From: Ruminococcus sp.
Lineage (GTDB): Bacteria > Bacillota > Clostridia > Oscillospirales > Ruminococcaceae
Assembly: GCA_017450925.1 (NCBI GenBank)
Contig: JAFSSS010000081.1
Span: 82,090-146,089, forward strand
Length of the DNA stretch: 64,000 nt
Reading direction: 5' to 3'
Position numbers and translations under genes: made by a program. Each line of letters starts with the position of its first letter. Position 1 is the stretch's first letter. This document shows, piece after piece, positions 1 to 64,000 of this stretch. The notes below the pieces were generated by a model. That model saw nothing but the letters and a program-made list of their open reading frames with translations. It was not told where the DNA came from and ran no database searches.

Positions 1-20
1 AACAGACAAATAAAATACAG

Positions 21-53
21 GCGGTGCGGGCTTGGTGCCTGCACCGCTTTTTT
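21..53. terminator. Intrinsic terminator, probably bidirectional
   Basis: An 11-bp stem with one mismatch (GCGGTGCGGGC against GCCTGCACCGC) and a 5-nt loop is followed by a T run on the plus strand, so it ends a transcript entering from the left of the window. On the minus strand the hairpin is followed by a T-rich stretch just past the stop of the first reverse gene, so it can serve that gene too. Confidence 0.8.
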
Positions 54-55
54 CT

Positions 56-307
56 TTACCTCGGCAGGAAGTTTGTCTGCCCGAAGGGGAAAATATCCTT
101 CAGCTCATCGTATTCTCCGTCGGTCATATTTCCGCCGCTGGGGCTGATGCCGGTCATTTCTCCGGCAGATGCCGCCCCCGAGTCAAGCCCCGTGTAAGTG
201 TCCGGCACGTCAGAGCCGGTGCCGCCCATTCGTTCCAATTCAAGATCCTTCTGATCGTCAAATACCGCTTCTGCGGGCTTCTGATGCTTTTTTCTGTTTT
301 TGCTCAT
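56..307 (-). CDS. Small hydrophilic protein of unknown function
   Basis: An 83-residue protein with no recognised family. The N-terminus is strongly basic (MSKNRKKHQK), the middle is acidic and Gly/Ser-rich, and there is no signal peptide or membrane segment. The start is supported by a clear AAAGGAG about 7 bases upstream of the ATG. It stands alone, facing away from the DUF1836 gene, with a terminator directly after its stop. The good ribosome binding site and terminator argue that it is real. No function can be assigned. Confidence 0.6.
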   Translation of the reverse strand: MSKNRKKHQKPAEAVFDDQKDLELERMGGTGSDVPDTYTGLDSGAASAGEMTGISPSGGNMTDGEYDELKDIFPFGQTNFLPR

Positions 308-626
308 GATGATGCTCCTTTGTATTTTATATGGATATTATCCCCGGGTCAGTGCAAAGATATTCGCAAAACACAAAAATCAAAGCTACAGCGAGAAAAT
401 TAACGAAAATCGGAGATATACAGCGATAAACTCTCAAAATCTCTTGAAACCCCGCAAACAATCATCAGACCGGACTTGCGGTTCAAGTGAACCTGTGATA
501 TAATCATAGTATCGCAAGGGAAAGCGATACAAAACGAATACAGAGAGAAAAATGCGAAAAGCAAAGGAAAAAACGTGCAGAACAAAAAGAGGCGGCAAGA
601 TCAGCACAGTAAAGGAGGGTACTGTT
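308..626. promoter_or_regulatory. Divergent intergenic region with an operator-like palindrome
   Basis: About 320 bases separate the divergent first two genes. The only strong signals are the plus-strand promoter at 476-504 and the palindrome between its two boxes. No convincing minus-strand promoter was found. An in-frame upstream ATG at 552 would extend the DUF1836 protein by 25 basic residues but has no ribosome binding site. Confidence 0.5.
476..504 (+). promoter_or_regulatory. Sigma-A promoter with internal palindrome, upstream of DUF1836 gene
   Basis: TTGCGG and TATAAT are separated by 17 bases. The spacer begins inside an inverted repeat, GGTTCA-AG-TGAACC (480-493), which a DNA-binding protein could occupy to block polymerase. 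The adjacent gene encodes a helix-turn-helix protein, so autoregulation is plausible. Confidence 0.65.
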
Positions 627-1193
627 ATGATGCTTGATAAGCTGCCCGGTACCGCTCTCGACTTTGACGAGCGCGGCGCTTCAAACGCCTTCTCGGTCAT
701 CGCACCGATACTTGATGCCACGGGAGGACTCACACTTTCACAGCTTGCAACGCTGACGGGGCTGGAGGGATCCACTATCCAAAACTGGATCAAACGCGGC
801 TGGGTAGCGCCGACAGTCGGCAAAAAATACGGCGAACGACAGGTAGTGAGGGTAATGCTCATCAATATCCTTCGGGGCACCATTCGCCTTGAGGATATAG
901 CAAGGCTTATGGAGTATATCAACGGCGAGGTCAACGATCTTGACGACGATATCATGCATGATACCGAGCTTTACAATCTGATGTGCCAGATGCTCACCGC
1001 AATGACCCGGGATAATCTTCACAGCCGTGAGGAGATCGACGAGGAGATCGAAAAGCGACTTGACCGCTCCTTTGAGGGCGAGAACCGCAAACGTCTGCGC
1101 AGGGTGCTGCTCATTATGATACTCGGCTACCGCGCCTCGTATTACCGGCGTATGGCCGAGAGCGAGTTCGCCGAGCTGGAGTATGAATACTAA
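627..1193 (+). CDS. DUF1836 family protein, putative DNA-binding regulator
   Basis: A 188-residue protein of the DUF1836 family, found mostly in Firmicutes and thought to bind DNA. The first third contains a MerR-like helix-turn-helix: LSQLATLTGLEGSTIQNWIK, then a wing around VGKKYGERQVVRV. The rest is helical and acidic and may mediate dimerisation. The start chosen is the ATG preceded by AAAGGAGGG; upstream in-frame ATGs lack such a site. The gene lies 12 bases before an SPFH protein and is probably cotranscribed with it. A palindrome in its promoter could be its own operator. The target genes are unknown. Confidence 0.8.
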   Translation: MMLDKLPGTALDFDERGASNAFSVIAPILDATGGLTLSQLATLTGLEGSTIQNWIKRGWVAPTVGKKYGERQVVRVMLINILRGTIRLEDIARLMEYINGEVNDLDDDIMHDTELYNLMCQMLTAMTRDNLHSREEIDEEIEKRLDRSFEGENRKRLRRVLLIMILGYRASYYRRMAESEFAELEYEY

Positions 1194-1205
1194 GGAGGTA
1201 TAACT

Positions 1206-2096
1206 ATGGCAAACAATGATTTTGTTGATGTAAAGAACAGGAAGGGCAAAAGCAAGGGCGGCATGATCGCAGCGATCTGCGTGATCGCTGTGGCTGCGCT
1301 GATAGTGGTTTTCTCGGCAGGGGCGATAGTTCCCGCAGGCAGCACTGGAGTTGTGGTAACTCTCGGCTCCGTTTCCGATACCACATATTCCGAGGGCTTC
1401 CACCTAAAAATACCCTTCGTGCAGACGGTGGAGATAGTCTCCAACAAGATACAGGTCTATGAAACGGATGCCAGTGCAGTGTCCAAGGACCTGCAGACAG
1501 TAAACTCCAAGATCGCAGTAAACTTCCGTGTTCGCTCCGATGCTTCGGCTTCGATCTACAAGAACATCGGCGCTGATTATCAGCAGGTGATCTTGATGCC
1601 GGCGGTGCAGGAGTCCATGAAGGCTATCAGTGCCAAATATACCGCCGAGCAGCTCATCACCGAGCGTAACCAGGTCGGTCAAGAGATCAAGGAGCAGCTT
1701 GAGTCCAAGGTCTCTGACTATGGTATCCAGATCGAAAAATTCAACATCGTGAACTTTGACTTCTCGGCCGAGTTCAACAGCGCTATCGAGCAGAAGCAGG
1801 TAGCCGAGCAGAACCTGCTCAAGACCAAGACCGAGCAGGAGGAGCAGCTGGTCATCGCTGACGCTGACGCCCAGAAGAAGATCAAGGCTGCAAATGCCGA
1901 GGCTGCCGCTATCAAGGCAAAGGCTGACGCGCAGGCCGAGGCCAACAAGGTCATCAGCGAGTCGCTGAACGACACTCTGCTGAAGTATCAGCTCCTTGAA
2001 AAGTGGGACGGCTCCGTTCCCAAGGTGGCAGGCAATGCCAACCCTCTGCTGACCCTCGGACTTGACGAGGTCACCGCCGATAACAAGGCAAACTGA
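1206..2096 (+). CDS. SPFH/prohibitin-domain membrane protein
   Basis: A 296-residue member of the stomatin/prohibitin/flotillin superfamily. A basic N-terminus precedes one membrane helix at about residues 20-42 and the SPFH (band 7) domain at about 45-200. A long Ala/Glu/Lys-rich coiled coil follows (about 200-255) and probably drives oligomerisation. Family members form membrane scaffolds or microdomains, sometimes with FtsH-type proteases. It follows the DUF1836 gene by 12 bases with its own AAGGAGG site. An intrinsic terminator lies 28 bases past the stop, so the two genes form a complete unit. The client proteins are not evident. Confidence 0.88.
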   Translation: MANNDFVDVKNRKGKSKGGMIAAICVIAVAALIVVFSAGAIVPAGSTGVVVTLGSVSDTTYSEGFHLKIPFVQTVEIVSNKIQVYETDASAVSKDLQTVNSKIAVNFRVRSDASASIYKNIGADYQQVILMPAVQESMKAISAKYTAEQLITERNQVGQEIKEQLESKVSDYGIQIEKFNIVNFDFSAEFNSAIEQKQVAEQNLLKTKTEQEEQLVIADADAQKKIKAANAEAAAIKAKADAQAEANKVISESLNDTLLKYQLLEKWDGSVPKVAGNANPLLTLGLDEVTADNKAN

Positions 2097-2123
2097 CAAG
2101 CTAACACCCACTGTGCCATATAT

Positions 2124-2157
2124 GCCCCGTGAGCAGGTCTTGCGGGGCGCTTTTTTT
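2124..2157 (+). terminator. Intrinsic terminator after SPFH gene
   Basis: A GCCCCG / CGGGGC stem is followed by seven T residues. It closes the DUF1836-SPFH unit. Confidence 0.85.
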
Positions 2158-2192
2158 CTACCGGCAGGATGATTATTTTTACAAAAAAGCTC

Positions 2193-2221
2193 TTGCATAG
2201 ACAGGCTTTTTGTTGTATAAT
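2193..2221 (+). promoter_or_regulatory. Sigma-A promoter of flavodoxin-like gene
   Basis: TTGCAT and TATAAT are separated by 17 bases. The box lies 36 bases upstream of the TTG start of the flavoprotein gene. Confidence 0.8.
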
Positions 2222-2257
2222 AAATATGTATATTCTGATATATCGGAGGTGTATATC

Positions 2258-2968
2258 TTGAAGATAACAGTTATCCACGGACAGAGCCACAAGGGCTCGA
2301 CCTACCATATCGCCCGTATGCTTGCCGACCGTCTCGGCGGCGATGTGACGGAGTTCATGCTCCCGCGGGATTTTGACAGCTATTGCTGCGGATGCGTCAA
2401 TTGCTTTGAGGACGAGACTAAATGCCCCCACTTTGCAAGGCTTTCACCGATAACGAAGGCTATCGACGAAGCGGATGTGCTGATATTCGGCAGCCCGACC
2501 TATGTGCTGCACGCCTCCGGCGCGATGAAAAATCTCCTCGACCATTACGGCTGGAGATTTATGGTACACCGCCCCGAGGAAAAGATGTTCACAAAACAGG
2601 CTGTGTGCATCTCCACTGCCGCAGGAGCAGGCATGAAGGGTGCGATCAAGGATATGTATGACAGCCTTTTCTTCTGGGGCGTTGCAAGGATATACAAATA
2701 CGGAGCTGCCGTGGCAGCTACCGAATGGGAAGGCGTTCAGCCGGCTATGAAACGGAAGATCGAGCGATCAATGGATAGGCTGGCAGATAAGATATTTGAA
2801 AACCACGGCAAAGCAAAGCCCGGCATGAAAACCAAAGGGCTGTTCTATGCTATGCGCACCCTGCGGGTCATGACCGGAACGGCCACCTGTTCTGAAGCGG
2901 ATATGAAGCACTGGAAGCACAAGGGCTGGATAGACAAACAGCGCCCTTGGAAGAAAGTGTCCGAATAA
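2258..2968 (+). CDS. Flavodoxin-fold NAD(P)H-dependent FMN reductase family protein
   Basis: About 236 residues. It opens with a beta strand and phosphate-binding loop typical of NADPH-dependent FMN reductases (KITVIHGQSHKGSTYHIA), then the second flavin loop GSPTYVLHASGAMKNLLDH. Between them a CxxCxxC-like cluster (CCGCVNCFEDETKC) resembles iron-sulfur flavoproteins (Isf), so a 4Fe-4S cluster is possible. The TTG at 2258 is chosen as start because CGGAGGTG sits 6 bases before it; starts further upstream overlap the promoter. It is transcribed alone or with galK, 25 bases downstream. The physiological electron partner is unknown. Confidence 0.8.
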   Translation: MKITVIHGQSHKGSTYHIARMLADRLGGDVTEFMLPRDFDSYCCGCVNCFEDETKCPHFARLSPITKAIDEADVLIFGSPTYVLHASGAMKNLLDHYGWRFMVHRPEEKMFTKQAVCISTAAGAGMKGAIKDMYDSLFFWGVARIYKYGAAVAATEWEGVQPAMKRKIERSMDRLADKIFENHGKAKPGMKTKGLFYAMRTLRVMTGTATCSEADMKHWKHKGWIDKQRPWKKVSE

Positions 2969-2993
2969 TTGTACATATAAGGAGAGATAGACT

Positions 2994-4235
2994 ATGTCAG
3001 TACATACTCTTGAAGAGATCTATACGCCCGATGTCCTCACCATGCAGCAGCATCGCTATGCTGACGCTGTGGCGGAGTTTGCAAAGCTTTACGGCTGTGA
3101 GCCCACCCGCTGCTTTTCGGCTCCCGGACGTACCGAGGTGGGCGGAAACCATACTGACCACAACCACGGCAAAGTCCTTGCCGCCGGAGTTTCCCTCGAT
3201 GTCATCGCAATGGTCATCCCCGCTGATGACGGCATCATTGAGGTGAAGTCAGCCGGCTTCCCGGTGGATAAGGTGGATACTGCCGACCTGTCCGTTAAAA
3301 AGGAAGAGGAGGGAACATCTGCCGCGCTGATAAGAGGCGTGGCCGCGGGCTTTGTGAAGAACGGCCACATTATAGGCGGCTTCAAGGCCTATACCACCTC
3401 CAACGTGCTTAAAGGCTCGGGACTGTCATCCTCGGCAGCCTTTGAGGTGCTTATCGGAAATATTCTGAACGGCCTTTATAACGACCATACCGTTTCGGCA
3501 GTCGAGATCGCACAGCTTTCACAGTACGCCGAGAACGTCTATTTCGGAAAGCCCTCCGGTCTTATGGATCAGATGGCTTCCTCGGTGGGCGGCTTTATCA
3601 CTATTGATTTCGCCGACCCCTCAAAGCCGGCGATCGAGACTATCAGCTTTGATTTCGCAGCCTCTGGACACTGCCTCTACATCGTTGACACCAAGGGCAG
3701 CCACGCCGACCTTACCCCGGAGTATGCCGCTATCCCGCAGGAAATGAAGGCCGTTGCAGGCTATTTCAGCAGGGAAGTGCTGGGAGATATCACAAGACAG
3801 CAGATTATAGACGCTCTCCCGGAGTTGAGAGAGCGCTTCAGCGACAGAGCATTGCTTCGCGCTCTGCATTTCGCGGATGAAAATGTCCGTGTAGAGGAGG
3901 AAAAGCAGGCACTTACCAACGGCGACCTTGACGCTTTTCTTGATACCGTCAAGCGCTCCGGCAGATCATCCTATATGTATCTGCAGAACGTGTTCGCAGC
4001 CTCCGACCCAGCCGATCAAGGGCTTTCTCTGGCACTCTATCTGGCCGAGACCGTCCTTGACGGCGAGGGTGCATACCGTGTCCACGGCGGCGGCTTTGCC
4101 GGCACCATTCAAGCCTTTGTTCCCGAAGGCAAGCTGGATGCCTTCCGCAATGCTATGGAGAATACCTTTGGCGAGGGCAGCTGCTATGTGCTTTCCGTCA
4201 GACCATTCGGCGGCACAGAAGTCAAGCTTGTCTGA
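2994..4235 (+). CDS. galK: Galactokinase
   Basis: A 413-residue GHMP kinase that phosphorylates galactose at C1 in the Leloir pathway. The galactokinase signature GRTEVGGNHTDHN is at residues 45-57, the ATP-binding loop GSGLSSSAAF at 141-150 and the third GHMP motif (VHGGGFAGTIQAF) at about 357-370. The length fits the family. AAGGAGA precedes the ATG. galT and galE are not in this window, so the other Leloir genes must lie elsewhere. It lies 25 bases after the flavoprotein gene and 39 bases before a gene of unknown function. Confidence 0.93.
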   Translation: MSVHTLEEIYTPDVLTMQQHRYADAVAEFAKLYGCEPTRCFSAPGRTEVGGNHTDHNHGKVLAAGVSLDVIAMVIPADDGIIEVKSAGFPVDKVDTADLSVKKEEEGTSAALIRGVAAGFVKNGHIIGGFKAYTTSNVLKGSGLSSSAAFEVLIGNILNGLYNDHTVSAVEIAQLSQYAENVYFGKPSGLMDQMASSVGGFITIDFADPSKPAIETISFDFAASGHCLYIVDTKGSHADLTPEYAAIPQEMKAVAGYFSREVLGDITRQQIIDALPELRERFSDRALLRALHFADENVRVEEEKQALTNGDLDAFLDTVKRSGRSSYMYLQNVFAASDPADQGLSLALYLAETVLDGEGAYRVHGGGFAGTIQAFVPEGKLDAFRNAMENTFGEGSCYVLSVRPFGGTEVKLV

Positions 4236-4274
4236 TAAGTACAAAAATTTGTACAGTTTAACAGAGGAGACAGT

Positions 4275-4856
4275 ATGAAGATAAACCGGCTGACACTTGC
4301 AAAAAAGCAGCTTGAGCAGATAAAAAAGCAGGGCGTTAAGGTAAGATTCGCCGCCTGCGGAAAGGTCATGATCGACGGCCTGCCTTTCTCGTTTTCGGTT
4401 TCAAGCGCCGGAGAGGCCTCCAATAAGGGGATAGTCGTTTCCTTTTCCGGCGAGCCGGTAGAGAACGGCAGCCTTGTGCTGAACACTATAGATATGCATT
4501 ACATCCGCAGCGGTCGGGCTCACTCCCAGACAAAAAAGCTGGCACGCATCGTAAAGTCCGACGGCAAGCACATTTATCAAGCGAAGTTCACCGATGCGGT
4601 CTTGGAGGAGATCAAGCCCTCCAAAAAGAAAAAGACCCCGGAGGAGCTGCTTGCCGATATAGCTTCGGCCTACAGCTTCAAGGTCATCCCGGAGTACAAG
4701 GGAACAGAGGATGCCGAGGTCATGGTGACCGTCTATCCCATTGCAGACCCGCTTGCAGGCCTTGCAGTGGAGTGGCGGGACTGTACCTCTGACAAGGACT
4801 GGTTCGAGCATCACCCCGATGCCTTTACCGCTCCCCCTAAACGCCGTTTCAGATAA
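4275..4856 (+). CDS. Unknown conserved-looking cytoplasmic protein
   Basis: A 193-residue basic protein that I do not recognise. It has no signal peptide or membrane helix. Alternating beta-type segments lead to a Lys-rich stretch near residues 115-122 (KPSKKKKTPEEL), then an acidic and aromatic C-terminus. It has its own GAGGAGA site and is followed after only 12 bases by trmB. The position suggests cotranscription with trmB, but no functional link can be drawn. Confidence 0.65.
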   Translation: MKINRLTLAKKQLEQIKKQGVKVRFAACGKVMIDGLPFSFSVSSAGEASNKGIVVSFSGEPVENGSLVLNTIDMHYIRSGRAHSQTKKLARIVKSDGKHIYQAKFTDAVLEEIKPSKKKKTPEELLADIASAYSFKVIPEYKGTEDAEVMVTVYPIADPLAGLAVEWRDCTSDKDWFEHHPDAFTAPPKRRFR

Positions 4857-4868
4857 GGAGATATTCAA

Positions 4869-5537
4869 ATGCGAATGAGACGTAAAAAGCACCTGGAGGA
4901 ACGCCTTGCAGAGTGCGGAGATATGATAATCTATATGGATCGTGAGGATCGCAATTATCAAGTCAAGGACACTAAGGATATCCTTGATCTGACAGCGCTT
5001 TTCGGAAATGACCGTCCTGTGGAGTTGGAGATAGGCTGCGGCAAGGGACAGTTCATCTGTGAGCTGGCACAGCGCTGCCCCGATGTGAATTTCCTTGCGG
5101 TGGAAAAGGCCAGCAATGTGATCGTTGATGCCGCCGATAAGGCTATCGCCCTCGGACTGAAAAACGTCCGCTTTCTCCGCGGCGGAGCCGAGTATCTTGA
5201 AAGCTACATCCCCGCCGGCTGCATCGGGCGTATCTATCTGAATTTCAGCTGCCCGTTCCCGAAGAAAAGCTATGCCTCGCACCGGCTGACTCACAGGCGC
5301 TTTCTGGAAATATACAGCGTCCTGCTGAAGCCTCACGCCGAGATACACCAAAAGACCGACAACAGGAATTTCTTTGAGTTCTCGCTGGAGGAGTTCTCCG
5401 ACTGCGGCTGGACCATGAAGAATATCTCCCTTGACCTCCATGCCTCGGACTTTGAGGGCAATATCGTCACCGAGTACGAAAAACGCTTTTCCGAGCAGGG
5501 CTTTCCGATCTACAGACTGGAGGCGTACCGCAAATGA
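4869..5537 (+). CDS. trmB: tRNA (guanine-N7)-methyltransferase TrmB, with variant catalytic motif
   Basis: A 222-residue class I SAM-dependent methyltransferase that forms m7G46 in the tRNA variable loop. The SAM-binding loop is VELEIGCGKGQF (about 56-67). The C-terminal signature aligns with the family: YLNFSCPFPKKSYASHRLTH, then IHQKTDNRNFFEFSL. The oddity is that the near-invariant DPWPK of the family reads CPFPK here, so the Asp considered important for catalysis is a Cys. The later TDN motif is intact. It overlaps the next gene by 4 bases (ATGA), indicating translational coupling. Confidence 0.88.
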   Translation: MRMRRKKHLEERLAECGDMIIYMDREDRNYQVKDTKDILDLTALFGNDRPVELEIGCGKGQFICELAQRCPDVNFLAVEKASNVIVDAADKAIALGLKNVRFLRGGAEYLESYIPAGCIGRIYLNFSCPFPKKSYASHRLTHRRFLEIYSVLLKPHAEIHQKTDNRNFFEFSLEEFSDCGWTMKNISLDLHASDFEGNIVTEYEKRFSEQGFPIYRLEAYRK

Positions 5538-6070
5538 ACGAGCAGGCTGAAGAAAGGGTGCGCAGAAAGATCCCGGTAAAGCTGATCGTTGTTATCGCGG
5601 CAGTGCTGATCTTTGCGGCGGGTATGGCAGTTGAGGTCTATAAGCATTCGGACAGCAGGATGAAGTCGCTCCTTGATAACAACAGACAGTGCTTTGAGAC
5701 CTGCGCCGAATTCTTCGGCATCGGCGGGGGAGCGGCATCTGTCACCGTTACCGACAAGGATATTGAGGACGAGAACAGCACCGCCGATCTTAACAAAAAG
5801 CGCTCGGTCTATACCTCTGCACAGTTCCTTGCAGAGAAGTATAGGGACTATCCCGTTAGCCGTGATATCGAGAGCCTTTCTGATGCAGGAGTCCAAAAAA
5901 TCTCCCTCGTCGGATATGAGGTGAGGTTCTATACCGATATAGATTCTGGGCTGTGTTATATATCGCCGGAGTCACAGTCGGAAAAGAATTTCTATTACCC
6001 GGAGGGCTATCTCGATGAAAACCGCATCGACGGCGACTGGTACCGCTTCGGAAAAGATGTGAAGAAATAA
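5534..6070 (+). CDS. Membrane-anchored extracytoplasmic protein of unknown function
   Basis: A 178-residue protein with a basic N-terminus, one membrane helix at about 14-35 and an exported domain of about 140 residues. It carries no lipobox and no recognised family. The exported part has a Ser/Thr/Asp-rich linker and a beta-rich, Tyr-rich end (DGDWYRFGKDV). The start overlaps the stop of trmB by 4 bases. A hairpin follows 5 bases after the stop, so this gene ends the operon. Confidence 0.65.
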   Translation: MNEQAEERVRRKIPVKLIVVIAAVLIFAAGMAVEVYKHSDSRMKSLLDNNRQCFETCAEFFGIGGGAASVTVTDKDIEDENSTADLNKKRSVYTSAQFLAEKYRDYPVSRDIESLSDAGVQKISLVGYEVRFYTDIDSGLCYISPESQSEKNFYYPEGYLDENRIDGDWYRFGKDVKK

Positions 6071-6075
6071 TAGCT

Positions 6076-6117
6076 GCGCGTCTGTCATTTTCCCGGACAG
6101 GCGCGCATATTATTTAT
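6076..6117 (+). terminator. Hairpin terminator after trmB operon
   Basis: An 11-bp stem (GCGCGTCTGTC / GACAGGCGCGC, one G-T pair) is followed by an AT-rich rather than pure T tail. Confidence 0.65.
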
Positions 6118-6140
6118 CAGAAAGCGAAGGGGGCAATGCT

Positions 6141-6908
6141 ATGAAACTGAAAAATAAGCTGCTGACCTATCTGTTTGCCGGAGCAGTTATCGCAGGAGGC
6201 ATAGTAGGCTGCGAGTTGATCGAGGCCGGCGCCGGGAAAGGCATGGAGGCGGTCGAGACCTCTGCCGATGCAGTGCTTGACAGACCTGTTATCGTCCTTG
6301 ATGCAGGCCACGGCGGTGCGGACGGCGGCTGTGTTTCGGTGAACGGCATCCCGGAAAAGAATATCAATCTGTCTATCATGCTGACATCGAGGGATATGCT
6401 CGACCTTCTGGGCTATGATGTCCGCTGCACCAGAGAGACAGATGTTTCTATCCACGATAAGGGGATAGAGGGGCTGGCAAAGCAGAAAAAGTCGGATATG
6501 GATAACCGCCTTGCAGTTATAAACGAAAGCGGTGCAGTGCTGGCTGTGTCTATTCATCAGAATCAGTTCACTGACCCGAAGTACAGCGGCGCACAGATGT
6601 TTTTCAAGGCTGACAGCCCCGAAAGCAGCGCTCTTGCCGATGTGCTTCGGGAACGCTTCCGCATCTGGCTTCAGCCGGATAACGAGCGCGAAACAAAGCC
6701 GGTGGGTGATGAGCTGTTTCTTATCCACAACGCGAAATGCCCCGCCGTTATGGCAGAGTGCGGCTTTCTGTCGAACCCGGAGGAGGCAGCCAAGCTTGAG
6801 ACCCCCTCCTATCAGCAGGAGGTGGCAATGGTGATAGCCGACAGCATCAACTGCTATGTTTCAAGAAAACGGCAGGGCGGTGAGACCGCTGCCGAAAACA
6901 GCATCTGA
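6141..6908 (+). CDS. N-acetylmuramoyl-L-alanine amidase (Amidase_3, CwlD-like)
   Basis: A 255-residue zinc amidase that cuts the bond between MurNAc and the stem peptide. An N-terminal hydrophobic segment (about 8-25) exports or anchors it. Zinc ligands are visible as H57 in DAGHGG, E72 in PEKNINLS and H139 in SIHQNQF; the catalytic Glu is E206 in MAECGFLSN. The catalytic domain fills the protein and no SH3 or SPOR domain is present. In spore formers the closest relatives, CwlD, make cortex muramic lactam, but a vegetative role cannot be excluded. A ribosome binding site (GAAGGGGG) precedes the ATG. Confidence 0.9.
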   Translation: MKLKNKLLTYLFAGAVIAGGIVGCELIEAGAGKGMEAVETSADAVLDRPVIVLDAGHGGADGGCVSVNGIPEKNINLSIMLTSRDMLDLLGYDVRCTRETDVSIHDKGIEGLAKQKKSDMDNRLAVINESGAVLAVSIHQNQFTDPKYSGAQMFFKADSPESSALADVLRERFRIWLQPDNERETKPVGDELFLIHNAKCPAVMAECGFLSNPEEAAKLETPSYQQEVAMVIADSINCYVSRKRQGGETAAENSI

Positions 6909-7018
6909 CGAAGTTCGGTTCCTGCTCGGGCAGCCGCCGATATGTCCTGCGTGCGGGCGGAATATCTATTATTGTCAAAAAATTCGGAAAATACTTATTA
7001 TTTTCGTCAATATTTGGC

Positions 7019-7047
7019 TTGTAATTTTTGGGCGTATGGTATATAAT
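7019..7047 (+). promoter_or_regulatory. Sigma-A promoter of LCP gene
   Basis: TTGTAA and TATAAT are separated by 17 bases, with the -10 box about 50 bases upstream of the start codon. Confidence 0.75.
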
Positions 7048-7097
7048 ATATTAGTATGAGTATGTTTCCGACCCAATAATAACAAGCGAGGACTGTT

Positions 7098-8648
7098 ATG
7101 TCAGATAATAAGAATTTCGATCCTGCCGAGGAGCAGACTACAGAGGATATTATCCGCGCAGCAATGGAAGCAAAGAAAAAAAGGCTTTCCGAAGAGCCGG
7201 TGGAGCAGACGGAAAATGAACCCGCTGCTGTTATCCCCCCCGAGGATGATATAAAGCTGCCCGAAGCACCTAAACGTACCCGCCCCGTCCTTGAGGATGA
7301 GCTGGAGGAGAGCTTCGGCGACAATGCTGATGCCGAGGACGAAGCCGAGGATGAACCGAAGCCCGTCCCGGTGAAAGCCGTTCCCCACAGAAGCAGCGGA
7401 GGCTCCAAGCAGCGCAAAAAGAAAAAGAAAAAAGGCAAGTGGAACAAAAAACAGATGTCTCTGTTTATCATAGGAATCCTGTTTTTGGTGCTTTGTCTGC
7501 TGGGACTCGGCATATATCTGCTGTTCAGCCACTACTACGGCCTTTTGAAAACGGATGAGAGCTACAGCGCTATTTCCGAGGCTCCTGTGGTCAGCGCCGA
7601 TGACTCCACCCAGTCAGATACCTTTGACCCGATGACCGAGGAGGAGCGTATCAAGAAACAGCTTGAAGAGATACAGGTCGATATGATGAAGGACTCCGAG
7701 GTGTTCAATATCCTTCTTGTAGGACAGGATCTCCGCTCCACCAGCGATGACACCCGCGGAAATACCGATGTTATGATGATGATCTCTCTCAATCATAAGG
7801 ACAAGACCATTACCATGACCTCGTTTATGCGTGATGTTTGGCTTTATATCCCCCGCGTTGAGGTCTCCGACAGACTGAACCGTGCATTCTATGCAGGCGG
7901 TCCTATCTATCTTGAGGACACGATCGAATCCTATTTCGGCGTGGATATCGACAGATATGTTGTGGTTGACTTCAACCAGTTCATTACTATAGTTGATGCC
8001 CTCGGCGGACTTGATATCTATGTTACTCCCGACGAGGCCAACGGCTATGAGGGTGAGGATCCCGACGGCGACAACACTCGCGGAATGCAGAATCCTCTTG
8101 ATGAACAGAATGCTATCCTCGGCAAGCCTTGGGGCACAGACTATATCGAAATGAGCTATGATATCGACGGCGAGACGATCCATATGAACGGCAATCAGGC
8201 TCTTGCTTATTCAAGAATACGCCACGTCGGAAATGTTGACTTTGACCGTACAAAGCGACAGAGATATGTTATCGGCGAGATAATCAAGAAAGCCAAGGGC
8301 GCATCCCTAATGACCCTCCACAATATGCTGGAGGAGGTGCTTCCCAATGTTTCTACCAACATCACCAAGGAAGAGGCCGCGTCACTGGTGCTGAACATCT
8401 TCGATTACCTTAGCTATGATGTGCAGGAATTCCGCGTTCCCGAGGATAACACGTTCACAGGCCACTGGATCGACGGCAAGTCTGTCATCCTCTGCAACAT
8501 CGTCAAGAACGCTCAGGATCTCCAGCAGCTGATATACGGCAGAACCACGGTCACCGAGGAGACATTGAAAAAATACGCCGAGTTCAACAAGTATATCGAC
8601 GACAACGGCAACTATGTGGATTATAATAACGGCATCGTAAACTTCTGA
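7098..8648 (+). CDS. LytR-CpsA-Psr (LCP) family protein
   Basis: A 516-residue LCP protein; the family transfers undecaprenyl-linked polymers such as teichoic acid or capsule onto peptidoglycan. A long acidic cytoplasmic N-terminus (about 1-100, rich in Glu/Asp/Pro) and a Lys-rich patch (104-118) precede one membrane helix at 121-143. The extracellular LCP domain begins near 203 (FNILLVGQD) and contains DTRGNTDVMMMIS and TSFMRDVWLYIP. The conserved Arg/Asp set is visible, including RIRHVGNVDFDRTKRQR. It may cooperate with the LTA synthase gene nearby, although LCP and LTA pathways are usually separate. Monocistronic, with its own promoter and terminator. Confidence 0.92.
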   Translation: MSDNKNFDPAEEQTTEDIIRAAMEAKKKRLSEEPVEQTENEPAAVIPPEDDIKLPEAPKRTRPVLEDELEESFGDNADAEDEAEDEPKPVPVKAVPHRSSGGSKQRKKKKKKGKWNKKQMSLFIIGILFLVLCLLGLGIYLLFSHYYGLLKTDESYSAISEAPVVSADDSTQSDTFDPMTEEERIKKQLEEIQVDMMKDSEVFNILLVGQDLRSTSDDTRGNTDVMMMISLNHKDKTITMTSFMRDVWLYIPRVEVSDRLNRAFYAGGPIYLEDTIESYFGVDIDRYVVVDFNQFITIVDALGGLDIYVTPDEANGYEGEDPDGDNTRGMQNPLDEQNAILGKPWGTDYIEMSYDIDGETIHMNGNQALAYSRIRHVGNVDFDRTKRQRYVIGEIIKKAKGASLMTLHNMLEEVLPNVSTNITKEEAASLVLNIFDYLSYDVQEFRVPEDNTFTGHWIDGKSVILCNIVKNAQDLQQLIYGRTTVTEETLKKYAEFNKYIDDNGNYVDYNNGIVNF

Positions 8649-8730
8649 TATACTATAAGCAAAAAGGACACCGCGCTTCATAAAGCGCGGGCATCATAAA
8701 GCGCAGGCATCATAAAGAATTTTTTATTCT

Positions 8731-8764
8731 GACACTTCTGCTGTATCACGGCAGAAGTGTCTTT
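8731..8764 (+). terminator. Intrinsic terminator after LCP gene
   Basis: A perfect 11-bp stem (GACACTTCTGC / GCAGAAGTGTC) with a 9-base loop is followed by a short T run. Confidence 0.7.
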
Positions 8765-8789
8765 GCGTTACAAGTGTCCGCGCCCGCTA

Positions 8790-8914
8790 AAATAAAAAAG
8801 AAGAAAGAATAAATAAGAAATAATAATCAAGGTATCGCCTTTGGCGATGATCTTAATTCGTCCGCAAAGCGGACACCTTGTTTATTCTTTATTCTTTCTT
8901 CTTTATTATTTTTT
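8790..8914. repeat. Foldback element with two internal hairpins (MITE/REP-like)
   Basis: Two arms of about 40 bases (8790-8833, A/G-rich, and 8875-8914, T/C-rich) are imperfect reverse complements. Inside them sit two small hairpins with 3-base loops: ATCGCC-TTT-GGCGAT (8834-8848) and GTCCGC-AAA-GCGGAC (8860-8874). Transcribed, this would fold into a stem capped by a multibranch junction. It resembles the non-autonomous palindromic elements that occur as intergenic families, but no second copy is visible in this window. Confidence 0.6.
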
Positions 8915-8977
8915 CTTTGAGCAGCAGCGCTCGCAAAGCTTCTGTATCGCTGCTGCGCTAAAACGCGGTGTCTTTTT

Positions 8978-9904
8978 TTATCCGTTCTGATCGCTTGAGT
9001 TTTTGTAGTCGCTTGTTACACCGAGATACTCTTCAAGGCAGAGATCTTGATCTGTGATCTCCTTTGCTGCTTTTTTGCCCACATATCTTATATGCCAGGG
9101 CTCGTAGGCATAGCCGGTGATGCTTTCCTTTCCGAGAGGGAAGCGGATGATGAAGCCGTAATCGGCGCAGTGGTTCGCAAGCCAGATCGCTTCCTTTGTG
9201 CCTGCAAAATCAAACTCGGTGGTGTTGATGTCCATGCAAAGCCCCGACTGATGCTCCGAATGTCCCGGCCGAGAGGAAACTCTGTCGGCCTCATCCGTGC
9301 CACGCTGTGAGGAATAGTTGCGGTAGAGCATATCCTGTTCTCGGTATGTCCTAAACCCCGAGCATATGAACAGCGAAACGCCCTCGCTCCATGCCTGCGA
9401 TGCCATTTCGTTGAAGGCCGCCTCGGCGGTCGGGTCAAGACCCGGTGCGTAATCGGCGGGAAGTGAATAGGTCTTGTTGACTATCATTATCCCGTCAACG
9501 TAGGTGATGCCGTTCTTTACCTCCAGCTTATGCCCTGCAGCCTCCTGCGCTTTTTCGGTCGGTTTTGCAGTTTCATTACCTGCCTGTGTGACCGTTGTGG
9601 TAACAGCCGAGCTGCTGTCCTGCGGTTCAGAGGTGCTGCTGCCGTTTTCATCCGAGGCAGATACCTCGCTTACGCTTTCTCCCGCAATGACCTTTTTAAC
9701 AGTTACCGTCTGCGGAACGTCTGCCGCCTGCTTGGCATCGGCGCTGGGCTTGTGGATGAACATGAAGTAGATCAGCACGAACACCAGCGCAACGGCTATA
9801 CCTGTCAGTACACCGTAGGCCTGCATCGTATCCCGCCGGTACTGTTCCTTGGAGTAGCCCTTGCGCGGGGTATATTGTCGCTTTCGTTTCTTCTTGTCTG
9901 ACAT
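8978..9904 (-). CDS. D-alanyl-D-alanine carboxypeptidase, VanY-like (peptidase M15B)
   Basis: A 308-residue membrane-anchored zinc peptidase that trims the terminal D-Ala of peptidoglycan stem peptides. A basic N-terminus and a membrane helix (31-50) are followed by a Ser/Thr/Glu-rich linker to about 125, then the VanY domain. Signatures are SGFRT (182-186), SRPGHSEHQSG (211-221) and EPWHIRYVG (268-276). Likely zinc ligands are H218, D225 and H271, with E268 as catalytic base. No van resistance genes are nearby, so a housekeeping role in cross-link control is more likely than glycopeptide resistance. A TGCTATAAT extended -10 lies about 60 bases upstream. Confidence 0.9.
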   Translation of the reverse strand: MSDKKKRKRQYTPRKGYSKEQYRRDTMQAYGVLTGIAVALVFVLIYFMFIHKPSADAKQAADVPQTVTVKKVIAGESVSEVSASDENGSSTSEPQDSSSAVTTTVTQAGNETAKPTEKAQEAAGHKLEVKNGITYVDGIMIVNKTYSLPADYAPGLDPTAEAAFNEMASQAWSEGVSLFICSGFRTYREQDMLYRNYSSQRGTDEADRVSSRPGHSEHQSGLCMDINTTEFDFAGTKEAIWLANHCADYGFIIRFPLGKESITGYAYEPWHIRYVGKKAAKEITDQDLCLEEYLGVTSDYKNSSDQNG

Positions 9905-9963
9905 ATAAAATGACCTCGTATAGTTATTGTAATTTCGTATGACGGTTTGTCCTACCGTTATAT

Positions 9964-9972
9964 ATTATAGCA
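9964..9972 (-). promoter_or_regulatory. Extended -10 promoter of VanY-like gene
   Basis: On the minus strand TGCTATAAT is an extended -10 element. No good -35 box lies at the usual distance, which is typical for extended -10 promoters. Confidence 0.45.
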
Positions 9973-10019
9973 CATCCTGCTGTCACAACGAGTCGAAAAA
10001 AGCCGCTGCGGAGAAAAAT

Positions 10020-10289
10020 TCAGATGATCTCGAAGCTGTGACTCCCGTGTATCGGAACGGTGCGGACATCCATACTGTCAATGCTTACGAACCGTCCGTT
10101 TTCAGTCTGCATCACGGTCATGTCTATAGCACTTTCCGTGCCCTCCAGTTCAGCCTCGACCGTGCCGTCATAAAGGTTTTTTACCCAGCCGCTGACGCCG
10201 TTTGATCTTGCCGCATAATACATCCTGTAACGGAACCCAACGCCTTGAACAGAGCCGTGAAAAATAAAGTGCTTTCTAATTCTGTCCAT
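10020..10289 (-). CDS. acyP: Acylphosphatase
   Basis: An 89-residue acylphosphatase, which hydrolyses acyl phosphates such as carbamoyl or acetyl phosphate. The signature HGSVQGVGFRY and the second motif GWVKNLYDGTVEAELEG are present, giving the catalytic pair R20 and N38. The length is normal. It is a single-gene unit on the minus strand, with a CGGAGGT site and a consensus promoter just upstream. Confidence 0.93.
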   Translation of the reverse strand: MDRIRKHFIFHGSVQGVGFRYRMYYAARSNGVSGWVKNLYDGTVEAELEGTESAIDMTVMQTENGRFVSIDSMDVRTVPIHGSHSFEII

Positions 10290-10309
10290 AGCAATACCTC
10301 CGCAATAAT

Positions 10310-10338
10310 ATTATATCATGCAAATGTGAACATTGCAA
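10310..10338 (-). promoter_or_regulatory. Sigma-A promoter of acyP
   Basis: Read on the minus strand, TTGCAA and TATAAT are separated by 17 bases, about 20 bases before the acyP start codon. Confidence 0.75.
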
Positions 10339-10393
10339 TAATTATTGATTAACATGGGCGGCAGAGAAAAACCGGCATCCCGTACAAACAGCT

Positions 10394-10422
10394 ATCCCCC
10401 GTATCCTTTCGGAGCGGGGGAT
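10394..10422. other. Strong GC-rich hairpin in intergenic region
   Basis: A stem ATCCCCCG / CGGGGGAT with a 13-base interior lies between acyP and the zinc-ribbon gene. No T run follows on either strand, so it is not a textbook terminator. It sits 37 bases upstream of a short open frame with a ribosome binding site (10459-10545). Confidence 0.5.
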
Positions 10423-10458
10423 GACTGAAATATATGATTTAAGGAAGGAAGAAGAATT

Positions 10459-10545
10459 ATGTCTTGTTCAGCCGAGCCTTGTCATTTCCTTGGCTCTGAT
10501 TTAAGTATAATCCCTCAACTTGAGAATAACTTAAAACCAATGTGA
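10459..10545 (+). CDS. Candidate 28-residue peptide (low confidence)
   Basis: An ATG preceded at normal distance by a purine-rich AAGGAAGGAAG opens a 28-codon frame beginning MSCSAEPCHFLGS, with two Cys residues and no membrane segment. It lies on the plus strand between two minus-strand genes and behind a stable hairpin. No promoter with good boxes was seen. It may be chance. Confidence 0.2.
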   Translation: MSCSAEPCHFLGSDLSIIPQLENNLKPM

Positions 10546-10568
10546 AGATCCGGTGAAACTGATTTTGC

Positions 10569-11318
10569 TTACAGCTTCGGAACAAAGCTGTCGAGCCACT
10601 TCATCAGAGATTCGCGGTATTCGTCCTTGTCCTCCTGAGCGCAGTACACATCTACAAGATAATAGGCGTTCTTGGTGGGAAACATAGCCTCGATGTACCA
10701 TACCTCGTCCGACTTCTTGATATAGTTCGGATGGTGAGAATTATATTCGATGAACACATAATTCTTTCCCGGACGCGGCTTGAATTCGATCTTCTGCCCG
10801 TTGATCGTGGTGGTCCTCATTTTCTGAGCCTCGGCAAACTGCTCTGCGGTAACGCCTGAGTACATCTCCTTTTCGGGATCGGTGTAACGGTGTATGCTTA
10901 CGTCAAAGCCGGCCAGTCTGGAGGTGTAGAACCCGAGAAGATCAGCGCTGCTCATGTTTGAGGTGAGCATTTCTCCCTTTTCCATTTCAGACGGCACTGT
11001 GATCGAGAACGAGGGCTCGTCAATCGTCTTCCACGATGACTCGTCCGTAATGTGCTTGGCTGCCAGCCAGCGAAGCATGAAGAAAACTCCCACACCTATC
11101 AGTACAGCTATCAGCAGGATGATAGGCACCCACGGGACACTCCTTTTGCGCTTTACGCTGTCCAGCGTCTGTGCCGCAAAGGGTGAATCCGGCGACGGGG
11201 TATATGCTGAACCGCCGGAGGCCGCCATAGTAGGCGAGCTTCCGAGCCTTAAAGGTCTCCCGCATTCGCAGAAGGTCTCGCCCTCTGGGTTTTCACGTCC
11301 GCAGTAAATGCATTTCAT
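10569..11318 (-). CDS. Zinc-ribbon membrane protein of unknown function
   Basis: About 249 residues. The N-terminus is a double-CxxC-like zinc ribbon (MKCIYCGRENPEGETFCECG), common in Firmicutes membrane proteins. A Pro/Ser-rich linker and one membrane helix follow (about residues 64-86), and then an extracytoplasmic beta-rich domain of about 160 residues that I do not recognise. It has a lipoprotein-LpqN-like feel, but this is only an impression. The start is the ATG preceded by AGGAGGT; a slightly longer frame exists but lacks a site. The gene stands alone on the minus strand. Confidence 0.8.
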   Translation of the reverse strand: MKCIYCGRENPEGETFCECGRPLRLGSSPTMAASGGSAYTPSPDSPFAAQTLDSVKRKRSVPWVPIILLIAVLIGVGVFFMLRWLAAKHITDESSWKTIDEPSFSITVPSEMEKGEMLTSNMSSADLLGFYTSRLAGFDVSIHRYTDPEKEMYSGVTAEQFAEAQKMRTTTINGQKIEFKPRPGKNYVFIEYNSHHPNYIKKSDEVWYIEAMFPTKNAYYLVDVYCAQEDKDEYRESLMKWLDSFVPKL

Positions 11319-11446
11319 ATTCTTTACCTCCTGTTTACAATCTTGTAATTTTTTCATTATTATAACATATACATATTATAATGTCAATAGCTTTATGACC
11401 CACGACAGCAGTGACCTTGCGCCCGGTACTTTTTTTCAAAAAACTC

Positions 11447-11475
11447 TTGACAAACGTGGAAATATAGTGTATAAT
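11447..11475 (+). promoter_or_regulatory. Consensus sigma-A promoter of tRNA operon
   Basis: A perfect TTGACA and a perfect TATAAT are separated by 17 bases, 19 bases before the first tRNA. This is the strongest promoter in the window, as expected for stable RNA. Confidence 0.92.
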
Positions 11476-11494
11476 AATTTTTGTCACTTGACAT

Positions 11495-11570
11495 GGGAGC
11501 TTAGCTCAGCTGGGAGAGCGTCTGCCTTACAAGCAGAGGGTCATAGGTTCGAGCCCTATAGTTCCCACCA
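11495..11570 (+). tRNA. tRNA-Val (anticodon TAC)
   Basis: A complete 76-base cloverleaf with encoded CCA. The anticodon stem closes a CTTACAA loop, giving TAC. First gene of a four-tRNA operon. Confidence 0.95.
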
Positions 11571-11596
11571 GTGCCGATGTTTGTCGGCACTTTTGC

Positions 11597-11673
11597 GGCC
11601 GGGTAGTTCAGCTGGTTAGAACGCCAGCCTGTCACGCTGGAGGTCGTGGGTTCGAGCCCCATTCCGGTCGCCA
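11597..11673 (+). tRNA. tRNA-Asp (anticodon GTC)
   Basis: A 77-base cloverleaf with encoded CCA. The loop CTGTCAC gives anticodon GTC and the discriminator base is G, as expected for Asp. The acceptor stem GGCCGGG pairs with TCCGGTC through two G-T pairs. Confidence 0.95.
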
Positions 11674-11676
11674 TTT

Positions 11677-11752
11677 GCGGATTTAGCTCATCTGGTAGAG
11701 CGCCACCTTGCCAAGGTGGAGGTAGCGAGTTCGAGCCTCGTAATCCGCTCCA
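11677..11752 (+). tRNA. tRNA-Gly (anticodon GCC)
   Basis: A 76-base cloverleaf with encoded CCA; the loop TTGCCAA gives anticodon GCC. It lies three bases after tRNA-Asp. Confidence 0.95.
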
Positions 11753-11756
11753 TATC

Positions 11757-11830
11757 GGCGCTATAGCCAAGTGGTAAGGCGTAGGTCTGCAACACCTTGA
11801 TCGCCGGTTCAAATCCGGCTGGCGCCTCCA
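11757..11830 (+). tRNA. tRNA-Cys (anticodon GCA)
   Basis: A 74-base cloverleaf with encoded CCA; the loop CTGCAAC gives anticodon GCA and the discriminator base is T, as usual for Cys. Last tRNA of the operon. Confidence 0.94.
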
Positions 11831-11836
11831 AGGGAT

Positions 11837-11867
11837 CCGCTCAACATCTTGTTGGGCGGCCTTTTTT
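11837..11867 (+). terminator. Intrinsic terminator of tRNA operon
   Basis: A 10-bp stem (CCGCTCAACA / TGTTGGGCGG) with a 3-base loop is followed within a few bases by TTTTTT. Confidence 0.88.
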
Positions 11868-11955
11868 ATTTACTGTATATAGGGTAATTTTCAACTTATA
11901 TTTCTATTATTCAAGCCTTTCTATGTGTAAAGTGTACGAAAATCAAGCACAGATA

Positions 11956-11984
11956 TTGACAAATTGACCAAAAGATATTAGAAT
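11956..11984 (+). promoter_or_regulatory. Sigma-A promoter of LTA synthase gene
   Basis: TTGACA and TAGAAT are separated by 17 bases, about 48 bases before the start codon. Confidence 0.78.
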
Positions 11985-12031
11985 AGATTTGTTAAGCGTA
12001 CTATGTGTTTTTTATATATATGGAGGGACAA

Positions 12032-14278
12032 ATGAAAAGCTTTCTGATATCCGTCAGAGATAAGGCGAAAACATATATAAGCCGTAATCTGATGTTTTTG
12101 ACCTTTGTGCTTTCATCGGTCATTAATTCTTTTCTGCTTAGAGCGTTCACAGTTGGCTTCAACTACAATTTTGTCAAGCCGCTTTTAGCTGATATTGCAG
12201 TTGTGCTGTTCTTCGGACTTTTTGGCTACTGCTTCCGTCCGAAGCGCCGTTTCCCCTATTTCCTTGTGCTGAATATCCTGTTTACCGTTCTTGCGGCAGG
12301 CAACTGCATATACTATACTAATTATAAGTCGTTCCTGTCGATCTCGCTGATATCCACAGCCTCACAGCTCGGCGGCGTCATGGGCGCAGTTACTAACCTG
12401 CTCGAGATCAAGCAGTTCGTATTCCTTTGGGCGATAGCCGCACAGATAATAGTTTATGTGCTTATCAAGAAAAAGAAGCCGGATTATTTCGACGAGGTCG
12501 AGGGTCTGAAGCTGGGGCGTAAATATGCGATCACCACCTTTGCGGTCGCACTCGGTACTATAGGTATCTTTGCTGCAACGCTCACCGGCACTGATGTTTC
12601 CCGTCTTGCCAAGCAGTGGAACAGAGAGTATGTCCTCGGTACCTTCGGAATGTACACCTATCAGATATCCGATACCGTGTCCAGCATTCACGCTAAAATG
12701 AATATGTGGCTGGGCTATGACGAGAATAAACAGGCCTTCACCGAGTTCTACACCGATAAGACCGACTCTGTCGTTACCGAGGGCAAGAACGAGTATTCCG
12801 ATATCTTCAAGGGCAAGAACGTTATCGTTATCCATGCAGAGAGCGTCCAGCAGTTCACTATGGATACATATATCAACGGCGAGCCTCTCACCCCTAATTT
12901 GAGAAAGCTGGCAGGGGAGAGCCTTTACTTCTCCAACTTCTATGCGCAGGAGTCTGTCGGAACAAGCTCCGACAGCGAGTTCACCTTTGCATCGTCACTG
13001 ATGCCCGCATCCAGCGGAACAGTCGCTATCAATTATTGGGACAGGTCATATACCACCACCCAGTCCATGCTGGGCGACAGAGGCTATTATGTCTGCAGTA
13101 TGCACGGCAACAACGGCTCCTACTGGAACCGTCTGAACCTGCATAAGTCTTTGGGATATGACAAGCTTTATAACTATACAGATGATTTTGTGATCGACGA
13201 GACTATCGGTCTCGGCCTTTCGGATAAATCCTTCTTCCGCCAGGCGGTGCCGAAGCTCAAGTCTATCTCCAAGGAGCATAAGAATTTCTACTGCACACTG
13301 ATAATGCTTACCAATCACACCCCCTTTACGGATATTGAGCGGGTAAGCGATTATTCGGTAGATTTCAAGTATCAGAGAGTAAACCCCGAGACAGGCCTCA
13401 CCGAACAGGTCTCCGCACCCTTCCTTGAAGGGACCAAGCTCGGAAGCTATTTCAAATCCGTACATTATGCGGACGAGGCTATCGGCCAGCTGATGACCGA
13501 CCTTGAAAAGGAAGGCTTGCTGGACAATACGGTAGTTGTCATCTACGGCGACCACGATGCCAAGGTCAAGGAAGACCAGTTTGAGTATTACTACAACTAC
13601 GATCCCTTTACCGAGGAGGTACTTACTGCCGCAGATGAGGGCTATATACCTGTTGACGATTTCTATTACAACATCAACAGAAAGGTCCCCTTCATTATCT
13701 GGAGCAAGGATCTCAAGGAGCCAAAGGAGATCACCAAGGTAATGGGAATGTATGACGTTCAGCCCACCCTCGGAAATATGTTTGGCTTTGATAATTCCTA
13801 CGCTTTGGGACACGATATCTTCTCGATCCCCGCAAACGAGGAAAATGTCGTTATCTTCCCCAACGGGAACTTCGTTACCGATACGGTTTACTATAATAAC
13901 CAAAAGGGCACCTATTTCGATGTGCGCGGCTATGACAACGTGGCAAAGCACGCCTCCTGCAACCAGAGCTATAAGGATACGCCCAACCCCACCTATACCG
14001 CCAGCCGCGATGCCAATTACAAAAAGCTTAGCAATACAGCCTACGGCGCAGCTGCCGCCGCATTGAGGACGAATAACGGCGCTGCCGACGAGAACTATAT
14101 TTCACGGTATGTAAGCTATGCCGAGGAGCGCATAAATATCTCAAACGCTATCATCTATTATGATATGATAAACAAGACGGCCGACGGCTTCACCAGTGAG
14201 GCACAGAACGCCGAAACAAGACAGGGCGTTTTCGCTCCGCCGGACTCTGAAAAAAGAGAACGGCTGTATGCAGTCTGA
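12032..14278 (+). CDS. ltaS: Lipoteichoic acid synthase family protein (LtaS-like)
   Basis: About 748 residues. An N-terminal block of some five membrane helices is followed by an extracellular sulfatase-fold domain that transfers glycerol phosphate from phosphatidylglycerol. Catalytic signatures are visible: VIHAESVQQF (metal-binding Glu), the nucleophile Thr in SVGTSSDSEF near residue 310, SMHGNNGSYWNR, and the metal site VIYGDHDAK. The C-terminus extends beyond the usual LtaS length of about 640-650 residues with a Tyr/Asn/Ala-rich stretch after the catalytic domain. The ATG after GGAGGGAC is chosen; an earlier frame extension has no site. LtaS, YvgJ and YqgS paralogues cannot be told apart here. 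Confidence 0.88.
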   Translation: MKSFLISVRDKAKTYISRNLMFLTFVLSSVINSFLLRAFTVGFNYNFVKPLLADIAVVLFFGLFGYCFRPKRRFPYFLVLNILFTVLAAGNCIYYTNYKSFLSISLISTASQLGGVMGAVTNLLEIKQFVFLWAIAAQIIVYVLIKKKKPDYFDEVEGLKLGRKYAITTFAVALGTIGIFAATLTGTDVSRLAKQWNREYVLGTFGMYTYQISDTVSSIHAKMNMWLGYDENKQAFTEFYTDKTDSVVTEGKNEYSDIFKGKNVIVIHAESVQQFTMDTYINGEPLTPNLRKLAGESLYFSNFYAQESVGTSSDSEFTFASSLMPASSGTVAINYWDRSYTTTQSMLGDRGYYVCSMHGNNGSYWNRLNLHKSLGYDKLYNYTDDFVIDETIGLGLSDKSFFRQAVPKLKSISKEHKNFYCTLIMLTNHTPFTDIERVSDYSVDFKYQRVNPETGLTEQVSAPFLEGTKLGSYFKSVHYADEAIGQLMTDLEKEGLLDNTVVVIYGDHDAKVKEDQFEYYYNYDPFTEEVLTAADEGYIPVDDFYYNINRKVPFIIWSKDLKEPKEITKVMGMYDVQPTLGNMFGFDNSYALGHDIFSIPANEENVVIFPNGNFVTDTVYYNNQKGTYFDVRGYDNVAKHASCNQSYKDTPNPTYTASRDANYKKLSNTAYGAAAAALRTNNGAADENYISRYVSYAEERINISNAIIYYDMINKTADGFTSEAQNAETRQGVFAPPDSEKRERLYAV

Positions 14279-14315
14279 CCGCGTGAAAAAAATTCAAAAA
14301 ATTTTTCAAAAGGTA

Positions 14316-14344
14316 TTGCAATTTCAAAAAAAGTATGCTATAAT
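14316..14344 (+). promoter_or_regulatory. Sigma-A promoter of rpmB
   Basis: TTGCAA and TATAAT are separated by 17 bases, about 55 bases before the ribosomal protein start. Confidence 0.82.
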
Positions 14345-14399
14345 ATTTTAGTATTGCGGATTATGTAGTTTTTCAGCATGGAAAGGGAGGTGCTGCCTC

Positions 14400-14585
14400 A
14401 TGGCAAAATGTGATTTTTGCGGAAAGGGTGTTACTTTCGGTATCAAGGTTTCCCACTCACACAGAAGAACCAACAGGACATGGAAGCCTAATGTTAAGCG
14501 TGTAAAGGCCGTAGTTAACGGTACTCCTACACACGTTTACGCTTGCTCCAGATGCCTGCGTTCCGGTAAGGTCGAGCGTGCTTGA
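14400..14585 (+). CDS. rpmB: 50S ribosomal protein L28
   Basis: A 61-residue ribosomal protein of the large subunit. It matches the family throughout: MAKCDFCGKGVTFGIKVSHS, the basic RRTNRTWKPNVKRVK segment, and a C-terminal CSRCLRSGKVERA. The paired Cys motifs (CxxC at the start and near the end) make it the zinc-binding C+ form. A strong GGGAGGTG site precedes the ATG. Monocistronic, with its own promoter and terminator, as is common for rpmB in Firmicutes. Confidence 0.97.
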   Translation: MAKCDFCGKGVTFGIKVSHSHRRTNRTWKPNVKRVKAVVNGTPTHVYACSRCLRSGKVERA

Positions 14586-14618
14586 TTTACCTTGTAGCAT
14601 CAGAAGATTTGAGAATAT

Positions 14619-14645
14619 AAGACAGTCTTAGGACTGTCTTTTTTC
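14619..14645 (+). terminator. Intrinsic terminator after rpmB
   Basis: AAGACAGTC and GACTGTCTT pair perfectly around TTAG, and a T run follows. Confidence 0.9.
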
Positions 14646-14673
14646 TTTGTGCTGACATTTGCACAAAAAACAC

Positions 14674-14702
14674 TTGCATTATTCTCTCGTTTGTGTTATA
14701 AT
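14674..14702 (+). promoter_or_regulatory. Sigma-A promoter of site-2 protease/scpAB operon
   Basis: TTGCAT and TATAAT are separated by 17 bases, about 40 bases upstream of the protease start. Confidence 0.82.
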
Positions 14703-14742
14703 ATTTAATGTATGAATATATAATCCTGTTCGGAGGCACAGT

Positions 14743-15411
14743 ATGCATTTTACTCAGGAAGATATCTTAAAATACGGCGTCAAGCTGATAATAATCTTTC
14801 TCGTGATACCGATCCACGAGTATGCTCATGCCTGGGCAGCCACAAAGCTGGGGGATAATACTCCGCAGTATCAAGGGAGACTGACCCTCAACCCGCTGGC
14901 TCATGTTGATCCCATCGGCGCTATATGCATTTTCTTTACCGGCTTCGGCTGGGGAAAGCCTGTACAGATCAATCCGCTTAGGTTCAAGAAATACCGCAAG
15001 GGCATGGCTCTTACTGCTGCTGCCGGCCCGATCATGAATATTCTGATCGGTCTTATAGGCATCATTTTCTTCAAGATCGTTTTGGCGATCTCTATGACCC
15101 ATGACTCTGAAGCCTTGAACTGGATGTGTATCATTCTGCGCTATTTCACGCTTATCAATGTGGGACTGGCTGCCTTTAATCTGCTGCCTGTACCGCCTCT
15201 TGACGGCTCTAAGATACTGGGCTATTTCCTGCCGCCCAAATGGGAGAAGTTCATAGCCGACAATCTGCTTTATATTTCTCTCGGCTTCCTGCTGCTGCTG
15301 GTCACCGGCGCATTGGACAGGCCGCTGGGCTGGGTTGAGAACGGAATGTTCTGGATCATGGATAAGCTCACCTTCTGGGTGGATATCATCATTAAGGCGA
15401 TACTGAACTAA
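14743..15411 (+). CDS. Site-2 protease family (M50) membrane metalloprotease
   Basis: A 222-residue polytopic membrane protein of the short M50B type (YwhC/Rv-like), lacking a PDZ domain. The zinc site HEYAHAW is in the first third and the third ligand motif is NLLPVPPLDGSKIL near 149-162. Four to five membrane segments are visible. Such small members are widespread in Firmicutes next to scpA and their substrates are unknown. The stop overlaps the ATG of scpA by one base (TAATG), so the two are translationally coupled. Confidence 0.92.
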   Translation: MHFTQEDILKYGVKLIIIFLVIPIHEYAHAWAATKLGDNTPQYQGRLTLNPLAHVDPIGAICIFFTGFGWGKPVQINPLRFKKYRKGMALTAAAGPIMNILIGLIGIIFFKIVLAISMTHDSEALNWMCIILRYFTLINVGLAAFNLLPVPPLDGSKILGYFLPPKWEKFIADNLLYISLGFLLLLVTGALDRPLGWVENGMFWIMDKLTFWVDIIIKAILN

Positions 15412-17012
15412 TGGAATCAATAAAATTCAAACTTGATGCCTTTGAGGGGCCTCTTGATCTGCTGCTGCATCTTGTCTCAAAGCATAAGCTTAATATTTAC
15501 GATATCGAGATAAGCCTGCTGCTGGAGCAGTATCTTGAGTATATCAGCGGCATTGAAGACCTTGACTACGAGATCGCTGCGGATTTCTTTGAAATGGCCG
15601 CAAGACTGATCTATATCAAGACCTGCTATCTTCTTCCCCAGCCGGAGGAGGCGGAGGAGCTTAAAAAGGAGCTTCAAGGCAGGATGATAGAATATTCGCT
15701 CTGCAAGCTGGCTGCCCAGCGCCTGCGGGATGACTATGCCGGCGGAACTGTGTTCGTCAGAGCGCCTGTAAAGCTGCCGGTCAATAAGCAGTATTCCCGC
15801 ACACATGACAAGCAGGAGCTGTACGATGCCTATATGGCAATATTCTCAAAGGTGAAAAACTATACGCCGCTGCGTGCAAATCTGTTTTCGCCTATCGTTT
15901 CAAAGCGTGTAGTTTCTGTCGAGTCCAAAATAACCTATATACTCACCCGGCTCTATGAAACGGGAGAGTTTGAAATGTCTGCGCTTTACGAGGGCATGAC
16001 TGACCGCTCCGAGCGAATAGCCACCTTCCTTGCAGTGCTTGAACTGACAAAGGCAGGAAATATACGTCTTAACGACGATAATACCGTTATAACTCTCGGT
16101 GCGGACAAGCCGGAGGAGGATGAAACTTCACCGCCGGCAGAGGATGCCTCTGAACCCTTGGACGAGCCGATCAGCGAGGAATACCCGGCTGAAAGCGAAC
16201 CGATGTCCGAAGAGGAGGCAGCTGCTTCCGAACTGCCGGATGATACCCCTCCCGCCGAGCAGGAAGAGCTTGCCCTGCCGGAGGCTGTCAAGGCTGATGA
16301 AGCCGCTCCCGAAACGGAGAAGCCCACAGCAGCCCCTCCCGCCGAACAGGAAGAGCTTGACCCGACAGAGGCTGTCAAGGCTGATGAAGCCGCTCCCGAA
16401 GAGGAAAAGCCTGCAGCCGCCGCTCCCGCCGAGCAGGAAGAGCCTGCCCCGACGGAGGCTGTCAAGGCTGATGAAGCCGCTCCCGAAGCGGAAAAGCCCG
16501 TAGCCGCCGTTCCCGCCGAGCAGGAAGAGCCTGCCCCGCCGGACGCTGTCAATACGGATGAAGCCGCTCCCGAATCGGAAAAGCCCGCAGCCGCCGCTCC
16601 CGCCGAACAGGAAGAGCCTGCCCCGCCGAAGGCTGTCAAGACTGATGAAGCCGCTCCCGAAGCGGAAAAGCCCGCAGAAATTCTGAAAAGCGAGCCACGT
16701 GCAAAGCCCTTCTCTGTACAGCTGGCTTTGGGGACACACACCGCTTCGCTTAGGCTGCCGGAGCAGAAGGCTGTTCCCGCATATGCGGAGATAGCTGCGC
16801 CTGTTTCTGGGGAAAAAGCTGCTGATACCGTCAGCGTGATACCGCTGCCGGAGCAGCCTGCAGCCGAGGAAAGGCCTGCTGTATCAGAGGAGCAAAGCTC
16901 TCCCGCAGCAGCGTTTAAAGCGAATTATTTCGGCCGCCGGTATTATTGGGGCTATGCCCCCCGCTTTCTCGGAGAGAGAAGCTACAGCACAGCCGTTATA
17001 TTGAGGAAATGA
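15411..17012 (+). CDS. scpA: Segregation and condensation protein A with long repeat-bearing C-terminal extension
   Basis: A 533-residue protein. The first 230 or so residues are a complete ScpA, the kleisin that bridges SMC heads: FEGPLDLLLHLVSKHKLNIY at the N-terminus and a winged-helix-like end near 180-225. The family is normally about 240-270 residues. Here an acidic, Pro/Ala/Glu-rich extension follows from about 235, containing five tandem 29-residue repeats (281-425), and ends in a basic/aromatic tail (YFGRRYYWGYAPRFLGERSY). The extension is in frame and shares codon style with the rest. It is coupled to the upstream protease and lies 1 base before scpB. Confidence 0.9.
   Translation: MESIKFKLDAFEGPLDLLLHLVSKHKLNIYDIEISLLLEQYLEYISGIEDLDYEIAADFFEMAARLIYIKTCYLLPQPEEAEELKKELQGRMIEYSLCKLAAQRLRDDYAGGTVFVRAPVKLPVNKQYSRTHDKQELYDAYMAIFSKVKNYTPLRANLFSPIVSKRVVSVESKITYILTRLYETGEFEMSALYEGMTDRSERIATFLAVLELTKAGNIRLNDDNTVITLGADKPEEDETSPPAEDASEPLDEPISEEYPAESEPMSEEEAAASELPDDTPPAEQEELALPEAVKADEAAPETEKPTAAPPAEQEELDPTEAVKADEAAPEEEKPAAAAPAEQEEPAPTEAVKADEAAPEAEKPVAAVPAEQEEPAPPDAVNTDEAAPESEKPAAAAPAEQEEPAPPKAVKTDEAAPEAEKPAEILKSEPRAKPFSVQLALGTHTASLRLPEQKAVPAYAEIAAPVSGEKAADTVSVIPLPEQPAAEERPAVSEEQSSPAAAFKANYFGRRYYWGYAPRFLGERSYSTAVILRK
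16251..16685 (+). repeat. Five tandem 87-bp repeats inside scpA
   Basis: Each 87-bp unit encodes 29 residues of the form PAEQEEPAP-(x)2-AV-K-x-DEAAPE-x-EKP-x-AAx. Copies differ at scattered positions, mostly conservative, so the array is not a fresh duplication but is still young enough for the DNA units to align directly. Copy number may vary between strains. Confidence 0.9.
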
Positions 17013-17013
17013 T

Positions 17014-17595
17014 ATGGATACGAGCGAATTTGATATAATAACCAAGACCGCCGCTGTTGAGGCTATACTCTTTGCCGGCGGAGACCCTATCGAGTCGGAC
17101 AAGCTTGCTCTGGCAGCCGGGGTCGAGCCTATTGAGCTGAAAGAGATAATCGCAAGGCTCGATGAAAAATATGCCTCCGACGAGTCGGGCATCGAGCTTC
17201 TGAAGCTGGAGGACTGCTTTCAGCTGGCTACCAAGCAGAGGTTTGCTCCGCAGATCAAGGAGGCCTTTGAGATCAAGAAAAATTCAGCGCTGTCGGCAGC
17301 CGCTATGGAGGTGCTGACGATCGTGGCCTATAATCAGCCAGTGACCAAGAGCTTTGTTGAGAACGTCAGAGGAGTTGATTCATCCTCGACAGTCAATTCC
17401 TTGGTGGAAAAGGGGCTCCTTTGCGAGGCCGGACGGCTTGAGCTTCCGGGACGGCCTATAGCATATAAGACCACGGATGCGTTTCTAAGGTCGTTTCAGA
17501 TCTCCAGCATTACCGAGCTTCCTCCGCTTCCGGAGCAGGAGGCTCAAGTCACAATTGACGAGATCATCGAAAATCAAGAGACGGACGGGGAGTGA
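17014..17595 (+). CDS. scpB: Segregation and condensation protein B
   Basis: A 193-residue ScpB made of two winged-helix domains, which dimerises and binds ScpA in the SMC condensin. Typical features are AAVEAILFAGGDPIE at the N-terminus, AAMEVLTIVAYNQPVT in the middle and VNSLVEKGLLCEAGR, then GRPIAYKTTDAFLRSF. Length and motifs are normal, in contrast to the extended ScpA upstream. One base separates the two genes. Confidence 0.95.
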   Translation: MDTSEFDIITKTAAVEAILFAGGDPIESDKLALAAGVEPIELKEIIARLDEKYASDESGIELLKLEDCFQLATKQRFAPQIKEAFEIKKNSALSAAAMEVLTIVAYNQPVTKSFVENVRGVDSSSTVNSLVEKGLLCEAGRLELPGRPIAYKTTDAFLRSFQISSITELPPLPEQEAQVTIDEIIENQETDGE

Positions 17596-17622
17596 TCCTT
17601 TGCCGTTTCCTGCAGGATCGGG

Positions 17623-18561
17623 GTGAGGAACATCAAAAAGAAATTGAAGATAATCGGCATGATCATTGCAGTCATCGCTGTGATCGCCGCTCTGATCTAT
17701 TTCCACATTTTCTGGTGGACGATGCTCGGTCTGCTGGTGCTGATAGTTGTGCTGCTGCATTTTTCTGTCACAATTCACCTCAAGGCCAGCCGCAGAGAGG
17801 GCATCGACATCAAAGCAAAATATCTGTTCCTCACGCTTTATCCCCGGAAAAAGAAGGAGCCGGAGAAAAGCACTGCGCCCCCGGCGGCAGGATATGATGA
17901 CTTTGACGACAGCGTTCTTGACGACTTTGATGACGAAGAGCTGACGGATGCGGATGACCCCGAGGTGATCCTGCCGGAGCCGGTCAGTGAGAAGCTTGAA
18001 ACAGCCGGTGCAGATGCTGCTCCGTTTGAAAAGGACGGAGAGGCAGAACCCGTCAAGGATAAGAAAAAACGTAAAAAGGAAAAGTCTTCTTCACCGGAGA
18101 ATGCCCCGGGGGAGAAGAGTAAGGGCGGGCTTGCTGCCTTGAAGGAAAAGTTTGAAAAGGTCAAGCCTTACATACCTGTCGGCTGGAAGGCTGTGAAGAA
18201 ATTCTGCAAGGCAATTCGCTTTGAGGGCGTTGATGTCTATGCCGAGGTGGGAAGATTTGATGCCCACGAGGCTGCGATCTATTACGGCGCCGTTCAGAAG
18301 ATAGTGTTCGATATCCTTTCCAAGATAGGGCTGTTCTTTACCCTAAAGCTCAAACGCGCGGATGTGCGGTGTGTTTTTGGGGAGAATATGATAGACGGCA
18401 GCGCGGAGCTGACCGTAAGAGTGCGCCCCTCAACGCTTATAGCAATTGCGTTCTGTACGGGTGTAAATGCATTAAGAGTGTTCCTAAGAGAACGCAGAAA
18501 ACGCAAAAAGGCCGCCAAGGCCGCACAGTCGAGTAATGCAGCCCAGACAGCTGCTTCGTAA
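17623..18561 (+). CDS. DUF2953 domain membrane protein
   Basis: A 312-residue protein with a GTG start after AGGATCGG. One or two membrane helices span residues 5-45, followed by a long acidic/Lys-rich linker (about 80-165). The C-terminal DUF2953 domain includes GVDVYAEVGRFDAHEAAIYY and MIDGSAELTVRVRPSTLI. The domain is common in spore-forming Firmicutes, where it often sits near scpAB, gerW (ytfJ) and dac genes as here; a sporulation link is likely from context only. Confidence 0.8.
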   Translation: MRNIKKKLKIIGMIIAVIAVIAALIYFHIFWWTMLGLLVLIVVLLHFSVTIHLKASRREGIDIKAKYLFLTLYPRKKKEPEKSTAPPAAGYDDFDDSVLDDFDDEELTDADDPEVILPEPVSEKLETAGADAAPFEKDGEAEPVKDKKKRKKEKSSSPENAPGEKSKGGLAALKEKFEKVKPYIPVGWKAVKKFCKAIRFEGVDVYAEVGRFDAHEAAIYYGAVQKIVFDILSKIGLFFTLKLKRADVRCVFGENMIDGSAELTVRVRPSTLIAIAFCTGVNALRVFLRERRKRKKAAKAAQSSNAAQTAAS

Positions 18562-18585
18562 ATAAACAGAAAGAGGGTTTTAATT

Positions 18586-18813
18586 ATGAGCGTAAACGAA
18601 AACTGGAAGAACGAGACCTGCTGTGAGAACAAAAAGGAGAAAAAATGCAAGAAGTGCAGGAAAAAGGGCAATAATATCAAGTTCAGGATCGGCGCCGAAA
18701 ATGGCGGCATACTGCTGAATATCCACTTGACACCCTTTATGGCGATAGCAGTTTTCCTTGGCATAGCCTGTGTGATCTTTGCCGGGAAAAAGGGCTGCAG
18801 CTGCAAGGATTGA
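18586..18813 (+). CDS. Small Cys/Lys-rich single-span membrane protein
   Basis: A 75-residue protein with an N-terminal cluster of Cys and Lys residues (CCENKKEKKCKKCRKKG), a membrane helix at about 49-65 and a closing KKGCSCKD. The paired Cys could bind metal. I do not recognise the family. It lies between the DUF2953 and gerW genes in the same direction, with an AAAGAGGG site, so it probably belongs to that set. Confidence 0.7.
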   Translation: MSVNENWKNETCCENKKEKKCKKCRKKGNNIKFRIGAENGGILLNIHLTPFMAIAVFLGIACVIFAGKKGCSCKD

Positions 18814-18857
18814 TATTCTTCTCTCTACAGTAAGCATTTCAGAAAGGACAGATTAAA

Positions 18858-19271
18858 ATGAGCGATAATACAAAGCTTGAACAGCTTGTCAAGACCGCAA
18901 TGGAAAAGATCAAGGAGCTTACAGAATGTGAGACCGTGATCGGAAAGCCTATCGTTACTGCTGACGGAACAACTATCATCCCTGTTTCCAAGGTGTCTAT
19001 GGGATTTGCCTCCGGCGGCAGCGATCTGCCTACCAAGACCGGCGGACAGTTCGGCGGCGGCTCCGGCGCAGGAGTTACCGTTCAGCCTATGGCATTTATC
19101 GTGTGCCGTGAGGGCGAGACAAAGCTGCTCCAGATGACTACTAACACCAGCTATCAGAATGCTGTTGCCAATGTTGTTCCCGAGGTCGTTGACAAGATCA
19201 TTGACTTCGTGGATAAAAAGACCGGCAAAAAGCCGCCCGAGGATATGGTGATAGAGTCGGATGCGGAATAA
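18858..19271 (+). CDS. gerW: GerW/YtfJ family sporulation protein
   Basis: A 137-residue GerW-family protein, required in Bacillus for efficient germination by some receptors and found widely in sporulating Clostridia. Family features are the glycine-rich segment SMGFASGGSDLP, GGQFGGGSGAGVTVQP, then AFIVCREGETKLLQM. The N-terminal helix ELTECETVIGKPIV is typical. It supports the idea that the organism is, or descends from, a spore former. AGAAAGGA precedes the ATG. Confidence 0.9.
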   Translation: MSDNTKLEQLVKTAMEKIKELTECETVIGKPIVTADGTTIIPVSKVSMGFASGGSDLPTKTGGQFGGGSGAGVTVQPMAFIVCREGETKLLQMTTNTSYQNAVANVVPEVVDKIIDFVDKKTGKKPPEDMVIESDAE

Positions 19272-19357
19272 TTTCCCGCGTATTTAACAGCTCAGACCGC
19301 ACAGTATAATTTCAGACAGAGGAGCTGTCTGTAAATGTACAAAGTGAGGTCTGAACT

Positions 19358-20416
19358 ATGGATATACTTTCAATCATCGCATCTGCCGTGATCGCACTTG
19401 CCTCCGCAGGTGCTGTGCCGGCAGCGGCTGAAAAGCCAACGGTATCGGCTAAGGGCTGTGTGGTAATAGATGCGCTTTCCGGCGATGTGCTGTATGCGCA
19501 TAATGAGAGCCTTCGCCTGCCTATGGCAAGCACGACCAAGATCATGTCTGCCTATATCGCACTTCAGCAGGAGCAGCTCGATGCCCCTTTTGTTGTGGAC
19601 AGTGAGGCTATAAGGGTCGAGGGTTCTTCTATGGGGCTTCGGGAGGGCGACACGGTAACACTGCGCTCTCTTGTCTGCGGGATGCTGCTCCCCAGCGGGA
19701 ACGATGCCGCAAATGCTGCGGCTGTAAGAGTCGCAGGCAGCGTTCCGGCGTTCGTCGGTCTGATGAATGACTGCGCTGCGGAAATGGGACTTGAGAATAC
19801 CCGCTTCGTCACACCCTCGGGACTTGATGACGATACGGACGAGCATTACTCAACAGCGCTCGATATGGCAAAGCTTACCCGTCAGGCATTAAAGCTTGAT
19901 ACCTTCCGCGAGATCTGCGGCAGCAAAACCATGCAGCTTGAATACGGCGCCCCGCCCTATAAGCGCTGGCTCACCAATACCAACCGCCTGCTCGGAATGT
20001 GCAAGGGCTGCATCGGCGTTAAGACAGGATTTACCGATAAGGCAGGCAGATGCCTCGTCTCAGCCTGTGAACGCGGCGGCAGCACGCTTATCTGTGTGAC
20101 GCTCAACGATAAGAACGATTGGGCAGATCATCAAGCGCTGTATGACTACTGCTTCGGACTGATGCAGGAGACCGAGCTTTCCCCGGAGCTTTCCGGCTAC
20201 AGGATCGAATGTCCCGACAAGGGAGTGGCCGTGACGGCTGTGGGTGAGTGCGACAGCGTCCTTCTGCCGCGAAGCGCTGTCGGACGGCTTGAAAGGGTCA
20301 CTCTTATTAAGCCTCTTATCTATCTGCCGGTTGAGGCCGGTGAACAGGTCGGAGTGACAAGGTTTTATCTTGACGGAACGATAATAGCCAGCCTGCCGAT
20401 AAAAACGGCGGGCTGA
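19358..20416 (+). CDS. D-alanyl-D-alanine carboxypeptidase (S11, DacB/DacF-like)
   Basis: A 352-residue secreted low-molecular-weight penicillin-binding protein. The signal peptide ends near residue 24 (AGAVPAAAE). The three active-site motifs are S58-T-T-K61, S113-G-N115 and K222-T-G. A C-terminal beta domain follows, as in DacB/DacF proteins; no clear amphipathic anchor helix is present at the very end. The GerW, DUF2953 and ScpAB neighbours match loci in spore formers where dacB or dacF act in cortex or prespore wall maturation. Confidence 0.9.
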   Translation: MDILSIIASAVIALASAGAVPAAAEKPTVSAKGCVVIDALSGDVLYAHNESLRLPMASTTKIMSAYIALQQEQLDAPFVVDSEAIRVEGSSMGLREGDTVTLRSLVCGMLLPSGNDAANAAAVRVAGSVPAFVGLMNDCAAEMGLENTRFVTPSGLDDDTDEHYSTALDMAKLTRQALKLDTFREICGSKTMQLEYGAPPYKRWLTNTNRLLGMCKGCIGVKTGFTDKAGRCLVSACERGGSTLICVTLNDKNDWADHQALYDYCFGLMQETELSPELSGYRIECPDKGVAVTAVGECDSVLLPRSAVGRLERVTLIKPLIYLPVEAGEQVGVTRFYLDGTIIASLPIKTAG

Positions 20417-20436
20417 TATTTACAGGAGTATGAAAA

Positions 20437-21174
20437 ATGGAAAAGATAAGGATACAGAAAATAATCGCTGAAAGCGGTCACTGCTCCCGCCGCAAGGCCG
20501 AGGAGCTTATCGCCGCCGGACGTGTCAAGGTCAACGGCCGTGCCTGCACCCTCGGTGACAAGGCACTGCCGGATAAGGATCTTATAACCGTGGACGGCGA
20601 GCCTATCGCAAAGGTGAAGAAGCGCCGTCTGTATTATGTGATGCTCAATAAGCCCCGGGGCTACGTCACCACCATGAAGGACGAGCTTGACCGCAAGAAT
20701 GTCAGTGAGCTGCTGACCGGACTGCCGGAGAGAGTTTATCCAATCGGAAGACTTGACCGTAATTCCGAGGGAATGCTGCTTTTTACCAATGACGGCAATT
20801 TTGCCAATGATATCATGCACCCCTCACGGCATATTTCAAAGACCTACCGCGTAACTGTCCGCCCGGATATCAACGACGATCAGCTCGTTATGCTTTCCGA
20901 GGGCGTGGAGATCGACGGCAGGAAGACCCAGCCCGCGACTGTCATCGTGCTTGACAAGCAGCCGGGCAGAGTAGTGCTGCAGATAACCATCCACGAGGGA
21001 CGCAACCGACAGATCAGAAAAATGTGCGAGGCTGTAGGGCTCGAGGTCGCCAGACTGAAACGCACCTCTATCGGCCCTCTCAAGCTGGGAATGCTCAAGC
21101 CCGGCGAGTTCCGTGAGCTGAAGCCCGATGAATTGAGAGCGATCCGCAATGCTATAACAAAAGCCGGCGGCTGA
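20437..21174 (+). CDS. rluB: rRNA pseudouridine synthase, RsuA/RluB family
   Basis: A 245-residue pseudouridine synthase. The N-terminal S4 RNA-binding domain (RIQKIIAESGHCSRRKAEEL) is followed by the catalytic domain with VYPIGRLDRNSEGMLLFTND, which carries the catalytic Asp, and HEGRNRQIRKMCEAVG. In Bacillus the equivalent gene follows dacB and is assigned to 23S position 2633 or so (RluB). RsuA (16S) cannot be fully excluded. A hairpin follows the stop. Confidence 0.92.
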   Translation: MEKIRIQKIIAESGHCSRRKAEELIAAGRVKVNGRACTLGDKALPDKDLITVDGEPIAKVKKRRLYYVMLNKPRGYVTTMKDELDRKNVSELLTGLPERVYPIGRLDRNSEGMLLFTNDGNFANDIMHPSRHISKTYRVTVRPDINDDQLVMLSEGVEIDGRKTQPATVIVLDKQPGRVVLQITIHEGRNRQIRKMCEAVGLEVARLKRTSIGPLKLGMLKPGEFRELKPDELRAIRNAITKAGG

Positions 21175-21183
21175 CATACATAC

Positions 21184-21219
21184 CAAAAGCAGGAGTTTTT
21201 CCTGCTTTTGCTGTATATT
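21184..21219 (+). terminator. Hairpin terminator after rluB
   Basis: CAAAAGCAGGA and TCCTGCTTTTG pair perfectly over a 5-base loop. The tail is AT-rich but not a pure T run. Confidence 0.65.
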
Positions 21220-21286
21220 TGGGCATCCTATGGGCATACTTATTCCGTAAGCGCGGGACGCTGTCCCGGGAAACGGAGGTATAGAT

Positions 21287-21721
21287 ATGCATAAAAACGA
21301 GACCACGGAGCTTCTTAAGGAATGTAATTCCGGAATAAGAATGGGCATCGACTCTATCGACGATGTGCTGCCCAGCGTTCACAGTGATCGACTGCGGCAC
21401 GTTTTGGAGGAGTGCAGGACCACCCACCAGCGGCTTGGCACCGAGACCCACAAGCTTATGTCACAGTACGGAGCCGAGGCCGAGGATCCCTCTCTTGTGG
21501 CAAAGGGGATGTCCTGGCTGAAAACCAACATCAAAATGCTGGCAGAGCCCAGCGACTCTACTGTTGCCGATCTGATAACCGACGGCTGCAATATGGGGGT
21601 AAAGTCCCTTAACGGTTATGTCAACAAATATACCGGCGCTGACCCCGAGGCCGTAAGGCTGGCAAAGCAGGTCATAAGGTCGGAGGAAAAGCTTTGTGCC
21701 GACATAAGAGAGTTCCTGTAA
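21287..21721 (+). CDS. Small helical protein, possibly ferritin-like DUF2383 relative
   Basis: A 144-residue all-helical, soluble protein. The pattern of four long helices, the NETTELLKECNSGIRMGIDS opening and the SWLKTNIKMLAEPSDSTVA segment recall PA2169/DUF2383 four-helix bundles, which are ferritin-like but often metal-free. The match is weak and by eye only. It has an ACGGAGGT site and a terminator that it shares with rnpB coming from the other side. Confidence 0.65.
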   Translation: MHKNETTELLKECNSGIRMGIDSIDDVLPSVHSDRLRHVLEECRTTHQRLGTETHKLMSQYGAEAEDPSLVAKGMSWLKTNIKMLAEPSDSTVADLITDGCNMGVKSLNGYVNKYTGADPEAVRLAKQVIRSEEKLCADIREFL

Positions 21722-21729
21722 AACAAAAC

Positions 21730-21763
21730 AACAAAGCTCCCGCACTGAAACGGGAGCTTTGTT
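21730..21763. terminator. Bidirectional terminator between helical-protein gene and rnpB
   Basis: A perfect 13-bp stem (AACAAAGCTCCCG / CGGGAGCTTTGTT) with an 8-base loop. On the minus strand it is followed by GTTTTGTTTT and ends rnpB; on the plus strand it ends the helical-protein gene. Confidence 0.88.
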
Positions 21764-21766
21764 ATT

Positions 21767-22115
21767 GTCGGCCGACCGATAAGCCGGGTTTTGTCGTGTA
21801 CGGCAATCTATCTGAACCGACCGTCGCCGATCGGCTTTAGCCGCCTACAACCTAAAGTCTGACGAGCAGCCATTGACTTTTCGGCTGCCATTGGCGTTGC
21901 ACCGGATAAGGTTTACATGGCAGCGCCGTCTCCGGCGCTCCGGTGAGCTTTTACCTCGCCTTTCCACCCTTACCGGGACTGATAGCCCCGGCGGTATATC
22001 TCTGTTGCACTTGCTCGGAGGTCGCCCTCGGCAGATGTTATCTGCTATCCTGCTCTGCGGTGCCCGGACTTTCCTCACAGACTGAAACGTCTGCGCTGCC
22101 GTATAGCCTGCCGAC
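21767..22115 (-). ncRNA. rnpB: RNase P RNA, bacterial type A
   Basis: The catalytic RNA that cuts 5' leaders from pre-tRNA. On the minus strand the universally conserved core GAGGAAAGTCCGGGC is at 22076-22062 and the matching 3' segment AACCCGGCTTAT is near 21790-21779. The 5' and 3' ends can pair (GTCGGC / GCCGAC). The GGTGCAACGCC... and P12-type hairpins in between fit type A rather than the Bacillus type B fold. The ends are set from the promoter at 22123-22151 and the terminator, and are good to a few bases. Confidence 0.93.
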
Positions 22116-22122
22116 AAACTGT

Positions 22123-22151
22123 ATTATACCACACCCGAGCCGTTTTGTCAA
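22123..22151 (-). promoter_or_regulatory. Consensus sigma-A promoter of rnpB
   Basis: On the minus strand, a perfect TTGACA and a perfect TATAAT are separated by 17 bases. The -10 box ends 7 bases before the predicted RNA start. Confidence 0.92.
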
Positions 22152-22186
22152 ATGCATACGCTTCAAAAATAAATCTTCAAAACCCC

Positions 22187-22215
22187 TTGCTTTATTCACA
22201 GATATCTGCTACAAT
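22187..22215 (+). promoter_or_regulatory. Sigma-A promoter of FkbH operon
   Basis: TTGCTT and TACAAT are separated by 17 bases, about 40 bases before the fkbH-like start codon. It is divergent from the rnpB promoter and 35 bases from it. Confidence 0.72.
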
Positions 22216-22256
22216 ATAAATTGGATCAAATCAAACAAAAGCTATGGAGGCAGATC

Positions 22257-24047
22257 ATGAAAGAACTGGAATATCCCTTTGACAGCGAATGGATACTTAA
22301 AAAGAAAAAATCTATCAAGCGCTCGCTTTTGGCTGACAACAGGTCACGGATAAAGAAAAAGATCGCTGTTCTCGGCGGCTCCACCACCAGCGATGTTATC
22401 GCAGCACTGGAGCTTTTTCTGCTTGAAGCAGGCATTGAGCCGGAGTTCTACGAGTCGGAGTACAAGCAGTACTGGCAGGATGCCGTTTTCGGCAATCCCG
22501 AGCTGGACAGCTTTGCTCCCGACCTTATCTACATCCACACCACCGTCCGCAATGTGGATTTCACCCCGACAGTGAGAATGTCTCCCGAGGAGATCACTGC
22601 CGCCCTTGACGAGCGCTATGCCCGTCTGGAGCAGATGTGGCAGGCTCTTGACCGCTTCCGCTGCCCGATCATTCAGAACAATTTTGAAATGCCCTTCTTC
22701 CGCCTTCTCGGAAACCGCGATGTCTGGGACGTTCACGGGCTCTCGAATTTCGTAAACCGTCTGAACGAGAAGCTCTATGCATACGCCCAGTCTCACGAGG
22801 GCTTCTATATCAACGACATCAATTGGCTGGCAGGGAATATCGGCCTCGAAAAGTGGGCTGATACCAAATACTGGTATATGTTCAAGTATGCTATGTCACT
22901 TGAAGCTATCCCGCCGCTGGCCTTCCAGACCGCAGCTATCATCCGCTCGATCTTCGGTAAGAACAAGAAGTGTATAGCCGTTGACCTTGACAACACCATG
23001 TGGGGCGGTATAGTGGGCGACGACGGAGCCGAGAATCTTGAGATCGGCCAGGAGACCGGTACATCTCAAGCGTTCTACGAGTTCCAGCAGTATGTAAAGG
23101 CTCATAAGGATCTTGGCATCATTCTCACAGTCTGCTCAAAGAATGAGGAGGAGAATGCTCTTGCCGGTCTGAACCACCCCGAGGGCGCAGTCCGCCCCGA
23201 TGACTTCACGATCATCAAGGCTAATTGGGAGCCCAAGAGCATCAATCTTGAAAACACGGCTCACGAGCTGAATATAATGCCGGATGCTATTGTCTTTGCC
23301 GACGACAATCCCGCCGAGCGTGAGATCGTCCGCCAGCAGACCCAGTGCGCTGTCCCCGAGATTGGCGAGGTAACGGATTATATCCGCGTCCTTGACCGCT
23401 CCCAGTATTTTGAGGTCACAACTCTCTCCGAGGATGATCTGAAGCGGGGAGAGATGTATAAGGCCAATATCCAGCGGGCACAGGCTCAAGCCAGCTTTGC
23501 CAGCTATACCGATTATCTTTTGAGCCTTGAAATGACCGCGGAAATAGCTCCTTTTAAGGATGTATATCTTGCCCGTATCGCACAGCTTACCAACAAGAGC
23601 AACCAGTTCAACCTCACCACCCTTCGCTGCACGCAGGAGCAGATGACGGATTTTGCCGCTTCTCCCGATCATATTACACAGTACGGCAAGCTGGTGGATA
23701 AGTTCGGCGACAACGGCGTTGTTTCTGTCGCAGTCGGTCAGAGAGGCAAGCATCCAAAAACCGGTGAGGAATGCCTTGATATCATCCTCTGGCTTATGAG
23801 CTGCCGTGTTCTGAAGCGCGATATGGAGCTTGCTATGCTGGACGGTTTTGTATCGCAGGCTAAGGCTGCCGGCTATACAAAGCTTATAGGCAGATATCTT
23901 CCCACTGCCAAGAATAAAATGGTCAAGGATTTCTATCCCGACACCTTGGGCTTTTCTGCTGTTTCTGCCTCTGATGACGGATGCACAGTGTGGGAGCTGG
24001 ATATCACAGACTATGAAAACAAGAACCATGTTATCAAAGTAAACTGA
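22257..24047 (+). CDS. FkbH-like HAD-IIIC family protein
   Basis: About 596 residues with the three-part FkbH architecture: an N-terminal SGNH-like region (IAVLGGSTTSDVIAALELF), a HAD-IIIC domain with nucleophile motif DLDNTMWGGIVG near 243, and a C-terminal GNAT-like domain. FkbH proteins capture 1,3-bisphosphoglycerate and load a glyceryl group on an acyl carrier protein, in polyketide pathways and in some glycan decoration pathways. The ATG after TGGAGGC is chosen. An acyl carrier protein follows 15 bases later, fitting that role. No polyketide or nonribosomal synthase is in the window. Confidence 0.9.
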   Translation: MKELEYPFDSEWILKKKKSIKRSLLADNRSRIKKKIAVLGGSTTSDVIAALELFLLEAGIEPEFYESEYKQYWQDAVFGNPELDSFAPDLIYIHTTVRNVDFTPTVRMSPEEITAALDERYARLEQMWQALDRFRCPIIQNNFEMPFFRLLGNRDVWDVHGLSNFVNRLNEKLYAYAQSHEGFYINDINWLAGNIGLEKWADTKYWYMFKYAMSLEAIPPLAFQTAAIIRSIFGKNKKCIAVDLDNTMWGGIVGDDGAENLEIGQETGTSQAFYEFQQYVKAHKDLGIILTVCSKNEEENALAGLNHPEGAVRPDDFTIIKANWEPKSINLENTAHELNIMPDAIVFADDNPAEREIVRQQTQCAVPEIGEVTDYIRVLDRSQYFEVTTLSEDDLKRGEMYKANIQRAQAQASFASYTDYLLSLEMTAEIAPFKDVYLARIAQLTNKSNQFNLTTLRCTQEQMTDFAASPDHITQYGKLVDKFGDNGVVSVAVGQRGKHPKTGEECLDIILWLMSCRVLKRDMELAMLDGFVSQAKAAGYTKLIGRYLPTAKNKMVKDFYPDTLGFSAVSASDDGCTVWELDITDYENKNHVIKVN

Positions 24048-24062
24048 AAGGAAGTTTTTACC

Positions 24063-24308
24063 ATGACAAGAGATCAAGTATTCGACAGACTTGAACAGGT
24101 TTTCAGAGATGTTTTTGACGATGACAGCATCGTGCTTTATGAGGACACCACCGCCGATGATATCGACGACTGGGATTCTATCGAGCATATCACCCTTATC
24201 GCCGCAGTCGAGCAGGAGTTCGGTATGCGCTTCTCTATGGGCGAGGTAAGCGGCATGAAGGACGTGGGCGAAATGGTGACCATTCTCGCCCAGCGTGCAT
24301 CAAAATGA
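24063..24308 (+). CDS. Acyl carrier protein
   Basis: An 81-residue four-helix acyl carrier protein. The phosphopantetheine attachment site is Ser39 in DDWDSIEHIT; the DS(I/L) context is a variant of the usual DSL. The rest (LIAAVEQEFGMRFSMGEV) is typical. It is not the fatty-acid AcpP, being unlinked to fab genes and placed between an FkbH protein and an unknown protein, so it probably carries a glyceryl or related unit. Its stop overlaps the next start by 4 bases. Confidence 0.92.
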   Translation: MTRDQVFDRLEQVFRDVFDDDSIVLYEDTTADDIDDWDSIEHITLIAAVEQEFGMRFSMGEVSGMKDVGEMVTILAQRASK

Positions 24309-24913
24309 GCTTTGAACTTATCGAGGGCGTCGTTCTCGGAAAAGCGGCGCTTGAGGGTGTGAAAACCTCCTTTTCCGTCGGAGAGGATCATCTGATCGAC
24401 TCGGTGCTTTCGGCCGAGCTTATCAGACCTCTGCTGGACAGCGCAGTAAAGCTGCTGCCGGAGCCGCACTTCTTTTTCATAGAGCTGCCCTGTACAGAGG
24501 ATGAGGAAAAGGAGCTTCGCAGCTCCAAAAACGACCCTGCGCATTATAAGGTCTATTACCTTGACGGCTGTACCAAGCCGGTGACTCACGCTATAATCAC
24601 CCGTTACGGCGAGCTTCTGATTAATGACGGCCTGACCCGCTTCGGCTTCGGCTCCAACTCCTCCGATGAAGAGATCTATGTGCTGGATTATCAGCAGGTG
24701 CAGATCTATGCTGATGACGACAGGTTCGTCCCGCTGTTTGAGAGGCTTGGCGCAGAACGGGTAGAAGAGGTGAAAACCGTCTGGGAGAATTTCACTCCCG
24801 AAAACGTGGGAGTTTCTTTTGCCGTGGAGATAGAGGGCGAGACCACTGCCGACATCCCCGAAAATCTGAAGTCCGAGGGGATGTACTATGCCGAAACAAG
24901 AGCCAACGAATAA
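24305..24913 (+). CDS. Unknown protein coupled to acyl carrier protein
   Basis: A 202-residue soluble, acidic protein that I do not recognise. It overlaps the acyl carrier protein gene by 4 bases (ATGA), so the two are made in step. Features are a mid-protein beta-rich stretch (KVYYLDGCTKPVTHAIITRY) and a Gly/Ser loop (RFGFGSNSSDEEIYVLDYQQ). It has no signal peptide, membrane helix or obvious catalytic signature. Its position makes it the best candidate for an acceptor enzyme, regulator or partner acting with the FkbH-ACP pair; no function is claimed. Confidence 0.75.
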   Translation: MSFELIEGVVLGKAALEGVKTSFSVGEDHLIDSVLSAELIRPLLDSAVKLLPEPHFFFIELPCTEDEEKELRSSKNDPAHYKVYYLDGCTKPVTHAIITRYGELLINDGLTRFGFGSNSSDEEIYVLDYQQVQIYADDDRFVPLFERLGAERVEEVKTVWENFTPENVGVSFAVEIEGETTADIPENLKSEGMYYAETRANE

Positions 24914-24947
24914 ATACAGTTGATGATCATCAGATAGGAGTGTTGAT

Positions 24948-25478
24948 ATGAACATCTGGCACGATATTTCTCCAAAGCATATACATAAGGATCTTTTTAC
25001 CGCCGTTATTGAGATACCAAAGGGCTCTAAGATAAAATACGAGCTGGATAAGGAGACTGGCCTGCTGAAAATGGATCGCATACTCTATACATCCACCCAT
25101 TATCCGGCAAATTACGGCTTTATCCCCCGTACCTATGCCGATGACGGCGACCCGCTGGATGTGCTGGTGCTTTGCTCGGAAACGCTCAATCCTCTGTCCT
25201 TGGTACAGTGCAGACCTATCGGAGTGATACTGATGCTGGATAACGGTGCCAACGATGAGAAGATAATCTGTATCCCGGTCAATGACCCGAATTATAATGT
25301 CTATACCGATATAGGCAATCTTCCGAAGCACGTCTTTGATGAAATGTCCCACTTCTTTACGGTATATAAGCAGCTCGAAGACAAGGACACTGTCATCGAC
25401 GATGTCCGTGATGCCGCCGCCGCAAAAGAGATAGTTCAGAACTGCATCGACAATTATGTCGAGAAGTTCTGCAGGTGA
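24948..25478 (+). CDS. ppa: Inorganic pyrophosphatase (family I)
   Basis: A 176-residue soluble pyrophosphatase that hydrolyses PPi to phosphate. The family signature DGDPLDVLVL and the KYELDKETGLLKMDRIL stretch are present, with HYPANYGFIPRTYADDGDP between. The length is normal for bacterial family I enzymes. Many Firmicutes use the unrelated manganese family II enzyme, so a family I enzyme here is a lineage trait. It lies 34 bases after the FkbH triad with its own AGGAGTG site, and a terminator follows. Confidence 0.95.
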   Translation: MNIWHDISPKHIHKDLFTAVIEIPKGSKIKYELDKETGLLKMDRILYTSTHYPANYGFIPRTYADDGDPLDVLVLCSETLNPLSLVQCRPIGVILMLDNGANDEKIICIPVNDPNYNVYTDIGNLPKHVFDEMSHFFTVYKQLEDKDTVIDDVRDAAAAKEIVQNCIDNYVEKFCR

Positions 25479-25501
25479 TAAGCTCTGTATATCGCGTATA
25501 T

Positions 25502-25532
25502 GCGCCGTTCCGCATTTGGAACGGCGCTTTTT
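25502..25532 (+). terminator. Intrinsic terminator after ppa
   Basis: A perfect 10-bp stem (GCGCCGTTCC / GGAACGGCGC) with a 6-base loop is followed by TTTTT. Confidence 0.9.
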
Positions 25533-25747
25533 GCTTTGTAAGGGAGGAAATGAAGATAAGATATCCGAAAAATTTACAGTTTGTTAATAAACATTTGTTT
25601 GCATCCGTTTTGTAATAATTAAAACATATAACTTAAAAAGCAGACAAGATTTTTGTCATAAATCCGCGGGGAATTCGGCAACGAGTACAAAAAAACCGAC
25701 CGCATTGAAAACGCTTTGTAAAATTGTGCTTTTTTTGAGAAAAACGG

Positions 25748-25776
25748 TTGACCTATACAATATATTGTGGTATAAT
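25748..25776 (+). promoter_or_regulatory. Distal sigma-A promoter P1 of dcw cluster
   Basis: TTGACC and TATAAT are separated by 17 bases. It is flanked about 30 bases on each side by palindromic operator-like sites. Confidence 0.78.
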
Positions 25777-25946
25777 AAAAACAACGGAAACGAAGACCGT
25801 ATTCAGCGAAAACGTTTTTGCTCCTATCTCAATATAGTGACGGAGGCTTGGATTTTAGTTCATATTTCGTTTAAAAATTACAATTGGGTAAATTTCAAAC
25901 CCCAAATTGTTACAAAAACCGCGCTTTTAGGATTTTCACTTTCGTG

Positions 25947-25977
25947 CCGCATTATCTCGATGCGGGAAGATTTTTTT
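25947..25977 (+). terminator. Terminator-like hairpin between P1 and P2
   Basis: CCGCAT / ATGCGG with a 7-base loop is followed by GAAGA and then seven T residues. A transcript from P1 would meet this before P2, so it could act as an attenuator or end a leader RNA of about 195 bases. Confidence 0.6.
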
Positions 25978-25986
25978 AAAAAGCAG

Positions 25987-26015
25987 TTGCATTTTCCGGA
26001 TTTGTGGTGTATAAT
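25987..26015 (+). promoter_or_regulatory. Proximal sigma-A promoter P2 of mraZ/dcw cluster
   Basis: TTGCAT and TATAAT are separated by 17 bases, about 110 bases upstream of mraZ. The predicted start of transcription falls at the edge of the MraZ boxes. Confidence 0.82.
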
Positions 26016-26024
26016 AAAGCTACG

Positions 26025-26049
26025 GTGGCAAAAAGTGCAAAAAAGTGGT
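26025..26049 (+). promoter_or_regulatory. Likely MraZ operator: three GTG boxes at 10-bp spacing
   Basis: GTGG, GTGC and GTGG begin at 26025, 26035 and 26045, separated by A tracts. Known MraZ sites are short direct repeats (TGGGN or AAAGTG type) at about one helical turn, bound by the MraZ ring. Their place just after P2 fits autorepression. Confidence 0.65.
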
Positions 26050-26125
26050 GAATGAACCCTAAATTTCACCCACTAATGATGCACATACCCGCCGAAGTAC
26101 TGTTTTACACTCGGAGGTGAATGCT

Positions 26126-26575
26126 TTGGCTGATGCAGAAAATGCGGTAAAGACCCTTATGGGCACCTTTTACCAGTCTATGGACGCTAAGGGGAGAATG
26201 ACCTTTCCCGCTAAGCTTCGTGAGAGCATCGGCGAAAGGTTCATCGTTACAAGGGGAAGCGTTGACTGCTTGTTCGTGTATGCGAAGGAGGATTTTGACA
26301 GGCGTGCGGCTATGATAAGCAAGCTGCCGATGTCAAAGGCCAGAGATATGTATCTTCGCGCCTTTATGGCAAACGCCAGCGAGGTCGAGCCAGATAAGCA
26401 GGGCAGAATACTTATCCCCGGTGCGCTTAGGGACTTCGCCTTCCTTGACAAAGAAGTCGTCGTTATCGGCGTCTCCGACAGATGCGAGATCTGGGACAGG
26501 AAAAGGTGGGAGGACTTCAACAGCTCTATCGACATGGCCGAACTCCTCAATTCTTTGGAGGGACTTGATTTTTAG
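26126..26575 (+). CDS. mraZ: Transcriptional regulator MraZ
   Basis: About 149 residues with two SpoVT/AbrB-like beta-barrel repeats, each with the family motif: SMDAKGRMTFPAKLR and EPDKQGRILIPGALR. MraZ forms ring oligomers and represses its own promoter and the dcw genes. The TTG at 26126 is chosen because GGAGGTG ends 8 bases before it; a GTG inside that site is unlikely to be used. Three repeated GTG boxes lie upstream. Its stop overlaps the start of rsmH (TAGTG), coupling the two. Confidence 0.93.
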   Translation: MADAENAVKTLMGTFYQSMDAKGRMTFPAKLRESIGERFIVTRGSVDCLFVYAKEDFDRRAAMISKLPMSKARDMYLRAFMANASEVEPDKQGRILIPGALRDFAFLDKEVVVIGVSDRCEIWDRKRWEDFNSSIDMAELLNSLEGLDF

Positions 26576-27507
26576 TGGAATTCAAGCATTATTCCGTTAT
26601 GCTCAACGAGTGCATCGAAGCGCTTGACATAAAGCCGGAGGGCGTCTATGTTGACGGCACTGCCGGCGGCGCCGGTCATTCCCGGAGGATAGCTGAAAGG
26701 CTTGACCCGGAAAAGGGAAGGCTTATTGCCCTCGACCGTGACCCGGAGGCTGTGCAAACTGCGTCGGAAAGGCTTAAAGGTCTGCCGGCGGTGGTCGTTA
26801 AGGCAAATTATTCGGACGTAAGACAAGTCCTTGACAGCCTTGGGGTCGAAAGGGTGAACGGTATCCTGCTCGATCTGGGCGTATCGAGCTATCAGCTTGA
26901 TAACGGCGAAAGAGGTTTTTCTTATCATCAAGATGCACCTTTGGATATGCGCATGAGCAGTGAAGGAATGTCTGCCGCTGATGTTGTCAATGAATACAGC
27001 TATGAACAGCTGGCGAAAATAATATTTGAATACGGTGAAGAAAAAAATGCAAGGAGCATCGCTCAGGGTATCGTTAAGGCCAGAGAAAATGCTCCTGTAA
27101 GGACTACCTTTGAGCTGGCGGAGATCATCAAGGCGAATGTTCCGCAAAAGGTCAGACGGGAGAAAAATCCCTGCAAAAAGACCTTTCAAGCGATAAGGAT
27201 AGAGGTCAACAACGAGCTTGGACATCTCGACAGAGCGCTTGACGAGGCCTTTGATTGCCTCGCCGTCGGCGGAAGAATGGCAGTGATAACCTTTCATTCG
27301 CTTGAGGACAGGCTGGTCAAGCAGCGCTTTCAGAGCTTTGCAAGAGGGTGCATTTGTCCGCCGGAATTTCCGGTATGCGTTTGCGGTAAAAAGCCCCGTG
27401 CATCAGTTATCACCCGCAAGCCCATAGAGCCTTCGGAGCAGGAGCTTAAGGAGAACAACCGCAGCAGAAGCGCTAAGCTCAGGGTGATAGAAAAGACAGG
27501 CCTTTGA
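26575..27507 (+). CDS. rsmH: 16S rRNA (cytosine1402-N4)-methyltransferase
   Basis: A 310-residue RsmH (MraW), which methylates the P-site base C1402 of 16S rRNA. The SAM loop is VYVDGTAGGAGHSRRI, followed by LLDLGVSSYQLD, ERGFSYHQDAPLDMRM and FHSLEDRLVKQRF. The GTG start overlaps the stop of mraZ, as in many Firmicutes. Second gene of the dcw cluster. Confidence 0.96.
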   Translation: MEFKHYSVMLNECIEALDIKPEGVYVDGTAGGAGHSRRIAERLDPEKGRLIALDRDPEAVQTASERLKGLPAVVVKANYSDVRQVLDSLGVERVNGILLDLGVSSYQLDNGERGFSYHQDAPLDMRMSSEGMSAADVVNEYSYEQLAKIIFEYGEEKNARSIAQGIVKARENAPVRTTFELAEIIKANVPQKVRREKNPCKKTFQAIRIEVNNELGHLDRALDEAFDCLAVGGRMAVITFHSLEDRLVKQRFQSFARGCICPPEFPVCVCGKKPRASVITRKPIEPSEQELKENNRSRSAKLRVIEKTGL

Positions 27508-27529
27508 TAATTCCCGAAAGGTGATATAT

Positions 27530-28030
27530 ATGCAGGATATGAATTCTCAAAATCTCGCTTATGAATACAGCGAGTATGAGATCGAGAAATCAGAGAATGG
27601 AAATAATAACAGCGAACAGTCCGAAAAGAAGTCGGCACCGCCCAAAAGCTCCGGCAGGAGAACAGCCAGTGTTATCAGATATTTCACTGTTTCCGTCGCT
27701 GCACTGGCACTGCTTTGCTTTATGATCTACGGCAGGGTTGAACTGTCAAGCCTTTACACTCAACAGAGCGAGCTGGAGAGCAAGCTGACAAGGCTCCAGA
27801 GCGAGAATGTGGCGCTGGAGACCGAGCTGGCACAGAAAAACGGCCTTACACAGGCTGAAAGCTATGCCGAAAATCAGCTCGGTCTGAAAAAACTGGAGAA
27901 ATATCAGATCGAATATGTTGAGGTGCCAAAGCCAGATGTGGCGGAGGCAGCGGCCCCCGAGGATGACAATATCTTTGTAAGGATCAAGAAATGGTTCCTT
28001 GGTGTGCTGGAATATATCGGAGCGCAGTGA
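27530..28030 (+). CDS. ftsL: Cell division protein FtsL-like
   Basis: About 166 residues in the canonical ftsL position between rsmH and the division PBP. An acidic cytoplasmic N-terminus precedes one membrane helix (about 47-68) and a leucine-rich coiled coil (LYTQQSELESKLTRLQSENV). The C-terminal tail has a Pro/Ala/Glu linker and a final basic, aromatic helix (KKWFLGVLEYIG) that is longer than usual. FtsL partners DivIC and FtsQ to activate FtsWI. Identification rests on topology and position. Confidence 0.8.
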   Translation: MQDMNSQNLAYEYSEYEIEKSENGNNNSEQSEKKSAPPKSSGRRTASVIRYFTVSVAALALLCFMIYGRVELSSLYTQQSELESKLTRLQSENVALETELAQKNGLTQAESYAENQLGLKKLEKYQIEYVEVPKPDVAEAAAPEDDNIFVRIKKWFLGVLEYIGAQ

Positions 28031-28042
28031 AATAAAATGATA

Positions 28043-28086
28043 AACAGAAAGCTGTGGGGCTCTGCTGTGCCCGGCTTTCCTGTTTT
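28043..28086 (+). terminator. Imperfect hairpin between ftsL and PBP gene
   Basis: AACAGAAAGC and GCTTTCCTGTT form an imperfect stem around a GC-rich interior, followed by TTTG. It could attenuate transcription within the cluster. Confidence 0.35.
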
Positions 28087-28127
28087 GTGCTGACAGCGTC
28101 CGCTTGCGTGATTAAGAGGTAATTTCA

Positions 28128-30488
28128 ATGGTTAAAAATCAGAAGACTACCGAGGCCGATCTGCCTACAAGGGTGATGAAAAACCGCCTTACGCGGTATG
28201 TAGTCATCGTACTGGCACTCCTCGTGATTTGGATAGTCATACAGGTATTCAAGGTGTCTGTTACAGAGGCCGATAAGTGGCAGGAGCTTGCCAATTCCCA
28301 ACAGGTGAGAAGCACCGTCACACCTGCTTCAAGAGGTACTATATACGATACCGGAGGACAGGTGCTTGCTCAAAGCGCTACGGTCTATACGGTGTATGTT
28401 GACCCGGTGATGCTTTGGAACGATTTTCTTGATAAGAACGATGAACGCATCAAGGAGCTTAAGGAGCTGATCGCCGAGGGTGGCGACAAGGATAAGATCG
28501 AGGGCTATCAGAAAAAGCTGGACGGCATCAAGCCCTCTGAACAGGCCTTCTCCGAGCTGGTTGATTTTCTTGCTCAAACCCTTGCGGTCGAGCCGGAAAA
28601 GGTGCGCGGCTACTGCACCAATAAAGAATCAAGATACGAAATAATCAAGAAAAATGTTGAAAAGACCGTGGCGGCCAAAATAGAGAATTACCTCACCGAG
28701 GAAAGCCTTGACGGCATAAGATGTGAGCCCGGTACAAAAAGGTTTTATCCTCAGGGCGCTCTTGCCGCTAACGTTATAGGCCACCTAAGCTATGACGGCG
28801 ACGGCATCTACGGGATCGAAGCATATTACGACGATACCCTTAGGGGCATCGACGGGAGAGTTATTACAGCTACTGCCCGTGACGGTACGGAGATCCCTTA
28901 CCGGTACAGACAGTCCTACGATGCGCAGGACGGCAATTCACTGATCTTGAATATCGATGTGAATATCCAGTATCAGCTTGAAAAGGCACTGGATAAGGCG
29001 GTGAAGAAAACAAATCCCCATGACCGCGCCTGCGGCATAATCATGGATCCCAACACCGGCGCTGTTCTGGCAATGGCTACAAATTTCAGCTATGACCCCA
29101 ATGCCCCGGCGGTTATTACGGATAACAAAACAGCCGCTCTTCTTGCAGGACTGGATGAAAACTCCAAGGAGTATAAGAAGATCGAGCTTGATGCGTGGAG
29201 CGAGCAGTGGAAGAACAAGGCGGTCTCCGAGCTTTATAACCCGGGCTCGGTATTCAAGGTAATAACCGGCTCCTCTGCACTGGAGCAGCAGGCTATCACG
29301 CTGGAGGACACCTTCGCCTGCAACAAATTCATTCAAGTTGCAGACACCAAGATGCACTGCTGGTCATTCGTTGACCACGGCTCGCAGAACCTTTATGACG
29401 CTATGACAAATTCCTGCAACCCCGCCTTTGTCCAGATAGGCCAGAGACTGGGAGTTGAGAATTTCTGCAAGTTCTTCAAAAGCTACGGCTTTACTGAAAA
29501 AACAGGCATAGACCTGCCGGGAGAGGCTGATTCGATCTATCATTCCGCAGAAACTATGAGCCTTGTTGATCTTGCCGCTTCGAGCTTCGGACAGTCGAAC
29601 AAGATCACTCCGATACAGATGATAACCGCTTATGCGGCGGCTATCAACGGCGGATATCTGGTAACTCCTCAAGTGGTGGATAAGATAGTTGACCCCAAGG
29701 GCAACGTCATCAAGGACGTTGACCCGGTGATAAAAAGACAGGTCATCTCATCGGCTACCTCCGAGACAATGAGAAAGATACTTGAAAACGTTGTCAATTC
29801 CGAACCGGATTCAAACAGCTACATCAAGGGCTATCATATCGGCGGAAAGTCCGGTACCTCACAAAAGCTGGACGAGGATGCCACAGGTAATACCTATGTC
29901 GGCTCCTACTGCGCCTTTGCTCCTGCCGACGATCCGCAGGTCATCATGCTGGTAATGATCGACCACCCCACGGGGAGCGAGTTCTACGGTTCGGAGATAG
30001 CCGCCCCGGTGTGCGTTGAGATCTTATCCGAGATACTTCCTTATATGGGCTATTTCCCGCAATATACAGAGGCCGAGCTTGAAAATCTTCAAGTCAAGAT
30101 CCCCTCAATGGAGTTCAATGCGGTGGATAAGGCCAAGAAAACACTCGACGAAATGGGTCTGAAGTATTCCGTCCGCGGAAACGGAGACCTCGTGCTTAAA
30201 CAAGTCCCCTCGGAGGGAAGCGTTGAAAAGGGAAGCACAGTCATCCTCTATACGGAGGAGGGCTTTACAGAAAAGCTTGTGACAGTCCCGAACCTTAACG
30301 GGCTCACAAAGAAAGAGGCAAGACAGGCGCTCGAAGCCCGCGGGCTCAATCTTGAAGCCCTCGGCAACGATACCGATGCGGAAGAAGCCAAGGCAGGGTC
30401 GGATCAGAGCTATGCTCCCGAGACTGTCGTTCCCGAGGGAACGGCGGTGTCTGTGACCTTCACCAGCGGAGGAATCGCCTCACAGTAA
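28128..30488 (+). CDS. Class B penicillin-binding protein with PASTA domains (FtsI/SpoVD-like)
   Basis: A 786-residue septal transpeptidase. A basic N-terminus and one membrane helix (about 22-42) are followed by the PBP dimerisation domain (RGTIYDTGGQVLAQS) and the transpeptidase domain. Active-site motifs are S374-V-F-K377, SCN near 428 and K574-S-G-T. Two PASTA domains follow from about 650, as in division PBP2B and sporulation SpoVD of Firmicutes. Only one such gene sits in the cluster, so it is probably the division enzyme paired with FtsW, but SpoVD cannot be excluded. Confidence 0.94.
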   Translation: MVKNQKTTEADLPTRVMKNRLTRYVVIVLALLVIWIVIQVFKVSVTEADKWQELANSQQVRSTVTPASRGTIYDTGGQVLAQSATVYTVYVDPVMLWNDFLDKNDERIKELKELIAEGGDKDKIEGYQKKLDGIKPSEQAFSELVDFLAQTLAVEPEKVRGYCTNKESRYEIIKKNVEKTVAAKIENYLTEESLDGIRCEPGTKRFYPQGALAANVIGHLSYDGDGIYGIEAYYDDTLRGIDGRVITATARDGTEIPYRYRQSYDAQDGNSLILNIDVNIQYQLEKALDKAVKKTNPHDRACGIIMDPNTGAVLAMATNFSYDPNAPAVITDNKTAALLAGLDENSKEYKKIELDAWSEQWKNKAVSELYNPGSVFKVITGSSALEQQAITLEDTFACNKFIQVADTKMHCWSFVDHGSQNLYDAMTNSCNPAFVQIGQRLGVENFCKFFKSYGFTEKTGIDLPGEADSIYHSAETMSLVDLAASSFGQSNKITPIQMITAYAAAINGGYLVTPQVVDKIVDPKGNVIKDVDPVIKRQVISSATSETMRKILENVVNSEPDSNSYIKGYHIGGKSGTSQKLDEDATGNTYVGSYCAFAPADDPQVIMLVMIDHPTGSEFYGSEIAAPVCVEILSEILPYMGYFPQYTEAELENLQVKIPSMEFNAVDKAKKTLDEMGLKYSVRGNGDLVLKQVPSEGSVEKGSTVILYTEEGFTEKLVTVPNLNGLTKKEARQALEARGLNLEALGNDTDAEEAKAGSDQSYAPETVVPEGTAVSVTFTSGGIASQ

Positions 30489-30536
30489 TTTCGGTCATAC
30501 CTTTCAGGCATGGAATATCAAGAGAGAAGGATGAAT

Positions 30537-31970
30537 ATGAAACTGTACAAACTGATCGACGGAGTGGCGCAGACCGATCTGCCCGACCGCGAGATATCCG
30601 ATATCACATCTGACACCCGGCGGGAAATGTCCGGCGATTTCGTGTTTGTGTGCATCAAGGGAAATACCTTTGACGGACACGATGCCGCAAGGGATATGAT
30701 CGCCAAGGGTGCCTGCGCTGTAGTGTGCGAGAGAGATCTCGGACTTGACTGCCAGATCATCGTTCCCGATACCCGTGCCGCTTATCCCGCACTCTGTGCC
30801 AACTATTTCGGCAATCCGCAGAAGCAGCTGAAGCTTGTGGGTGTGACGGGAACAAACGGAAAGACCACTATCACCACAGTGATGAAGAAGGTGCTTGACA
30901 GCTTTGGCTGCAAGGTGGGTCTTATCGGCACCTGTCAGAACGAGATATGCGATACAGTTTTAGAGACTGCAAGGACTACTCCGGAGCCCTATGAGCTGTT
31001 TGAGCTTTTCCGCAAAATGGTGGATGCGGGCTGCGAGTATGTCATCATGGAAGCGTCCTCTCAAGGACTTGAGCAGAAGCGCCTCGGCCCCTGTGAATTT
31101 GCGGTTGGTATTTTTACAAATCTCACACAGGATCACCTCGATGTTCACGGGAATATGGAGAATTATTATCAAGCAAAGAAGCTGCTCTTTGACGTTTCTG
31201 CAAGAGCGATAATCAATATAGACGATTTCTACGGCAGACGTTATCTCGACGAGATCAAATGTCCCAGCAATACCTATTCCGCAGAGATAAAGGCAGATTT
31301 CTTTGCCGAGGATATCCTGCTTTCCGCCAGCGGCGTAAAGTACGTTTACTGCGACGGCGCTACCAAGCACAATGTGGATTTCAAAATGCCCGGACTGTTC
31401 AACGTTTCAAATTCGCTTGCAGTCATCGCCTGCTGTGAGACTCTCGGCTTCAAGGCGGACAGGGTCATCCGCGAACTCAACAAGATGCAGGGCGTCCGCG
31501 GAAGAGCAGAGGTCGTGCCTACGGGACGTGATTTTACTGTGATATGTGATTACGCTCACACCCCGGATGCTTTGGTGAATGTGCTTTCGGCAATAAAGTC
31601 CAGCGCCGCAGGCAAGGTCAAATGCCTGTTCGGCTGCGGCGGTAACCGCGATGCCACAAAGCGTCCGCTTATGGCTAAGGCGGCGGCTGAAAATGCAGAT
31701 TTTCTTATCATTACTTCGGATAATCCCCGCAACGAGGATCCCGAGGATATAATCAGCGATATCATGACAGGCCTTGACGGTTCTTCAACGCCTTACATCA
31801 AGATAACCGACAGGCGCGAGGCTATCCACTGGGCGGTCAGAAACGCCGAAAAGGACGATATCATCGTGCTGGCGGGCAAGGGTCATGAGGATTATCAGAT
31901 CCTCGCCGGCGGCGTAAAAATACACTTCGACGAGCGTGAGGTAGTTGCAGAGGCTCTGGCGGAGGCGTAA
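30537..31970 (+). CDS. murE: UDP-MurNAc-L-Ala-D-Glu:meso-diaminopimelate ligase
   Basis: About 477 residues. The ATP loop GVTGTNGKTTITTVM, the carbamylated-Lys region and IMEASSQGLEQKRL are in place. The substrate-specificity motif is DNPRNEDP; DNPR indicates meso-diaminopimelate rather than lysine, consistent with DapF further along. The ATG after GAGAAGG with 7-base spacing is chosen over two earlier in-frame ATGs. It lies 48 bases after the PBP gene and 30 before murF. Confidence 0.95.
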   Translation: MKLYKLIDGVAQTDLPDREISDITSDTRREMSGDFVFVCIKGNTFDGHDAARDMIAKGACAVVCERDLGLDCQIIVPDTRAAYPALCANYFGNPQKQLKLVGVTGTNGKTTITTVMKKVLDSFGCKVGLIGTCQNEICDTVLETARTTPEPYELFELFRKMVDAGCEYVIMEASSQGLEQKRLGPCEFAVGIFTNLTQDHLDVHGNMENYYQAKKLLFDVSARAIINIDDFYGRRYLDEIKCPSNTYSAEIKADFFAEDILLSASGVKYVYCDGATKHNVDFKMPGLFNVSNSLAVIACCETLGFKADRVIRELNKMQGVRGRAEVVPTGRDFTVICDYAHTPDALVNVLSAIKSSAAGKVKCLFGCGGNRDATKRPLMAKAAAENADFLIITSDNPRNEDPEDIISDIMTGLDGSSTPYIKITDRREAIHWAVRNAEKDDIIVLAGKGHEDYQILAGGVKIHFDEREVVAEALAEA

Positions 31971-32000
31971 AACAAATTTCCCGGAAAGGAGACGGCAGTA

Positions 32001-33365
32001 ATGGAAAAAATGAGCTTGTCCGAGATCGTTTCGGCAGTTGGAGGAAGCTTCGGCTATCCTGCTGATATGATGATCGACAGCATCTCGACCGATACAAGAA
32101 AGATCAGACCCGGCTCGGTGTTCATCGCACTGAAAGGGGATACCTTCGACGGTCACGATTTTGCACCCGATGCTATGAAGCTGGGCGCTGAAGCTGTCGT
32201 TACCGAAAGACAGGTCGAGGGCGCAAGGTGCATCATAGTCGATTCAACGGCTAAGGCTCTTCGCGATCTTGCACATTATTACCGTATGAAATTTGATATC
32301 CCGCTGGTGGGGATCACGGGCAGTGTTGGCAAGACGACCACCAAGGATATGATAGCCTGTGTGCTTGCAAGAAAATTCAAGACCCTCAAAACCGAGGGCA
32401 ACCATAATAACGAGATCGGGATGCCGCTTACGCTTCTCGAGCTTGATAAAAGCTATGAAGCCGCAGTCATAGAAATGGGCATGAACCATGCGGGTGAAAT
32501 GTCAAGACTTTCGATGTGCGCCTCTCCAACGCTGTGTGTTATTACTAACATAGGCGTATCGCACATCGAAAACCTTGGCTCTCAAGAGAATATCCTCAAG
32601 GCAAAGCTTGAGATACTTGACGGAGCGTTCCCCAATGCATCACTGGTGCTGAACCGCGATGACAAGCTTCTCTCCGGCATTGAGCTTCAAGAAACAAGAG
32701 GGATGATCTGGTATTCTCTGAAGAAAAAGGATTCTGCGGTCTATGCTTCAAACATTTCTGCTGACGAGGGAAAAATAACCTTTACGATCAATTACGGCGG
32801 AGCGAAATATCCCGCTGTTCTCAATGTGCTGGGCGAGCATAATGTAAAGAATGCGCTGGCAGCATTTACAGTCGGTGTCAGCCTTGGCATCGACCCGGCA
32901 GAGTGCGCCGCAGGCGTGGGAGACTACCGTCCTGCCGGCCTAAGACAGAATATAAAGCAGGTCAAGGGTGCTTCGTTTGTGGTGGATTGCTACAATGCGG
33001 CTCCGGACTCCATGAAAGCAGCTCTGAATGTTCTTTCACAGGTCAAGGTCAAGGAGGGCGGAAAACGCATCTGCGTACTGGCTGATATGCTGGAGCTTGG
33101 AAAAAGGTCGGTGGCATACCATAAGCAGGTGGGAGAATATGTGGCCTCTGCCAAGGCGGATATGCTTCTTTGCTTCGGCGAGAACTCACGGTTCTATATC
33201 GAGGGGGCTGTAAAAAAGGGAATGCCGGCTGAAAGCTGCAGGCACTTTGACAGCCGTTCCGAGCTGGCTGAATACCTTAAGGGCTGCCTTGAAGAGGGCG
33301 ACGCCGTGCTGTTCAAGGGCAGCCGCGGCATGAAGCTTGAAGAGGTCATAGAAAGCCTTGAGTGA
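32001..33365 (+). CDS. murF: UDP-MurNAc-tripeptide:D-Ala-D-Ala ligase
   Basis: A 454-residue Mur ligase that completes the pentapeptide. Signatures: ISTDTRKIRPGSVFIALKGD, the P-loop GITGSVGKTTTKDM, TEGNHNNEIGMPLT and MGMNHAGEMSRLS, all typical of MurF. AAAGGAGA precedes the ATG. Its last codons overlap the start of the MraY-like gene. Confidence 0.96.
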   Translation: MEKMSLSEIVSAVGGSFGYPADMMIDSISTDTRKIRPGSVFIALKGDTFDGHDFAPDAMKLGAEAVVTERQVEGARCIIVDSTAKALRDLAHYYRMKFDIPLVGITGSVGKTTTKDMIACVLARKFKTLKTEGNHNNEIGMPLTLLELDKSYEAAVIEMGMNHAGEMSRLSMCASPTLCVITNIGVSHIENLGSQENILKAKLEILDGAFPNASLVLNRDDKLLSGIELQETRGMIWYSLKKKDSAVYASNISADEGKITFTINYGGAKYPAVLNVLGEHNVKNALAAFTVGVSLGIDPAECAAGVGDYRPAGLRQNIKQVKGASFVVDCYNAAPDSMKAALNVLSQVKVKEGGKRICVLADMLELGKRSVAYHKQVGEYVASAKADMLLCFGENSRFYIEGAVKKGMPAESCRHFDSRSELAEYLKGCLEEGDAVLFKGSRGMKLEEVIESLE

Positions 33366-34428
33366 AGCGTTCTCCTCGCAGCTCGGTATGATGCTTATCG
33401 CTCTTCTGTTGGAGATCCCCACAGTGTTTCTGACGGGGCTTATCGCAATACCGCTGCTTAGATCAAAAAAGACCGGCCGCCTTGAGTGGCGGATAGGCAA
33501 GCGCTTCAAGACAGACGGCTCCGAACCCTCTATGGGCGGTGTTGTCATGGGACTGGGGTTCGCGCTCTGGTATTTCCCTGCAGCGGCAGTTTACGACATA
33601 AAAGGAAGTATTACACAGAATTCTCGCGGGGACTTGATTTTCGCGGGAATTTATGTTATAATAATTCTGTGTGTGGGCGCGCTTGAGGATAGGCAGAGAA
33701 GATTTATCGGACGTCCTGCCGGACTTCCGCTGCTGCCGGAGCAGCTGCTGATCTTTTCGCTTAGCCTTGTGTTTCTGCTGCTTATCTCTGAACATCGGTC
33801 TGAAACAGCGGTCTTGCTGCCCTTCAACCTCGGCTTTATAAATGCGGGAGTACTTTATTATCCTCTCACAGCTGTATTTATGACAGCAGCCGTGGATGTG
33901 TTCAAGCTGCATTTCTGCTTTGGAAATGATTATTCGGGCGCAGTCGGAGGACTGGTTGAATTTACCGGCGGACTGTCGCTGCTTACAGTCGGCCTCTGCT
34001 GTGAAGATGTCACCGCTTACGGCGGAAGCCTTATAGCCGATCTCGGCGCTGCGGCCTGCATAGGGATGCTTATCTATACCGCATCTCCTTCAAAGCTTTG
34101 GTCGGGCGAATCGGGCTCGATGCTGATAGGTGCGCTGTTTGCGGCATCTGTGGCAATGTCGGGCATGGAGCTGCTGTTCCTGCTGGCGGCTCTTCCGCAG
34201 ACGGCCGATCTTGCCGTAGCTGCTTTCAATCATGTCAGATATAAGAAAACACCCTTGCCGCAGCGCGGGGATATCTCTCCAAGGCGTCCGTTGAGGATAG
34301 TGTGGCGTGAAAAGGGTGCGGGCGATTACGCCGTTATGCTGTTGTTTCTCACAGTCGGCCTTATAGGCGCCGTTCTTTCGTTTATTTTCGCAGTGTATGC
34401 GGAAGGTTTTCTTTTCTTAGTTTATTAA
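33358..34428 (+). CDS. Degenerate MraY-like membrane protein in the mraY position
   Basis: A 356-residue polytopic protein with about ten hydrophobic segments, placed where mraY normally stands. MraY transfers phospho-MurNAc-pentapeptide to undecaprenyl phosphate. Remnants of family motifs remain: SEPSMGG (55-61, for GTPTMGG), GALEDRQRR (108-116, for the DDxxK site), FTGGLSLL (202-209, for TDGLDGL) and GESGSMLIG (250-258, for GDTGS). First Asp of the DD pair and the GD Asp are Glu, and the C-terminal HHH(F)E motif is absent. It probably cannot do the standard reaction. TTG 33358, overlapping murF, is the likeliest start; ATG 33388 is an alternative. Confidence 0.75.
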   Translation: MSEAFSSQLGMMLIALLLEIPTVFLTGLIAIPLLRSKKTGRLEWRIGKRFKTDGSEPSMGGVVMGLGFALWYFPAAAVYDIKGSITQNSRGDLIFAGIYVIIILCVGALEDRQRRFIGRPAGLPLLPEQLLIFSLSLVFLLLISEHRSETAVLLPFNLGFINAGVLYYPLTAVFMTAAVDVFKLHFCFGNDYSGAVGGLVEFTGGLSLLTVGLCCEDVTAYGGSLIADLGAAACIGMLIYTASPSKLWSGESGSMLIGALFAASVAMSGMELLFLLAALPQTADLAVAAFNHVRYKKTPLPQRGDISPRRPLRIVWREKGAGDYAVMLLFLTVGLIGAVLSFIFAVYAEGFLFLVY

Positions 34429-34443
34429 GGGGGTCATCAAGCC

Positions 34444-35649
34444 TTGAATGAATATACCGCCGGCGAAACTGCTGCTGCAGTAAGCAAGCCCAAGGTCGCT
34501 CAGGCAAGAAAGAAAGTTAATTTCAGATTTATCAGAACAGAGATAGATAAGCCCTTCTGCCTGCTTATCCTTGTTCTGCTGGTGTTCGGCATCGTTATGA
34601 TGTTCTCCGCCAGCTATGCAAGAGCCCTGGCAGTAGAGGGCGACGGATATGTTTATTTGGTAAAGCAGGTCAAAGCCGCCGGGATAGGTTTGGTCGCTAT
34701 GATACTGGCTTCGTTTCTGGATTACCATTTCTTCCAGAATACGGTCATCGCTTATCTGTTCTTTGCGGGGGCGTATATCGTTACCTTCATTACCTCCTTC
34801 GTCGGCACATCTACCGCCGATGCCACACGCTGGCTCGATTTCGGTGCATTTCAGCTTCAGCCCTCGGAGATACTGAAGGTGGCAATGATAGTTGTGTTTG
34901 CATATATCATGTCCTGTAATTTCCCTATGTTCAAAAAGTGGCAGTATTCAACTCTGCCCTTTGCGATAATACTCGGAATGGTGATCTTTGTGCTAATGCT
35001 GCAAAGACATATGTCCGCTGTCCTGCTGATGTCGATCATCGCGATCACCATGATGTTTGTCAGCGGGATGCCCAAAAAGCACTTCTTCATTTTTCTCGGG
35101 ATAGGTCTCCTTGGCATCGCTGCGCTGGTACTGTATAAGATCTTCGTTGACGGTGATTTCGGTTATATAACCGACCGTATCGAGAGCTGGCGCAACCCTA
35201 TGTCCGACCCCAGCAACAAGACACTGCAGACCTATAACTCACTGATAGCGATAGGCTCAGGCGGTGTTTTCGGCCTCGGCTTTGGAGAGTCAAGACAGAA
35301 GTATCTCTACCTGCCCGAATCACAGAACGACTTTGTTTTTTCAGTAGTCTGTGAGGAGCTTGGCTTTGTGGGCGCTTTGGCGGTCATATTGCTGTTTGTG
35401 ATGTTTATTCTAAGAGGCTATTATATTGCGACTTATGCAAAGGATCGCTTCGGTATGCTCCTTGCTGCCGGAATTACCACGCAGATCGGCGTGCAGGCAC
35501 TGCTGAATATCGCTGTTGCCAGCAATGCTTTCCCGAATACGGGCATATCGCTGCCGTTTTTCAGCTACGGCGGTACCGCGCTTATAATCCAGCTGGCTGA
35601 AATGGGGATACTGCTAAGTATCTCGCGCCAGTCCAATACCAAAAAATAA
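34444..35649 (+). CDS. ftsW: SEDS peptidoglycan glycosyltransferase FtsW
   Basis: A 401-residue SEDS polymerase with a cytoplasmic basic N-terminus and ten membrane segments. Family signatures are DATRWLDFGAFQLQPSEILK, the catalytic-loop region PESQNDFVFSVVCEELGF, and GISLPFFSYGGTAL near the end. The TTG start follows AAGGGGG. It pairs with the class B PBP upstream. SpoVE is the sporulation paralogue in this position in Bacillus, but a single copy with ftsZ nearby favours FtsW. murD, usually just before it, is missing. Confidence 0.93.
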   Translation: MNEYTAGETAAAVSKPKVAQARKKVNFRFIRTEIDKPFCLLILVLLVFGIVMMFSASYARALAVEGDGYVYLVKQVKAAGIGLVAMILASFLDYHFFQNTVIAYLFFAGAYIVTFITSFVGTSTADATRWLDFGAFQLQPSEILKVAMIVVFAYIMSCNFPMFKKWQYSTLPFAIILGMVIFVLMLQRHMSAVLLMSIIAITMMFVSGMPKKHFFIFLGIGLLGIAALVLYKIFVDGDFGYITDRIESWRNPMSDPSNKTLQTYNSLIAIGSGGVFGLGFGESRQKYLYLPESQNDFVFSVVCEELGFVGALAVILLFVMFILRGYYIATYAKDRFGMLLAAGITTQIGVQALLNIAVASNAFPNTGISLPFFSYGGTALIIQLAEMGILLSISRQSNTKK

Positions 35650-35667
35650 TTATCCGGAGTTATCGCT

Positions 35668-36804
35668 ATGCTAAGAGTTTTACTTGCAGGCGGCGGCACA
35701 GCAGGACATATCAATCCCGCAATGGCTATCGCCGAGATCATAAAAGAGCATCATCCCGATGCAGAGTTCTGCTTTGCGGGAAATCCCGAAAAGCTGGAGG
35801 CTAAGATCGTTCCGCAGGCTGGCTACCGCTTTGAACCCATAAAGATCGAGGGCATCCAGCGCAGGGTCAGTGCCGAAAATATCAAGCGCAATATCAAGGC
35901 TGTCCATTATCTTGTCCATTCCGGCAGGAGAGCTAAGCAGATCATAAATGATTTCAAGCCCGATCTTGTGGTCGGTACCGGCGGCTATGTGTCGGGGCCT
36001 GTCCTTAGAAAAGCCGCTAAAATGGGCATTAAGACCGCTATCCACGAGGCAAACGCATTTGCCGGCATGACGACCAAGCTGCTTTCTAAGCAGGTGGATA
36101 GGATAATGCTTACCGTTGAGCAGACCAAGAACCTCGACCCCTCTGTCAAGGATAAATGCGTTGTTACGGGTCTGCCAGTAAGAAAAGCCTTTGAGAGAAA
36201 AACCAAAAGCGAGGCAAGGCGTGAGCTGGGTTTTACCGATGACGATATCGTTATCCTGTCAGCTGGCGGGAGCCTCGGTTCAAAGACCATTAATGACAAT
36301 GTGGCAAGGCTTCTGAAATGGTATCAAGATAATAATAAGAATATCTGTCATATCCATTCCTACGGCACATATAAGGATTATTCCGGCTATGTGGAAAGAC
36401 TTGAGGCTGACGGCGTCAAGGTAAGGGGCAATAAGAGGCTTATCGTCAGCGAGTATGTGAATATGCCTCTTGCACTTGCTGCCTGTGATCTTGTGATAAC
36501 AAGATGCGGTGCTTCTACGCTGACAGAGCTTGAAGCGGTGGGCAGGGGAGCTATACTTATCCCGTCGCCTATGGTTGCTGAAAATCATCAGTATCATAAC
36601 GGCATGGTCCTGCAGAATGCAGGAGCAGGCTTTGTGTTCGAGGAAAAGGATCTGACCGAGAATACCGTGATAGATAAGGTGGCAGAGCTTACTGACGAGC
36701 CTGCAAAGCTGGCAGAGCTTTCTGCCAATGCGGCATCGCTGTATATAGCAGATACCAACGACAGGATATATGAAACTATCAGACCTCTGATCGAGAGCAA
36801 ATAA
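35668..36804 (+). CDS. murG: UDP-GlcNAc:lipid I N-acetylglucosaminyltransferase
   Basis: A 378-residue GT28 glycosyltransferase that makes lipid II. The N-terminal GGGTAGHINPAMAIAE loop, the GTGGYVSGPVLRKAAK stretch and HEANAFAGMTTKLL match MurG, as does the UDP-binding GASTLTELEAVGRGAIL with IPSPMVAENHQYHN. The length is normal. It lies 18 bases after ftsW. Confidence 0.96.
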   Translation: MLRVLLAGGGTAGHINPAMAIAEIIKEHHPDAEFCFAGNPEKLEAKIVPQAGYRFEPIKIEGIQRRVSAENIKRNIKAVHYLVHSGRRAKQIINDFKPDLVVGTGGYVSGPVLRKAAKMGIKTAIHEANAFAGMTTKLLSKQVDRIMLTVEQTKNLDPSVKDKCVVTGLPVRKAFERKTKSEARRELGFTDDDIVILSAGGSLGSKTINDNVARLLKWYQDNNKNICHIHSYGTYKDYSGYVERLEADGVKVRGNKRLIVSEYVNMPLALAACDLVITRCGASTLTELEAVGRGAILIPSPMVAENHQYHNGMVLQNAGAGFVFEEKDLTENTVIDKVAELTDEPAKLAELSANAASLYIADTNDRIYETIRPLIESK

Positions 36805-36816
36805 GGGAGATCAAAA

Positions 36817-37683
36817 ATGGCCCGTTACAAGCGTAATCAAAATATAATGGATTCCATAACTCCGCCGGACAAAACCAAGATAAGCGAACTAAGCGGAGGA
36901 TTTGTTGACAGCAAGCGTGTTCATAAGGAGACCGGCATCGACGATTTTACCAATCAAGTAAGAGCCGACTTCCACGAGGCTGCCCCTATAAAGGTGCCGG
37001 AGAGGATCGAGGGCACCGAGAAGGAAAAGGACGAGCTTGATAAGTACCTTGAGGAGCAGGAGCGTCAGAAGCAGCTTCGTGAAAAGACCAAGGCTAAGGG
37101 CGTAAAGGTCGGGAAAAGCTATGTTGCCGGCTGGCTTGTCAAAAAGATCGTCATTATCGCAGTGGTATTGCTTGTGCTGTTCATCACTGTGGTCCCCCCG
37201 ATCTGCACCAATTCGCAAGAGGGCTCAACGCAGAATGTCAATGTGTTTGAAAAGCAGAGCTACTCCCAGCTGAAGGAGGATCTTCTCTCGGATTGGAGCG
37301 TTTATAACATTGATAATATGTCCTCTGAGAAGGCGGCCAATTACCGGGTATGTACCGTCGGAATCAACATGGGCAATTATTCGCCCTTTAAAATAGTAGC
37401 CGACGGCTTCAGCATCGTGACTGTCGATCCAACCTATAAGGATACGATCGTCGCGGTCAGAGTTCCCGGAGGGAAGATCGAGCTGTCACCCTTTAAGGTC
37501 GAAACCTTGACAGTTGAGGTGCTTGTGAATGTCCACGAGCTGTCGTCTGAACAGCTTGATGAAGCTATGACGAGCCTTGTGCTGAAAACCAGCGGTATGT
37601 GGAAAAAAGCCGGCCCTCTGCCGATACCCTGCATCCCCGCCTTTGTTTTCGTGTCTGATGCTCTTGAGTATATAAAACAGTAA
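36817..37683 (+). CDS. Unknown single-span membrane protein inside dcw cluster
   Basis: A 288-residue protein between murG and murA. The cytoplasmic N-terminal half is charged, with a probable coiled coil (KEKDELDKYLEEQERQKQL, about 69-88). One membrane helix spans about 107-128, and the extracellular part (about 160 residues) is beta-rich. I do not recognise the family. The topology resembles a divisome accessory protein (for example a DivIC or FtsQ-like bitopic protein), but no POTRA is evident and ftsQ is separate. The position suggests a wall or division role; this is inference. Confidence 0.75.
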   Translation: MARYKRNQNIMDSITPPDKTKISELSGGFVDSKRVHKETGIDDFTNQVRADFHEAAPIKVPERIEGTEKEKDELDKYLEEQERQKQLREKTKAKGVKVGKSYVAGWLVKKIVIIAVVLLVLFITVVPPICTNSQEGSTQNVNVFEKQSYSQLKEDLLSDWSVYNIDNMSSEKAANYRVCTVGINMGNYSPFKIVADGFSIVTVDPTYKDTIVAVRVPGGKIELSPFKVETLTVEVLVNVHELSSEQLDEAMTSLVLKTSGMWKKAGPLPIPCIPAFVFVSDALEYIKQ

Positions 37684-37742
37684 ATTCACTCTTTCCTGCG
37701 TGTAAGCATATTATACAGCAAGACACGCAAGGGGGAGAGATT

Positions 37743-39002
37743 ATGCAGAAGCTGGTTGTTGAGGGCGAAAAACGTATCTGCGGAGAGATCACGGTACAGG
37801 GTGCGAAGAACAGCGCGCTGCCGCTGCTGGCAGCGGCTTTGCTTGCCAAAGGCGAAACGGTGCTGCATAACTGCCCTAAGCTTAGTGATGTGTATGCCGC
37901 CTGCCGGATACTCGGCTGCCTCGGATGTGAATGCCGTGCCGTCGGGAATACCGTTTGGGTCAAGGCAGATGCTCCCGAGGGCTGCTGTGTCCCCGACGAG
38001 CTTATGCGGGAGATGCGTTCCTCGATAGTCTTTCTCGGCGCCGTCCTCGGCAGGATCGGCGAGTGCTGTCTGTCTCTTCCGGGAGGCTGCGAGCTGGGGC
38101 CGAGACCGATAGACCTGCATCTGTCAGCTCTTCGGCGTATGGGCGCTGTGATAAACGAAAAGCACGGCGTGCTTAGATGTGAATGCCCCGGAGGCCTCAA
38201 GGGCGCGGATATCCAGCTTTCGTTCCCCTCTGTGGGGGCTACCGAGAATATCATGCTCGCTGCAGTCCTTGCAAGAGGAGATACAGTTATCAAGAATGCT
38301 GCAAGAGAGCCCGAGATAACTGACCTTGCCGGCTTTCTGAACCGCTGCGGCGCAAGGATAAGCGGCGCCGGTACTGATACTGTTTATATCGAGGGCGTAA
38401 GGGAGCTTTACGGCTGTGAATACAAGGTCATGCCGGACAGGATCGCTCTCTGTACGCTGATGTCCGCTGCCGCTATAACCGGCGGCGAGCTTTCTGTCAG
38501 AGAGGCAAGAGCCTCTGATATCGGTGCTGTGATACCTGTCTTTGACCAAATGGGCTGCTCTGTCTATACCTATTCGGACAGATTGTTCATTACCTCCGGC
38601 AGCCGTCTGTATTCCGCCGGAACAGTCAGAACCATGCCGTTCCCGGGTTTCCCTACTGATGCTCAAGCTATGCTGATGTCAGTGATGACCTTGGCTAAGG
38701 GAACCAGCCTTATAATAGAGAATATCTTTGAGAACCGCTTTCGCCACGTTCCCGAGCTGGTGAGAATGGGTGCGGACATTAGAACCGAGGGCAGGGCAGC
38801 AGTCATCGAGGGCGTCAGCAGGCTTTACGGCGCAAGAGTTACAGCCTCCGACCTCCGGGGCGGAGCAGCACTTGTGGTGGCTGCATTGGCTGCCGAGGGA
38901 GTTACCGAGATACATGATGTGAAATATATCGACCGCGGATATGAAGCACTGGAAAAACAGCTTTGCTCCATAGGAGCGGATGTTAAGCGCGTAAGCGAAT
39001 AA
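37743..39002 (+). CDS. murA: UDP-N-acetylglucosamine 1-carboxyvinyltransferase
   Basis: A 419-residue MurA, the first committed enzyme of peptidoglycan synthesis. K22/N23 in VQGAKNSALPLL and the catalytic C116 in PGGCELGPRPIDLH are present; Cys (not Asp) at that position implies fosfomycin sensitivity of this copy. The FPGFPTDAQAMLMSVM motif and C-terminal domain are standard. Cysteine content is unusually high. Firmicutes often have two murA copies; which one this is cannot be judged. Confidence 0.95.
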   Translation: MQKLVVEGEKRICGEITVQGAKNSALPLLAAALLAKGETVLHNCPKLSDVYAACRILGCLGCECRAVGNTVWVKADAPEGCCVPDELMREMRSSIVFLGAVLGRIGECCLSLPGGCELGPRPIDLHLSALRRMGAVINEKHGVLRCECPGGLKGADIQLSFPSVGATENIMLAAVLARGDTVIKNAAREPEITDLAGFLNRCGARISGAGTDTVYIEGVRELYGCEYKVMPDRIALCTLMSAAAITGGELSVREARASDIGAVIPVFDQMGCSVYTYSDRLFITSGSRLYSAGTVRTMPFPGFPTDAQAMLMSVMTLAKGTSLIIENIFENRFRHVPELVRMGADIRTEGRAAVIEGVSRLYGARVTASDLRGGAALVVAALAAEGVTEIHDVKYIDRGYEALEKQLCSIGADVKRVSE

Positions 39003-39020
39003 ATAAAGGAAAGCAGAAAA

Positions 39021-39914
39021 ATGAAGGATATTGTTAAAAGTCAGCTGAATGATGACGTAAAGGTCATCAACGGCAAAAAGGTCAAGGTGGCAAGACGAAA
39101 ACGCCGCAGCAATCTTATGACCTACTGCGCCCTTGCAGTAGCGGTATGTACAGCTATAGGCCTTGTTGTCAGCCTTTGCTTCCTGTTCGATCTTGAACAG
39201 GTCGAGGTCTCCGGCTTGACGCTTTATTCAAACGATCAAGTTCTGGCAGTCGGCGGTGTCGAGTCGGGAGCGAACTTGATACGCACAAATACCAAGGTGA
39301 TCGAACAGCGTCTTACCGATACACTGCCTTATCTTAAAAGCGTTACTGTAACAAAGGATTATCCCCATGCTATAAAAATACAGGTAGTCGAGGAGACCAA
39401 GTTTGCCGATATTGAGCTTAACGGCAAGTATTATGTAGCCGCACGATCCGGCAAGATCGTTGAGGCAGAAAATCCTGCCCATGATGCTTCTCTGCCGCTT
39501 GTTACAGGCTTTCAGCTCAAAGAGCCGGAGCTTAAGGGCGAGCTTGCTTCTGAAGACGAGCTTAAAGCAAAGGTGCTGATGCAGCTTCTTGAAGCGATCG
39601 AAAACAGCGGCCTGCAAAAGGTGACAAGCATTGATATCACCGAAAGAACGGATATCCTCGTGATGTACGATAACCGCATAAAGCTGAAGCTTGGAAGCTC
39701 AATGGATCTTGATTATAAGCTCAACTGCATGAAGTCTGTAATCGAACAGAAGCTAAGCGCTGATTTTGAGGGAACGCTGAAGTATAATAACGCCAAGACA
39801 GGCGTTTCGGCTTTCTCGAAGGATGCGGAGGCTGCCCTTGAAAAACGTGTCAAGCCCGTTACGTCCGGCACTGACGAAACTGCCGCTTCGGACTATACCG
39901 GTTGGCAGACCTAA
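39021..39914 (+). CDS. ftsQ: Cell division protein FtsQ/DivIB
   Basis: A 297-residue bitopic divisome protein. A basic cytoplasmic tail precedes one membrane helix (about 34-58), the POTRA domain (FDLEQVEVSGLTLYSNDQVL to about 125) and the beta domain. FtsQ/DivIB scaffolds FtsL and DivIC. The C-terminal tail is Thr/Asp-rich and unstructured. Last gene before ftsZ; ftsA, usual here in many bacteria, is absent. Confidence 0.9.
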   Translation: MKDIVKSQLNDDVKVINGKKVKVARRKRRSNLMTYCALAVAVCTAIGLVVSLCFLFDLEQVEVSGLTLYSNDQVLAVGGVESGANLIRTNTKVIEQRLTDTLPYLKSVTVTKDYPHAIKIQVVEETKFADIELNGKYYVAARSGKIVEAENPAHDASLPLVTGFQLKEPELKGELASEDELKAKVLMQLLEAIENSGLQKVTSIDITERTDILVMYDNRIKLKLGSSMDLDYKLNCMKSVIEQKLSADFEGTLKYNNAKTGVSAFSKDAEAALEKRVKPVTSGTDETAASDYTGWQT

Positions 39915-40019
39915 GCTGTAAATGACGGATAGCTGTTGTGCAAATTAAACAATATATCCAAATATTAACACACAATTTTATGTATTTGCTGAAATTTTGA
40001 CAAAGTGTGCGTGTCCTGC

Positions 40020-40048
40020 TTTACATTTTGATGCGTTTGTGCTAAAAT
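40020..40048 (+). promoter_or_regulatory. Sigma-A promoter of ftsZ
   Basis: TTTACA and TAAAAT are separated by 17 bases. A TTGACA at 39998-40003 just upstream could belong to a second, weaker promoter. A leader of about 100 bases precedes ftsZ. Confidence 0.65.
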
Positions 40049-40156
40049 AATTATGTATCTAATTTACGGAATTTTTGTGCCCTTTTGCGGTAGTTCCGCA
40101 TTTGGCAAAGGTGTAAAAATTATCGGATGAAATCCAGAATACAGGAGGAAAAGTAT

Positions 40157-41284
40157 ATGTCTTATGAGTATGTTGAAGCACCCGTTGAGGGAGCAAAGAT
40201 CAAGGTTATCGGTGTAGGCGGCGGCGGCGGAAACGCTCTTAACTGTATCGCAGCACAGGGCATTACCGGCAACGTTGAATACATAGCTATCAATACCGAT
40301 ATCCAGGCTCTCAAGAATTCCAAGGCCAACGGAAAGATCCAGATCGGTGCAAAGCTTACCCACGGACTCGGCGCAGGCGCAAAGCCCGAGATCGGTGAAG
40401 CCTCTGCTCAAGAGAGCAAGGAAGAGATCTCCGAGGTCATCAAGGATGCCGATATGGTGTTCATTACCGCAGGTATGGGCGGCGGTACGGGAACAGGTGC
40501 TGCTCCTGTAGTTGCCCAGATCGCACAGGAAATGGACAAGCTTACTATAGCTGTTGTTACCAAGCCCTTTAAGTTTGAGGGCGCAAAGAAAATGGAAAAG
40601 GCCGAGAAGGGTATCGCTGCAATGCTTTCTCACGTTGATGCTCTTATCGTTATCCCTAACCAGAACCTGCTGTCAAGCGGCCAGAAGCTAACGATGCGTC
40701 AGAGCTACGCTCTCGCTGATGAGGTGCTGAAGGACGACGTTATCTCTATCGCTGAAATCATTACAAGACATGACGAGATCAATGTGGATTTCGCAGATAT
40801 CACTACTATTATAAAGAATGCCGGCTTCGCACATATGGCTAAGGGCCACGGCACAGGTAAGGATAAGGTGCAGGAGGTCGTTTCCCAGGTCATCTCCAGC
40901 CAGCTGCTTGAGACCTCTATCAAGGGCGCTAAGAGACTGCTTGTCAATATCACTATGAGCGAGGATATCGTAGTTGATGAGATCGATGAGCTGACACAGG
41001 CTATCACTGAAGCTGTTGATGAGGATGCCGAGATCATCTTCGGCAACGGCTACGACCCCGATGCCAACGATGAGGTTTATGTAACTGTTATCGCAGCTGA
41101 CTTTGACGACGCTGCCGTAGCTGCCGAAAGCACAAGAAAGGCTTCATTCTCAACAGGCTATTCCTCGGCTCCCGCTAAGACAGATGTCAAGGCTGATGCT
41201 GAGGCAAGACATAAGGCAGGCGTTAAGGCCGCCGATAATCCCGACTATTACGACGAGATCTTTAACATTTTCAAGGATAAGTAA
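40157..41284 (+). CDS. ftsZ: Cell division GTPase FtsZ
   Basis: About 375 residues; the tubulin homologue that forms the Z ring. The GTP-binding motif GMGGGTGTGAAP is at about 106-117 and the synergy loop NVDFADITTI is conserved, so polymerisation and hydrolysis should be intact. The segment before it (IITRHDEI) is unusual for FtsZ. The C-terminus ends DNPDYYDEIFNIFKDK instead of a standard DIPxFLR peptide, so its membrane tether may differ. The start after AGGAGG is chosen; an earlier in-frame ATG lacks a site. Own promoter. Confidence 0.95.
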   Translation: MSYEYVEAPVEGAKIKVIGVGGGGGNALNCIAAQGITGNVEYIAINTDIQALKNSKANGKIQIGAKLTHGLGAGAKPEIGEASAQESKEEISEVIKDADMVFITAGMGGGTGTGAAPVVAQIAQEMDKLTIAVVTKPFKFEGAKKMEKAEKGIAAMLSHVDALIVIPNQNLLSSGQKLTMRQSYALADEVLKDDVISIAEIITRHDEINVDFADITTIIKNAGFAHMAKGHGTGKDKVQEVVSQVISSQLLETSIKGAKRLLVNITMSEDIVVDEIDELTQAITEAVDEDAEIIFGNGYDPDANDEVYVTVIAADFDDAAVAAESTRKASFSTGYSSAPAKTDVKADAEARHKAGVKAADNPDYYDEIFNIFKDK

Positions 41285-41295
41285 GGAGTTCGTAT

Positions 41296-41332
41296 GGGAC
41301 GGACATATAATGTGTTCGTCCCCTTATTTATA
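41296..41332 (+). terminator. Probable terminator after ftsZ
   Basis: GGGACGGACA and the imperfect complement TGTGTTCGTCCC form a hairpin, followed by an AT-rich tail. The T run is weak. Confidence 0.5.
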
Positions 41333-41415
41333 TAGTTGACTTTGCGCAAAGTGCATAAAAATAGTGTTGATTATTTGTTTGTTTATATGAACTTTTGGAA
41401 ATCTTTTTAAATCTG

Positions 41416-41444
41416 TTGAAATAATAATCAAAACATTGTATAAT
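41416..41444 (+). promoter_or_regulatory. Sigma-A promoter of divIVA
   Basis: TTGAAA and TATAAT are separated by 17 bases, about 37 bases before the start codon. Confidence 0.82.
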
Positions 41445-41481
41445 AAAATATATTGATAATTGCATATTGGAGGTAGTCAAA

Positions 41482-42441
41482 ATGGCAAATAATATGTTCC
41501 TCAGAACAGTCCGTATGGGCGGATTTGATAAGTCGGACGTTCTGGCATACGTCGATGATCTTAACTCTAAGATCTATAACCTGGAACAGAAGGTAAAGGA
41601 TCAGGAGGAGACTATCGCTAACCTTGAAAAGAACGGCGCCGCTAATGCCGATGCAGATTTTGAAGGCAAGGCTGAACTCGAAAAGAAAGTAGAAGAGGCC
41701 AAGAATAAGGTAGCAGAGCTTATGGCCTCTACAGATACTATGAAGGTGCAGATCGCTGACTATGAGCAGCAGATCGCTGAAAAGAACGTTGAGATCGAAA
41801 ATCAGAAGAATGAGATCGAGGATCTGAAGGATAAGCTTGAGAATGCAGAGAAGAACGCAGGTCAGGCTAATGCTCAGTCCCAGCAGGCGTTTGACCTCGG
41901 AAATGTATTTATCGAGGCTCAGAATACCGCCAACAGGATCGTTACCGAGGCTAAGAATGTTGCTCAGCAGACCAAGGATGATGCTGAGGCTCAGGCTAAC
42001 CAGATCATCGAGGACGCCAATAATCAGGCAGAAACTACTGTTACCTCTGCTCAGACCGAGGCTGCAAATACCCTCGAGACCGCTAAGGCCAGCGCTGCTG
42101 CTATGACAGCTGCTGCTCAAAGCGAGGCTGATAAGGTTAGAGGCTCTGCTTACGCAGAGGCAGAGAGAGTTACTTCCTCCGCTAATGCTGAAGCCGAGAC
42201 TGTTACTGCCAATGCCCAGGCAGAGGCTAAGAGGCTTATTGATGAGGCTAATGCAGAGGCTGGTATCATTAAGGCTAAGTCCGCTGACCTCAAGACCTCT
42301 GTTAAGAATGAATATGATAACCTTAGTGAGAATATCACCCAGATCATCAGCTCGCTGGAGAACCTCTTCGGCTCGTCGCTCGGTGCTGCCAATAAGGCCA
42401 GAGACCTTATTGATGAGGGCATGGAGCTCGTTGAAGAGTAA
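41482..42441 (+). CDS. divIVA: DivIVA domain protein
   Basis: About 319 residues. The N-terminal DivIVA signature is VRMGGFDKSDVLAYVDDL, followed by a long parallel coiled coil rich in Ala, Glu and Gln (about 60-265) and a short C-terminal helix. DivIVA binds negatively curved membrane at poles and septa. The middle contains irregular heptad repeats of the AEAERVTSSANAEAETV kind, making the protein longer than Bacillus DivIVA (164 residues). GGAGGT precedes the ATG. Its stop overlaps the next start by one base, an odd pairing with a metabolic gene. Confidence 0.87.
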   Translation: MANNMFLRTVRMGGFDKSDVLAYVDDLNSKIYNLEQKVKDQEETIANLEKNGAANADADFEGKAELEKKVEEAKNKVAELMASTDTMKVQIADYEQQIAEKNVEIENQKNEIEDLKDKLENAEKNAGQANAQSQQAFDLGNVFIEAQNTANRIVTEAKNVAQQTKDDAEAQANQIIEDANNQAETTVTSAQTEAANTLETAKASAAAMTAAAQSEADKVRGSAYAEAERVTSSANAEAETVTANAQAEAKRLIDEANAEAGIIKAKSADLKTSVKNEYDNLSENITQIISSLENLFGSSLGAANKARDLIDEGMELVEE

Positions 42442-42995
42442 TGTCTCTGCTAAAGATCGATGCCGGCGAACTGAAGGCAAGGGCCGGAGAGCTTCGTGTG
42501 GGTATGAAAATACTCCTCTCGGGAACTGTCTATACCTCGAGAGATGCCGCCCATAAGCGGATCATGAAGCTTATCAGTGACGGTGAAAAGCTGCCTTATC
42601 CGATCGAAAATTCCGTTATCTATTATGCGGGTCCCACACCTGCTCCGGAGGGGAAGCCTATCGGCTCCTGCGGTCCTACTACCTCCGGAAGAATGGATCC
42701 CTATGCTCCGAAGCTTCTCGATATGGGGCTTGGCGGTATGATCGGCAAGGGCGAAAGATCAGTTGAGGTCAGAGAGGCTATTGTAAGAAACCGCTCGGTT
42801 TATCTTTGCGCTGTGGGAGGCGCCGGTGCTTTGGCTGCCAATTGCATCAAGGAATGCGAAGTCATTGCATTTGAGGATCTCGGATGTGAGTCTGTGAAGA
42901 GATTGTATTTCCGGGATTTTCCGCTTATTGTTGCTAACGACTGCTTCGGCGGCGATATATTTGAACGCGGCCGTGCAGAGTTTAACAGGCTATAG
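42441..42995 (+). CDS. Fumarate hydratase class I C-terminal/beta-subunit type protein
   Basis: A 184-residue Fe-S hydro-lyase beta subunit (fumarase or L(+)-tartrate dehydratase type). Typical features are ARAGELRVGMKILLSGTVYT, YYAGPTPAPEGKPIGSCGPT, TTSGRMDPYAP and MIGKGERS. In two-subunit enzymes this part pairs with an alpha subunit that holds the 4Fe-4S cluster; no alpha gene is adjacent. It overlaps divIVA by one base, so it is cotranscribed with a division gene. A terminator follows. Confidence 0.88.
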   Translation: MSLLKIDAGELKARAGELRVGMKILLSGTVYTSRDAAHKRIMKLISDGEKLPYPIENSVIYYAGPTPAPEGKPIGSCGPTTSGRMDPYAPKLLDMGLGGMIGKGERSVEVREAIVRNRSVYLCAVGGAGALAANCIKECEVIAFEDLGCESVKRLYFRDFPLIVANDCFGGDIFERGRAEFNRL

Positions 42996-43010
42996 AATTA
43001 TGAAAAAGCA

Positions 43011-43045
43011 AACAGGGGACAGTTCAGCTGTCCCTTGTTTTCTTT
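43011..43045 (+). terminator. Intrinsic terminator after fumarase-type gene
   Basis: A 12-bp stem with one wobble (AACAGGGGACAG / CTGTCCCTTGTT) around a 5-base loop, followed by TTCTTTT. Confidence 0.85.
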
Positions 43046-43167
43046 TGGTTCGTTTCAGTGCAATATCCTTGAAAATCAATAATTGGTCAAATTAACTATT
43101 TAATGGGCGGGAAATATGTAAAATAGCACAAATATTTCTGCTTTATTAATATTTTTTGAAATAATGC

Positions 43168-43196
43168 TTGACTTTAGAAAATGAAAATGATATGAT
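43168..43196 (+). promoter_or_regulatory. Sigma-A promoter of SigH-like gene
   Basis: TTGACT and TATGAT are separated by 17 bases, about 37 bases upstream of the start codon. Confidence 0.75.
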
Positions 43197-43232
43197 ATAA
43201 ATACATCTTAGACTAACGATGGGATGGTGTAT

Positions 43233-43793
43233 ATGACCGTATCACCCCGCGACAGTCTCGCCGCTCTCTCCGATGAGGAACTGGTTAGGCTTTGCAGAGA
43301 GAATGACGAAAGCGCAGCCGCGGAATTGATTGTTCGGTTTGCACCAGCTGTCAGAAAGAAAGCAGAATCCTTTAAAGGCTCAATGCATGACGATCTCGCT
43401 CAAGAGGGGTTTCTTGCCCTGCTTGATGCTGTCAGACGCTATGATCCCGAAAGAGGTGCTGCTTTTGCCACCTTTGCCGTTACCTGTATCACCAACCGTA
43501 TGATTAATGTCTTCAGACAGACCAGCGATGAACTCGTTTCTCTGCCCGATGATCTTGATCAGCCCGATGATATTGCCGTCATACCGGAAAATATCGTGGT
43601 GGAAAACGAAAGCCTTGATGAGCTTTACAGAAAGATCGGAAATGCTCTCTCTGTTCTTGAGCTGAAGGTTTTTAGGTGCTATATTTCCGGCATGAGCTAT
43701 CAAGTGATAAGCGCAAAGCTCGGCATCAGCGTTAAAGCCGTTGATAATGCAGTGCAGCGTACAAGGAAGAAGCTTAGAGACGTCTTGAGATGA
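43233..43793 (+). CDS. Sigma-70 family sigma factor, SigH-like
   Basis: About 186 residues with sigma region 2 (MHDDLAQEGFLALLDAVRRY, then FATFAVTCITNRMINVFRQ) and region 4 (LELKVFRCYISGMSYQVISA and LGISVKAVDNAVQRTRKKLR). The region 2 form DL.QEG...A and length resemble SigH of clostridia, which starts sporulation and controls division genes; other group 3 or 4 factors are possible. The start chosen is the second in-frame ATG, preceded by GGGATGG. No anti-sigma partner is adjacent. A tRNA-like sequence follows within 10 bases. Confidence 0.85.
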   Translation: MTVSPRDSLAALSDEELVRLCRENDESAAAELIVRFAPAVRKKAESFKGSMHDDLAQEGFLALLDAVRRYDPERGAAFATFAVTCITNRMINVFRQTSDELVSLPDDLDQPDDIAVIPENIVVENESLDELYRKIGNALSVLELKVFRCYISGMSYQVISAKLGISVKAVDNAVQRTRKKLRDVLR

Positions 43794-43799
43794 AACTAT

Positions 43800-43871
43800 G
43801 GCCGTGTAGCTTAATTGAAGAGCGTTGTTATTTTCTCAACAAAGATGCCGGTGTAAGTCCGGCCAAGGCAA
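43800..43871 (+). other. tRNA-like sequence with defective cloverleaf
   Basis: About 72 bases that read as a tRNA: D-arm TAGCTTAATTGAAGAGC, an anticodon-arm-like TTGTT / AACAA stem, and T-arm GCCGG-TGTAAGT-CCGGC. Defects make it unlikely to decode: an 8-base anticodon loop, C where a purine should follow the anticodon, TGT instead of TTC in the T-loop, two mismatches in the acceptor stem and no CCA, unlike the four tRNAs at 11.5 kb. It ends 25 bases before a zinc-ribbon gene. It may be a pseudo-tRNA or a tRNA-mimicking leader. Confidence 0.6.
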
Positions 43872-43896
43872 AATATTTTTAGCGAGGTAAAAAAAT

Positions 43897-44178
43897 ATGT
43901 ACGAGGACAAGACATTAGTATGTAAGGACTGCGGCAACGAGTTCGTGTTCACCGCCGGTGAGCAGGAGTTCTATGCTGAAAAAGGCTTCGTGAACGAGCC
44001 CCAGCGCTGCAAGGCCTGCCGCGACGCAAGAAAGAATGCGTCCAAGGAGGGCAGACAGATGTATGAAGCTACTTGCGCCAACTGCGGCAATGTAGCTAAG
44101 ATCCCCTTCAAGCCCAGAGAGGACAGACCTGTTTACTGCAGTGAGTGCTTTGCACAGCTGAAGCAGAATCAGGAATAA
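43897..44178 (+). CDS. Small double zinc-ribbon protein (CxxC-rich)
   Basis: A 93-residue soluble protein with two zinc-ribbon halves: CKDCGNEF with CKACRDAR in the first, and CANCGNVAKI with CSECF in the second. This is the probable zinc-ribbon/CxxC-x17-CxxC family of small Clostridia proteins, unknown in function and often assumed to bind RNA or DNA. GCGAGGT precedes the ATG. The tRNA-like sequence lies directly in its leader and a terminator follows. Confidence 0.85.
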   Translation: MYEDKTLVCKDCGNEFVFTAGEQEFYAEKGFVNEPQRCKACRDARKNASKEGRQMYEATCANCGNVAKIPFKPREDRPVYCSECFAQLKQNQE

Positions 44179-44209
44179 TATATCTGCAATTAACAATGTC
44201 TGAAATGCT

Positions 44210-44236
44210 CCGCAGGTTAGCCTGCGGGGTATTTTT
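44210..44236 (+). terminator. Intrinsic terminator after zinc-ribbon gene
   Basis: CCGCAGG-TTAG-CCTGCGG is followed by GGTATTTTT. Confidence 0.85.
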
Positions 44237-44250
44237 CTTTGCTGCGGGTA

Positions 44251-44279
44251 TTGCATTTTTTGTTGTTATGGGTTATAAT
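44251..44279 (+). promoter_or_regulatory. Sigma-A promoter of DUF1858-trmK operon
   Basis: TTGCAT and TATAAT are separated by 17 bases, about 53 bases before the DUF1858 start. Confidence 0.8.
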
Positions 44280-44332
44280 ATATCTATACCGTTTTGGTTT
44301 ATTTTCTTTTTATTTGAAAGGAGTCGTTAAAT

Positions 44333-44539
44333 ATGGCATTTGAAGTTACAAAAAATACGGTTATAGGTGATATCCTCGATCACGATGAAACTACCTCCGA
44401 GTATTTCCTTGCAATGGGTATGCATTGCCTTTTCTGCCCCGCTTCAAGAGGCGAAACTCTCGAAGAGGCCTGCATGGTCCACGGAGTTGACGCCGATATG
44501 CTGGCAGAGCAGATCAATCAGCATATCAACGGCAACTAA
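44333..44539 (+). CDS. DUF1858 domain protein
   Basis: A 68-residue single-domain DUF1858 protein, a small fold widespread in anaerobes and also found attached to hybrid-cluster or redox proteins. Features: KNTVIGDILDHDETTSEYF, then GMHCLFCPASRGETLEEACM with three Cys, and a C-terminal helix. GAAAGGAG precedes the ATG. The stop overlaps trmK by one base, linking them in one operon. The role is unknown; the CxxC could bind metal or act in redox. Confidence 0.9.
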   Translation: MAFEVTKNTVIGDILDHDETTSEYFLAMGMHCLFCPASRGETLEEACMVHGVDADMLAEQINQHINGN

Positions 44540-45201
44540 TGGATGCCCGGCTGCTGGCCTGCTCAAGCCTTGTTAAAGGTGATACCGCCGCTGATGTCGG
44601 TACCGACCACGGTTATCTGCCTGTTTATCTTGTTGAGAAAGGGATCTGCCAAAGAGCCCTTGCCTGTGATGTAAATGAAAAGCCTCTTGCCTCTGCAAGA
44701 GCGAATATAGCAAGGGCAGGACTGTCTGACAGGATAGAATGCTTTCTTTCAGACGGCCTTGACAGTGTCCCGGATAAGGGGATAACCGATGTAGTCATCG
44801 CCGGTATGGGCGGCGAGCTTGCAGCGGATATAATCAAGCGTGCCGGCTGGATAATGGAACGAAGGGTGAACCTCGTCCTGCAGCCAATGACAAAATGGGA
44901 TCACCTGCGCAGGTTTCTTTATGATAACTGCTTTGCCGTGACCCGGGAGATACCCTGCCGCGAGGGAAGATTTGTCTATTCGGTGATGCAGGCAGTTTAT
45001 ACGGGTGAACAGCCGCACTATCCCTGTGATGTCAGATACCTTTACTGCGGACTTGTTTCCGGGGATACCGATGACGGTGCCGCTTATCTGAAGCGGCAGG
45101 CACAGCGCCTTGCCGCAGCCGGCAGAGGAATGCTCCGTGACCCGGACAGAAAACAACTGGGCGAGGAGTATATCCGTGCGGCAGAACAGCTTTTGCGATA
45201 A
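44539..45201 (+). CDS. trmK: tRNA (adenine22-N1)-methyltransferase
   Basis: A 220-residue class I methyltransferase forming m1A22 in tRNA, a Gram-positive function. The opening RLLACSSLVKGDTAADVGTD carries the SAM loop, followed by DHGYLPVYLVEKG, VVIAGMGGELAADII and LQPMTKWDHLRRFLYDN, all typical of TrmK/YqfN. The gene context with nif3 downstream is conserved in Firmicutes. Confidence 0.94.
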   Translation: MDARLLACSSLVKGDTAADVGTDHGYLPVYLVEKGICQRALACDVNEKPLASARANIARAGLSDRIECFLSDGLDSVPDKGITDVVIAGMGGELAADIIKRAGWIMERRVNLVLQPMTKWDHLRRFLYDNCFAVTREIPCREGRFVYSVMQAVYTGEQPHYPCDVRYLYCGLVSGDTDDGAAYLKRQAQRLAAAGRGMLRDPDRKQLGEEYIRAAEQLLR

Positions 45202-45227
45202 CTATTCATACGGACGGTGACAGTAGG

Positions 45228-45686
45228 ATGAATAAGGAGCTTGCTATTAAGATAGTGCTTTCCGCGCTGATGTCAGTCCTGACATTTGCTTTTGTTTGGG
45301 GAGTATATATCGCCGTGCTGCTTATCACTCAAAATACAAGTGGAGATGCTTCCTATGCACTGTCGCTTGTTATTGCTTTGACGGTGCAGTTCATTGCTTA
45401 TAATGTTTCTCCGCGGCGGCTAAGGCGCTTGCAGCGCTGGCTTGGCTGCGCAGTGGGCTCGCTGGTAATCATGCTTATATTTTATAAAGCATTCGGTGAG
45501 GGCGACGGGAACTTCAAGTCTCTCGGCGGCAGCTTTAATCTTACGCTGCTTATAGGTATGCTCGGATTTACCGCTGTTATGGGACTTTGGGAGCTTGTGG
45601 CACATTTCCTGCTTCACCGGCCTAAGAACCCGTCAGACGACAGCGACGAGGCTGACGCTGATGACAAGCAGTCTGCCAAAGAGTAA
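45228..45686 (+). CDS. Small polytopic membrane protein of unknown function
   Basis: A 152-residue protein with four membrane helices (about 5-32, 42-60, 70-88, 104-125), an Arg-rich loop (SPRRLRRLQRWL) and an acidic C-terminal tail (SDDSDEADADDKQSAKE). No family is recognised. It sits between trmK and nif3, whose direct neighbourhood it interrupts, in the same direction and close by. The start ATG follows CAGTAGG. Confidence 0.7.
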   Translation: MNKELAIKIVLSALMSVLTFAFVWGVYIAVLLITQNTSGDASYALSLVIALTVQFIAYNVSPRRLRRLQRWLGCAVGSLVIMLIFYKAFGEGDGNFKSLGGSFNLTLLIGMLGFTAVMGLWELVAHFLLHRPKNPSDDSDEADADDKQSAKE

Positions 45687-45700
45687 ACGTGAGGTGAAAT

Positions 45701-46459
45701 ATGGTAACAGTCAAGGATGTTTTTGAGCATATAAATGCCGCTGCTCCCTTTAAAGATCAAGAGTCCTATGATAACAGCGGGCTGAATATCGGCAGCATGG
45801 ATGAAGAAGTAACTACGGTGCTTACCGCACTCGATGCTACCGCCGACGTAGTCTCGGACGCTGAAAGGCTCGGCGCCCAGCTTATAGTAACACATCATCC
45901 TGTGATATTCGATCCTATAAAGCAGATAGAGCTTCATTCGGTGCAGGGCAGGCTTGCACGGGCAGGGATAAGCCTTATCGCCGCTCACACATCATTTGAC
46001 AGCGCGGTCATGAACGATATCCTCTGTGAACGGCTCGGACTTGTGCCGGAGAAGCCGTTGAGAGTCGATAACGGTGTTCCGATAGGTTATTTTTGCAGTA
46101 ATGTTGAGCTTAGTCCGGCAGAGCTGGCAGAAAGGATCGCCTCCGCACTGGGGAACACCTGCATACGCTTCAACGATATGGGCGGTGTGGTCAGAAAGGC
46201 AGCGGTCTGCTCCGGCAGCGGAGGCTCGTTTTTGCCGGATGTGATTGCCGAAAAGGCCGACTGTCTTATTACCGGCGATGTGAAGCATAACGTATTTGTG
46301 GATGCGTTCAATGCCGGTGTAACAGTCATCGACGCCGGACATTACCATACCGAGGTCATCTTCTGTGAGTATATGCAGAAGTCGCTTTCGGAAGCCTTTC
46401 CTGAGCTGAATGTAATAACAGCCCCCTCGGAAAGGGATATTCTTAGTTATATAGTATAA
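45701..46459 (+). CDS. Nif3-like dinuclear metal center protein (YqfO type)
   Basis: A 252-residue NIF3 family protein, which in related organisms is a hexamer with two metals per subunit. Metal-binding motifs are VTHHPVIFDPI, AAHTSFD and a C-terminal GHYHTEVIFCEYM. It is the short form, without the inserted PII-like domain of Bacillus YqfO (about 370 residues). Reported roles include GTP cyclohydrolase-like activity, but the function remains uncertain. Neighbouring trmK is the classical partner. Confidence 0.92.
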   Translation: MVTVKDVFEHINAAAPFKDQESYDNSGLNIGSMDEEVTTVLTALDATADVVSDAERLGAQLIVTHHPVIFDPIKQIELHSVQGRLARAGISLIAAHTSFDSAVMNDILCERLGLVPEKPLRVDNGVPIGYFCSNVELSPAELAERIASALGNTCIRFNDMGGVVRKAAVCSGSGGSFLPDVIAEKADCLITGDVKHNVFVDAFNAGVTVIDAGHYHTEVIFCEYMQKSLSEAFPELNVITAPSERDILSYIV

Positions 46460-46465
46460 AGCTCT

Positions 46466-46498
46466 GCACCGTACACGGAACAGTGTGCGGTGCTTGTT
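46466..46498 (+). terminator. Hairpin between nif3 and rqcH
   Basis: GCACCGTACAC and GTGTGCGGTGC form an 11-bp stem with one wobble, followed by TTGTTC. It ends 20 bases before the rqcH start, so read-through or attenuation is possible. Confidence 0.55.
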
Positions 46499-46519
46499 CT
46501 GATAAATGGAGGGACTGAT

Positions 46520-48277
46520 TTGGCACTTGACGGAATTTTTCTTCATCAGATAAAAAAAGAACTCGCCCCGCTTATCGGCGGCAGAGTTGATAAGATACAT
46601 CAGCCCTCGCGGGAGGAGCTGCTCGTTTCACTTCGTACCCGTGACGGGGCATACAGACTGCTGTTCAACACCGGCGCCGGTACAGCCAGAGTCCATGCAA
46701 CACGGGCGGATATCGAAAACCCAAAGGTGCCGCCTATGTTTTGTATGCTTATGCGCAAGCAGCTATCCTCCGGGAAGCTCATGGATATCCGGCAGGACGG
46801 CCTTGAACGCATACTGTATTTTGACTTTGATTCCTCAAACGAGCTTGGAGATATCTGCCGCTTGACATTAGCTGTTGAGATCATGGGCAGGCACTCCAAT
46901 CTGATTCTGATCGGCTCCGACGGCAGGATAATCGACAGCATCAAGCGGGTAGGGCAGGATATGTCGCAGGTGCGGCCGATACTTCCGGGACTGACCTATA
47001 CCACCCCGCCGAGAGAGCCCCGCCTCTCGCTGATAGATGACAGCCCGGCGGAGATCGTATCACGCATCAGAGCAGTGACCGGCATGAAGCTGCCGAAAGC
47101 AATGATGAACGTTATGGAGGGTATTTCTCCCGTATTTGCCCGCGAGGCCGAGTTCTTTGCCGGCCGCGGCAGAGAGCTGACAGCTGGGTCGCTCACCGAT
47201 GACGAGGCTGACCGCCTTGCTTTCTATCTGAAAAAGACCGCCGCCGCCCTTGAAAGCGTCGAGCCGCATTATACTATCCTCCGAACTGCTGACGGCGTTT
47301 TCAAGGACTTCTGCTTTACAGAGATATATCAGTACGGCGCACTTATGGTCACCTCCTCGGCCTCCTCTGCCTGTGAGACACTTGACCGTTTCTACTCCGA
47401 GCGCGACCGAACAGCACGAATGAAACAGCGCGCTCAAGATCTTTTCAGACTTCTTGTGAATACCTCGGAGCGCATCTCCCGCAGGACTGCCAATCAGAAG
47501 ATTGAGCTTCAGGAGTGCGCCGACCGCGACCGTCTGAAAAAATACGGCGACCTTATCATGTCAAATCTTTACCGCATACAAAAGGGTGACAGGTCGGCCG
47601 AGGTCGAGGATTACTATTCCGAGGGAAGCCCTGTGGTCAGCATCCCGCTGGAGCCCCGTCTTACTCCCTCACAGAACGCCCAGCGGTATTACAAGGAATA
47701 CCGCAAGGCTGATACCGCCGAGAAAAAGCTCCGTGAGCTTATCGCTCAAGGCGAAGAGGAGCTTGCATATATCGACTCTGTATTCGACTCCCTCACAAGA
47801 GCGTCGCTGGATGCCGATATCGAGGAGCTTCGCGCCGAGCTTGCCGAGCAGGGATATATCCGCCGCGGCAAGGCCAAGGGCAAGCCTCCAAAGACGCAGC
47901 CGCCACTCAAGTTCCGTTCCTCCGACGGCTTTGAGATAAGAGTCGGACGAAGCAACCGTCAGAACGACCGCCTAACTTTCAAGGAGTCTGAAAAGCTGGA
48001 TATCTGGCTCCACGTCAAGGATATTCCCGGTTCTCACACGGTCATCAGCACCAACGGAGAGACACCTCCGGAGAGGACCGTGGCTGAGGCGGCGGTCATT
48101 GCCGCCTATCATTCCAAGGCACGGACCTCCGCTCAGGTGCCAGTAGATTATGTGCAGATAAAGTTCGTAAAGAAGCCTGCCGGAGCCAAGCCCGGAATGG
48201 TCATCTTCATCAATAACCGCACCCTGTATGTTACTCCCGATGAGGAAACGGTGCGCAGGCTCTCAGCAGATAAATAA
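46520..48277 (+). CDS. rqcH: Rqc2/RqcH family ribosome rescue protein (NFACT)
   Basis: About 585 residues with NFACT-N (LDGIFLHQIKKELAPLIGG), a helix-hairpin-helix region, a long coiled coil (about 300-430) and NFACT-R (IRVGRSNRQNDRLTF, then DIWLHVKDIPGSHTVI). RqcH adds alanine tails to stalled peptides on 50S subunits. It was once annotated as fibronectin-binding protein. The TTG start after GGAGGG gives the family opening M-ALDGIF; upstream in-frame starts are within the hairpin. Confidence 0.94.
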   Translation: MALDGIFLHQIKKELAPLIGGRVDKIHQPSREELLVSLRTRDGAYRLLFNTGAGTARVHATRADIENPKVPPMFCMLMRKQLSSGKLMDIRQDGLERILYFDFDSSNELGDICRLTLAVEIMGRHSNLILIGSDGRIIDSIKRVGQDMSQVRPILPGLTYTTPPREPRLSLIDDSPAEIVSRIRAVTGMKLPKAMMNVMEGISPVFAREAEFFAGRGRELTAGSLTDDEADRLAFYLKKTAAALESVEPHYTILRTADGVFKDFCFTEIYQYGALMVTSSASSACETLDRFYSERDRTARMKQRAQDLFRLLVNTSERISRRTANQKIELQECADRDRLKKYGDLIMSNLYRIQKGDRSAEVEDYYSEGSPVVSIPLEPRLTPSQNAQRYYKEYRKADTAEKKLRELIAQGEEELAYIDSVFDSLTRASLDADIEELRAELAEQGYIRRGKAKGKPPKTQPPLKFRSSDGFEIRVGRSNRQNDRLTFKESEKLDIWLHVKDIPGSHTVISTNGETPPERTVAEAAVIAAYHSKARTSAQVPVDYVQIKFVKKPAGAKPGMVIFINNRTLYVTPDEETVRRLSADK

Positions 48278-48413
48278 GCCCCGGATATATTAAACAAGAC
48301 AAGACCGCCTTTTCAGTGTTTACATAATGTTTACAATTCCCGTGATACCAAGAACGCAGTTTCTACTACTATATATACAGAAACCGACGATCTTTGAAAG
48401 CGTGGTGACGGTA

Positions 48414-48935
48414 ATGGACGATCAAAACACAGCAGACCTTGAATTCAGCAGGATATATTCCAAGACCTGCCGCAAGATTTACCGTGCGGCAGTTTCCGGC
48501 ACTGCATCCATGTCTGATGCTGATGATGTTTTTCAGGAGACCTATGTTGAGCTGCTCGGCCAGCTAAGGAGAGGCAGAAAGATCCGCAGACCTGAACACT
48601 ATCTGATGACTATCCTCAGGCGGATACTTTCCTCTCATTATAAGGCAGATCCTGTGACTCTCAGCACCGATGACGACAGCTGCACAGAACATTATCTTGC
48701 AGATGAGCTTGACATTGAGGACAGCATCATTACCGACAGCCTCATAGAGGAGCTTATCACTCTTCTGAAACAGAAAGATGATACTGTCCGGAAGATATTC
48801 TATCTATATTACAGCTGTGATCTGACATTGCCGGAGATCGCCTCGGAGCTGGCTTTGCCGTTGGGAACAGTCAAGAACCGGCTTTACCGTACATTAAAGG
48901 AACTGAGAGCATATTACAAGGAGGGGCTGGAATGA
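48414..48935 (+). CDS. ECF-like sigma-70 family sigma factor
   Basis: About 173 residues with a region 2-like part (SDADDVFQETYVELLGQL, then HYLMTILRRILSSHY) and region 4 (EIASELALPLGTVKNRLYRT). The start is uncertain: the ATG at 48414 gives a normal ECF opening but has only a weak site; an in-frame ATG at 48327 would add a hydrophobic 29-residue leader. The stop overlaps the next gene by 4 bases (ATGA), and that gene encodes a membrane protein, the usual layout for a sigma/anti-sigma pair. Confidence 0.85.
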   Translation: MDDQNTADLEFSRIYSKTCRKIYRAAVSGTASMSDADDVFQETYVELLGQLRRGRKIRRPEHYLMTILRRILSSHYKADPVTLSTDDDSCTEHYLADELDIEDSIITDSLIEELITLLKQKDDTVRKIFYLYYSCDLTLPEIASELALPLGTVKNRLYRTLKELRAYYKEGLE

Positions 48936-49972
48936 AAGAAAGAGAGCTTTATAAGGAGGTCATGAAACGCGGCTTTGAACCGGATTTTGACAACATCGCC
49001 TCCCGTATAACCGAAACAGCATCTGAAAGACCGAGCGTAGCAAGACTGAAGCCCAAATGGACAGGTGCCGCCGCTGCGGTTTTTGCAGCAGCAATTGGAC
49101 TTGGAGTTGCCGCTGCGCTGATGACATCGCATTTTCACAAGGCTGAACTCGGCACTGCCCCTGAGGACAGCATCTCGGCTTCCCAGTACGGTGAGGATAC
49201 ATCTCAGGGCCCGCTGTGTAAGCCTGACAAGCCTGCATTTATCGTGTTTGGTAATAAAGTATACTATAACGATGAAGACCATTTCGATGAAAACAACAAG
49301 TACAATAAGTACATCGAGGGAAAATTCGGTTCCGGCAAGGATGTTCCTACCGGCAGCCCCGAGATAACAAGCTTTCTTTCATCGAAGCAGTTTTTGGGCG
49401 TGGTCAAGAAATATGACGGCCCCGGTGAGGAGAATACCGGCGAGCAGCTTGAGACCAATCTTTTTCCGGTAGGCTCCGCAGTATTCAAGGAAAAGGACTG
49501 CGATATCCTGTATGTATACGTTCAGAATACAACTGCTTCAGCGTCAGTCTATGAATTCGGCATCCGCACTCCTTTCCAGCAAAGACCGCTTGGCAAAACG
49601 ATTTTCCTTGAAGATACAGGCGAAGAGGTACAGGATGTACTTGGCGGAACTGTCAGGTCTCACGAATTCATAGAGAATCCTGACGGCCCCGATGAAGAGA
49701 ACATGACCATCGAGCTTGACCGCAATACCCTTTACGATCCCACGGATACACGTTTTTCCAACAGTCCTTACCCCGATAATACCATTCTTATCCATATCAA
49801 ACGGGAGATACCGCAGACGCTTCAGTCCTATAAGAGCACTCACTACTGCTATGACAGCCGCCTGGATGATCTGAAAGAGGGAGCGTATGTATACTTCCCC
49901 ACAAATACTCCCGGTTACGAGGGCTTGGGCTCTGACTACTGCGAATTCTCTGTGGCCTATCTGTTCATCTGA
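48932..49972 (+). CDS. Putative membrane anti-sigma or sensor partner of ECF-like sigma factor
   Basis: A 346-residue protein. A cytoplasmic N-terminus of about 40 residues (KERELYKEVMKRGFEPDFD) precedes one membrane helix at about 43-67 and an extracytoplasmic domain of about 275 residues, rich in Asp, Tyr and Pro, that I do not recognise. It is translationally coupled to the sigma factor, which is typical for anti-sigma factors. The short N-terminal segment lacks a clear zinc anti-sigma (HxxxCxxC) motif, so sequestration is inferred from context only. Confidence 0.72.
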   Translation: MKERELYKEVMKRGFEPDFDNIASRITETASERPSVARLKPKWTGAAAAVFAAAIGLGVAAALMTSHFHKAELGTAPEDSISASQYGEDTSQGPLCKPDKPAFIVFGNKVYYNDEDHFDENNKYNKYIEGKFGSGKDVPTGSPEITSFLSSKQFLGVVKKYDGPGEENTGEQLETNLFPVGSAVFKEKDCDILYVYVQNTTASASVYEFGIRTPFQQRPLGKTIFLEDTGEEVQDVLGGTVRSHEFIENPDGPDEENMTIELDRNTLYDPTDTRFSNSPYPDNTILIHIKREIPQTLQSYKSTHYCYDSRLDDLKEGAYVYFPTNTPGYEGLGSDYCEFSVAYLFI

Positions 49973-49993
49973 ACACCTGAGCTTTATACAAAT

Positions 49994-50033
49994 AAAACGG
50001 GTATTCCTGCCATTCGTAGGAACACCCGTTTTT
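49994..50033. terminator. Bidirectional terminator
   Basis: A 15-bp stem with one mismatch (AAAACGGGTATTCCT / AGGAACACCCGTTTT) is flanked by A on the left and T on the right, so it terminates the sigma/partner pair and the convergent cyclophilin gene. Confidence 0.88.
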
Positions 50034-50064
50034 CGTCATATTACGCTTTATCGCTGATTATCGC

Positions 50065-50748
50065 TCACTTGCTGCCGACCTGCATATAGAACCTGCAAAG
50101 CGTATGGCCGTCGGCGTCCTTGCCGTCGATAACAGCCTTCAGTATCTGTATCGGCTCGGTGGGTAAGGTGGGGATCTTATCATTGCCCATTGTCATGGGG
50201 ATGTTGAGAAAGCTGTCAACGACCTCCATGCCCTCGGTGACCTTTCCGAAGCCTGCATACCGGCCGTCAAGCGAGGCCTTTGCGCTGTCATCATATACGA
50301 TGAAGAACTGTGACGAGGCGCTGTCCATTACCTGTGTCCTTGCCATTGAAACTACCCCGCGGGTGTGGGAGAGATCGTTCTTCACGCCGTTCTGCGAAAA
50401 CTCACCCTTGATGCTCTCGGCAGCCCTTCCGGCAACAGAGCCGTCACCGCCTTGAGCCATAAAGCCCTTGTAGATACGGTGGAAATAAAGCCCGTCATAA
50501 AAGCCCTCCGAAACCAGCTTTTCAAAGTTCTCGCAGGTGATAGGCGCATATTCGGGATAGAGCGCTATCACAAAGCTCTGGGACTTGTCAAGAGCCGCGT
50601 CGGCAATGCTTTCAGCCGACTTGCTCTCTGCAGCGGAGGCTGCTTCTGCCTTGGAGGAGCTGTCAAGTCTGTGTTCACAGGCGGCAAATGCAAACAGCGC
50701 AAGCACTGCGACAGTCATTACGGCCAAAAGCCTGAATACCTTTTTCAT
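50065..50748 (-). CDS. Cyclophilin-type peptidyl-prolyl isomerase lipoprotein
   Basis: A 227-residue secreted lipoprotein: signal peptide with lipobox (ALFAFAAC, Cys at about 24), a Ser/Ala-rich linker, then the cyclophilin domain. Active-site motifs are YFHRIYKGFMAQGGD and SSQFFIV; the conserved aromatic/Trp position is not obvious. It likely assists folding of exported proteins. It is followed by the aminotransferase gene in the upstream direction: the two are 14 bases apart, so cotranscription from the alaA promoter is likely. Confidence 0.92.
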   Translation of the reverse strand: MKKVFRLLAVMTVAVLALFAFAACEHRLDSSSKAEAASAAESKSAESIADAALDKSQSFVIALYPEYAPITCENFEKLVSEGFYDGLYFHRIYKGFMAQGGDGSVAGRAAESIKGEFSQNGVKNDLSHTRGVVSMARTQVMDSASSQFFIVYDDSAKASLDGRYAGFGKVTEGMEVVDSFLNIPMTMGNDKIPTLPTEPIQILKAVIDGKDADGHTLCRFYMQVGSK

Positions 50749-50762
50749 ACTGCTCCCCCTCT

Positions 50763-51980
50763 TTATTTCTGCCTGTAGTCTGTTAAGAACTCTGCCATTT
50801 TGTCAGTTGCCTCTTTAAGCACCGTAAGCTCGGGCAGATATACGATACGGAAATGATCCGGCTGCTCCCAATGGAAACCGCCGCCGTGAACCAGCAGTAT
50901 CTTTTTGGCTCTTAGCAGGTCAAGGACAAACTGTTCGTCATCCTTGATGTTGAATTTAGCTGCATCTATCTTCGGGAAAATGTAGAAGGCAGCCTTGGGC
51001 TTTACAGCAGAAAGTCCGGGGATAGAATTCATAGCGCTCCAGATATGCTCTCTCTGTTCCCAAACGCGCCCGCCGGGCTGCAGCAGGGGATCGGCGCTGT
51101 TGGCGATCTCCAGCGCAGGCTTGATTATGTACTGCGCTTGAACGTTTGAGCAAAGCCGCATGGAGGAGAGCATATTCAGCCCCTCAATGTAGCCTTTTAC
51201 ACGACTCTTGTCGCCGCTCAATATCATCCAGCCGCAGCGGTAGCCGGCTACCATGTGTGACTTGGAAAGCCCGTTGAAGGTGATGCAGAAAAGATCCGGG
51301 CAAAGCGAAGCGATAGATGTATGCTCAACGCCGTCCATAAGCAGACGGTCATATATCTCGTCAGAGAAGATGATGAGCTCATGCTCTCTTGCCAGCTCGA
51401 CGATCTGCATGAGTATCTCCTTGGGATAAACCGCGCCGGTAGGGTTGTTTGGGTTGATAAGCACGATAGCCTTGGTCTTGTCAGTGATCTTGCGGCGCAT
51501 ATCCTCAATGTCCGGGTTCCAGTCGCTGCGCTCATCGCATATATAATGTATAGCATTGCCTCCCGAAAGAGTAACGGCAGCTGTCCACAGCGGATAGTCG
51601 GGAGCCGGCACAAGTACGTCATCGCCGTTGTTCAGCAGTCCCTGCATTACCATAACGATAAGCTCGGAAACGCCGTTGCCGGTGTAGATGTCGTTCATCC
51701 CCACGCCCTCGATGCCCTTTGAGGCGTGGTACTTGATGATAGCCTCTCTCGCCTCGTCGATGCCCTTGGAATCAGAGTAGCCCTCTGCATTTACAAGGTT
51801 GCTGTTCATTGCATCCAGTATCGCGTCCGGCGTGCGGAAGCCAAAGGGTGTAGGATTTCCGATGTTGAGTTTCAGTATCTTGTCACCGGCGGCTATCATT
51901 TCGTTAGCCGCATCCATGACAGGCCCTCTTATATCATAGCATACGTTATCAAGCTTTGAAGATTTGGAAAAGGTTCTCAA
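50763..51980 (-). CDS. alaA: Pyridoxal-phosphate aminotransferase, AlaA-like
   Basis: About 405 residues, class I fold-type aminotransferase. The opening FSKSSKLDNVCYDIRGPV matches glutamate-pyruvate aminotransferase AlaA. PLP-binding features are INPNNPTGAVYPKE, the IIFSDEIYDRL stretch and the Schiff-base Lys in NGLSKSHMVAGYRCGW. A TTG start is chosen 10 bases after GGAGTG; it gives the standard family N-terminus. It probably makes alanine from pyruvate and glutamate. It is the first gene of a two-gene unit with the cyclophilin. Confidence 0.9.
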   Translation of the reverse strand: MRTFSKSSKLDNVCYDIRGPVMDAANEMIAAGDKILKLNIGNPTPFGFRTPDAILDAMNSNLVNAEGYSDSKGIDEAREAIIKYHASKGIEGVGMNDIYTGNGVSELIVMVMQGLLNNGDDVLVPAPDYPLWTAAVTLSGGNAIHYICDERSDWNPDIEDMRRKITDKTKAIVLINPNNPTGAVYPKEILMQIVELAREHELIIFSDEIYDRLLMDGVEHTSIASLCPDLFCITFNGLSKSHMVAGYRCGWMILSGDKSRVKGYIEGLNMLSSMRLCSNVQAQYIIKPALEIANSADPLLQPGGRVWEQREHIWSAMNSIPGLSAVKPKAAFYIFPKIDAAKFNIKDDEQFVLDLLRAKKILLVHGGGFHWEQPDHFRIVYLPELTVLKEATDKMAEFLTDYRQK

Positions 51981-52024
51981 ATTAAACACTCCAATCAGAA
52001 TAATAAGGAAATACGCTAAATTAC

Positions 52025-52053
52025 ATTTTATCATACTTGTTTCAAAAATGCAA
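52025..52053 (-). promoter_or_regulatory. Sigma-A promoter of aminotransferase gene
   Basis: On the minus strand TTGCAT and TAAAAT are separated by 17 bases, about 45 bases before the TTG start. Confidence 0.75.
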
Positions 52054-52132
52054 GACCGGAACCGACAAATTGCAAAATTAGCCTTTTTAAACAAAAACAG
52101 CAGTCCATATACAGAAATTTTTGCTGCTGCTA

Positions 52133-52161
52133 TTGATTTAAGTTCGGCTTTGTGTTATAAT
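52133..52161 (+). promoter_or_regulatory. Sigma-A promoter of flavodiiron gene
   Basis: TTGATT and TATAAT are separated by 17 bases, about 28 bases before the start codon. Divergent from the aminotransferase promoter. Confidence 0.8.
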
Positions 52162-52189
52162 AATATATATTTTTTAAGGAGGCAACAAA

Positions 52190-53353
52190 ATGAAAGACAT
52201 TACCATTTCACAGAATGTAGTTTATATCGGTGTTGACGATAAGGACATCGACCTGTTTGAGAGCCAGTACGATGTTCCCAACGGCATGGCCTATAATTCC
52301 TATGTTATCCTTGACGATAAGATCGCAGTAATGGATACTGCTGACCACCGCGTTACCGACATCTGGCTGGATAATCTGAAATCAGCCCTCGGCGGCAGAA
52401 GGCCCGATTATCTGATCGTGGATCACGTTGAGCCCGACCATTCCGGCAGCATTGCAGCGCTGCTTGAGCTGTATCCCGAGACCACGCTCGTAGGAAATGC
52501 CAAGACCTTTGCGTTTCTCGGACAGTTCTATCCCGCGATGAATGCGGCAAACACCTTGACCGTCAAGGAGGGTGATACGCTCACTCTCGGCAGTCATACT
52601 CTGAAATTCTTCATGGCTCCCATGGTACACTGGCCGGAGGTAATGGTCAGCTTTGAGGAGAGCGAGGGGCTGCTTTTCTCTGCCGATGCCTTCGGCAAGT
52701 TCGGAACGCTCGATACCGATGAGGACTGGGCCTGCGAGGCAAGACGTTATTACTTCAATATCTGCGGCAAGTACGGTGTGCAGGTACAGGCTCTGCTGAA
52801 AAAGGCTGCCGCGCTTGATATCAAAATGATACTCCCTCTTCACGGACCGCTGCTGAAGGAAAACCTTTCCTATTATATCGGACTGTATGACACCTGGTCT
52901 AAGTATGAACCCGAGAACAAGGGCATTTTTATAGCCTGCTCCTCTATCCACGGCAACACCCTCAAGGCTGCCGAAAGGCTGAAGGAGATGCTTGAAGCAA
53001 GAGGCGCTGAAAAGGTGTCCCTCTCCGACCTTACCCGTGACGATCTTGCCGAGGGCATTGAGGATGCTTTCCGCTATGACAGGCTCGTGCTTATGTCCTC
53101 GTCCTATGACGGCGGCGTTTTCCCGGTCATGGAGGATTTCCTGTGCCACCTCCGCGCCAAGACCTATCAGAACCGCAAGGTGGCTATAGTTGAGAACGGA
53201 AGCTGGGCTCCCTCTGCCGGAAGAGTCATCAAGGGCTATTTGGAGCAGATGAAGAACATAACTATCGTTGAGCCAATGGTGACATTAAAGTCTGCTCTCA
53301 ACGCCGAAAGCGAAGCCAAGCTGGCAGAGCTTGCGGATGCACTTACAAAGTAG
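52190..53353 (+). CDS. A-type flavodiiron protein (FprA family)
   Basis: A 387-residue flavoprotein that reduces oxygen to water (or nitric oxide to N2O) in anaerobes. The N-terminal metallo-beta-lactamase-like domain holds the diiron ligands HVEPDHSG (H-x-E-x-D-H), HWPEVM, SADAFGKFG and LPLHGPLL; the C-terminal flavodoxin domain starts near 250 with FIACSSIHGNTLKAAERL. Both domains look complete. It has its own promoter and probably protects against oxygen. A hairpin separates it from apbE downstream. Confidence 0.95.
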   Translation: MKDITISQNVVYIGVDDKDIDLFESQYDVPNGMAYNSYVILDDKIAVMDTADHRVTDIWLDNLKSALGGRRPDYLIVDHVEPDHSGSIAALLELYPETTLVGNAKTFAFLGQFYPAMNAANTLTVKEGDTLTLGSHTLKFFMAPMVHWPEVMVSFEESEGLLFSADAFGKFGTLDTDEDWACEARRYYFNICGKYGVQVQALLKKAAALDIKMILPLHGPLLKENLSYYIGLYDTWSKYEPENKGIFIACSSIHGNTLKAAERLKEMLEARGAEKVSLSDLTRDDLAEGIEDAFRYDRLVLMSSSYDGGVFPVMEDFLCHLRAKTYQNRKVAIVENGSWAPSAGRVIKGYLEQMKNITIVEPMVTLKSALNAESEAKLAELADALTK

Positions 53354-53363
53354 TATTATGACA

Positions 53364-53396
53364 AAGAGCGTCCGCTCGGCCGGACGCTCTTATAGT
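53364..53396 (+). terminator. Hairpin between flavodiiron gene and apbE
   Basis: An 11-bp perfect stem (AAGAGCGTCCG / CGGACGCTCTT) with a 6-base loop and weak AT-rich tail. It may be a terminator or a partial attenuator. Confidence 0.6.
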
Positions 53397-53407
53397 AAGG
53401 AGAATCA

Positions 53408-54424
53408 ATGAAGAAGCTTTATGGCATTGTTGCTGCAGCGATGATGCTTTCATCCTGCTCCGGGGCGGAGCAAAACGAAAAGGTCAGTCGTTCTGTTTTT
53501 GCTATGGATACTTATATGACACTCATGGCCTACGGAGACAATGCAGGCGAGGCGCTCGATGCGGCTGTCGTGAGAATACAGGAGCTTGAAGCCAAGTGGT
53601 CGGTCACCGACAGCGGAAGTGAAATCTATAAGGCAGACCGTTCCCCGGGACAGCCGATCGCCGTTTCCGCCGAAACTGCGGAGCTTGTTGCCTTTGGCAT
53701 TGATATGAATAATAAAACAGGAGGCGCTCTTGATATCTCGATCTACCCGGTTCTTAAGGAATGGGGCTTTACGACCGGCAGCTATAAGGTGCCCACAGAT
53801 GAAAGGATCGCCGAGCTGCTTGAAAACGTGGGTGCCTCAAGGGTAACAGTCTCCGGCAGCGAGATCACCGTGCCGGAGGGCATGATGATAGATCTCGGCT
53901 CTGTTGCTAAGGGCGCTGCTGCCGATAAGGTGTGCGAGCAACTCCGAGAGGCAGGCGTCGCCTCGGCACTGCTTGATCTCGGAGGCAATGTGCAGGCTGT
54001 CGGATCAAAGCCCGACGGCAGCAAGTGGAAGATCGGTATCCGCGACCCTCACGGCGAGGGAACCGTCGGCACCCTCTCGATCGAAAACAAAGCGGTCGTT
54101 ACCTCCGGCGGCTATGAACGTTTTTTTACGGAAAACGGCAATACCTACCACCATATCATGGATCCCTCCACCGGCAGACCCGCCGAAAGCGGACTGCTTT
54201 CTGTTACTGTTGTGGGCGAAAGCGGAAGATACTGCGACGCGCTTTCTACCTCGCTGTTTGTCATGGGCGCTGAAAAAGCCGAGGAGTTTTGGAGGAATGA
54301 AAACAAAGGCTTCGATTACATCATTATCACCGAGGACGCAGGACTGCTGATAACCAAGGGCATATCCGATGATTTCATTACTTCCTCCGGCCGCGGGGAT
54401 CTGAAAGTGACGGTGGTGGAGTGA
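53408..54424 (+). CDS. apbE: FAD:protein FMN transferase (ApbE) lipoprotein
   Basis: A 338-residue lipoprotein (signal with lipobox LSSC) that attaches FMN covalently to Thr of exported proteins. ApbE features: FAMDTYMTLMAYG, then LEAKWSVTDSGSEIYKAD, GGALDISIYPVLKEWGF, MIDLGSVAKGAAADKV, ALLDLGGNVQAVGSKPDG and YHHIMDPSTGRPAESG. The Mg/FAD-binding Asp motif DALSTSLFVMG is present. The last codons overlap the NusG-II gene by 4 bases. A flavinylation substrate is not obvious in this window. Confidence 0.94.
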   Translation: MKKLYGIVAAAMMLSSCSGAEQNEKVSRSVFAMDTYMTLMAYGDNAGEALDAAVVRIQELEAKWSVTDSGSEIYKADRSPGQPIAVSAETAELVAFGIDMNNKTGGALDISIYPVLKEWGFTTGSYKVPTDERIAELLENVGASRVTVSGSEITVPEGMMIDLGSVAKGAAADKVCEQLREAGVASALLDLGGNVQAVGSKPDGSKWKIGIRDPHGEGTVGTLSIENKAVVTSGGYERFFTENGNTYHHIMDPSTGRPAESGLLSVTVVGESGRYCDALSTSLFVMGAEKAEEFWRNENKGFDYIIITEDAGLLITKGISDDFITSSGRGDLKVTVVE

Positions 54425-54789
54425 TACGTTCTCAAAAGTTCTGGATCGCTGTCTGCGCTGTGATATTTGCCGCAAGCGCTGTGTGGTGCATACTTGTGCT
54501 GACTGGCTCTCACGGCAATACCGTTACCGTCAAGCAGGACGGCAGGGTGATCTTTACCCTTGACCTTTCCAAGGAGACCGACCGTGAATTCACTGTTGAG
54601 TACGAGGGGAGAAAGAACATCATCGAGATCAGCGGCGGACGCATCCGTATGAAGGCTGCCGACTGCCCCGACCATGTCTGCGTGAATACCGGCTGGCTCA
54701 CTGCAAATATCCCTATAGTCTGCCTGCCGAATAAGCTGGTCATTGAGTACGCCGAGCCGGATACAGGGCTCGACGCTACAGCGGGGTGA
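54421..54789 (+). CDS. NusG domain II-containing membrane protein
   Basis: A 122-residue protein with one membrane helix at about 6-28 and an extracytoplasmic NusG domain II (VKQDGRVIFTLDL, then HVCVNTGWLTANIPIVCLPN). The CPDHVC pair is typical of this family. Such proteins precede Gx transporters and ApbE in loci tied to flavin-based extracellular electron transfer (EetA in Listeria) and to Rnf-like systems. GTG start, coupled to apbE (GTGA); the 3' end is just before the next gene. Confidence 0.9.
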   Translation: MIRSQKFWIAVCAVIFAASAVWCILVLTGSHGNTVTVKQDGRVIFTLDLSKETDREFTVEYEGRKNIIEISGGRIRMKAADCPDHVCVNTGWLTANIPIVCLPNKLVIEYAEPDTGLDATAG

Positions 54790-54793
54790 GGGT

Positions 54794-55282
54794 ATGGAAG
54801 TAAAAAAGCTTACAAGGCTCGCTATGCTCACAGCCTTTGCTCTGATAATCTTTACTGTCGAGCTGCAGCTTCCGACTCTTGCACCTGTCCCGGGCATGAA
54901 GCTGGGACTTGCCAATATCATTACCGTGTATGCCGTCTATAGCTTTTCGGCAGGGGAGACTGCTATGGTCGTCGCAGTCCGGGTGCTGCTGGGCTCACTG
55001 ATCGCCGGGAACATGGTCTCGCTGGTTTACAGCCTGGCAGGCGGGCTTCTCTGTTTGGCAGGGATGCTGCTGCTTAGGCGTGTCATTGATAAAAAGCATA
55101 TATGGGTGTGCAGCATCCTCGGCGCTGTTTTGCATAATATCGGACAGACCGCCGCCGCGATAGTTATGATGCAGACAAAAACTGTCATCGCCTATCTGCC
55201 TTTTCTGCTGGTCTCCGGCTGTATTGCCGGAGCCCTCACGGGAATGGCTGCCCAGCTTGTGGTATCAAGGCTGAATAAATAG
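54794..55282 (+). CDS. Gx transporter family membrane protein
   Basis: About 162 residues with five or six membrane helices. Once annotated as heptaprenyl diphosphate synthase component I, this family is now called Gx transporter (EetB in Listeria). The opening RLAMLTAFALIIFTVELQLP with PGMKLGLANIITVYAVY is typical. The ATG after GGTGAGGG is chosen; a longer upstream frame overlaps the NusG-II gene. It ends the apbE unit, followed by a terminator. Confidence 0.9.
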   Translation: MEVKKLTRLAMLTAFALIIFTVELQLPTLAPVPGMKLGLANIITVYAVYSFSAGETAMVVAVRVLLGSLIAGNMVSLVYSLAGGLLCLAGMLLLRRVIDKKHIWVCSILGAVLHNIGQTAAAIVMMQTKTVIAYLPFLLVSGCIAGALTGMAAQLVVSRLNK

Positions 55283-55304
55283 ATGTATATTTTCTTTGAT
55301 TATA

Positions 55305-55341
55305 AGCCTCGCATTTTGCACAAATTGCGGGGCTGATTTTT
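55305..55341 (+). terminator. Intrinsic terminator after Gx transporter gene
   Basis: AGCCTCGCA and TGCGGGGCT form a 9-bp stem with one wobble and a 12-base loop, followed by GATTTTT. Confidence 0.75.
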
Positions 55342-55420
55342 GTGACACCTCACGACCGCCGTAAAATCGGCTTTCTCGATAACGGTCAACAAAATTAAAG
55401 AAAATTAACAATATTTCCAC

Positions 55421-55449
55421 TTTACAAAACTGTAGGTGTATGCTATAAT
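55421..55449 (+). promoter_or_regulatory. Sigma-A promoter of carA-carB operon
   Basis: TTTACA and TATAAT are separated by 17 bases, 34 bases before the start codon. No PyrR or arginine-repressor site was recognised. Confidence 0.8.
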
Positions 55450-55483
55450 AGTAAAGATAAAAATACAGTAAGGAGGAGTTTAT

Positions 55484-56566
55484 GTGCAGAAAGCGTACTT
55501 GATTCTTGAAAACGGTACGATCTTTGAGGGCAAAAGCTTCGGTGCTTCCGGAGAAGCTGTCGGCGAGATCGTGTTCACAACGTCGATGACAGGATATGTT
55601 GAAACGCTCACCGATCCGAGTTACTACGGTCAGATCGTTGTGCAGACATTTCCGCTTATCGGAAATTACGGTGTGATGAAAGATGATTTTCAGAGTGACC
55701 GTCCGCAGGTAAAGGCTTATATTGTCAGAGAATGGTGTCAGGAGCCCAGCAATTTCCGTTGTGAGGGTGATCTTGACACTTTTTTAAAGGAAAACAATAT
55801 CGTCGGCCTTTACGGTATAGATACCAGACAGCTGACAAAGATCGTCCGCGAGTCGGGAGTTATGAACGGCAAGATAGTCTGTGAGGGCTCCGGCTTCAGC
55901 TTTGATGACCTTAAGAACTACAGGATCACCGATGCCGTTAAGAACACCACCTGTGATAAGGAATATACCCTCGAGCCCGAGGGCGAGATCAAGAGAAGGA
56001 TAGTTCTTTATGACTTCGGCACAAAGCGGAGCATCGCACGCCAGCTTCTCAAGAGGGGCTGTGAGGTCGTTGTGGTACCGGCATTTACCAGCGCCGAGCG
56101 TGTAGCAGAGCTTGCTCCTGACGGCATCATGCTTTCCAACGGCCCCGGAGATCCCGCCGAGAATACCGACATCATCGCCGAGCTTAAAAAGCTGATCGAA
56201 AAGGATATCCCCACTTTCGCTATCTGCCTCGGTCATCAGCTTTATGCGCTGGCGCACGGCGCTAAGACCGAAAAGCTCAAATACGGCCACAGAGGTGCGA
56301 ACCAGCCTGTCACCGATACCGAGACCGGCAGAGTGTATATCACGAGCCAGAACCACGGCTATGCAGTGGTCAACGACTCTCTCGGCGAGTATGCTAAGGT
56401 CTCCTTTGTGAATACCAACGACGGTACCTGCGAGGGTGTTAAGTATGTTAACGAAAAGGCTTTTTCGGTGCAGTTCCACCCGGAGGCCTGCGGAGGTCCC
56501 AAGGATCCGGGCTTCCTCTTTGACAGGTTCGTTGAGATGATAGACAGTAACAGGAAGGGAGTGTAA
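55484..56566 (+). CDS. carA: Carbamoyl-phosphate synthase small subunit (glutaminase)
   Basis: A 360-residue CarA that takes ammonia from glutamine for CarB. The N-terminal domain includes GEIVFTTSMTGYVETLTDPS and GLYGIDTRQLTKIVRE; the class I glutaminase domain has GPGDPAEN, the nucleophile C248 in AICLGHQL, and the HPE triad end (QFHPEACGG). The GTG start follows AGGAGG. It lies 3 bases before the carB frame. In clostridia this enzyme serves pyrimidine and arginine synthesis. Confidence 0.96.
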   Translation: MQKAYLILENGTIFEGKSFGASGEAVGEIVFTTSMTGYVETLTDPSYYGQIVVQTFPLIGNYGVMKDDFQSDRPQVKAYIVREWCQEPSNFRCEGDLDTFLKENNIVGLYGIDTRQLTKIVRESGVMNGKIVCEGSGFSFDDLKNYRITDAVKNTTCDKEYTLEPEGEIKRRIVLYDFGTKRSIARQLLKRGCEVVVVPAFTSAERVAELAPDGIMLSNGPGDPAENTDIIAELKKLIEKDIPTFAICLGHQLYALAHGAKTEKLKYGHRGANQPVTDTETGRVYITSQNHGYAVVNDSLGEYAKVSFVNTNDGTCEGVKYVNEKAFSVQFHPEACGGPKDPGFLFDRFVEMIDSNRKGV

Positions 56567-56569
56567 CTT

Positions 56570-59500
56570 ATGCCGCTGAATAAAGATATCAAGCGAGTTC
56601 TCGTTATCGGTTCCGGCCCTATCGTTATCGGACAGGCTGCCGAGTTCGACTATGCGGGAACGCAGGCTTGCCGCGCATTGAAGGAAGAGGGCCTTGAGGT
56701 AATACTTATCAACTCCAATCCTGCAACTATCATGACAGATAAGGCTATGGCCGATAAGATATATATCGAGCCGCTTACTCTGGAAACTGTAAAGAGAGTA
56801 ATAAAGAAGGAGCGCCCCGACAGCGTACTTTCCACTCTCGGCGGTCAGACAGGTCTGACCCTTTCCATGCAGCTGGCAAAGTCCGGCTTTCTGGATAAGT
56901 ATAATGTAAAGCTGCTGGGCGCCAAGCCACTTACCATAGATAAGGCCGAGGACAGACAGATGTTCAAGGATACTATGGAGGCTATCGGTCAGCCGTGTAT
57001 TCCCTCTACTGTTGTTAATACTGTTGAGGACGCAGTCGCCTTTGCCAACAGCGAGGGCGTGGGCTATCCGCTTATAATCCGTCCTGCCTTCACACTGGGC
57101 GGCACCGGCGGCGGTATCGTTCACAACGAGGAGGAGCTGCGCGAGATCGCCGGGAACGGCTTGTATCTCTCGCCTATCACACAGGTGCTGGTAGAGAAGT
57201 GCGTTTCGGGCTGGAAGGAGATCGAGTTCGAGGTAATGCGTGACTCCGCCGGAAATGTCATCACTATCTGCTCTATGGAGAACGTTGACCCCGTCGGCGT
57301 GCATACCGGTGACTCTATCGTTGTTGCCCCCTGCGTAACTCTTGCGGATAAGGAGTTCCAGATGCTCCGTACCGCGGCTATAAGGATCGTTGATGCCCTT
57401 GAGGTCGAGGGCGGCTGCAACTGCCAGTTTGCCCTGAAGCCCGACAGCTTTGAATATGCTGTTATCGAGGTCAATCCCCGTGTATCACGTTCCTCGGCGC
57501 TGGCCTCCAAGGCAACAGGCTATCCTATCGCAAAGGTCGCAACAAAGATCGCTATCGGCTACAGGCTCGATGAGATAATCAATGCCGTAACAGGCAAGAC
57601 CTATGCCTGCTTTGAGCCCTCTATCGACTATATCGTTGTCAAGCTGCCCAAGTGGCCGTTCGATAAATTTGTTTATGCCAAGCGTGAGCTGGGTACTCAA
57701 ATGAAGGCTACCGGCGAGGTGATGTCTATCGGTACGTCCTTCGAGCAGGCTATGATGAAGGCTGTAAGAGGTGCCGAGATCGGTCATGACAGCCTCCGTT
57801 CGCCCAAGCTGTTCGGCCTTTCTGATGACGAGATCAGACAGAAGCTCCATAACTGCGACGATGAAAGACTCTTCGTCGTGTATGAGGCTCTTCGCCGCGG
57901 CGTTACCCCCGAGGAGATATTTGATATCACCAAGATCGACAAGTGGTTCACCTATAAGCTGCTGAACCTTGTTAAGCTGGAAAATCAGCTTGAAACAGGC
58001 GATACCTCCTTTGAGCTGTATCATCAAGCCAAGAAAATGGGATTCCCCGATAAGGTCATCGAAAAGCTCACAGGCAAGCCAGTTGAAAAGCCGCTCCATG
58101 CTGTTTATAAAATGGTCGATACCTGCGCTGCCGAGTTCGCCGCCCAGACCCCTTACTTCTATTCCACCTATGACAGTGAGGACGAGGCCGAGGAGTTCAT
58201 CAAGAGCGTCCACACCGGGAACAGGACCGTTATCGTGTTCGGCTCCGGTCCTATCCGTATCGGACAGGGCATCGAGTTCGACTATGCCTCCGTTCACTGC
58301 GTATGGGCTCTGAAGGAGCGCGGCTTTGACGTTGTCATCGTCAATAATAACCCCGAGACAGTCTCCACTGACTTCGATACCGCTGACAGACTTTATTTCG
58401 AGCCTCTTACCAATGAGGACGTAATGAATATCATCAACATTGAAAAGCCCTACGGCGTTGTTGTTGCCTTCGGCGGTCAGACAGCTATCAAGCTTACCAA
58501 GCACCTTGCAGAGCAGGGCGTCAATATCCTCGGCACACCTCCCGATTCTATCGACGCCGCCGAGGACAGAGAGCGCTTCGATGAGCTGCTCGAGCTCCAC
58601 AAGATCAAGCGTCCTCAGGGCTTCACGGTAATGACCACTGAGGAGGCTCTTGAGGTCGCAAATAAGATCGAGTATCCTGTTCTGATGAGACCCTCCTATG
58701 TTCTCGGCGGACAGAATATGATAATCGCCTTCAATGATGACGATATCAAGGAGTATATGGCTATCATCCTTGCACAGGGCATCGAGAACCCCGTGCTGAT
58801 CGACAAGTATCTTATGGGCCCGGAGCTTGAGGTCGATGCTATCTGTGACGGCGAGGATATCCTTATCCCCGGTATCATGGAGCATATCGAGCGTGCAGGC
58901 ATCCACTCCGGTGACTCTATCGCGGTATATCCCGCATGGAACGTTTCCGATAAGATGATCGAGCGCATAATCGACTGCTCCAAGAAGCTGGCAGTTTCTC
59001 TGAACACAAAGGGTCTTGTTAATATCCAGTACCTTATCTATCAAGACGAGCTTTATGTTATCGAGGTAAACCCCCGTTCTTCAAGAACGATACCTTATAT
59101 CTCCAAGGTAACAGGCGTTCCTATGGTCGATCTTGCAACAAGAGCAATGCTGGGCGAAAAGCTGGCCGACATGGGCTACGGCACAGGGCTCTATCCCAAT
59201 TCGCCTTATGTGGCCGTCAAAGTGCCTGTATTCTCCTTTGCAAAGCTCATCGACGTTGATAATCACCTGGGACCCGAGATGAAATCCACAGGTGAAGTCC
59301 TTGCCGTTGCCTCCAGTTTGGAGGAGTCGCTTTACAAGGGACTTACCGCTGCAGGCTATAAGCTGGGCAGCAAGGGCGGTGTTCTTATCACGGTAAGAGA
59401 CTCTGATAAGCGCGAGATACCCACCACCGCCAAGATGTTCTATGACCTTGGCTTTAAGATCTATGCGACTGCCGGTACCGCCGCTGTTCTTATCGACCAC

Positions 59501-60625
59501 GGTATCCCCTGCGAGAGAGTTGCCAAGATACACGAGGCCGAGGAGAATACGCTGACCCTTATCGAAAGCGGTAAGATCAGCTACGTTATCTCCACCTCCT
59601 CCAAGGGACGTATCCCCACAAGAGACTCGGTCAAGATCAGAAGAAAGACTGTCGAGAGAAATATCCCCTGCTTGACTTCTATAGATACCGCCAACGCTAT
59701 TGCGTCCTCTATCAGGAGCAAGTTCACCGAGGATAATACCGAGATCGTAAACATCAACAATATGCGCACCGAAAAGAAGCGTCTTGACTTCACCAAGATG
59801 CAGGGCTGCGGCAATGACTATATCTACTTCAACTGCTTCGATCAGAAGATAGACAACCCCGAGGGTCTTGCTCTGAAACTGTCTGACAGACACTTCGGCA
59901 TCGGCGCCGACGGCATCATCATGATCGAGCGCTCGGATGTGGCTGCCGGAAGAATGCGTATGTTCAACCTTGACGGCTCCGAAGGCAAGATGTGCGGCAA
60001 CGGCATCCGCTGCGTAGCTAAATTTATGAGAGATAATCAGCTCGTTGACAGTGATGACTTCACCGTTGAAACTCTTAGCGGCATAATGAAGATCAATCTT
60101 ACCCGTCATTACGGCGAGGTGAACGGCGCTACAGTCAATATGGGCAAGGCCGAGCTTGATCCCGAGCGTATCCCCGTTGATCTTCCTGCCGACGAAAACG
60201 GCAGAGTCGTTGACCGTGAGGTGGAGATCGGCGGTGATAAATACAGCATCACCTGCGTCTCAATGGGCAATCCTCACTCTGTTGTGTTCATGAAGAATAT
60301 CGACGATCTTGATATCGAGGAGATCGGCCCCAAATTTGAGCATGACGTTATCTTCCCCGAAAGGGTGAATGCCGAGTTCGTCAAGGTCATCGACGATAAT
60401 ACTCTGAAAATGAGAGTATGGGAGCGCGGCTCCGGCGAGACATGGGCCTGCGGTACAGGCGCCTGCGCTGCAGCAGTGGCAGCTGTCCTCAACGGCTACT
60501 GCAAGAAGGATACAGACATTACAGTCCGTCTCAAGGGCGGCGATCTGATCGTTCGCTATACTGACGACGCAGTCTATATGACCGGCGACGCAGTTACCGT
60601 ATATTCCGGCTCGATCATTGTCTGA
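56570..60625 (+). CDS. carB-dapF: Carbamoyl-phosphate synthase large subunit fused to diaminopimelate epimerase (CarB-DapF)
   Basis: One 1351-residue frame. Residues 1 to about 1064 are a complete CarB: first ATP-grasp half (VLVIGSGPIVIGQAAEFDYA), second half (IVFGSGPIRIGQGIEFDYAS) and C-terminal MGS domain (YDLGFKIYATAGTAAVL). Residues 1065 to 1351 are a complete DapF, which converts LL- to meso-diaminopimelate for lysine and peptidoglycan: LDFTKMQGCGNDYIYF, catalytic C1142 in MCGNGIRC and C1294 in ACGTGACAA. No stop, frameshift or ribosome binding site lies at the junction (about 59762), so it appears to be a real fusion. The normal lengths are about 1065 and 275. Confidence 0.9.
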   Translation: MPLNKDIKRVLVIGSGPIVIGQAAEFDYAGTQACRALKEEGLEVILINSNPATIMTDKAMADKIYIEPLTLETVKRVIKKERPDSVLSTLGGQTGLTLSMQLAKSGFLDKYNVKLLGAKPLTIDKAEDRQMFKDTMEAIGQPCIPSTVVNTVEDAVAFANSEGVGYPLIIRPAFTLGGTGGGIVHNEEELREIAGNGLYLSPITQVLVEKCVSGWKEIEFEVMRDSAGNVITICSMENVDPVGVHTGDSIVVAPCVTLADKEFQMLRTAAIRIVDALEVEGGCNCQFALKPDSFEYAVIEVNPRVSRSSALASKATGYPIAKVATKIAIGYRLDEIINAVTGKTYACFEPSIDYIVVKLPKWPFDKFVYAKRELGTQMKATGEVMSIGTSFEQAMMKAVRGAEIGHDSLRSPKLFGLSDDEIRQKLHNCDDERLFVVYEALRRGVTPEEIFDITKIDKWFTYKLLNLVKLENQLETGDTSFELYHQAKKMGFPDKVIEKLTGKPVEKPLHAVYKMVDTCAAEFAAQTPYFYSTYDSEDEAEEFIKSVHTGNRTVIVFGSGPIRIGQGIEFDYASVHCVWALKERGFDVVIVNNNPETVSTDFDTADRLYFEPLTNEDVMNIINIEKPYGVVVAFGGQTAIKLTKHLAEQGVNILGTPPDSIDAAEDRERFDELLELHKIKRPQGFTVMTTEEALEVANKIEYPVLMRPSYVLGGQNMIIAFNDDDIKEYMAIILAQGIENPVLIDKYLMGPELEVDAICDGEDILIPGIMEHIERAGIHSGDSIAVYPAWNVSDKMIERIIDCSKKLAVSLNTKGLVNIQYLIYQDELYVIEVNPRSSRTIPYISKVTGVPMVDLATRAMLGEKLADMGYGTGLYPNSPYVAVKVPVFSFAKLIDVDNHLGPEMKSTGEVLAVASSLEESLYKGLTAAGYKLGSKGGVLITVRDSDKREIPTTAKMFYDLGFKIYATAGTAAVLIDHGIPCERVAKIHEAEENTLTLIESGKISYVISTSSKGRIPTRDSVKIRRKTVERNIPCLTSIDTANAIASSIRSKFTEDNTEIVNINNMRTEKKRLDFTKMQGCGNDYIYFNCFDQKIDNPEGLALKLSDRHFGIGADGIIMIERSDVAAGRMRMFNLDGSEGKMCGNGIRCVAKFMRDNQLVDSDDFTVETLSGIMKINLTRHYGEVNGATVNMGKAELDPERIPVDLPADENGRVVDREVEIGGDKYSITCVSMGNPHSVVFMKNIDDLDIEEIGPKFEHDVIFPERVNAEFVKVIDDNTLKMRVWERGSGETWACGTGACAAAVAAVLNGYCKKDTDITVRLKGGDLIVRYTDDAVYMTGDAVTVYSGSIIV

Positions 60626-60652
60626 TCTGCTTACGAGAAAACAAATCAAAAG

Positions 60653-60693
60653 AACCCCGCCGACAGGATCGCCGGCGGGGTTCGGTTTGTTTT
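60653..60693. terminator. Bidirectional terminator between carB-dapF and antiporter
   Basis: A perfect 10-bp GC stem (AACCCCGCCG / CGGCGGGGTT) with T-rich stretches on both outer sides serves the two convergent genes. Confidence 0.88.
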
Positions 60694-60702
60694 CAGAGCT
60701 TA

Positions 60703-62187
60703 TCAGCTGCTCTTTTTATCTGATTTTACATATTTGATTATAAACAGCGTCAGAAGAGTGATACCGATACCGATGAAAAGACATACCGCAGCATTTTTGA
60801 TAAATCCGGCGGCTATGTAGCTGATGAACGATATCACCGCAACTATGATCGCATACGGAAGCTGTGTCGAAACGTGCTGGACGTGAACACATCTTGCTCC
60901 CGCCGATGCCATGATCGTCGTGTCGGAGATAGGCGAGCAGTGGTCGCCGCACACCGAGCCTGCCATGCAGGCGGAAATGGATATTATCATCATGGTGTGG
61001 TCGGTGCCGGAGAATACGCTTACTACTATGGGGATCAGTATGCCGAAGGTACCCCATGATGTTCCCGTTGCAAAGGACAGCAGCGCCGCGACCACAAAGA
61101 TAATAGCCGGCAGGAAGGAGTGCAGTCCTTCAGCACTGCCTTCGAGCATATCATGAACATAATTGGCAGCGCCGAGACTGTCGGTCATGTTTTTGAGCGT
61201 CCATGCAAGAGTGAGGATAAGTATCGCCGGAACCATGGCCTTGAAGCCCTCCGGCAGACATTCCATGCAGGCCTTGAACGGAAGCACCCGTCTGACCAGA
61301 TAGAAGATGACTGTCAGTATCATTGCCGTAAGTGAACCGATAACAAGTCCCTTTGAGGCATCACAGCCGGCAAATGCATCAACAAAGCTTTTCCCCTCAA
61401 AGAATCCGCCGGTGTAGATCATACTGATGACACAGGCTGCTATAAGCGTGAAGATAGGAAATATCAAGTCAATGACCTTGCCCTTGGTCTTGCGCTCTTC
61501 ACCGCGCTCCACAGTTTCCTGTGCATCCTTTGCAAAGTCTTCATACCTTGCCATAGGGCCGAAATCGGTTTTTATAAACACTATACCGATCATGAAAACA
61601 ATTGTCAGCAGGGCATAGAAGTTGTAGGGTATAGCGCTTATAAAAAGCGAAAAACCGTCCTCACCCTCAACAAAGCCTGTGACCGCCGCAGCCCACGAGG
61701 AGATAGGCGAAATAATGCAGACAGGCGCAGCAGTCGAATCTATCAGATAGGCAAGCTTCTGACGGGAGATCCTATGCCGTACAGCGATAGGCTCCATAAC
61801 ACTTCCCACAGTAAGGCAGTTGAAATAATCGTCAATGAATATCAGTATTCCAAGGGCGATAGTTGCAAGCTGTGCGCCTACACGGGTCTTGATATGCTTC
61901 TGTGCCCATTCGCCGAAGGCCGCCGAGCCGCCGGCCTTGTTCATCATCGCTACGATCGTACCGAGTATGACAAGAAATATCAGTATCCCCACATTTCCCG
62001 CACTCGTCAGCGAGGCGGTGAAGCCGTCGTCGATTATGTGGTTCATCGCTTTTACCGGCGAAAAATCCGCAAAGAACAGTCCGCCCATTATTATCCCTAT
62101 GAACAGCGAGCTATAAACCTCTTTTGTTATTAGTGCCAGCACTATGGCTATGACAGGCGGAACAAGCGCCCAGAATGTACCGACCAT
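60703..62187 (-). CDS. Na+/H+ antiporter NhaC family protein
   Basis: A 494-residue polytopic membrane protein with about 11-12 helices of the NhaC/YqkI family. Signatures include LGILIFIDDYFNCLTVGSVM, PVCIISPISSWAAAVTGFVE and the DHCSPISDTTIMASAGA motif. NhaC-type members exchange Na+ or other cations for protons, or substrates such as malate for lactate; which applies cannot be told. Own promoter on the minus strand. Confidence 0.9.
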   Translation of the reverse strand: MVGTFWALVPPVIAIVLALITKEVYSSLFIGIIMGGLFFADFSPVKAMNHIIDDGFTASLTSAGNVGILIFLVILGTIVAMMNKAGGSAAFGEWAQKHIKTRVGAQLATIALGILIFIDDYFNCLTVGSVMEPIAVRHRISRQKLAYLIDSTAAPVCIISPISSWAAAVTGFVEGEDGFSLFISAIPYNFYALLTIVFMIGIVFIKTDFGPMARYEDFAKDAQETVERGEERKTKGKVIDLIFPIFTLIAACVISMIYTGGFFEGKSFVDAFAGCDASKGLVIGSLTAMILTVIFYLVRRVLPFKACMECLPEGFKAMVPAILILTLAWTLKNMTDSLGAANYVHDMLEGSAEGLHSFLPAIIFVVAALLSFATGTSWGTFGILIPIVVSVFSGTDHTMMIISISACMAGSVCGDHCSPISDTTIMASAGARCVHVQHVSTQLPYAIIVAVISFISYIAAGFIKNAAVCLFIGIGITLLTLFIIKYVKSDKKSS

Positions 62188-62221
62188 AACAACACCCCTT
62201 TGTTTTGATAATTACAATCTA

Positions 62222-62250
62222 ATTTTAACAACGATCAAGCATTTTGTCAA
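62222..62250 (-). promoter_or_regulatory. Sigma-A promoter of antiporter gene
   Basis: On the minus strand TTGACA and TAAAAT are separated by 17 bases, 35 bases before the start codon. Confidence 0.82.
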
Positions 62251-62469
62251 TATGACGGAGCAGGGAAAATGCAAAATAAGTCGTAATGTTTAACAAGGTA
62301 TAAGGCTGAACGTGATGATTGACCATAGTCTTAATAGCTGTTATACAAAAATCCGGTTCAGCCTGTAATCATTCTGAAATATTATTCGGCATTTCTCACA
62401 AAGAATGTTTAAAGTACTTGTGACATGTGTATAAAAATATTAAAAGTCGAAAACGTTTTAACAAAAACA

Positions 62470-62498
62470 TTGACATCCGGTCAATTTGATGATATAAT
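62470..62498 (+). promoter_or_regulatory. Consensus sigma-A promoter of prepilin gene
   Basis: TTGACA and TATAAT are separated by 17 bases, about 29 bases before the start codon. A palindromic AAAACGTTTT lies 11 bases upstream. Confidence 0.88.
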
Positions 62499-62526
62499 AA
62501 CGATGGGAAGTGAGGAGGTAATAATT

Positions 62527-63024
62527 ATGAAGTCAAAGCAAAAGGGCTTTACATTGGTCGAGCTGATCGTTGTAATAGCTATAATCGGTATTCTTGCAGC
62601 TATTCTTGTTCCTTCTATCATGGAATATGTCAGAAAGAGCAAGCTCAAGTCTGCCAACATGAATGCCAAAAGCGCCTTTTCGGCACTGAACGCAGCCGCT
62701 ACCGATCTTGCCTGTGACGGCAATATCAGTAACATCGCAAGACACGCACCTGTTGCAGTAACTGCTTTGAGTACAAGTGATGAGCTTGAAGGCGCCTGCA
62801 AGGAGTGTCTTGAAAACAACGGCATCAACTCCGGCTATATCTGCTGGGATGTTAATGCGGAAAAGAAGATCATATGTGCCCAGTGGGCTTCGTCGATGAA
62901 CACAACTGACTATGTCGGTCAGTACCCCAATCCGGCCGAGGATCCAGATACTTCTCTTACTACTCTCGGCACCTTGATAAACAGCGCAAACTGGACAGAT
63001 GCCACAAGACCGGACTTCACATAA
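62527..63024 (+). CDS. Type IV prepilin-like protein
   Basis: About 165 residues. A short basic leader ends in the prepilin peptidase site: [18 protein letters not shown], with cleavage after Gly and the conserved Glu at +5. The hydrophobic helix ([20 protein letters not shown]) and an Ala/Asn-rich, Cys-bearing C-terminal domain follow. It could be a pilin, a pseudopilin or a competence-type minor pilin. No pilus assembly genes (PilB, PilC, PilD) are in the window. The start after GAGGAGGT is chosen. Own consensus promoter; a hairpin follows. Confidence 0.92.
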
Positions 63025-63029
63025 GCAAT

Positions 63030-63061
63030 AAGGTCGGAGATGTTCTCCGGCCTTTATTTTT
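63030..63061 (+). terminator. Intrinsic terminator after prepilin gene
   Basis: AAGGTCGGAGA and TCTCCGGCCTT form an 11-bp stem with one wobble over a 3-base loop, followed by TATTTTT. It lies 10 bases before the next start codon. Confidence 0.8.
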
Positions 63062-63071
63062 GGAGCAAGCA

Positions 63072-63566
63072 ATGGAATACAAGCATATAGTTCACGGCTT
63101 TGAGCCCGTGTATGACGAAAACAGCAGGATACTTATTTTGGGAAGCCTGCCGAGTGTAAGATCGCGGGAGCAGTGCTTTTATTACGGCCACCCTCAAAAC
63201 AGATTTTGGCGGCTGATCGCAGACCTGCGCGGCGAGGCGATACCCTCCTCGACCGACGAAAAGAAAGAGCTGCTTATCAGAAACCGCATCGCTGTCTGGG
63301 ATGTGATCGCAGAATGCGATATCATGGGCTCAAGCGATGCCGCTATAAGAAATGTTGTTCCCACAGATATACGCCCCATTCTTGATAATACTGATATAAG
63401 CTGTATATTTGTCAACGGGGCTGCTGCCGGGAGGATCTATGAAAAATACCATAAGCCCCTCACTTTCCGTGATGCGGTGCGCCTGCCCTCGACCAGTCCG
63501 GCCAATGCGGCTTTCAGCTTTGAACGGCTGCTTGCACATTGGAGTTGTATCAACGATCATCTATGA
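63072..63566 (+). CDS. DNA-deoxyinosine glycosylase-like protein (uracil-DNA glycosylase superfamily)
   Basis: About 164 residues. Family features: ILILGSLPSVRSREQCFYYG, then HPQNRFWRLIADL, and a C-terminal SPAN motif (LPSTSPANAAFSFERLL). These match the hypoxanthine/deoxyinosine glycosylase group (UDG family 6), which removes hypoxanthine from deaminated adenine in DNA. The ATG preceded by TTGGAGC is chosen. Weak coupling to the prepilin transcript is possible. Confidence 0.88.
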   Translation: MEYKHIVHGFEPVYDENSRILILGSLPSVRSREQCFYYGHPQNRFWRLIADLRGEAIPSSTDEKKELLIRNRIAVWDVIAECDIMGSSDAAIRNVVPTDIRPILDNTDISCIFVNGAAAGRIYEKYHKPLTFRDAVRLPSTSPANAAFSFERLLAHWSCINDHL

Positions 63567-63580
63567 AAACGGAGAGATAT

Positions 63581-64000
63581 ATGTTCAAAGGTTTTTCAAA
63601 GGAAGCAGTCCTCTTTATGCAGGGGCTTAGAGAGAATAACGAAAAAGAGTGGTTTGAAGCCCATAAGCAGATCTACCTTGATGAGGTCTATAAGCCTATG
63701 AAGGAGCTGTGTCAAGTGGTCTCCAAGCCGTTTATGAAGATAGACGGAATGATGAGCAAGGCCGGCAGGATATATTCCGATCCCTCCTTTCCGCCCTATC
63801 GGAAATACCGGGATAATATGTACCTTGTGGTCAAGCACGAGACCTGGGATTGGAGCAAAACTCCTTCTATGTTTCTGGAGTTTTCAGCCGACGGCGCTTT
63901 GTTCGGTCTAAGGCTTTCGCATCCCACTGCCGCAGTAATGGAACAATTCCGCCGGCAGCTCGCTTCCGGGGACGGTGAGCTGCTGAAGCTTATGAAGCGT
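63581..64000 (+). CDS. DUF2461 family protein, cut by window edge
   Basis: 140 codons without stop to the right edge. The start ATG is preceded by CGGAGAG. DUF2461 features are GLRENNEKEWFEAHKQIYL, then MIDGMM-like and YSDPSFPPYRKYRDNMY, and TPSMFLEFSADGALFGL. The family is about 210-230 residues, so about two thirds is present. The function is unknown. It is close behind the glycosylase gene and likely cotranscribed. Confidence 0.88.
   Translation, partial: MFKGFSKEAVLFMQGLRENNEKEWFEAHKQIYLDEVYKPMKELCQVVSKPFMKIDGMMSKAGRIYSDPSFPPYRKYRDNMYLVVKHETWDWSKTPSMFLEFSADGALFGLRLSHPTAAVMEQFRRQLASGDGELLKLMKR

Follow-up and report, generated by a model that had tools for sequence, protein, structure and literature searches.

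The window, that is, the whole stretch of 64,000 nucleotides analysed here, carries a gene in which carB, encoding the large subunit of carbamoyl-phosphate synthase (CPS), is fused to dapF, encoding diaminopimelate (DAP) epimerase. This gene, its parts and the preceding carA are located as follows:

55484..56566, forward strand: carA, CPS small subunit (NCBIfam PRK12838, 483.8 bits, cut-off 221)
56570..60625, forward strand: carB::dapF, one open frame of 1351 residues from the ATG at 56570 to the stop codon ending at 60625
56570..59725, forward strand: CarB part, residues 1-1052, with two ATP-grasp halves, oligomerisation domain and MGS
59426..59677, forward strand: MGS allosteric domain (Pfam), residues 953-1036
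59726..59785, forward strand: junction, residues 1053-1072, comprising the native CarB C-terminus and about seven further residues
59786..60616, forward strand: DapF part, residues 1073-1349
59993..59995, forward strand: codon of Cys1142, the first catalytic Cys, equivalent to Cys73 of H. influenzae DapF
60449..60451, forward strand: codon of Cys1294, the second catalytic Cys, equivalent to Cys217

The frame contains no internal stop codon, and the profile searches confirmed the original prediction that a complete CarB and a complete DapF are read in one frame. Residues 1-1052 matched positions 1-1050 of the 1058-position CarB model NCBIfam PRK05294 with 1502.6 bits (cut-off 599), and residues 1073-1349 matched positions 2-268 of the 270-position DapF model TIGR00652 with 288.2 bits (cut-off 114.65). 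Pfam matched both CPSase halves, the oligomerisation domain, MGS and DAP_epimerase on the 1351-residue protein. The 14 positions that we take to be catalytic in E. coli CarB are identical in the window and in 90 out of 90 fused sequences. The protein thus shares with CarB (TIGR01369 / PRK05294; E. coli 1bxr) all domains, a score above the curated cut-off, the ATP-grasp residues of both halves and an adjoining carA partner, but differs from it in the C-terminal DapF and in the position of its gene outside the pyr operon that houses most unfused sisters. The MGS of the window holds a Thr and a Lys aligning with E. coli Thr977 and Lys993, and the Thr aligning with the ornithine-site Thr1042 lies at the end of, or just past, the Pfam match; the roles of these three residues are described in the excerpted text of PMC6245113.

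The DapF half has the full two-lobed fold and the catalytic residues C1142, C1294, H1236 and E1285, the latter two being the equivalents of His159 and Glu208. Both catalytic Cys had been predicted, and the alignment with Cys73 and Cys217 bears this out. The catalytic set (both Cys, His159 and Glu208) and the role of the Cys residues are given in the excerpted text of PMC3581254. Between the window and its nearest relative, the DapF dN/dS was 0.05, a rough value like all those used here, which derive from Nei-Gojobori pairs whose dS is in many cases close to or above 1. The likeness to DapF (TIGR00652) covers the whole fold and, in the window, also both catalytic Cys and the pocket; in contrast to DapF, the fused half is not free-standing, has no start codon of its own and has its first Cys replaced in 35 of the 90 sequences. 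Judged by its sequence, the 1351-residue frame most probably encodes a one-chain bifunctional enzyme, acting with CarA as the CPS large subunit and also as LL-/meso-diaminopimelate epimerase.

The original prediction knew of no standard fusion of CarB and DapF, but this one is not unique, and many bacteria in this part of the class share it. In the search for the same architecture that had been proposed, the match ran unbroken through the junction in at least 47 genomes out of 247 from the family and in at least 50 out of 393 from the class; a 48th family genome (G014) has a TAG inside the DapF part. Unfused proteins make up most CarBs of the family among the matches listed. At least 80 loci were read in named genomes (seven by eye, with possible overlap with the other genome set); 74 of them span the Cys motif, 24 with the Cys and 50 without. 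The fused protein of Ruminococcus albus has both Cys, and that of Mobilibacterium timonense has a Tyr at the first. The best 120 database proteins have the same domains as the window protein and all retain the first catalytic Cys, which presumably reflects their closest kinship to the window; two of the listed members are named 'Multifunctional fusion p...' in UniRef. An assembly or frameshift artefact could be suspected since the window stems from an incomplete draft genome. This reading was rejected and its probability is practically nil: the relatives exclude it, as the same frame occurs in dozens of genomes, some of them assembled into no more than two contigs (G113, G051 and G412), and the best 120 database proteins share the domains. 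No paper on a CarB-DapF fusion was found among the open-access papers searched; PMC9026213 covers DapF variants, and in its excerpted text 'fusion' is absent and 'fused' occurs once, of another enzyme.

Among known systems, the bifunctional DapF/glutamate racemase (NF038284) is likewise a DapF of double function, but it is single-domain by its 254-position model, and the window protein scored 108.4 bits where the cut-off is 350. CAD/CPS1-type multidomain enzymes also fuse CPS to further domains; CAD unites successive steps of one pathway, whereas the fused partner here comes from the lysine/wall pathway. E. coli DapF bound to RppH (6d13) resembles our case in that a DapF fold binds another protein, but DapF and RppH are separate proteins there. 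The pyrimidine and DAP pathways are known to meet only at UDP-MurNAc-tripeptide, which contains both a pyrimidine nucleotide and meso-DAP, and the fusion unites these two pathways in one protein. Channelling is not expected, because the CPS and DapF pathways share no intermediate.

The originally proposed border between residues 1064 and 1065 was right in leaving both halves complete but not in its exact place: unfused CarBs align, with their native C-terminus, up to about residue 1063, and the DapF half begins at about residue 1072. The approximately seven residues in between are the place where relatives keep remnants of the dapF ribosome site and start codon. Specifically, the linker of 9 of the 90 fused sequences contains a relic AGGAG(G) and an in-frame ATG, 4-7 bases apart. 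In the unfused tandem L086, the carB stop codon is followed by AGGAGG and then by the dapF ATG; L088 differs from this pattern in spacing and sequence. The placing of the motif 4-7 bases ahead of the former start codon, together with the L086 example, suggests that it is a relic ribosome site, so that in some relatives the linker of the fused gene would still display its former ribosome site. These nine Shine-Dalgarno-like motifs could also favour internal initiation, by which a separate DapF would be made besides the fused protein. However, the linker in the window lacks both a ribosome site and the relic ATG, in whose place stands an AAG codon; the ATG at 59762 (Met1065) has no Shine-Dalgarno-like sequence before it, as originally noted; and a Met within residues 1068-1073 is missing in 71 of the 90 fused sequences. 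We therefore regard internal initiation as very unlikely.

To obtain the 90-sequence counts, partial or duplicate loci (L001, L031-L041, L046, L100 and L101) as well as G286, G358, G197, G255 and G415 were left out. The CarB tree was a quick one (LG+G4, with SH-aLRT as the only support measure) that carried a long-branch warning in another part and sampled unfused CarBs thinly; it groups all 90 fused sequences in a single clade (SH-aLRT 100), which also contains one unfused row. This row, G406, has its stop codon at the linker ('..LVDINH stop'), with an argF-cluster gene coming next; it represents one secondary loss of the DapF half. With all 90 fused CarBs in one clade and one such loss, a single origin of the fusion is probable. 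Two separate fusions were considered and rejected on the basis of this single clade, although the DapF tree disagrees: there the fused DapFs are not one group, and the standalone L124, L138 and L140 are nested among them with weak support. The history of DapF may include a few fissions, copies or re-fusions.

Three bases separate the carA stop codon from the start codon of the fused gene in the window. A same-strand carA lies upstream within 300 bases in 84 of 89 relatives' loci (within 60 bases in 76), and in many relatives dapL comes after the fused gene, in agreement with the co-expression originally suggested. The neighbours in the window are NusG_II, Hpre_diP_synt_I, carA and an antisense Na+/H+ antiporter. 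Judged by these neighbour genes, the window copy is not in a pyr operon, and with no adjoining arg-cluster gene it is not an arginine-operon CPS either. Among 20 unfused sister CarBs, pyrC was near 18 and pyrF near 18. The aminotransferase at 50763-52094, labelled dapL by the gene-order script, is no DapL by NCBIfam. The gene-order comparison classed 78 loci (the wide loci L082, L095 and L221 gave no result), calling genes by the longest ORF, which at times picked antisense frames, and naming them by cluster, with one member of every cluster checked. Within two genes downstream, dapL was present in 25 of 47 Cys-intact versus 0 of 31 Cys-lost loci; 23 of the 25 exceed the TIGR03542 cut-off in place, the one of G049 is broken and G271 lies outside that census. 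Arg genes stood upstream in 15 of 31 Cys-lost versus 0 of 47 Cys-intact loci, and in the Cys-lost G515, dapL precedes carA on the same strand instead of lying downstream.

Under the bifunctional reading, an ancestral carA-carB-dapF-dapL operon would have lost the carB stop codon once, and the dapF ribosome site would then have been read through as linker. The gain would be the fixed co-production of two nitrogen-consuming biosynthetic steps. The stop-codon loss may instead have been a neutral accident that left the halves independent with only co-expression gained, a view compatible with a bifunctional product. The operon order accounts for the fusion, no intermediate is held in common, and the linker is of lower confidence in the predicted structure (pLDDT ~70; pTM 0.67 for the model). 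Against this, the fusion has persisted in 25 of the family codes within the class, and there is one unfused row among 91 in the clade, with unfused CarBs sampled thinly. A neutral accident is possible, but somewhat short of an even chance. The original prediction also proposed a regulatory tie of wall-precursor supply to carbamoyl phosphate, which is not supported for the window copy.

The routes to meso-DAP covered here were DapF and Ddh; others exist, such as the PLP-type DapF2 of PMC9026213. In 20 Cys-intact genomes, neither another DapF nor Ddh was found over the cut-off; in 12 of them, the fused protein is also the sole CarB over the cut-off, and all 12 have DapL. The window genome (66.6% complete) has Ddh, no DapL over the cut-off and no adjoining dapL. 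The DapF half of the window may therefore be spare. The name 'carbamoyl-phosphate synthase large subunit' conceals the sole DapF of some genomes, and pathway reconstructions may call such genomes DAP-deficient.

The first catalytic Cys (C73 equivalent) has been lost about 12 times and is replaced by Ala, Gly or Ser in 35 of the 90 fused sequences, and for this reason the fusion alone is no proof of epimerase activity. Both Cys are kept in 43 of 43 standalone DapFs and in the window. Most losses fall in genomes that have another DapF or lack DapL, and the affected gene often sits in an arginine operon. Another DapF was found in 25 of 35 Cys-lost versus 1 of 55 intact genomes (Fisher 3.5e-13, kinship ignored). 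When kinship was controlled with 7 independent pairs, 3.9 on average went in the same direction and none in the opposite one (median p 0.125), with a median p of 0.5 for any other meso-DAP route; the association with another DapF is thus consistent but not significant after this control. The rule that the Cys is kept where the fused half is the sole DapF beside DapL, framed after the data were seen, fits 75 of 80 genomes. It fails in five: G041 has lost the Cys, and no other route was found there; G253 is intact and has a second DapF; and three genomes keep the first Cys but have no DapL that reaches the cut-off, namely G000, G049 (DapL broken) and G038, whose DapF is degenerate with Ser in place of the second Cys.

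In other lineages, the presence of another DapF or the absence of DapL would have freed the DapF half to lose one Cys, and it would then have been retained as a probably non-catalytic domain. We class the Cys-lost copies as DapF-fold domains, not DapF enzymes. The DapF fold and purifying selection persist in them, which suggests a retired epimerase that serves some purpose other than catalysis, perhaps the sensing of DAP. The fused proteins form a natural series from an active-looking epimerase to a Cys-less relic, in which the service of a retired domain to its partner becomes testable.

Such a role could extend to the intact copies, with the DapF half mainly binding DAP or a related diamino acid and modulating CPS, epimerase activity being dispensable even with the Cys. 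The DAP pocket is conspicuously conserved when set against all DapF columns (0 of 20000 random sets), but not significantly better kept than the 73 further columns that do not vary among intact copies (0.94 vs 0.88, p 0.21), which weakens pocket retention as proof of DAP binding. In addition, no MGS-DapF packing was predicted with confidence for the fused protein, the domain is lost in G406 and interrupted by a stop in G014, and the window lineage keeps both Cys, where the rule speaks for catalysis. A mainly non-catalytic DapF half is therefore unlikely, and the bifunctional enzyme remains the preferred reading for the window.

For the Cys-lost copies in arginine operons, a pseudo-epimerase sensor may have arisen several times, with the pocket and one Cys kept, the UMP lysine of MGS lost, and DAP or a like diamino acid setting carbamoyl-phosphate synthesis. 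Since the pocket is no better kept than other invariant columns, we lowered our estimate of this scenario slightly and regard it as rather improbable. In the arginine-side clade, Lys993 is gone in 19 of 21 sequences and Thr977, named crucial for UMP inhibition in the excerpted text of PMC6245113, is kept in 21 of 21.

The original prediction of a single frame joining CarB (the CPS large subunit) to DapF (diaminopimelate epimerase) was borne out: the reading frame is free of stops, and profile matches at almost full model length place CarB at residues 1-1052 and DapF at residues 1073-1349. The stop codon of carA, the CPS small subunit gene, lies three bases before the ATG.

56570-60625: carB::dapF, 1351 residues
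Downstream of carB::dapF, opposite strand: Na+/H+ antiporter gene

No standard fusion of the two had been known at the outset; the fusion is no one-off, and the same architecture occurs in many proteins and genomes. A protein search admitting chains of 743-2364 residues, in which the DapF part alone was scored, gave 6668 matches among 7992 scored candidates. The best 120 of these 6668 all contain CPSase and DAP_epimerase domains, and the few source names given among them are Ruminococcus, R. albus, Hominimerdicola and Oscillospiraceae. A single unbroken match spans the junction in at least 47 of 247 family genomes and at least 50 of 393 class genomes (25 family codes by our own count), while the remaining family CarBs among the matches listed are mostly about 1065 residues long. 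In a 48th family genome, G014, the fused match (locus L089, 4967-9013) carries an in-frame TAG near residue 211 of the DapF part; a separate dapF adjoins dapL in this genome. In G358 (locus L054), carB of the fused gene lies in two frames, reflecting a frameshift or assembly error. The CarB matches of two small genomes (G243:C45 and G184:C49) contain in-frame TGA and TAA, with an open frame listed at 1329 aa.

To trace the origin of the fusion, 90 fused proteins (the window plus 89) and 52 unfused CarBs were aligned. In the resulting tree the fused CarBs form one clade (SH-aLRT 100), whose sister is a group of 20 unfused CarBs from the same family, with pyrC and pyrF each nearby in 18/20 and pyrR, pyrK or pyrD at some. 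Only one unfused row, G406, falls within the fused clade; since its CarB terminates precisely where the linker lies and argF comes next, it represents a secondary loss of DapF. The sister CarBs end in ..ELVDITKI or similar, and the typical fused junction reads ..TELVDINxMRxEK-x-KLxFTKM.., with native DapF beginning at FTKM. Nine of the 90 fused genes carry AGGAG or AGGAGG 4-7 bases 5' of an in-frame ATG, inside 'MRRER/MRSEK'-like codons. The same layout (carB stop, AGGAGG, ATG) is found at L086, an unfused carB-dapF-dapL tandem. This tandem, which also occurs at L088 and belongs to another CarB lineage, is a present-day example of how the operon would have looked before the fusion. Together with the linker sequence, the L086 layout suggests that the linker is most simply a former dapF ribosome site that is now read through. 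Both the relic site and the relic ATG are gone from the window linker, which argues against separate translation of its DapF.

Among relatives, the gene order is carA, carB::dapF, (pyrG), dapL, and the dapL product makes LL-DAP, the substrate of DapF. In 25 of the 47 loci retaining the first catalytic Cys (Cys-intact), dapL lies at most two genes away, 23 being confirmed above the TIGR03542 cut-off. Nitrogen-assimilation genes lie upstream in 17/47 (glnA, a GXGXG-domain protein, an ANTAR response regulator and an FAD oxidoreductase; names are cluster labels, with one member per cluster checked). Profile searches found neither another DapF nor any Ddh above cut-off in 20 Cys-intact genomes, one of which (G038) has a degenerate DapF, and no second CarB above cut-off in 12 of these 20 (G162, G229, G143, G074, G040, G164, G231, G339, G249, G583, G605 and G524). 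DapL is present in 12/12, and two belong to the window's own genus. In these 12, a single polypeptide is to be expected to act in both pathways, barring a route beyond those searched for. The window's genome, 66.6% complete, has one CarB and one DapF over cut-off and a Ddh, with DapL over cut-off absent at that completeness; the picture there is less clear than in the 12. Across fused genomes, 34/79 have a second CarB over cut-off. G129, G203, G066 and G038 each have one fused and one unfused CarB, the latter of the pyr-operon clade. Overall, the window protein is quite probably a bifunctional enzyme produced by operon fusion, and regulatory coupling of CPS and DapF is possible.

The first catalytic residue, Cys1142, varies among the 90 fused sequences (Cys 55, Ala 26, Gly 6, Ser 3), and the second, Cys1294, is present in 87/90; all 43 standalone DapFs fetched have both. 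Parsimony requires 12 changes at position 1142. Of 80 genomes, those with DapL as well as a single DapF comprise 42 that retain the first Cys and 1 that does not; where a further DapF accompanies DapL the corresponding figures are 1 and 20, and where DapL is lacking they are 3 and 13. Another DapF or Ddh occurs in 34/35 Cys-lost genomes, the exception being G041. Upstream arg genes (argJ, argB, argD, argF) were found at 15/31 Cys-lost loci versus 0/47 intact ones. Ser1288 (60431-60433), after the ERG motif, is at least 95% conserved in Cys-intact proteins and 11% kept in Cys-lost ones (mostly Asn), and seems to change together with Cys1142. Across the clade, an enzyme domain would have been repeatedly retired yet kept under selection. 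The retained Cys-lost domain may have a DAP-sensing or structural role. The DapF domain is missing from G406 and cut short in G014, which suggests that CarB can manage without it and disfavors a purely structural need. Weighing against this line of reasoning as a whole are the weak DapF tree, the post hoc nature of the retention rule, the few independent events (p 0.125) and the rough dN/dS values.

Elsewhere in the window, 52190-53353 encodes a flavodiiron/flavorubredoxin-like protein (NCBIfam PRK11921, 163 bits, under cut-off), and 62425-63024 a small protein whose N-terminus (21 residues) we take to be type IV pilin-like.
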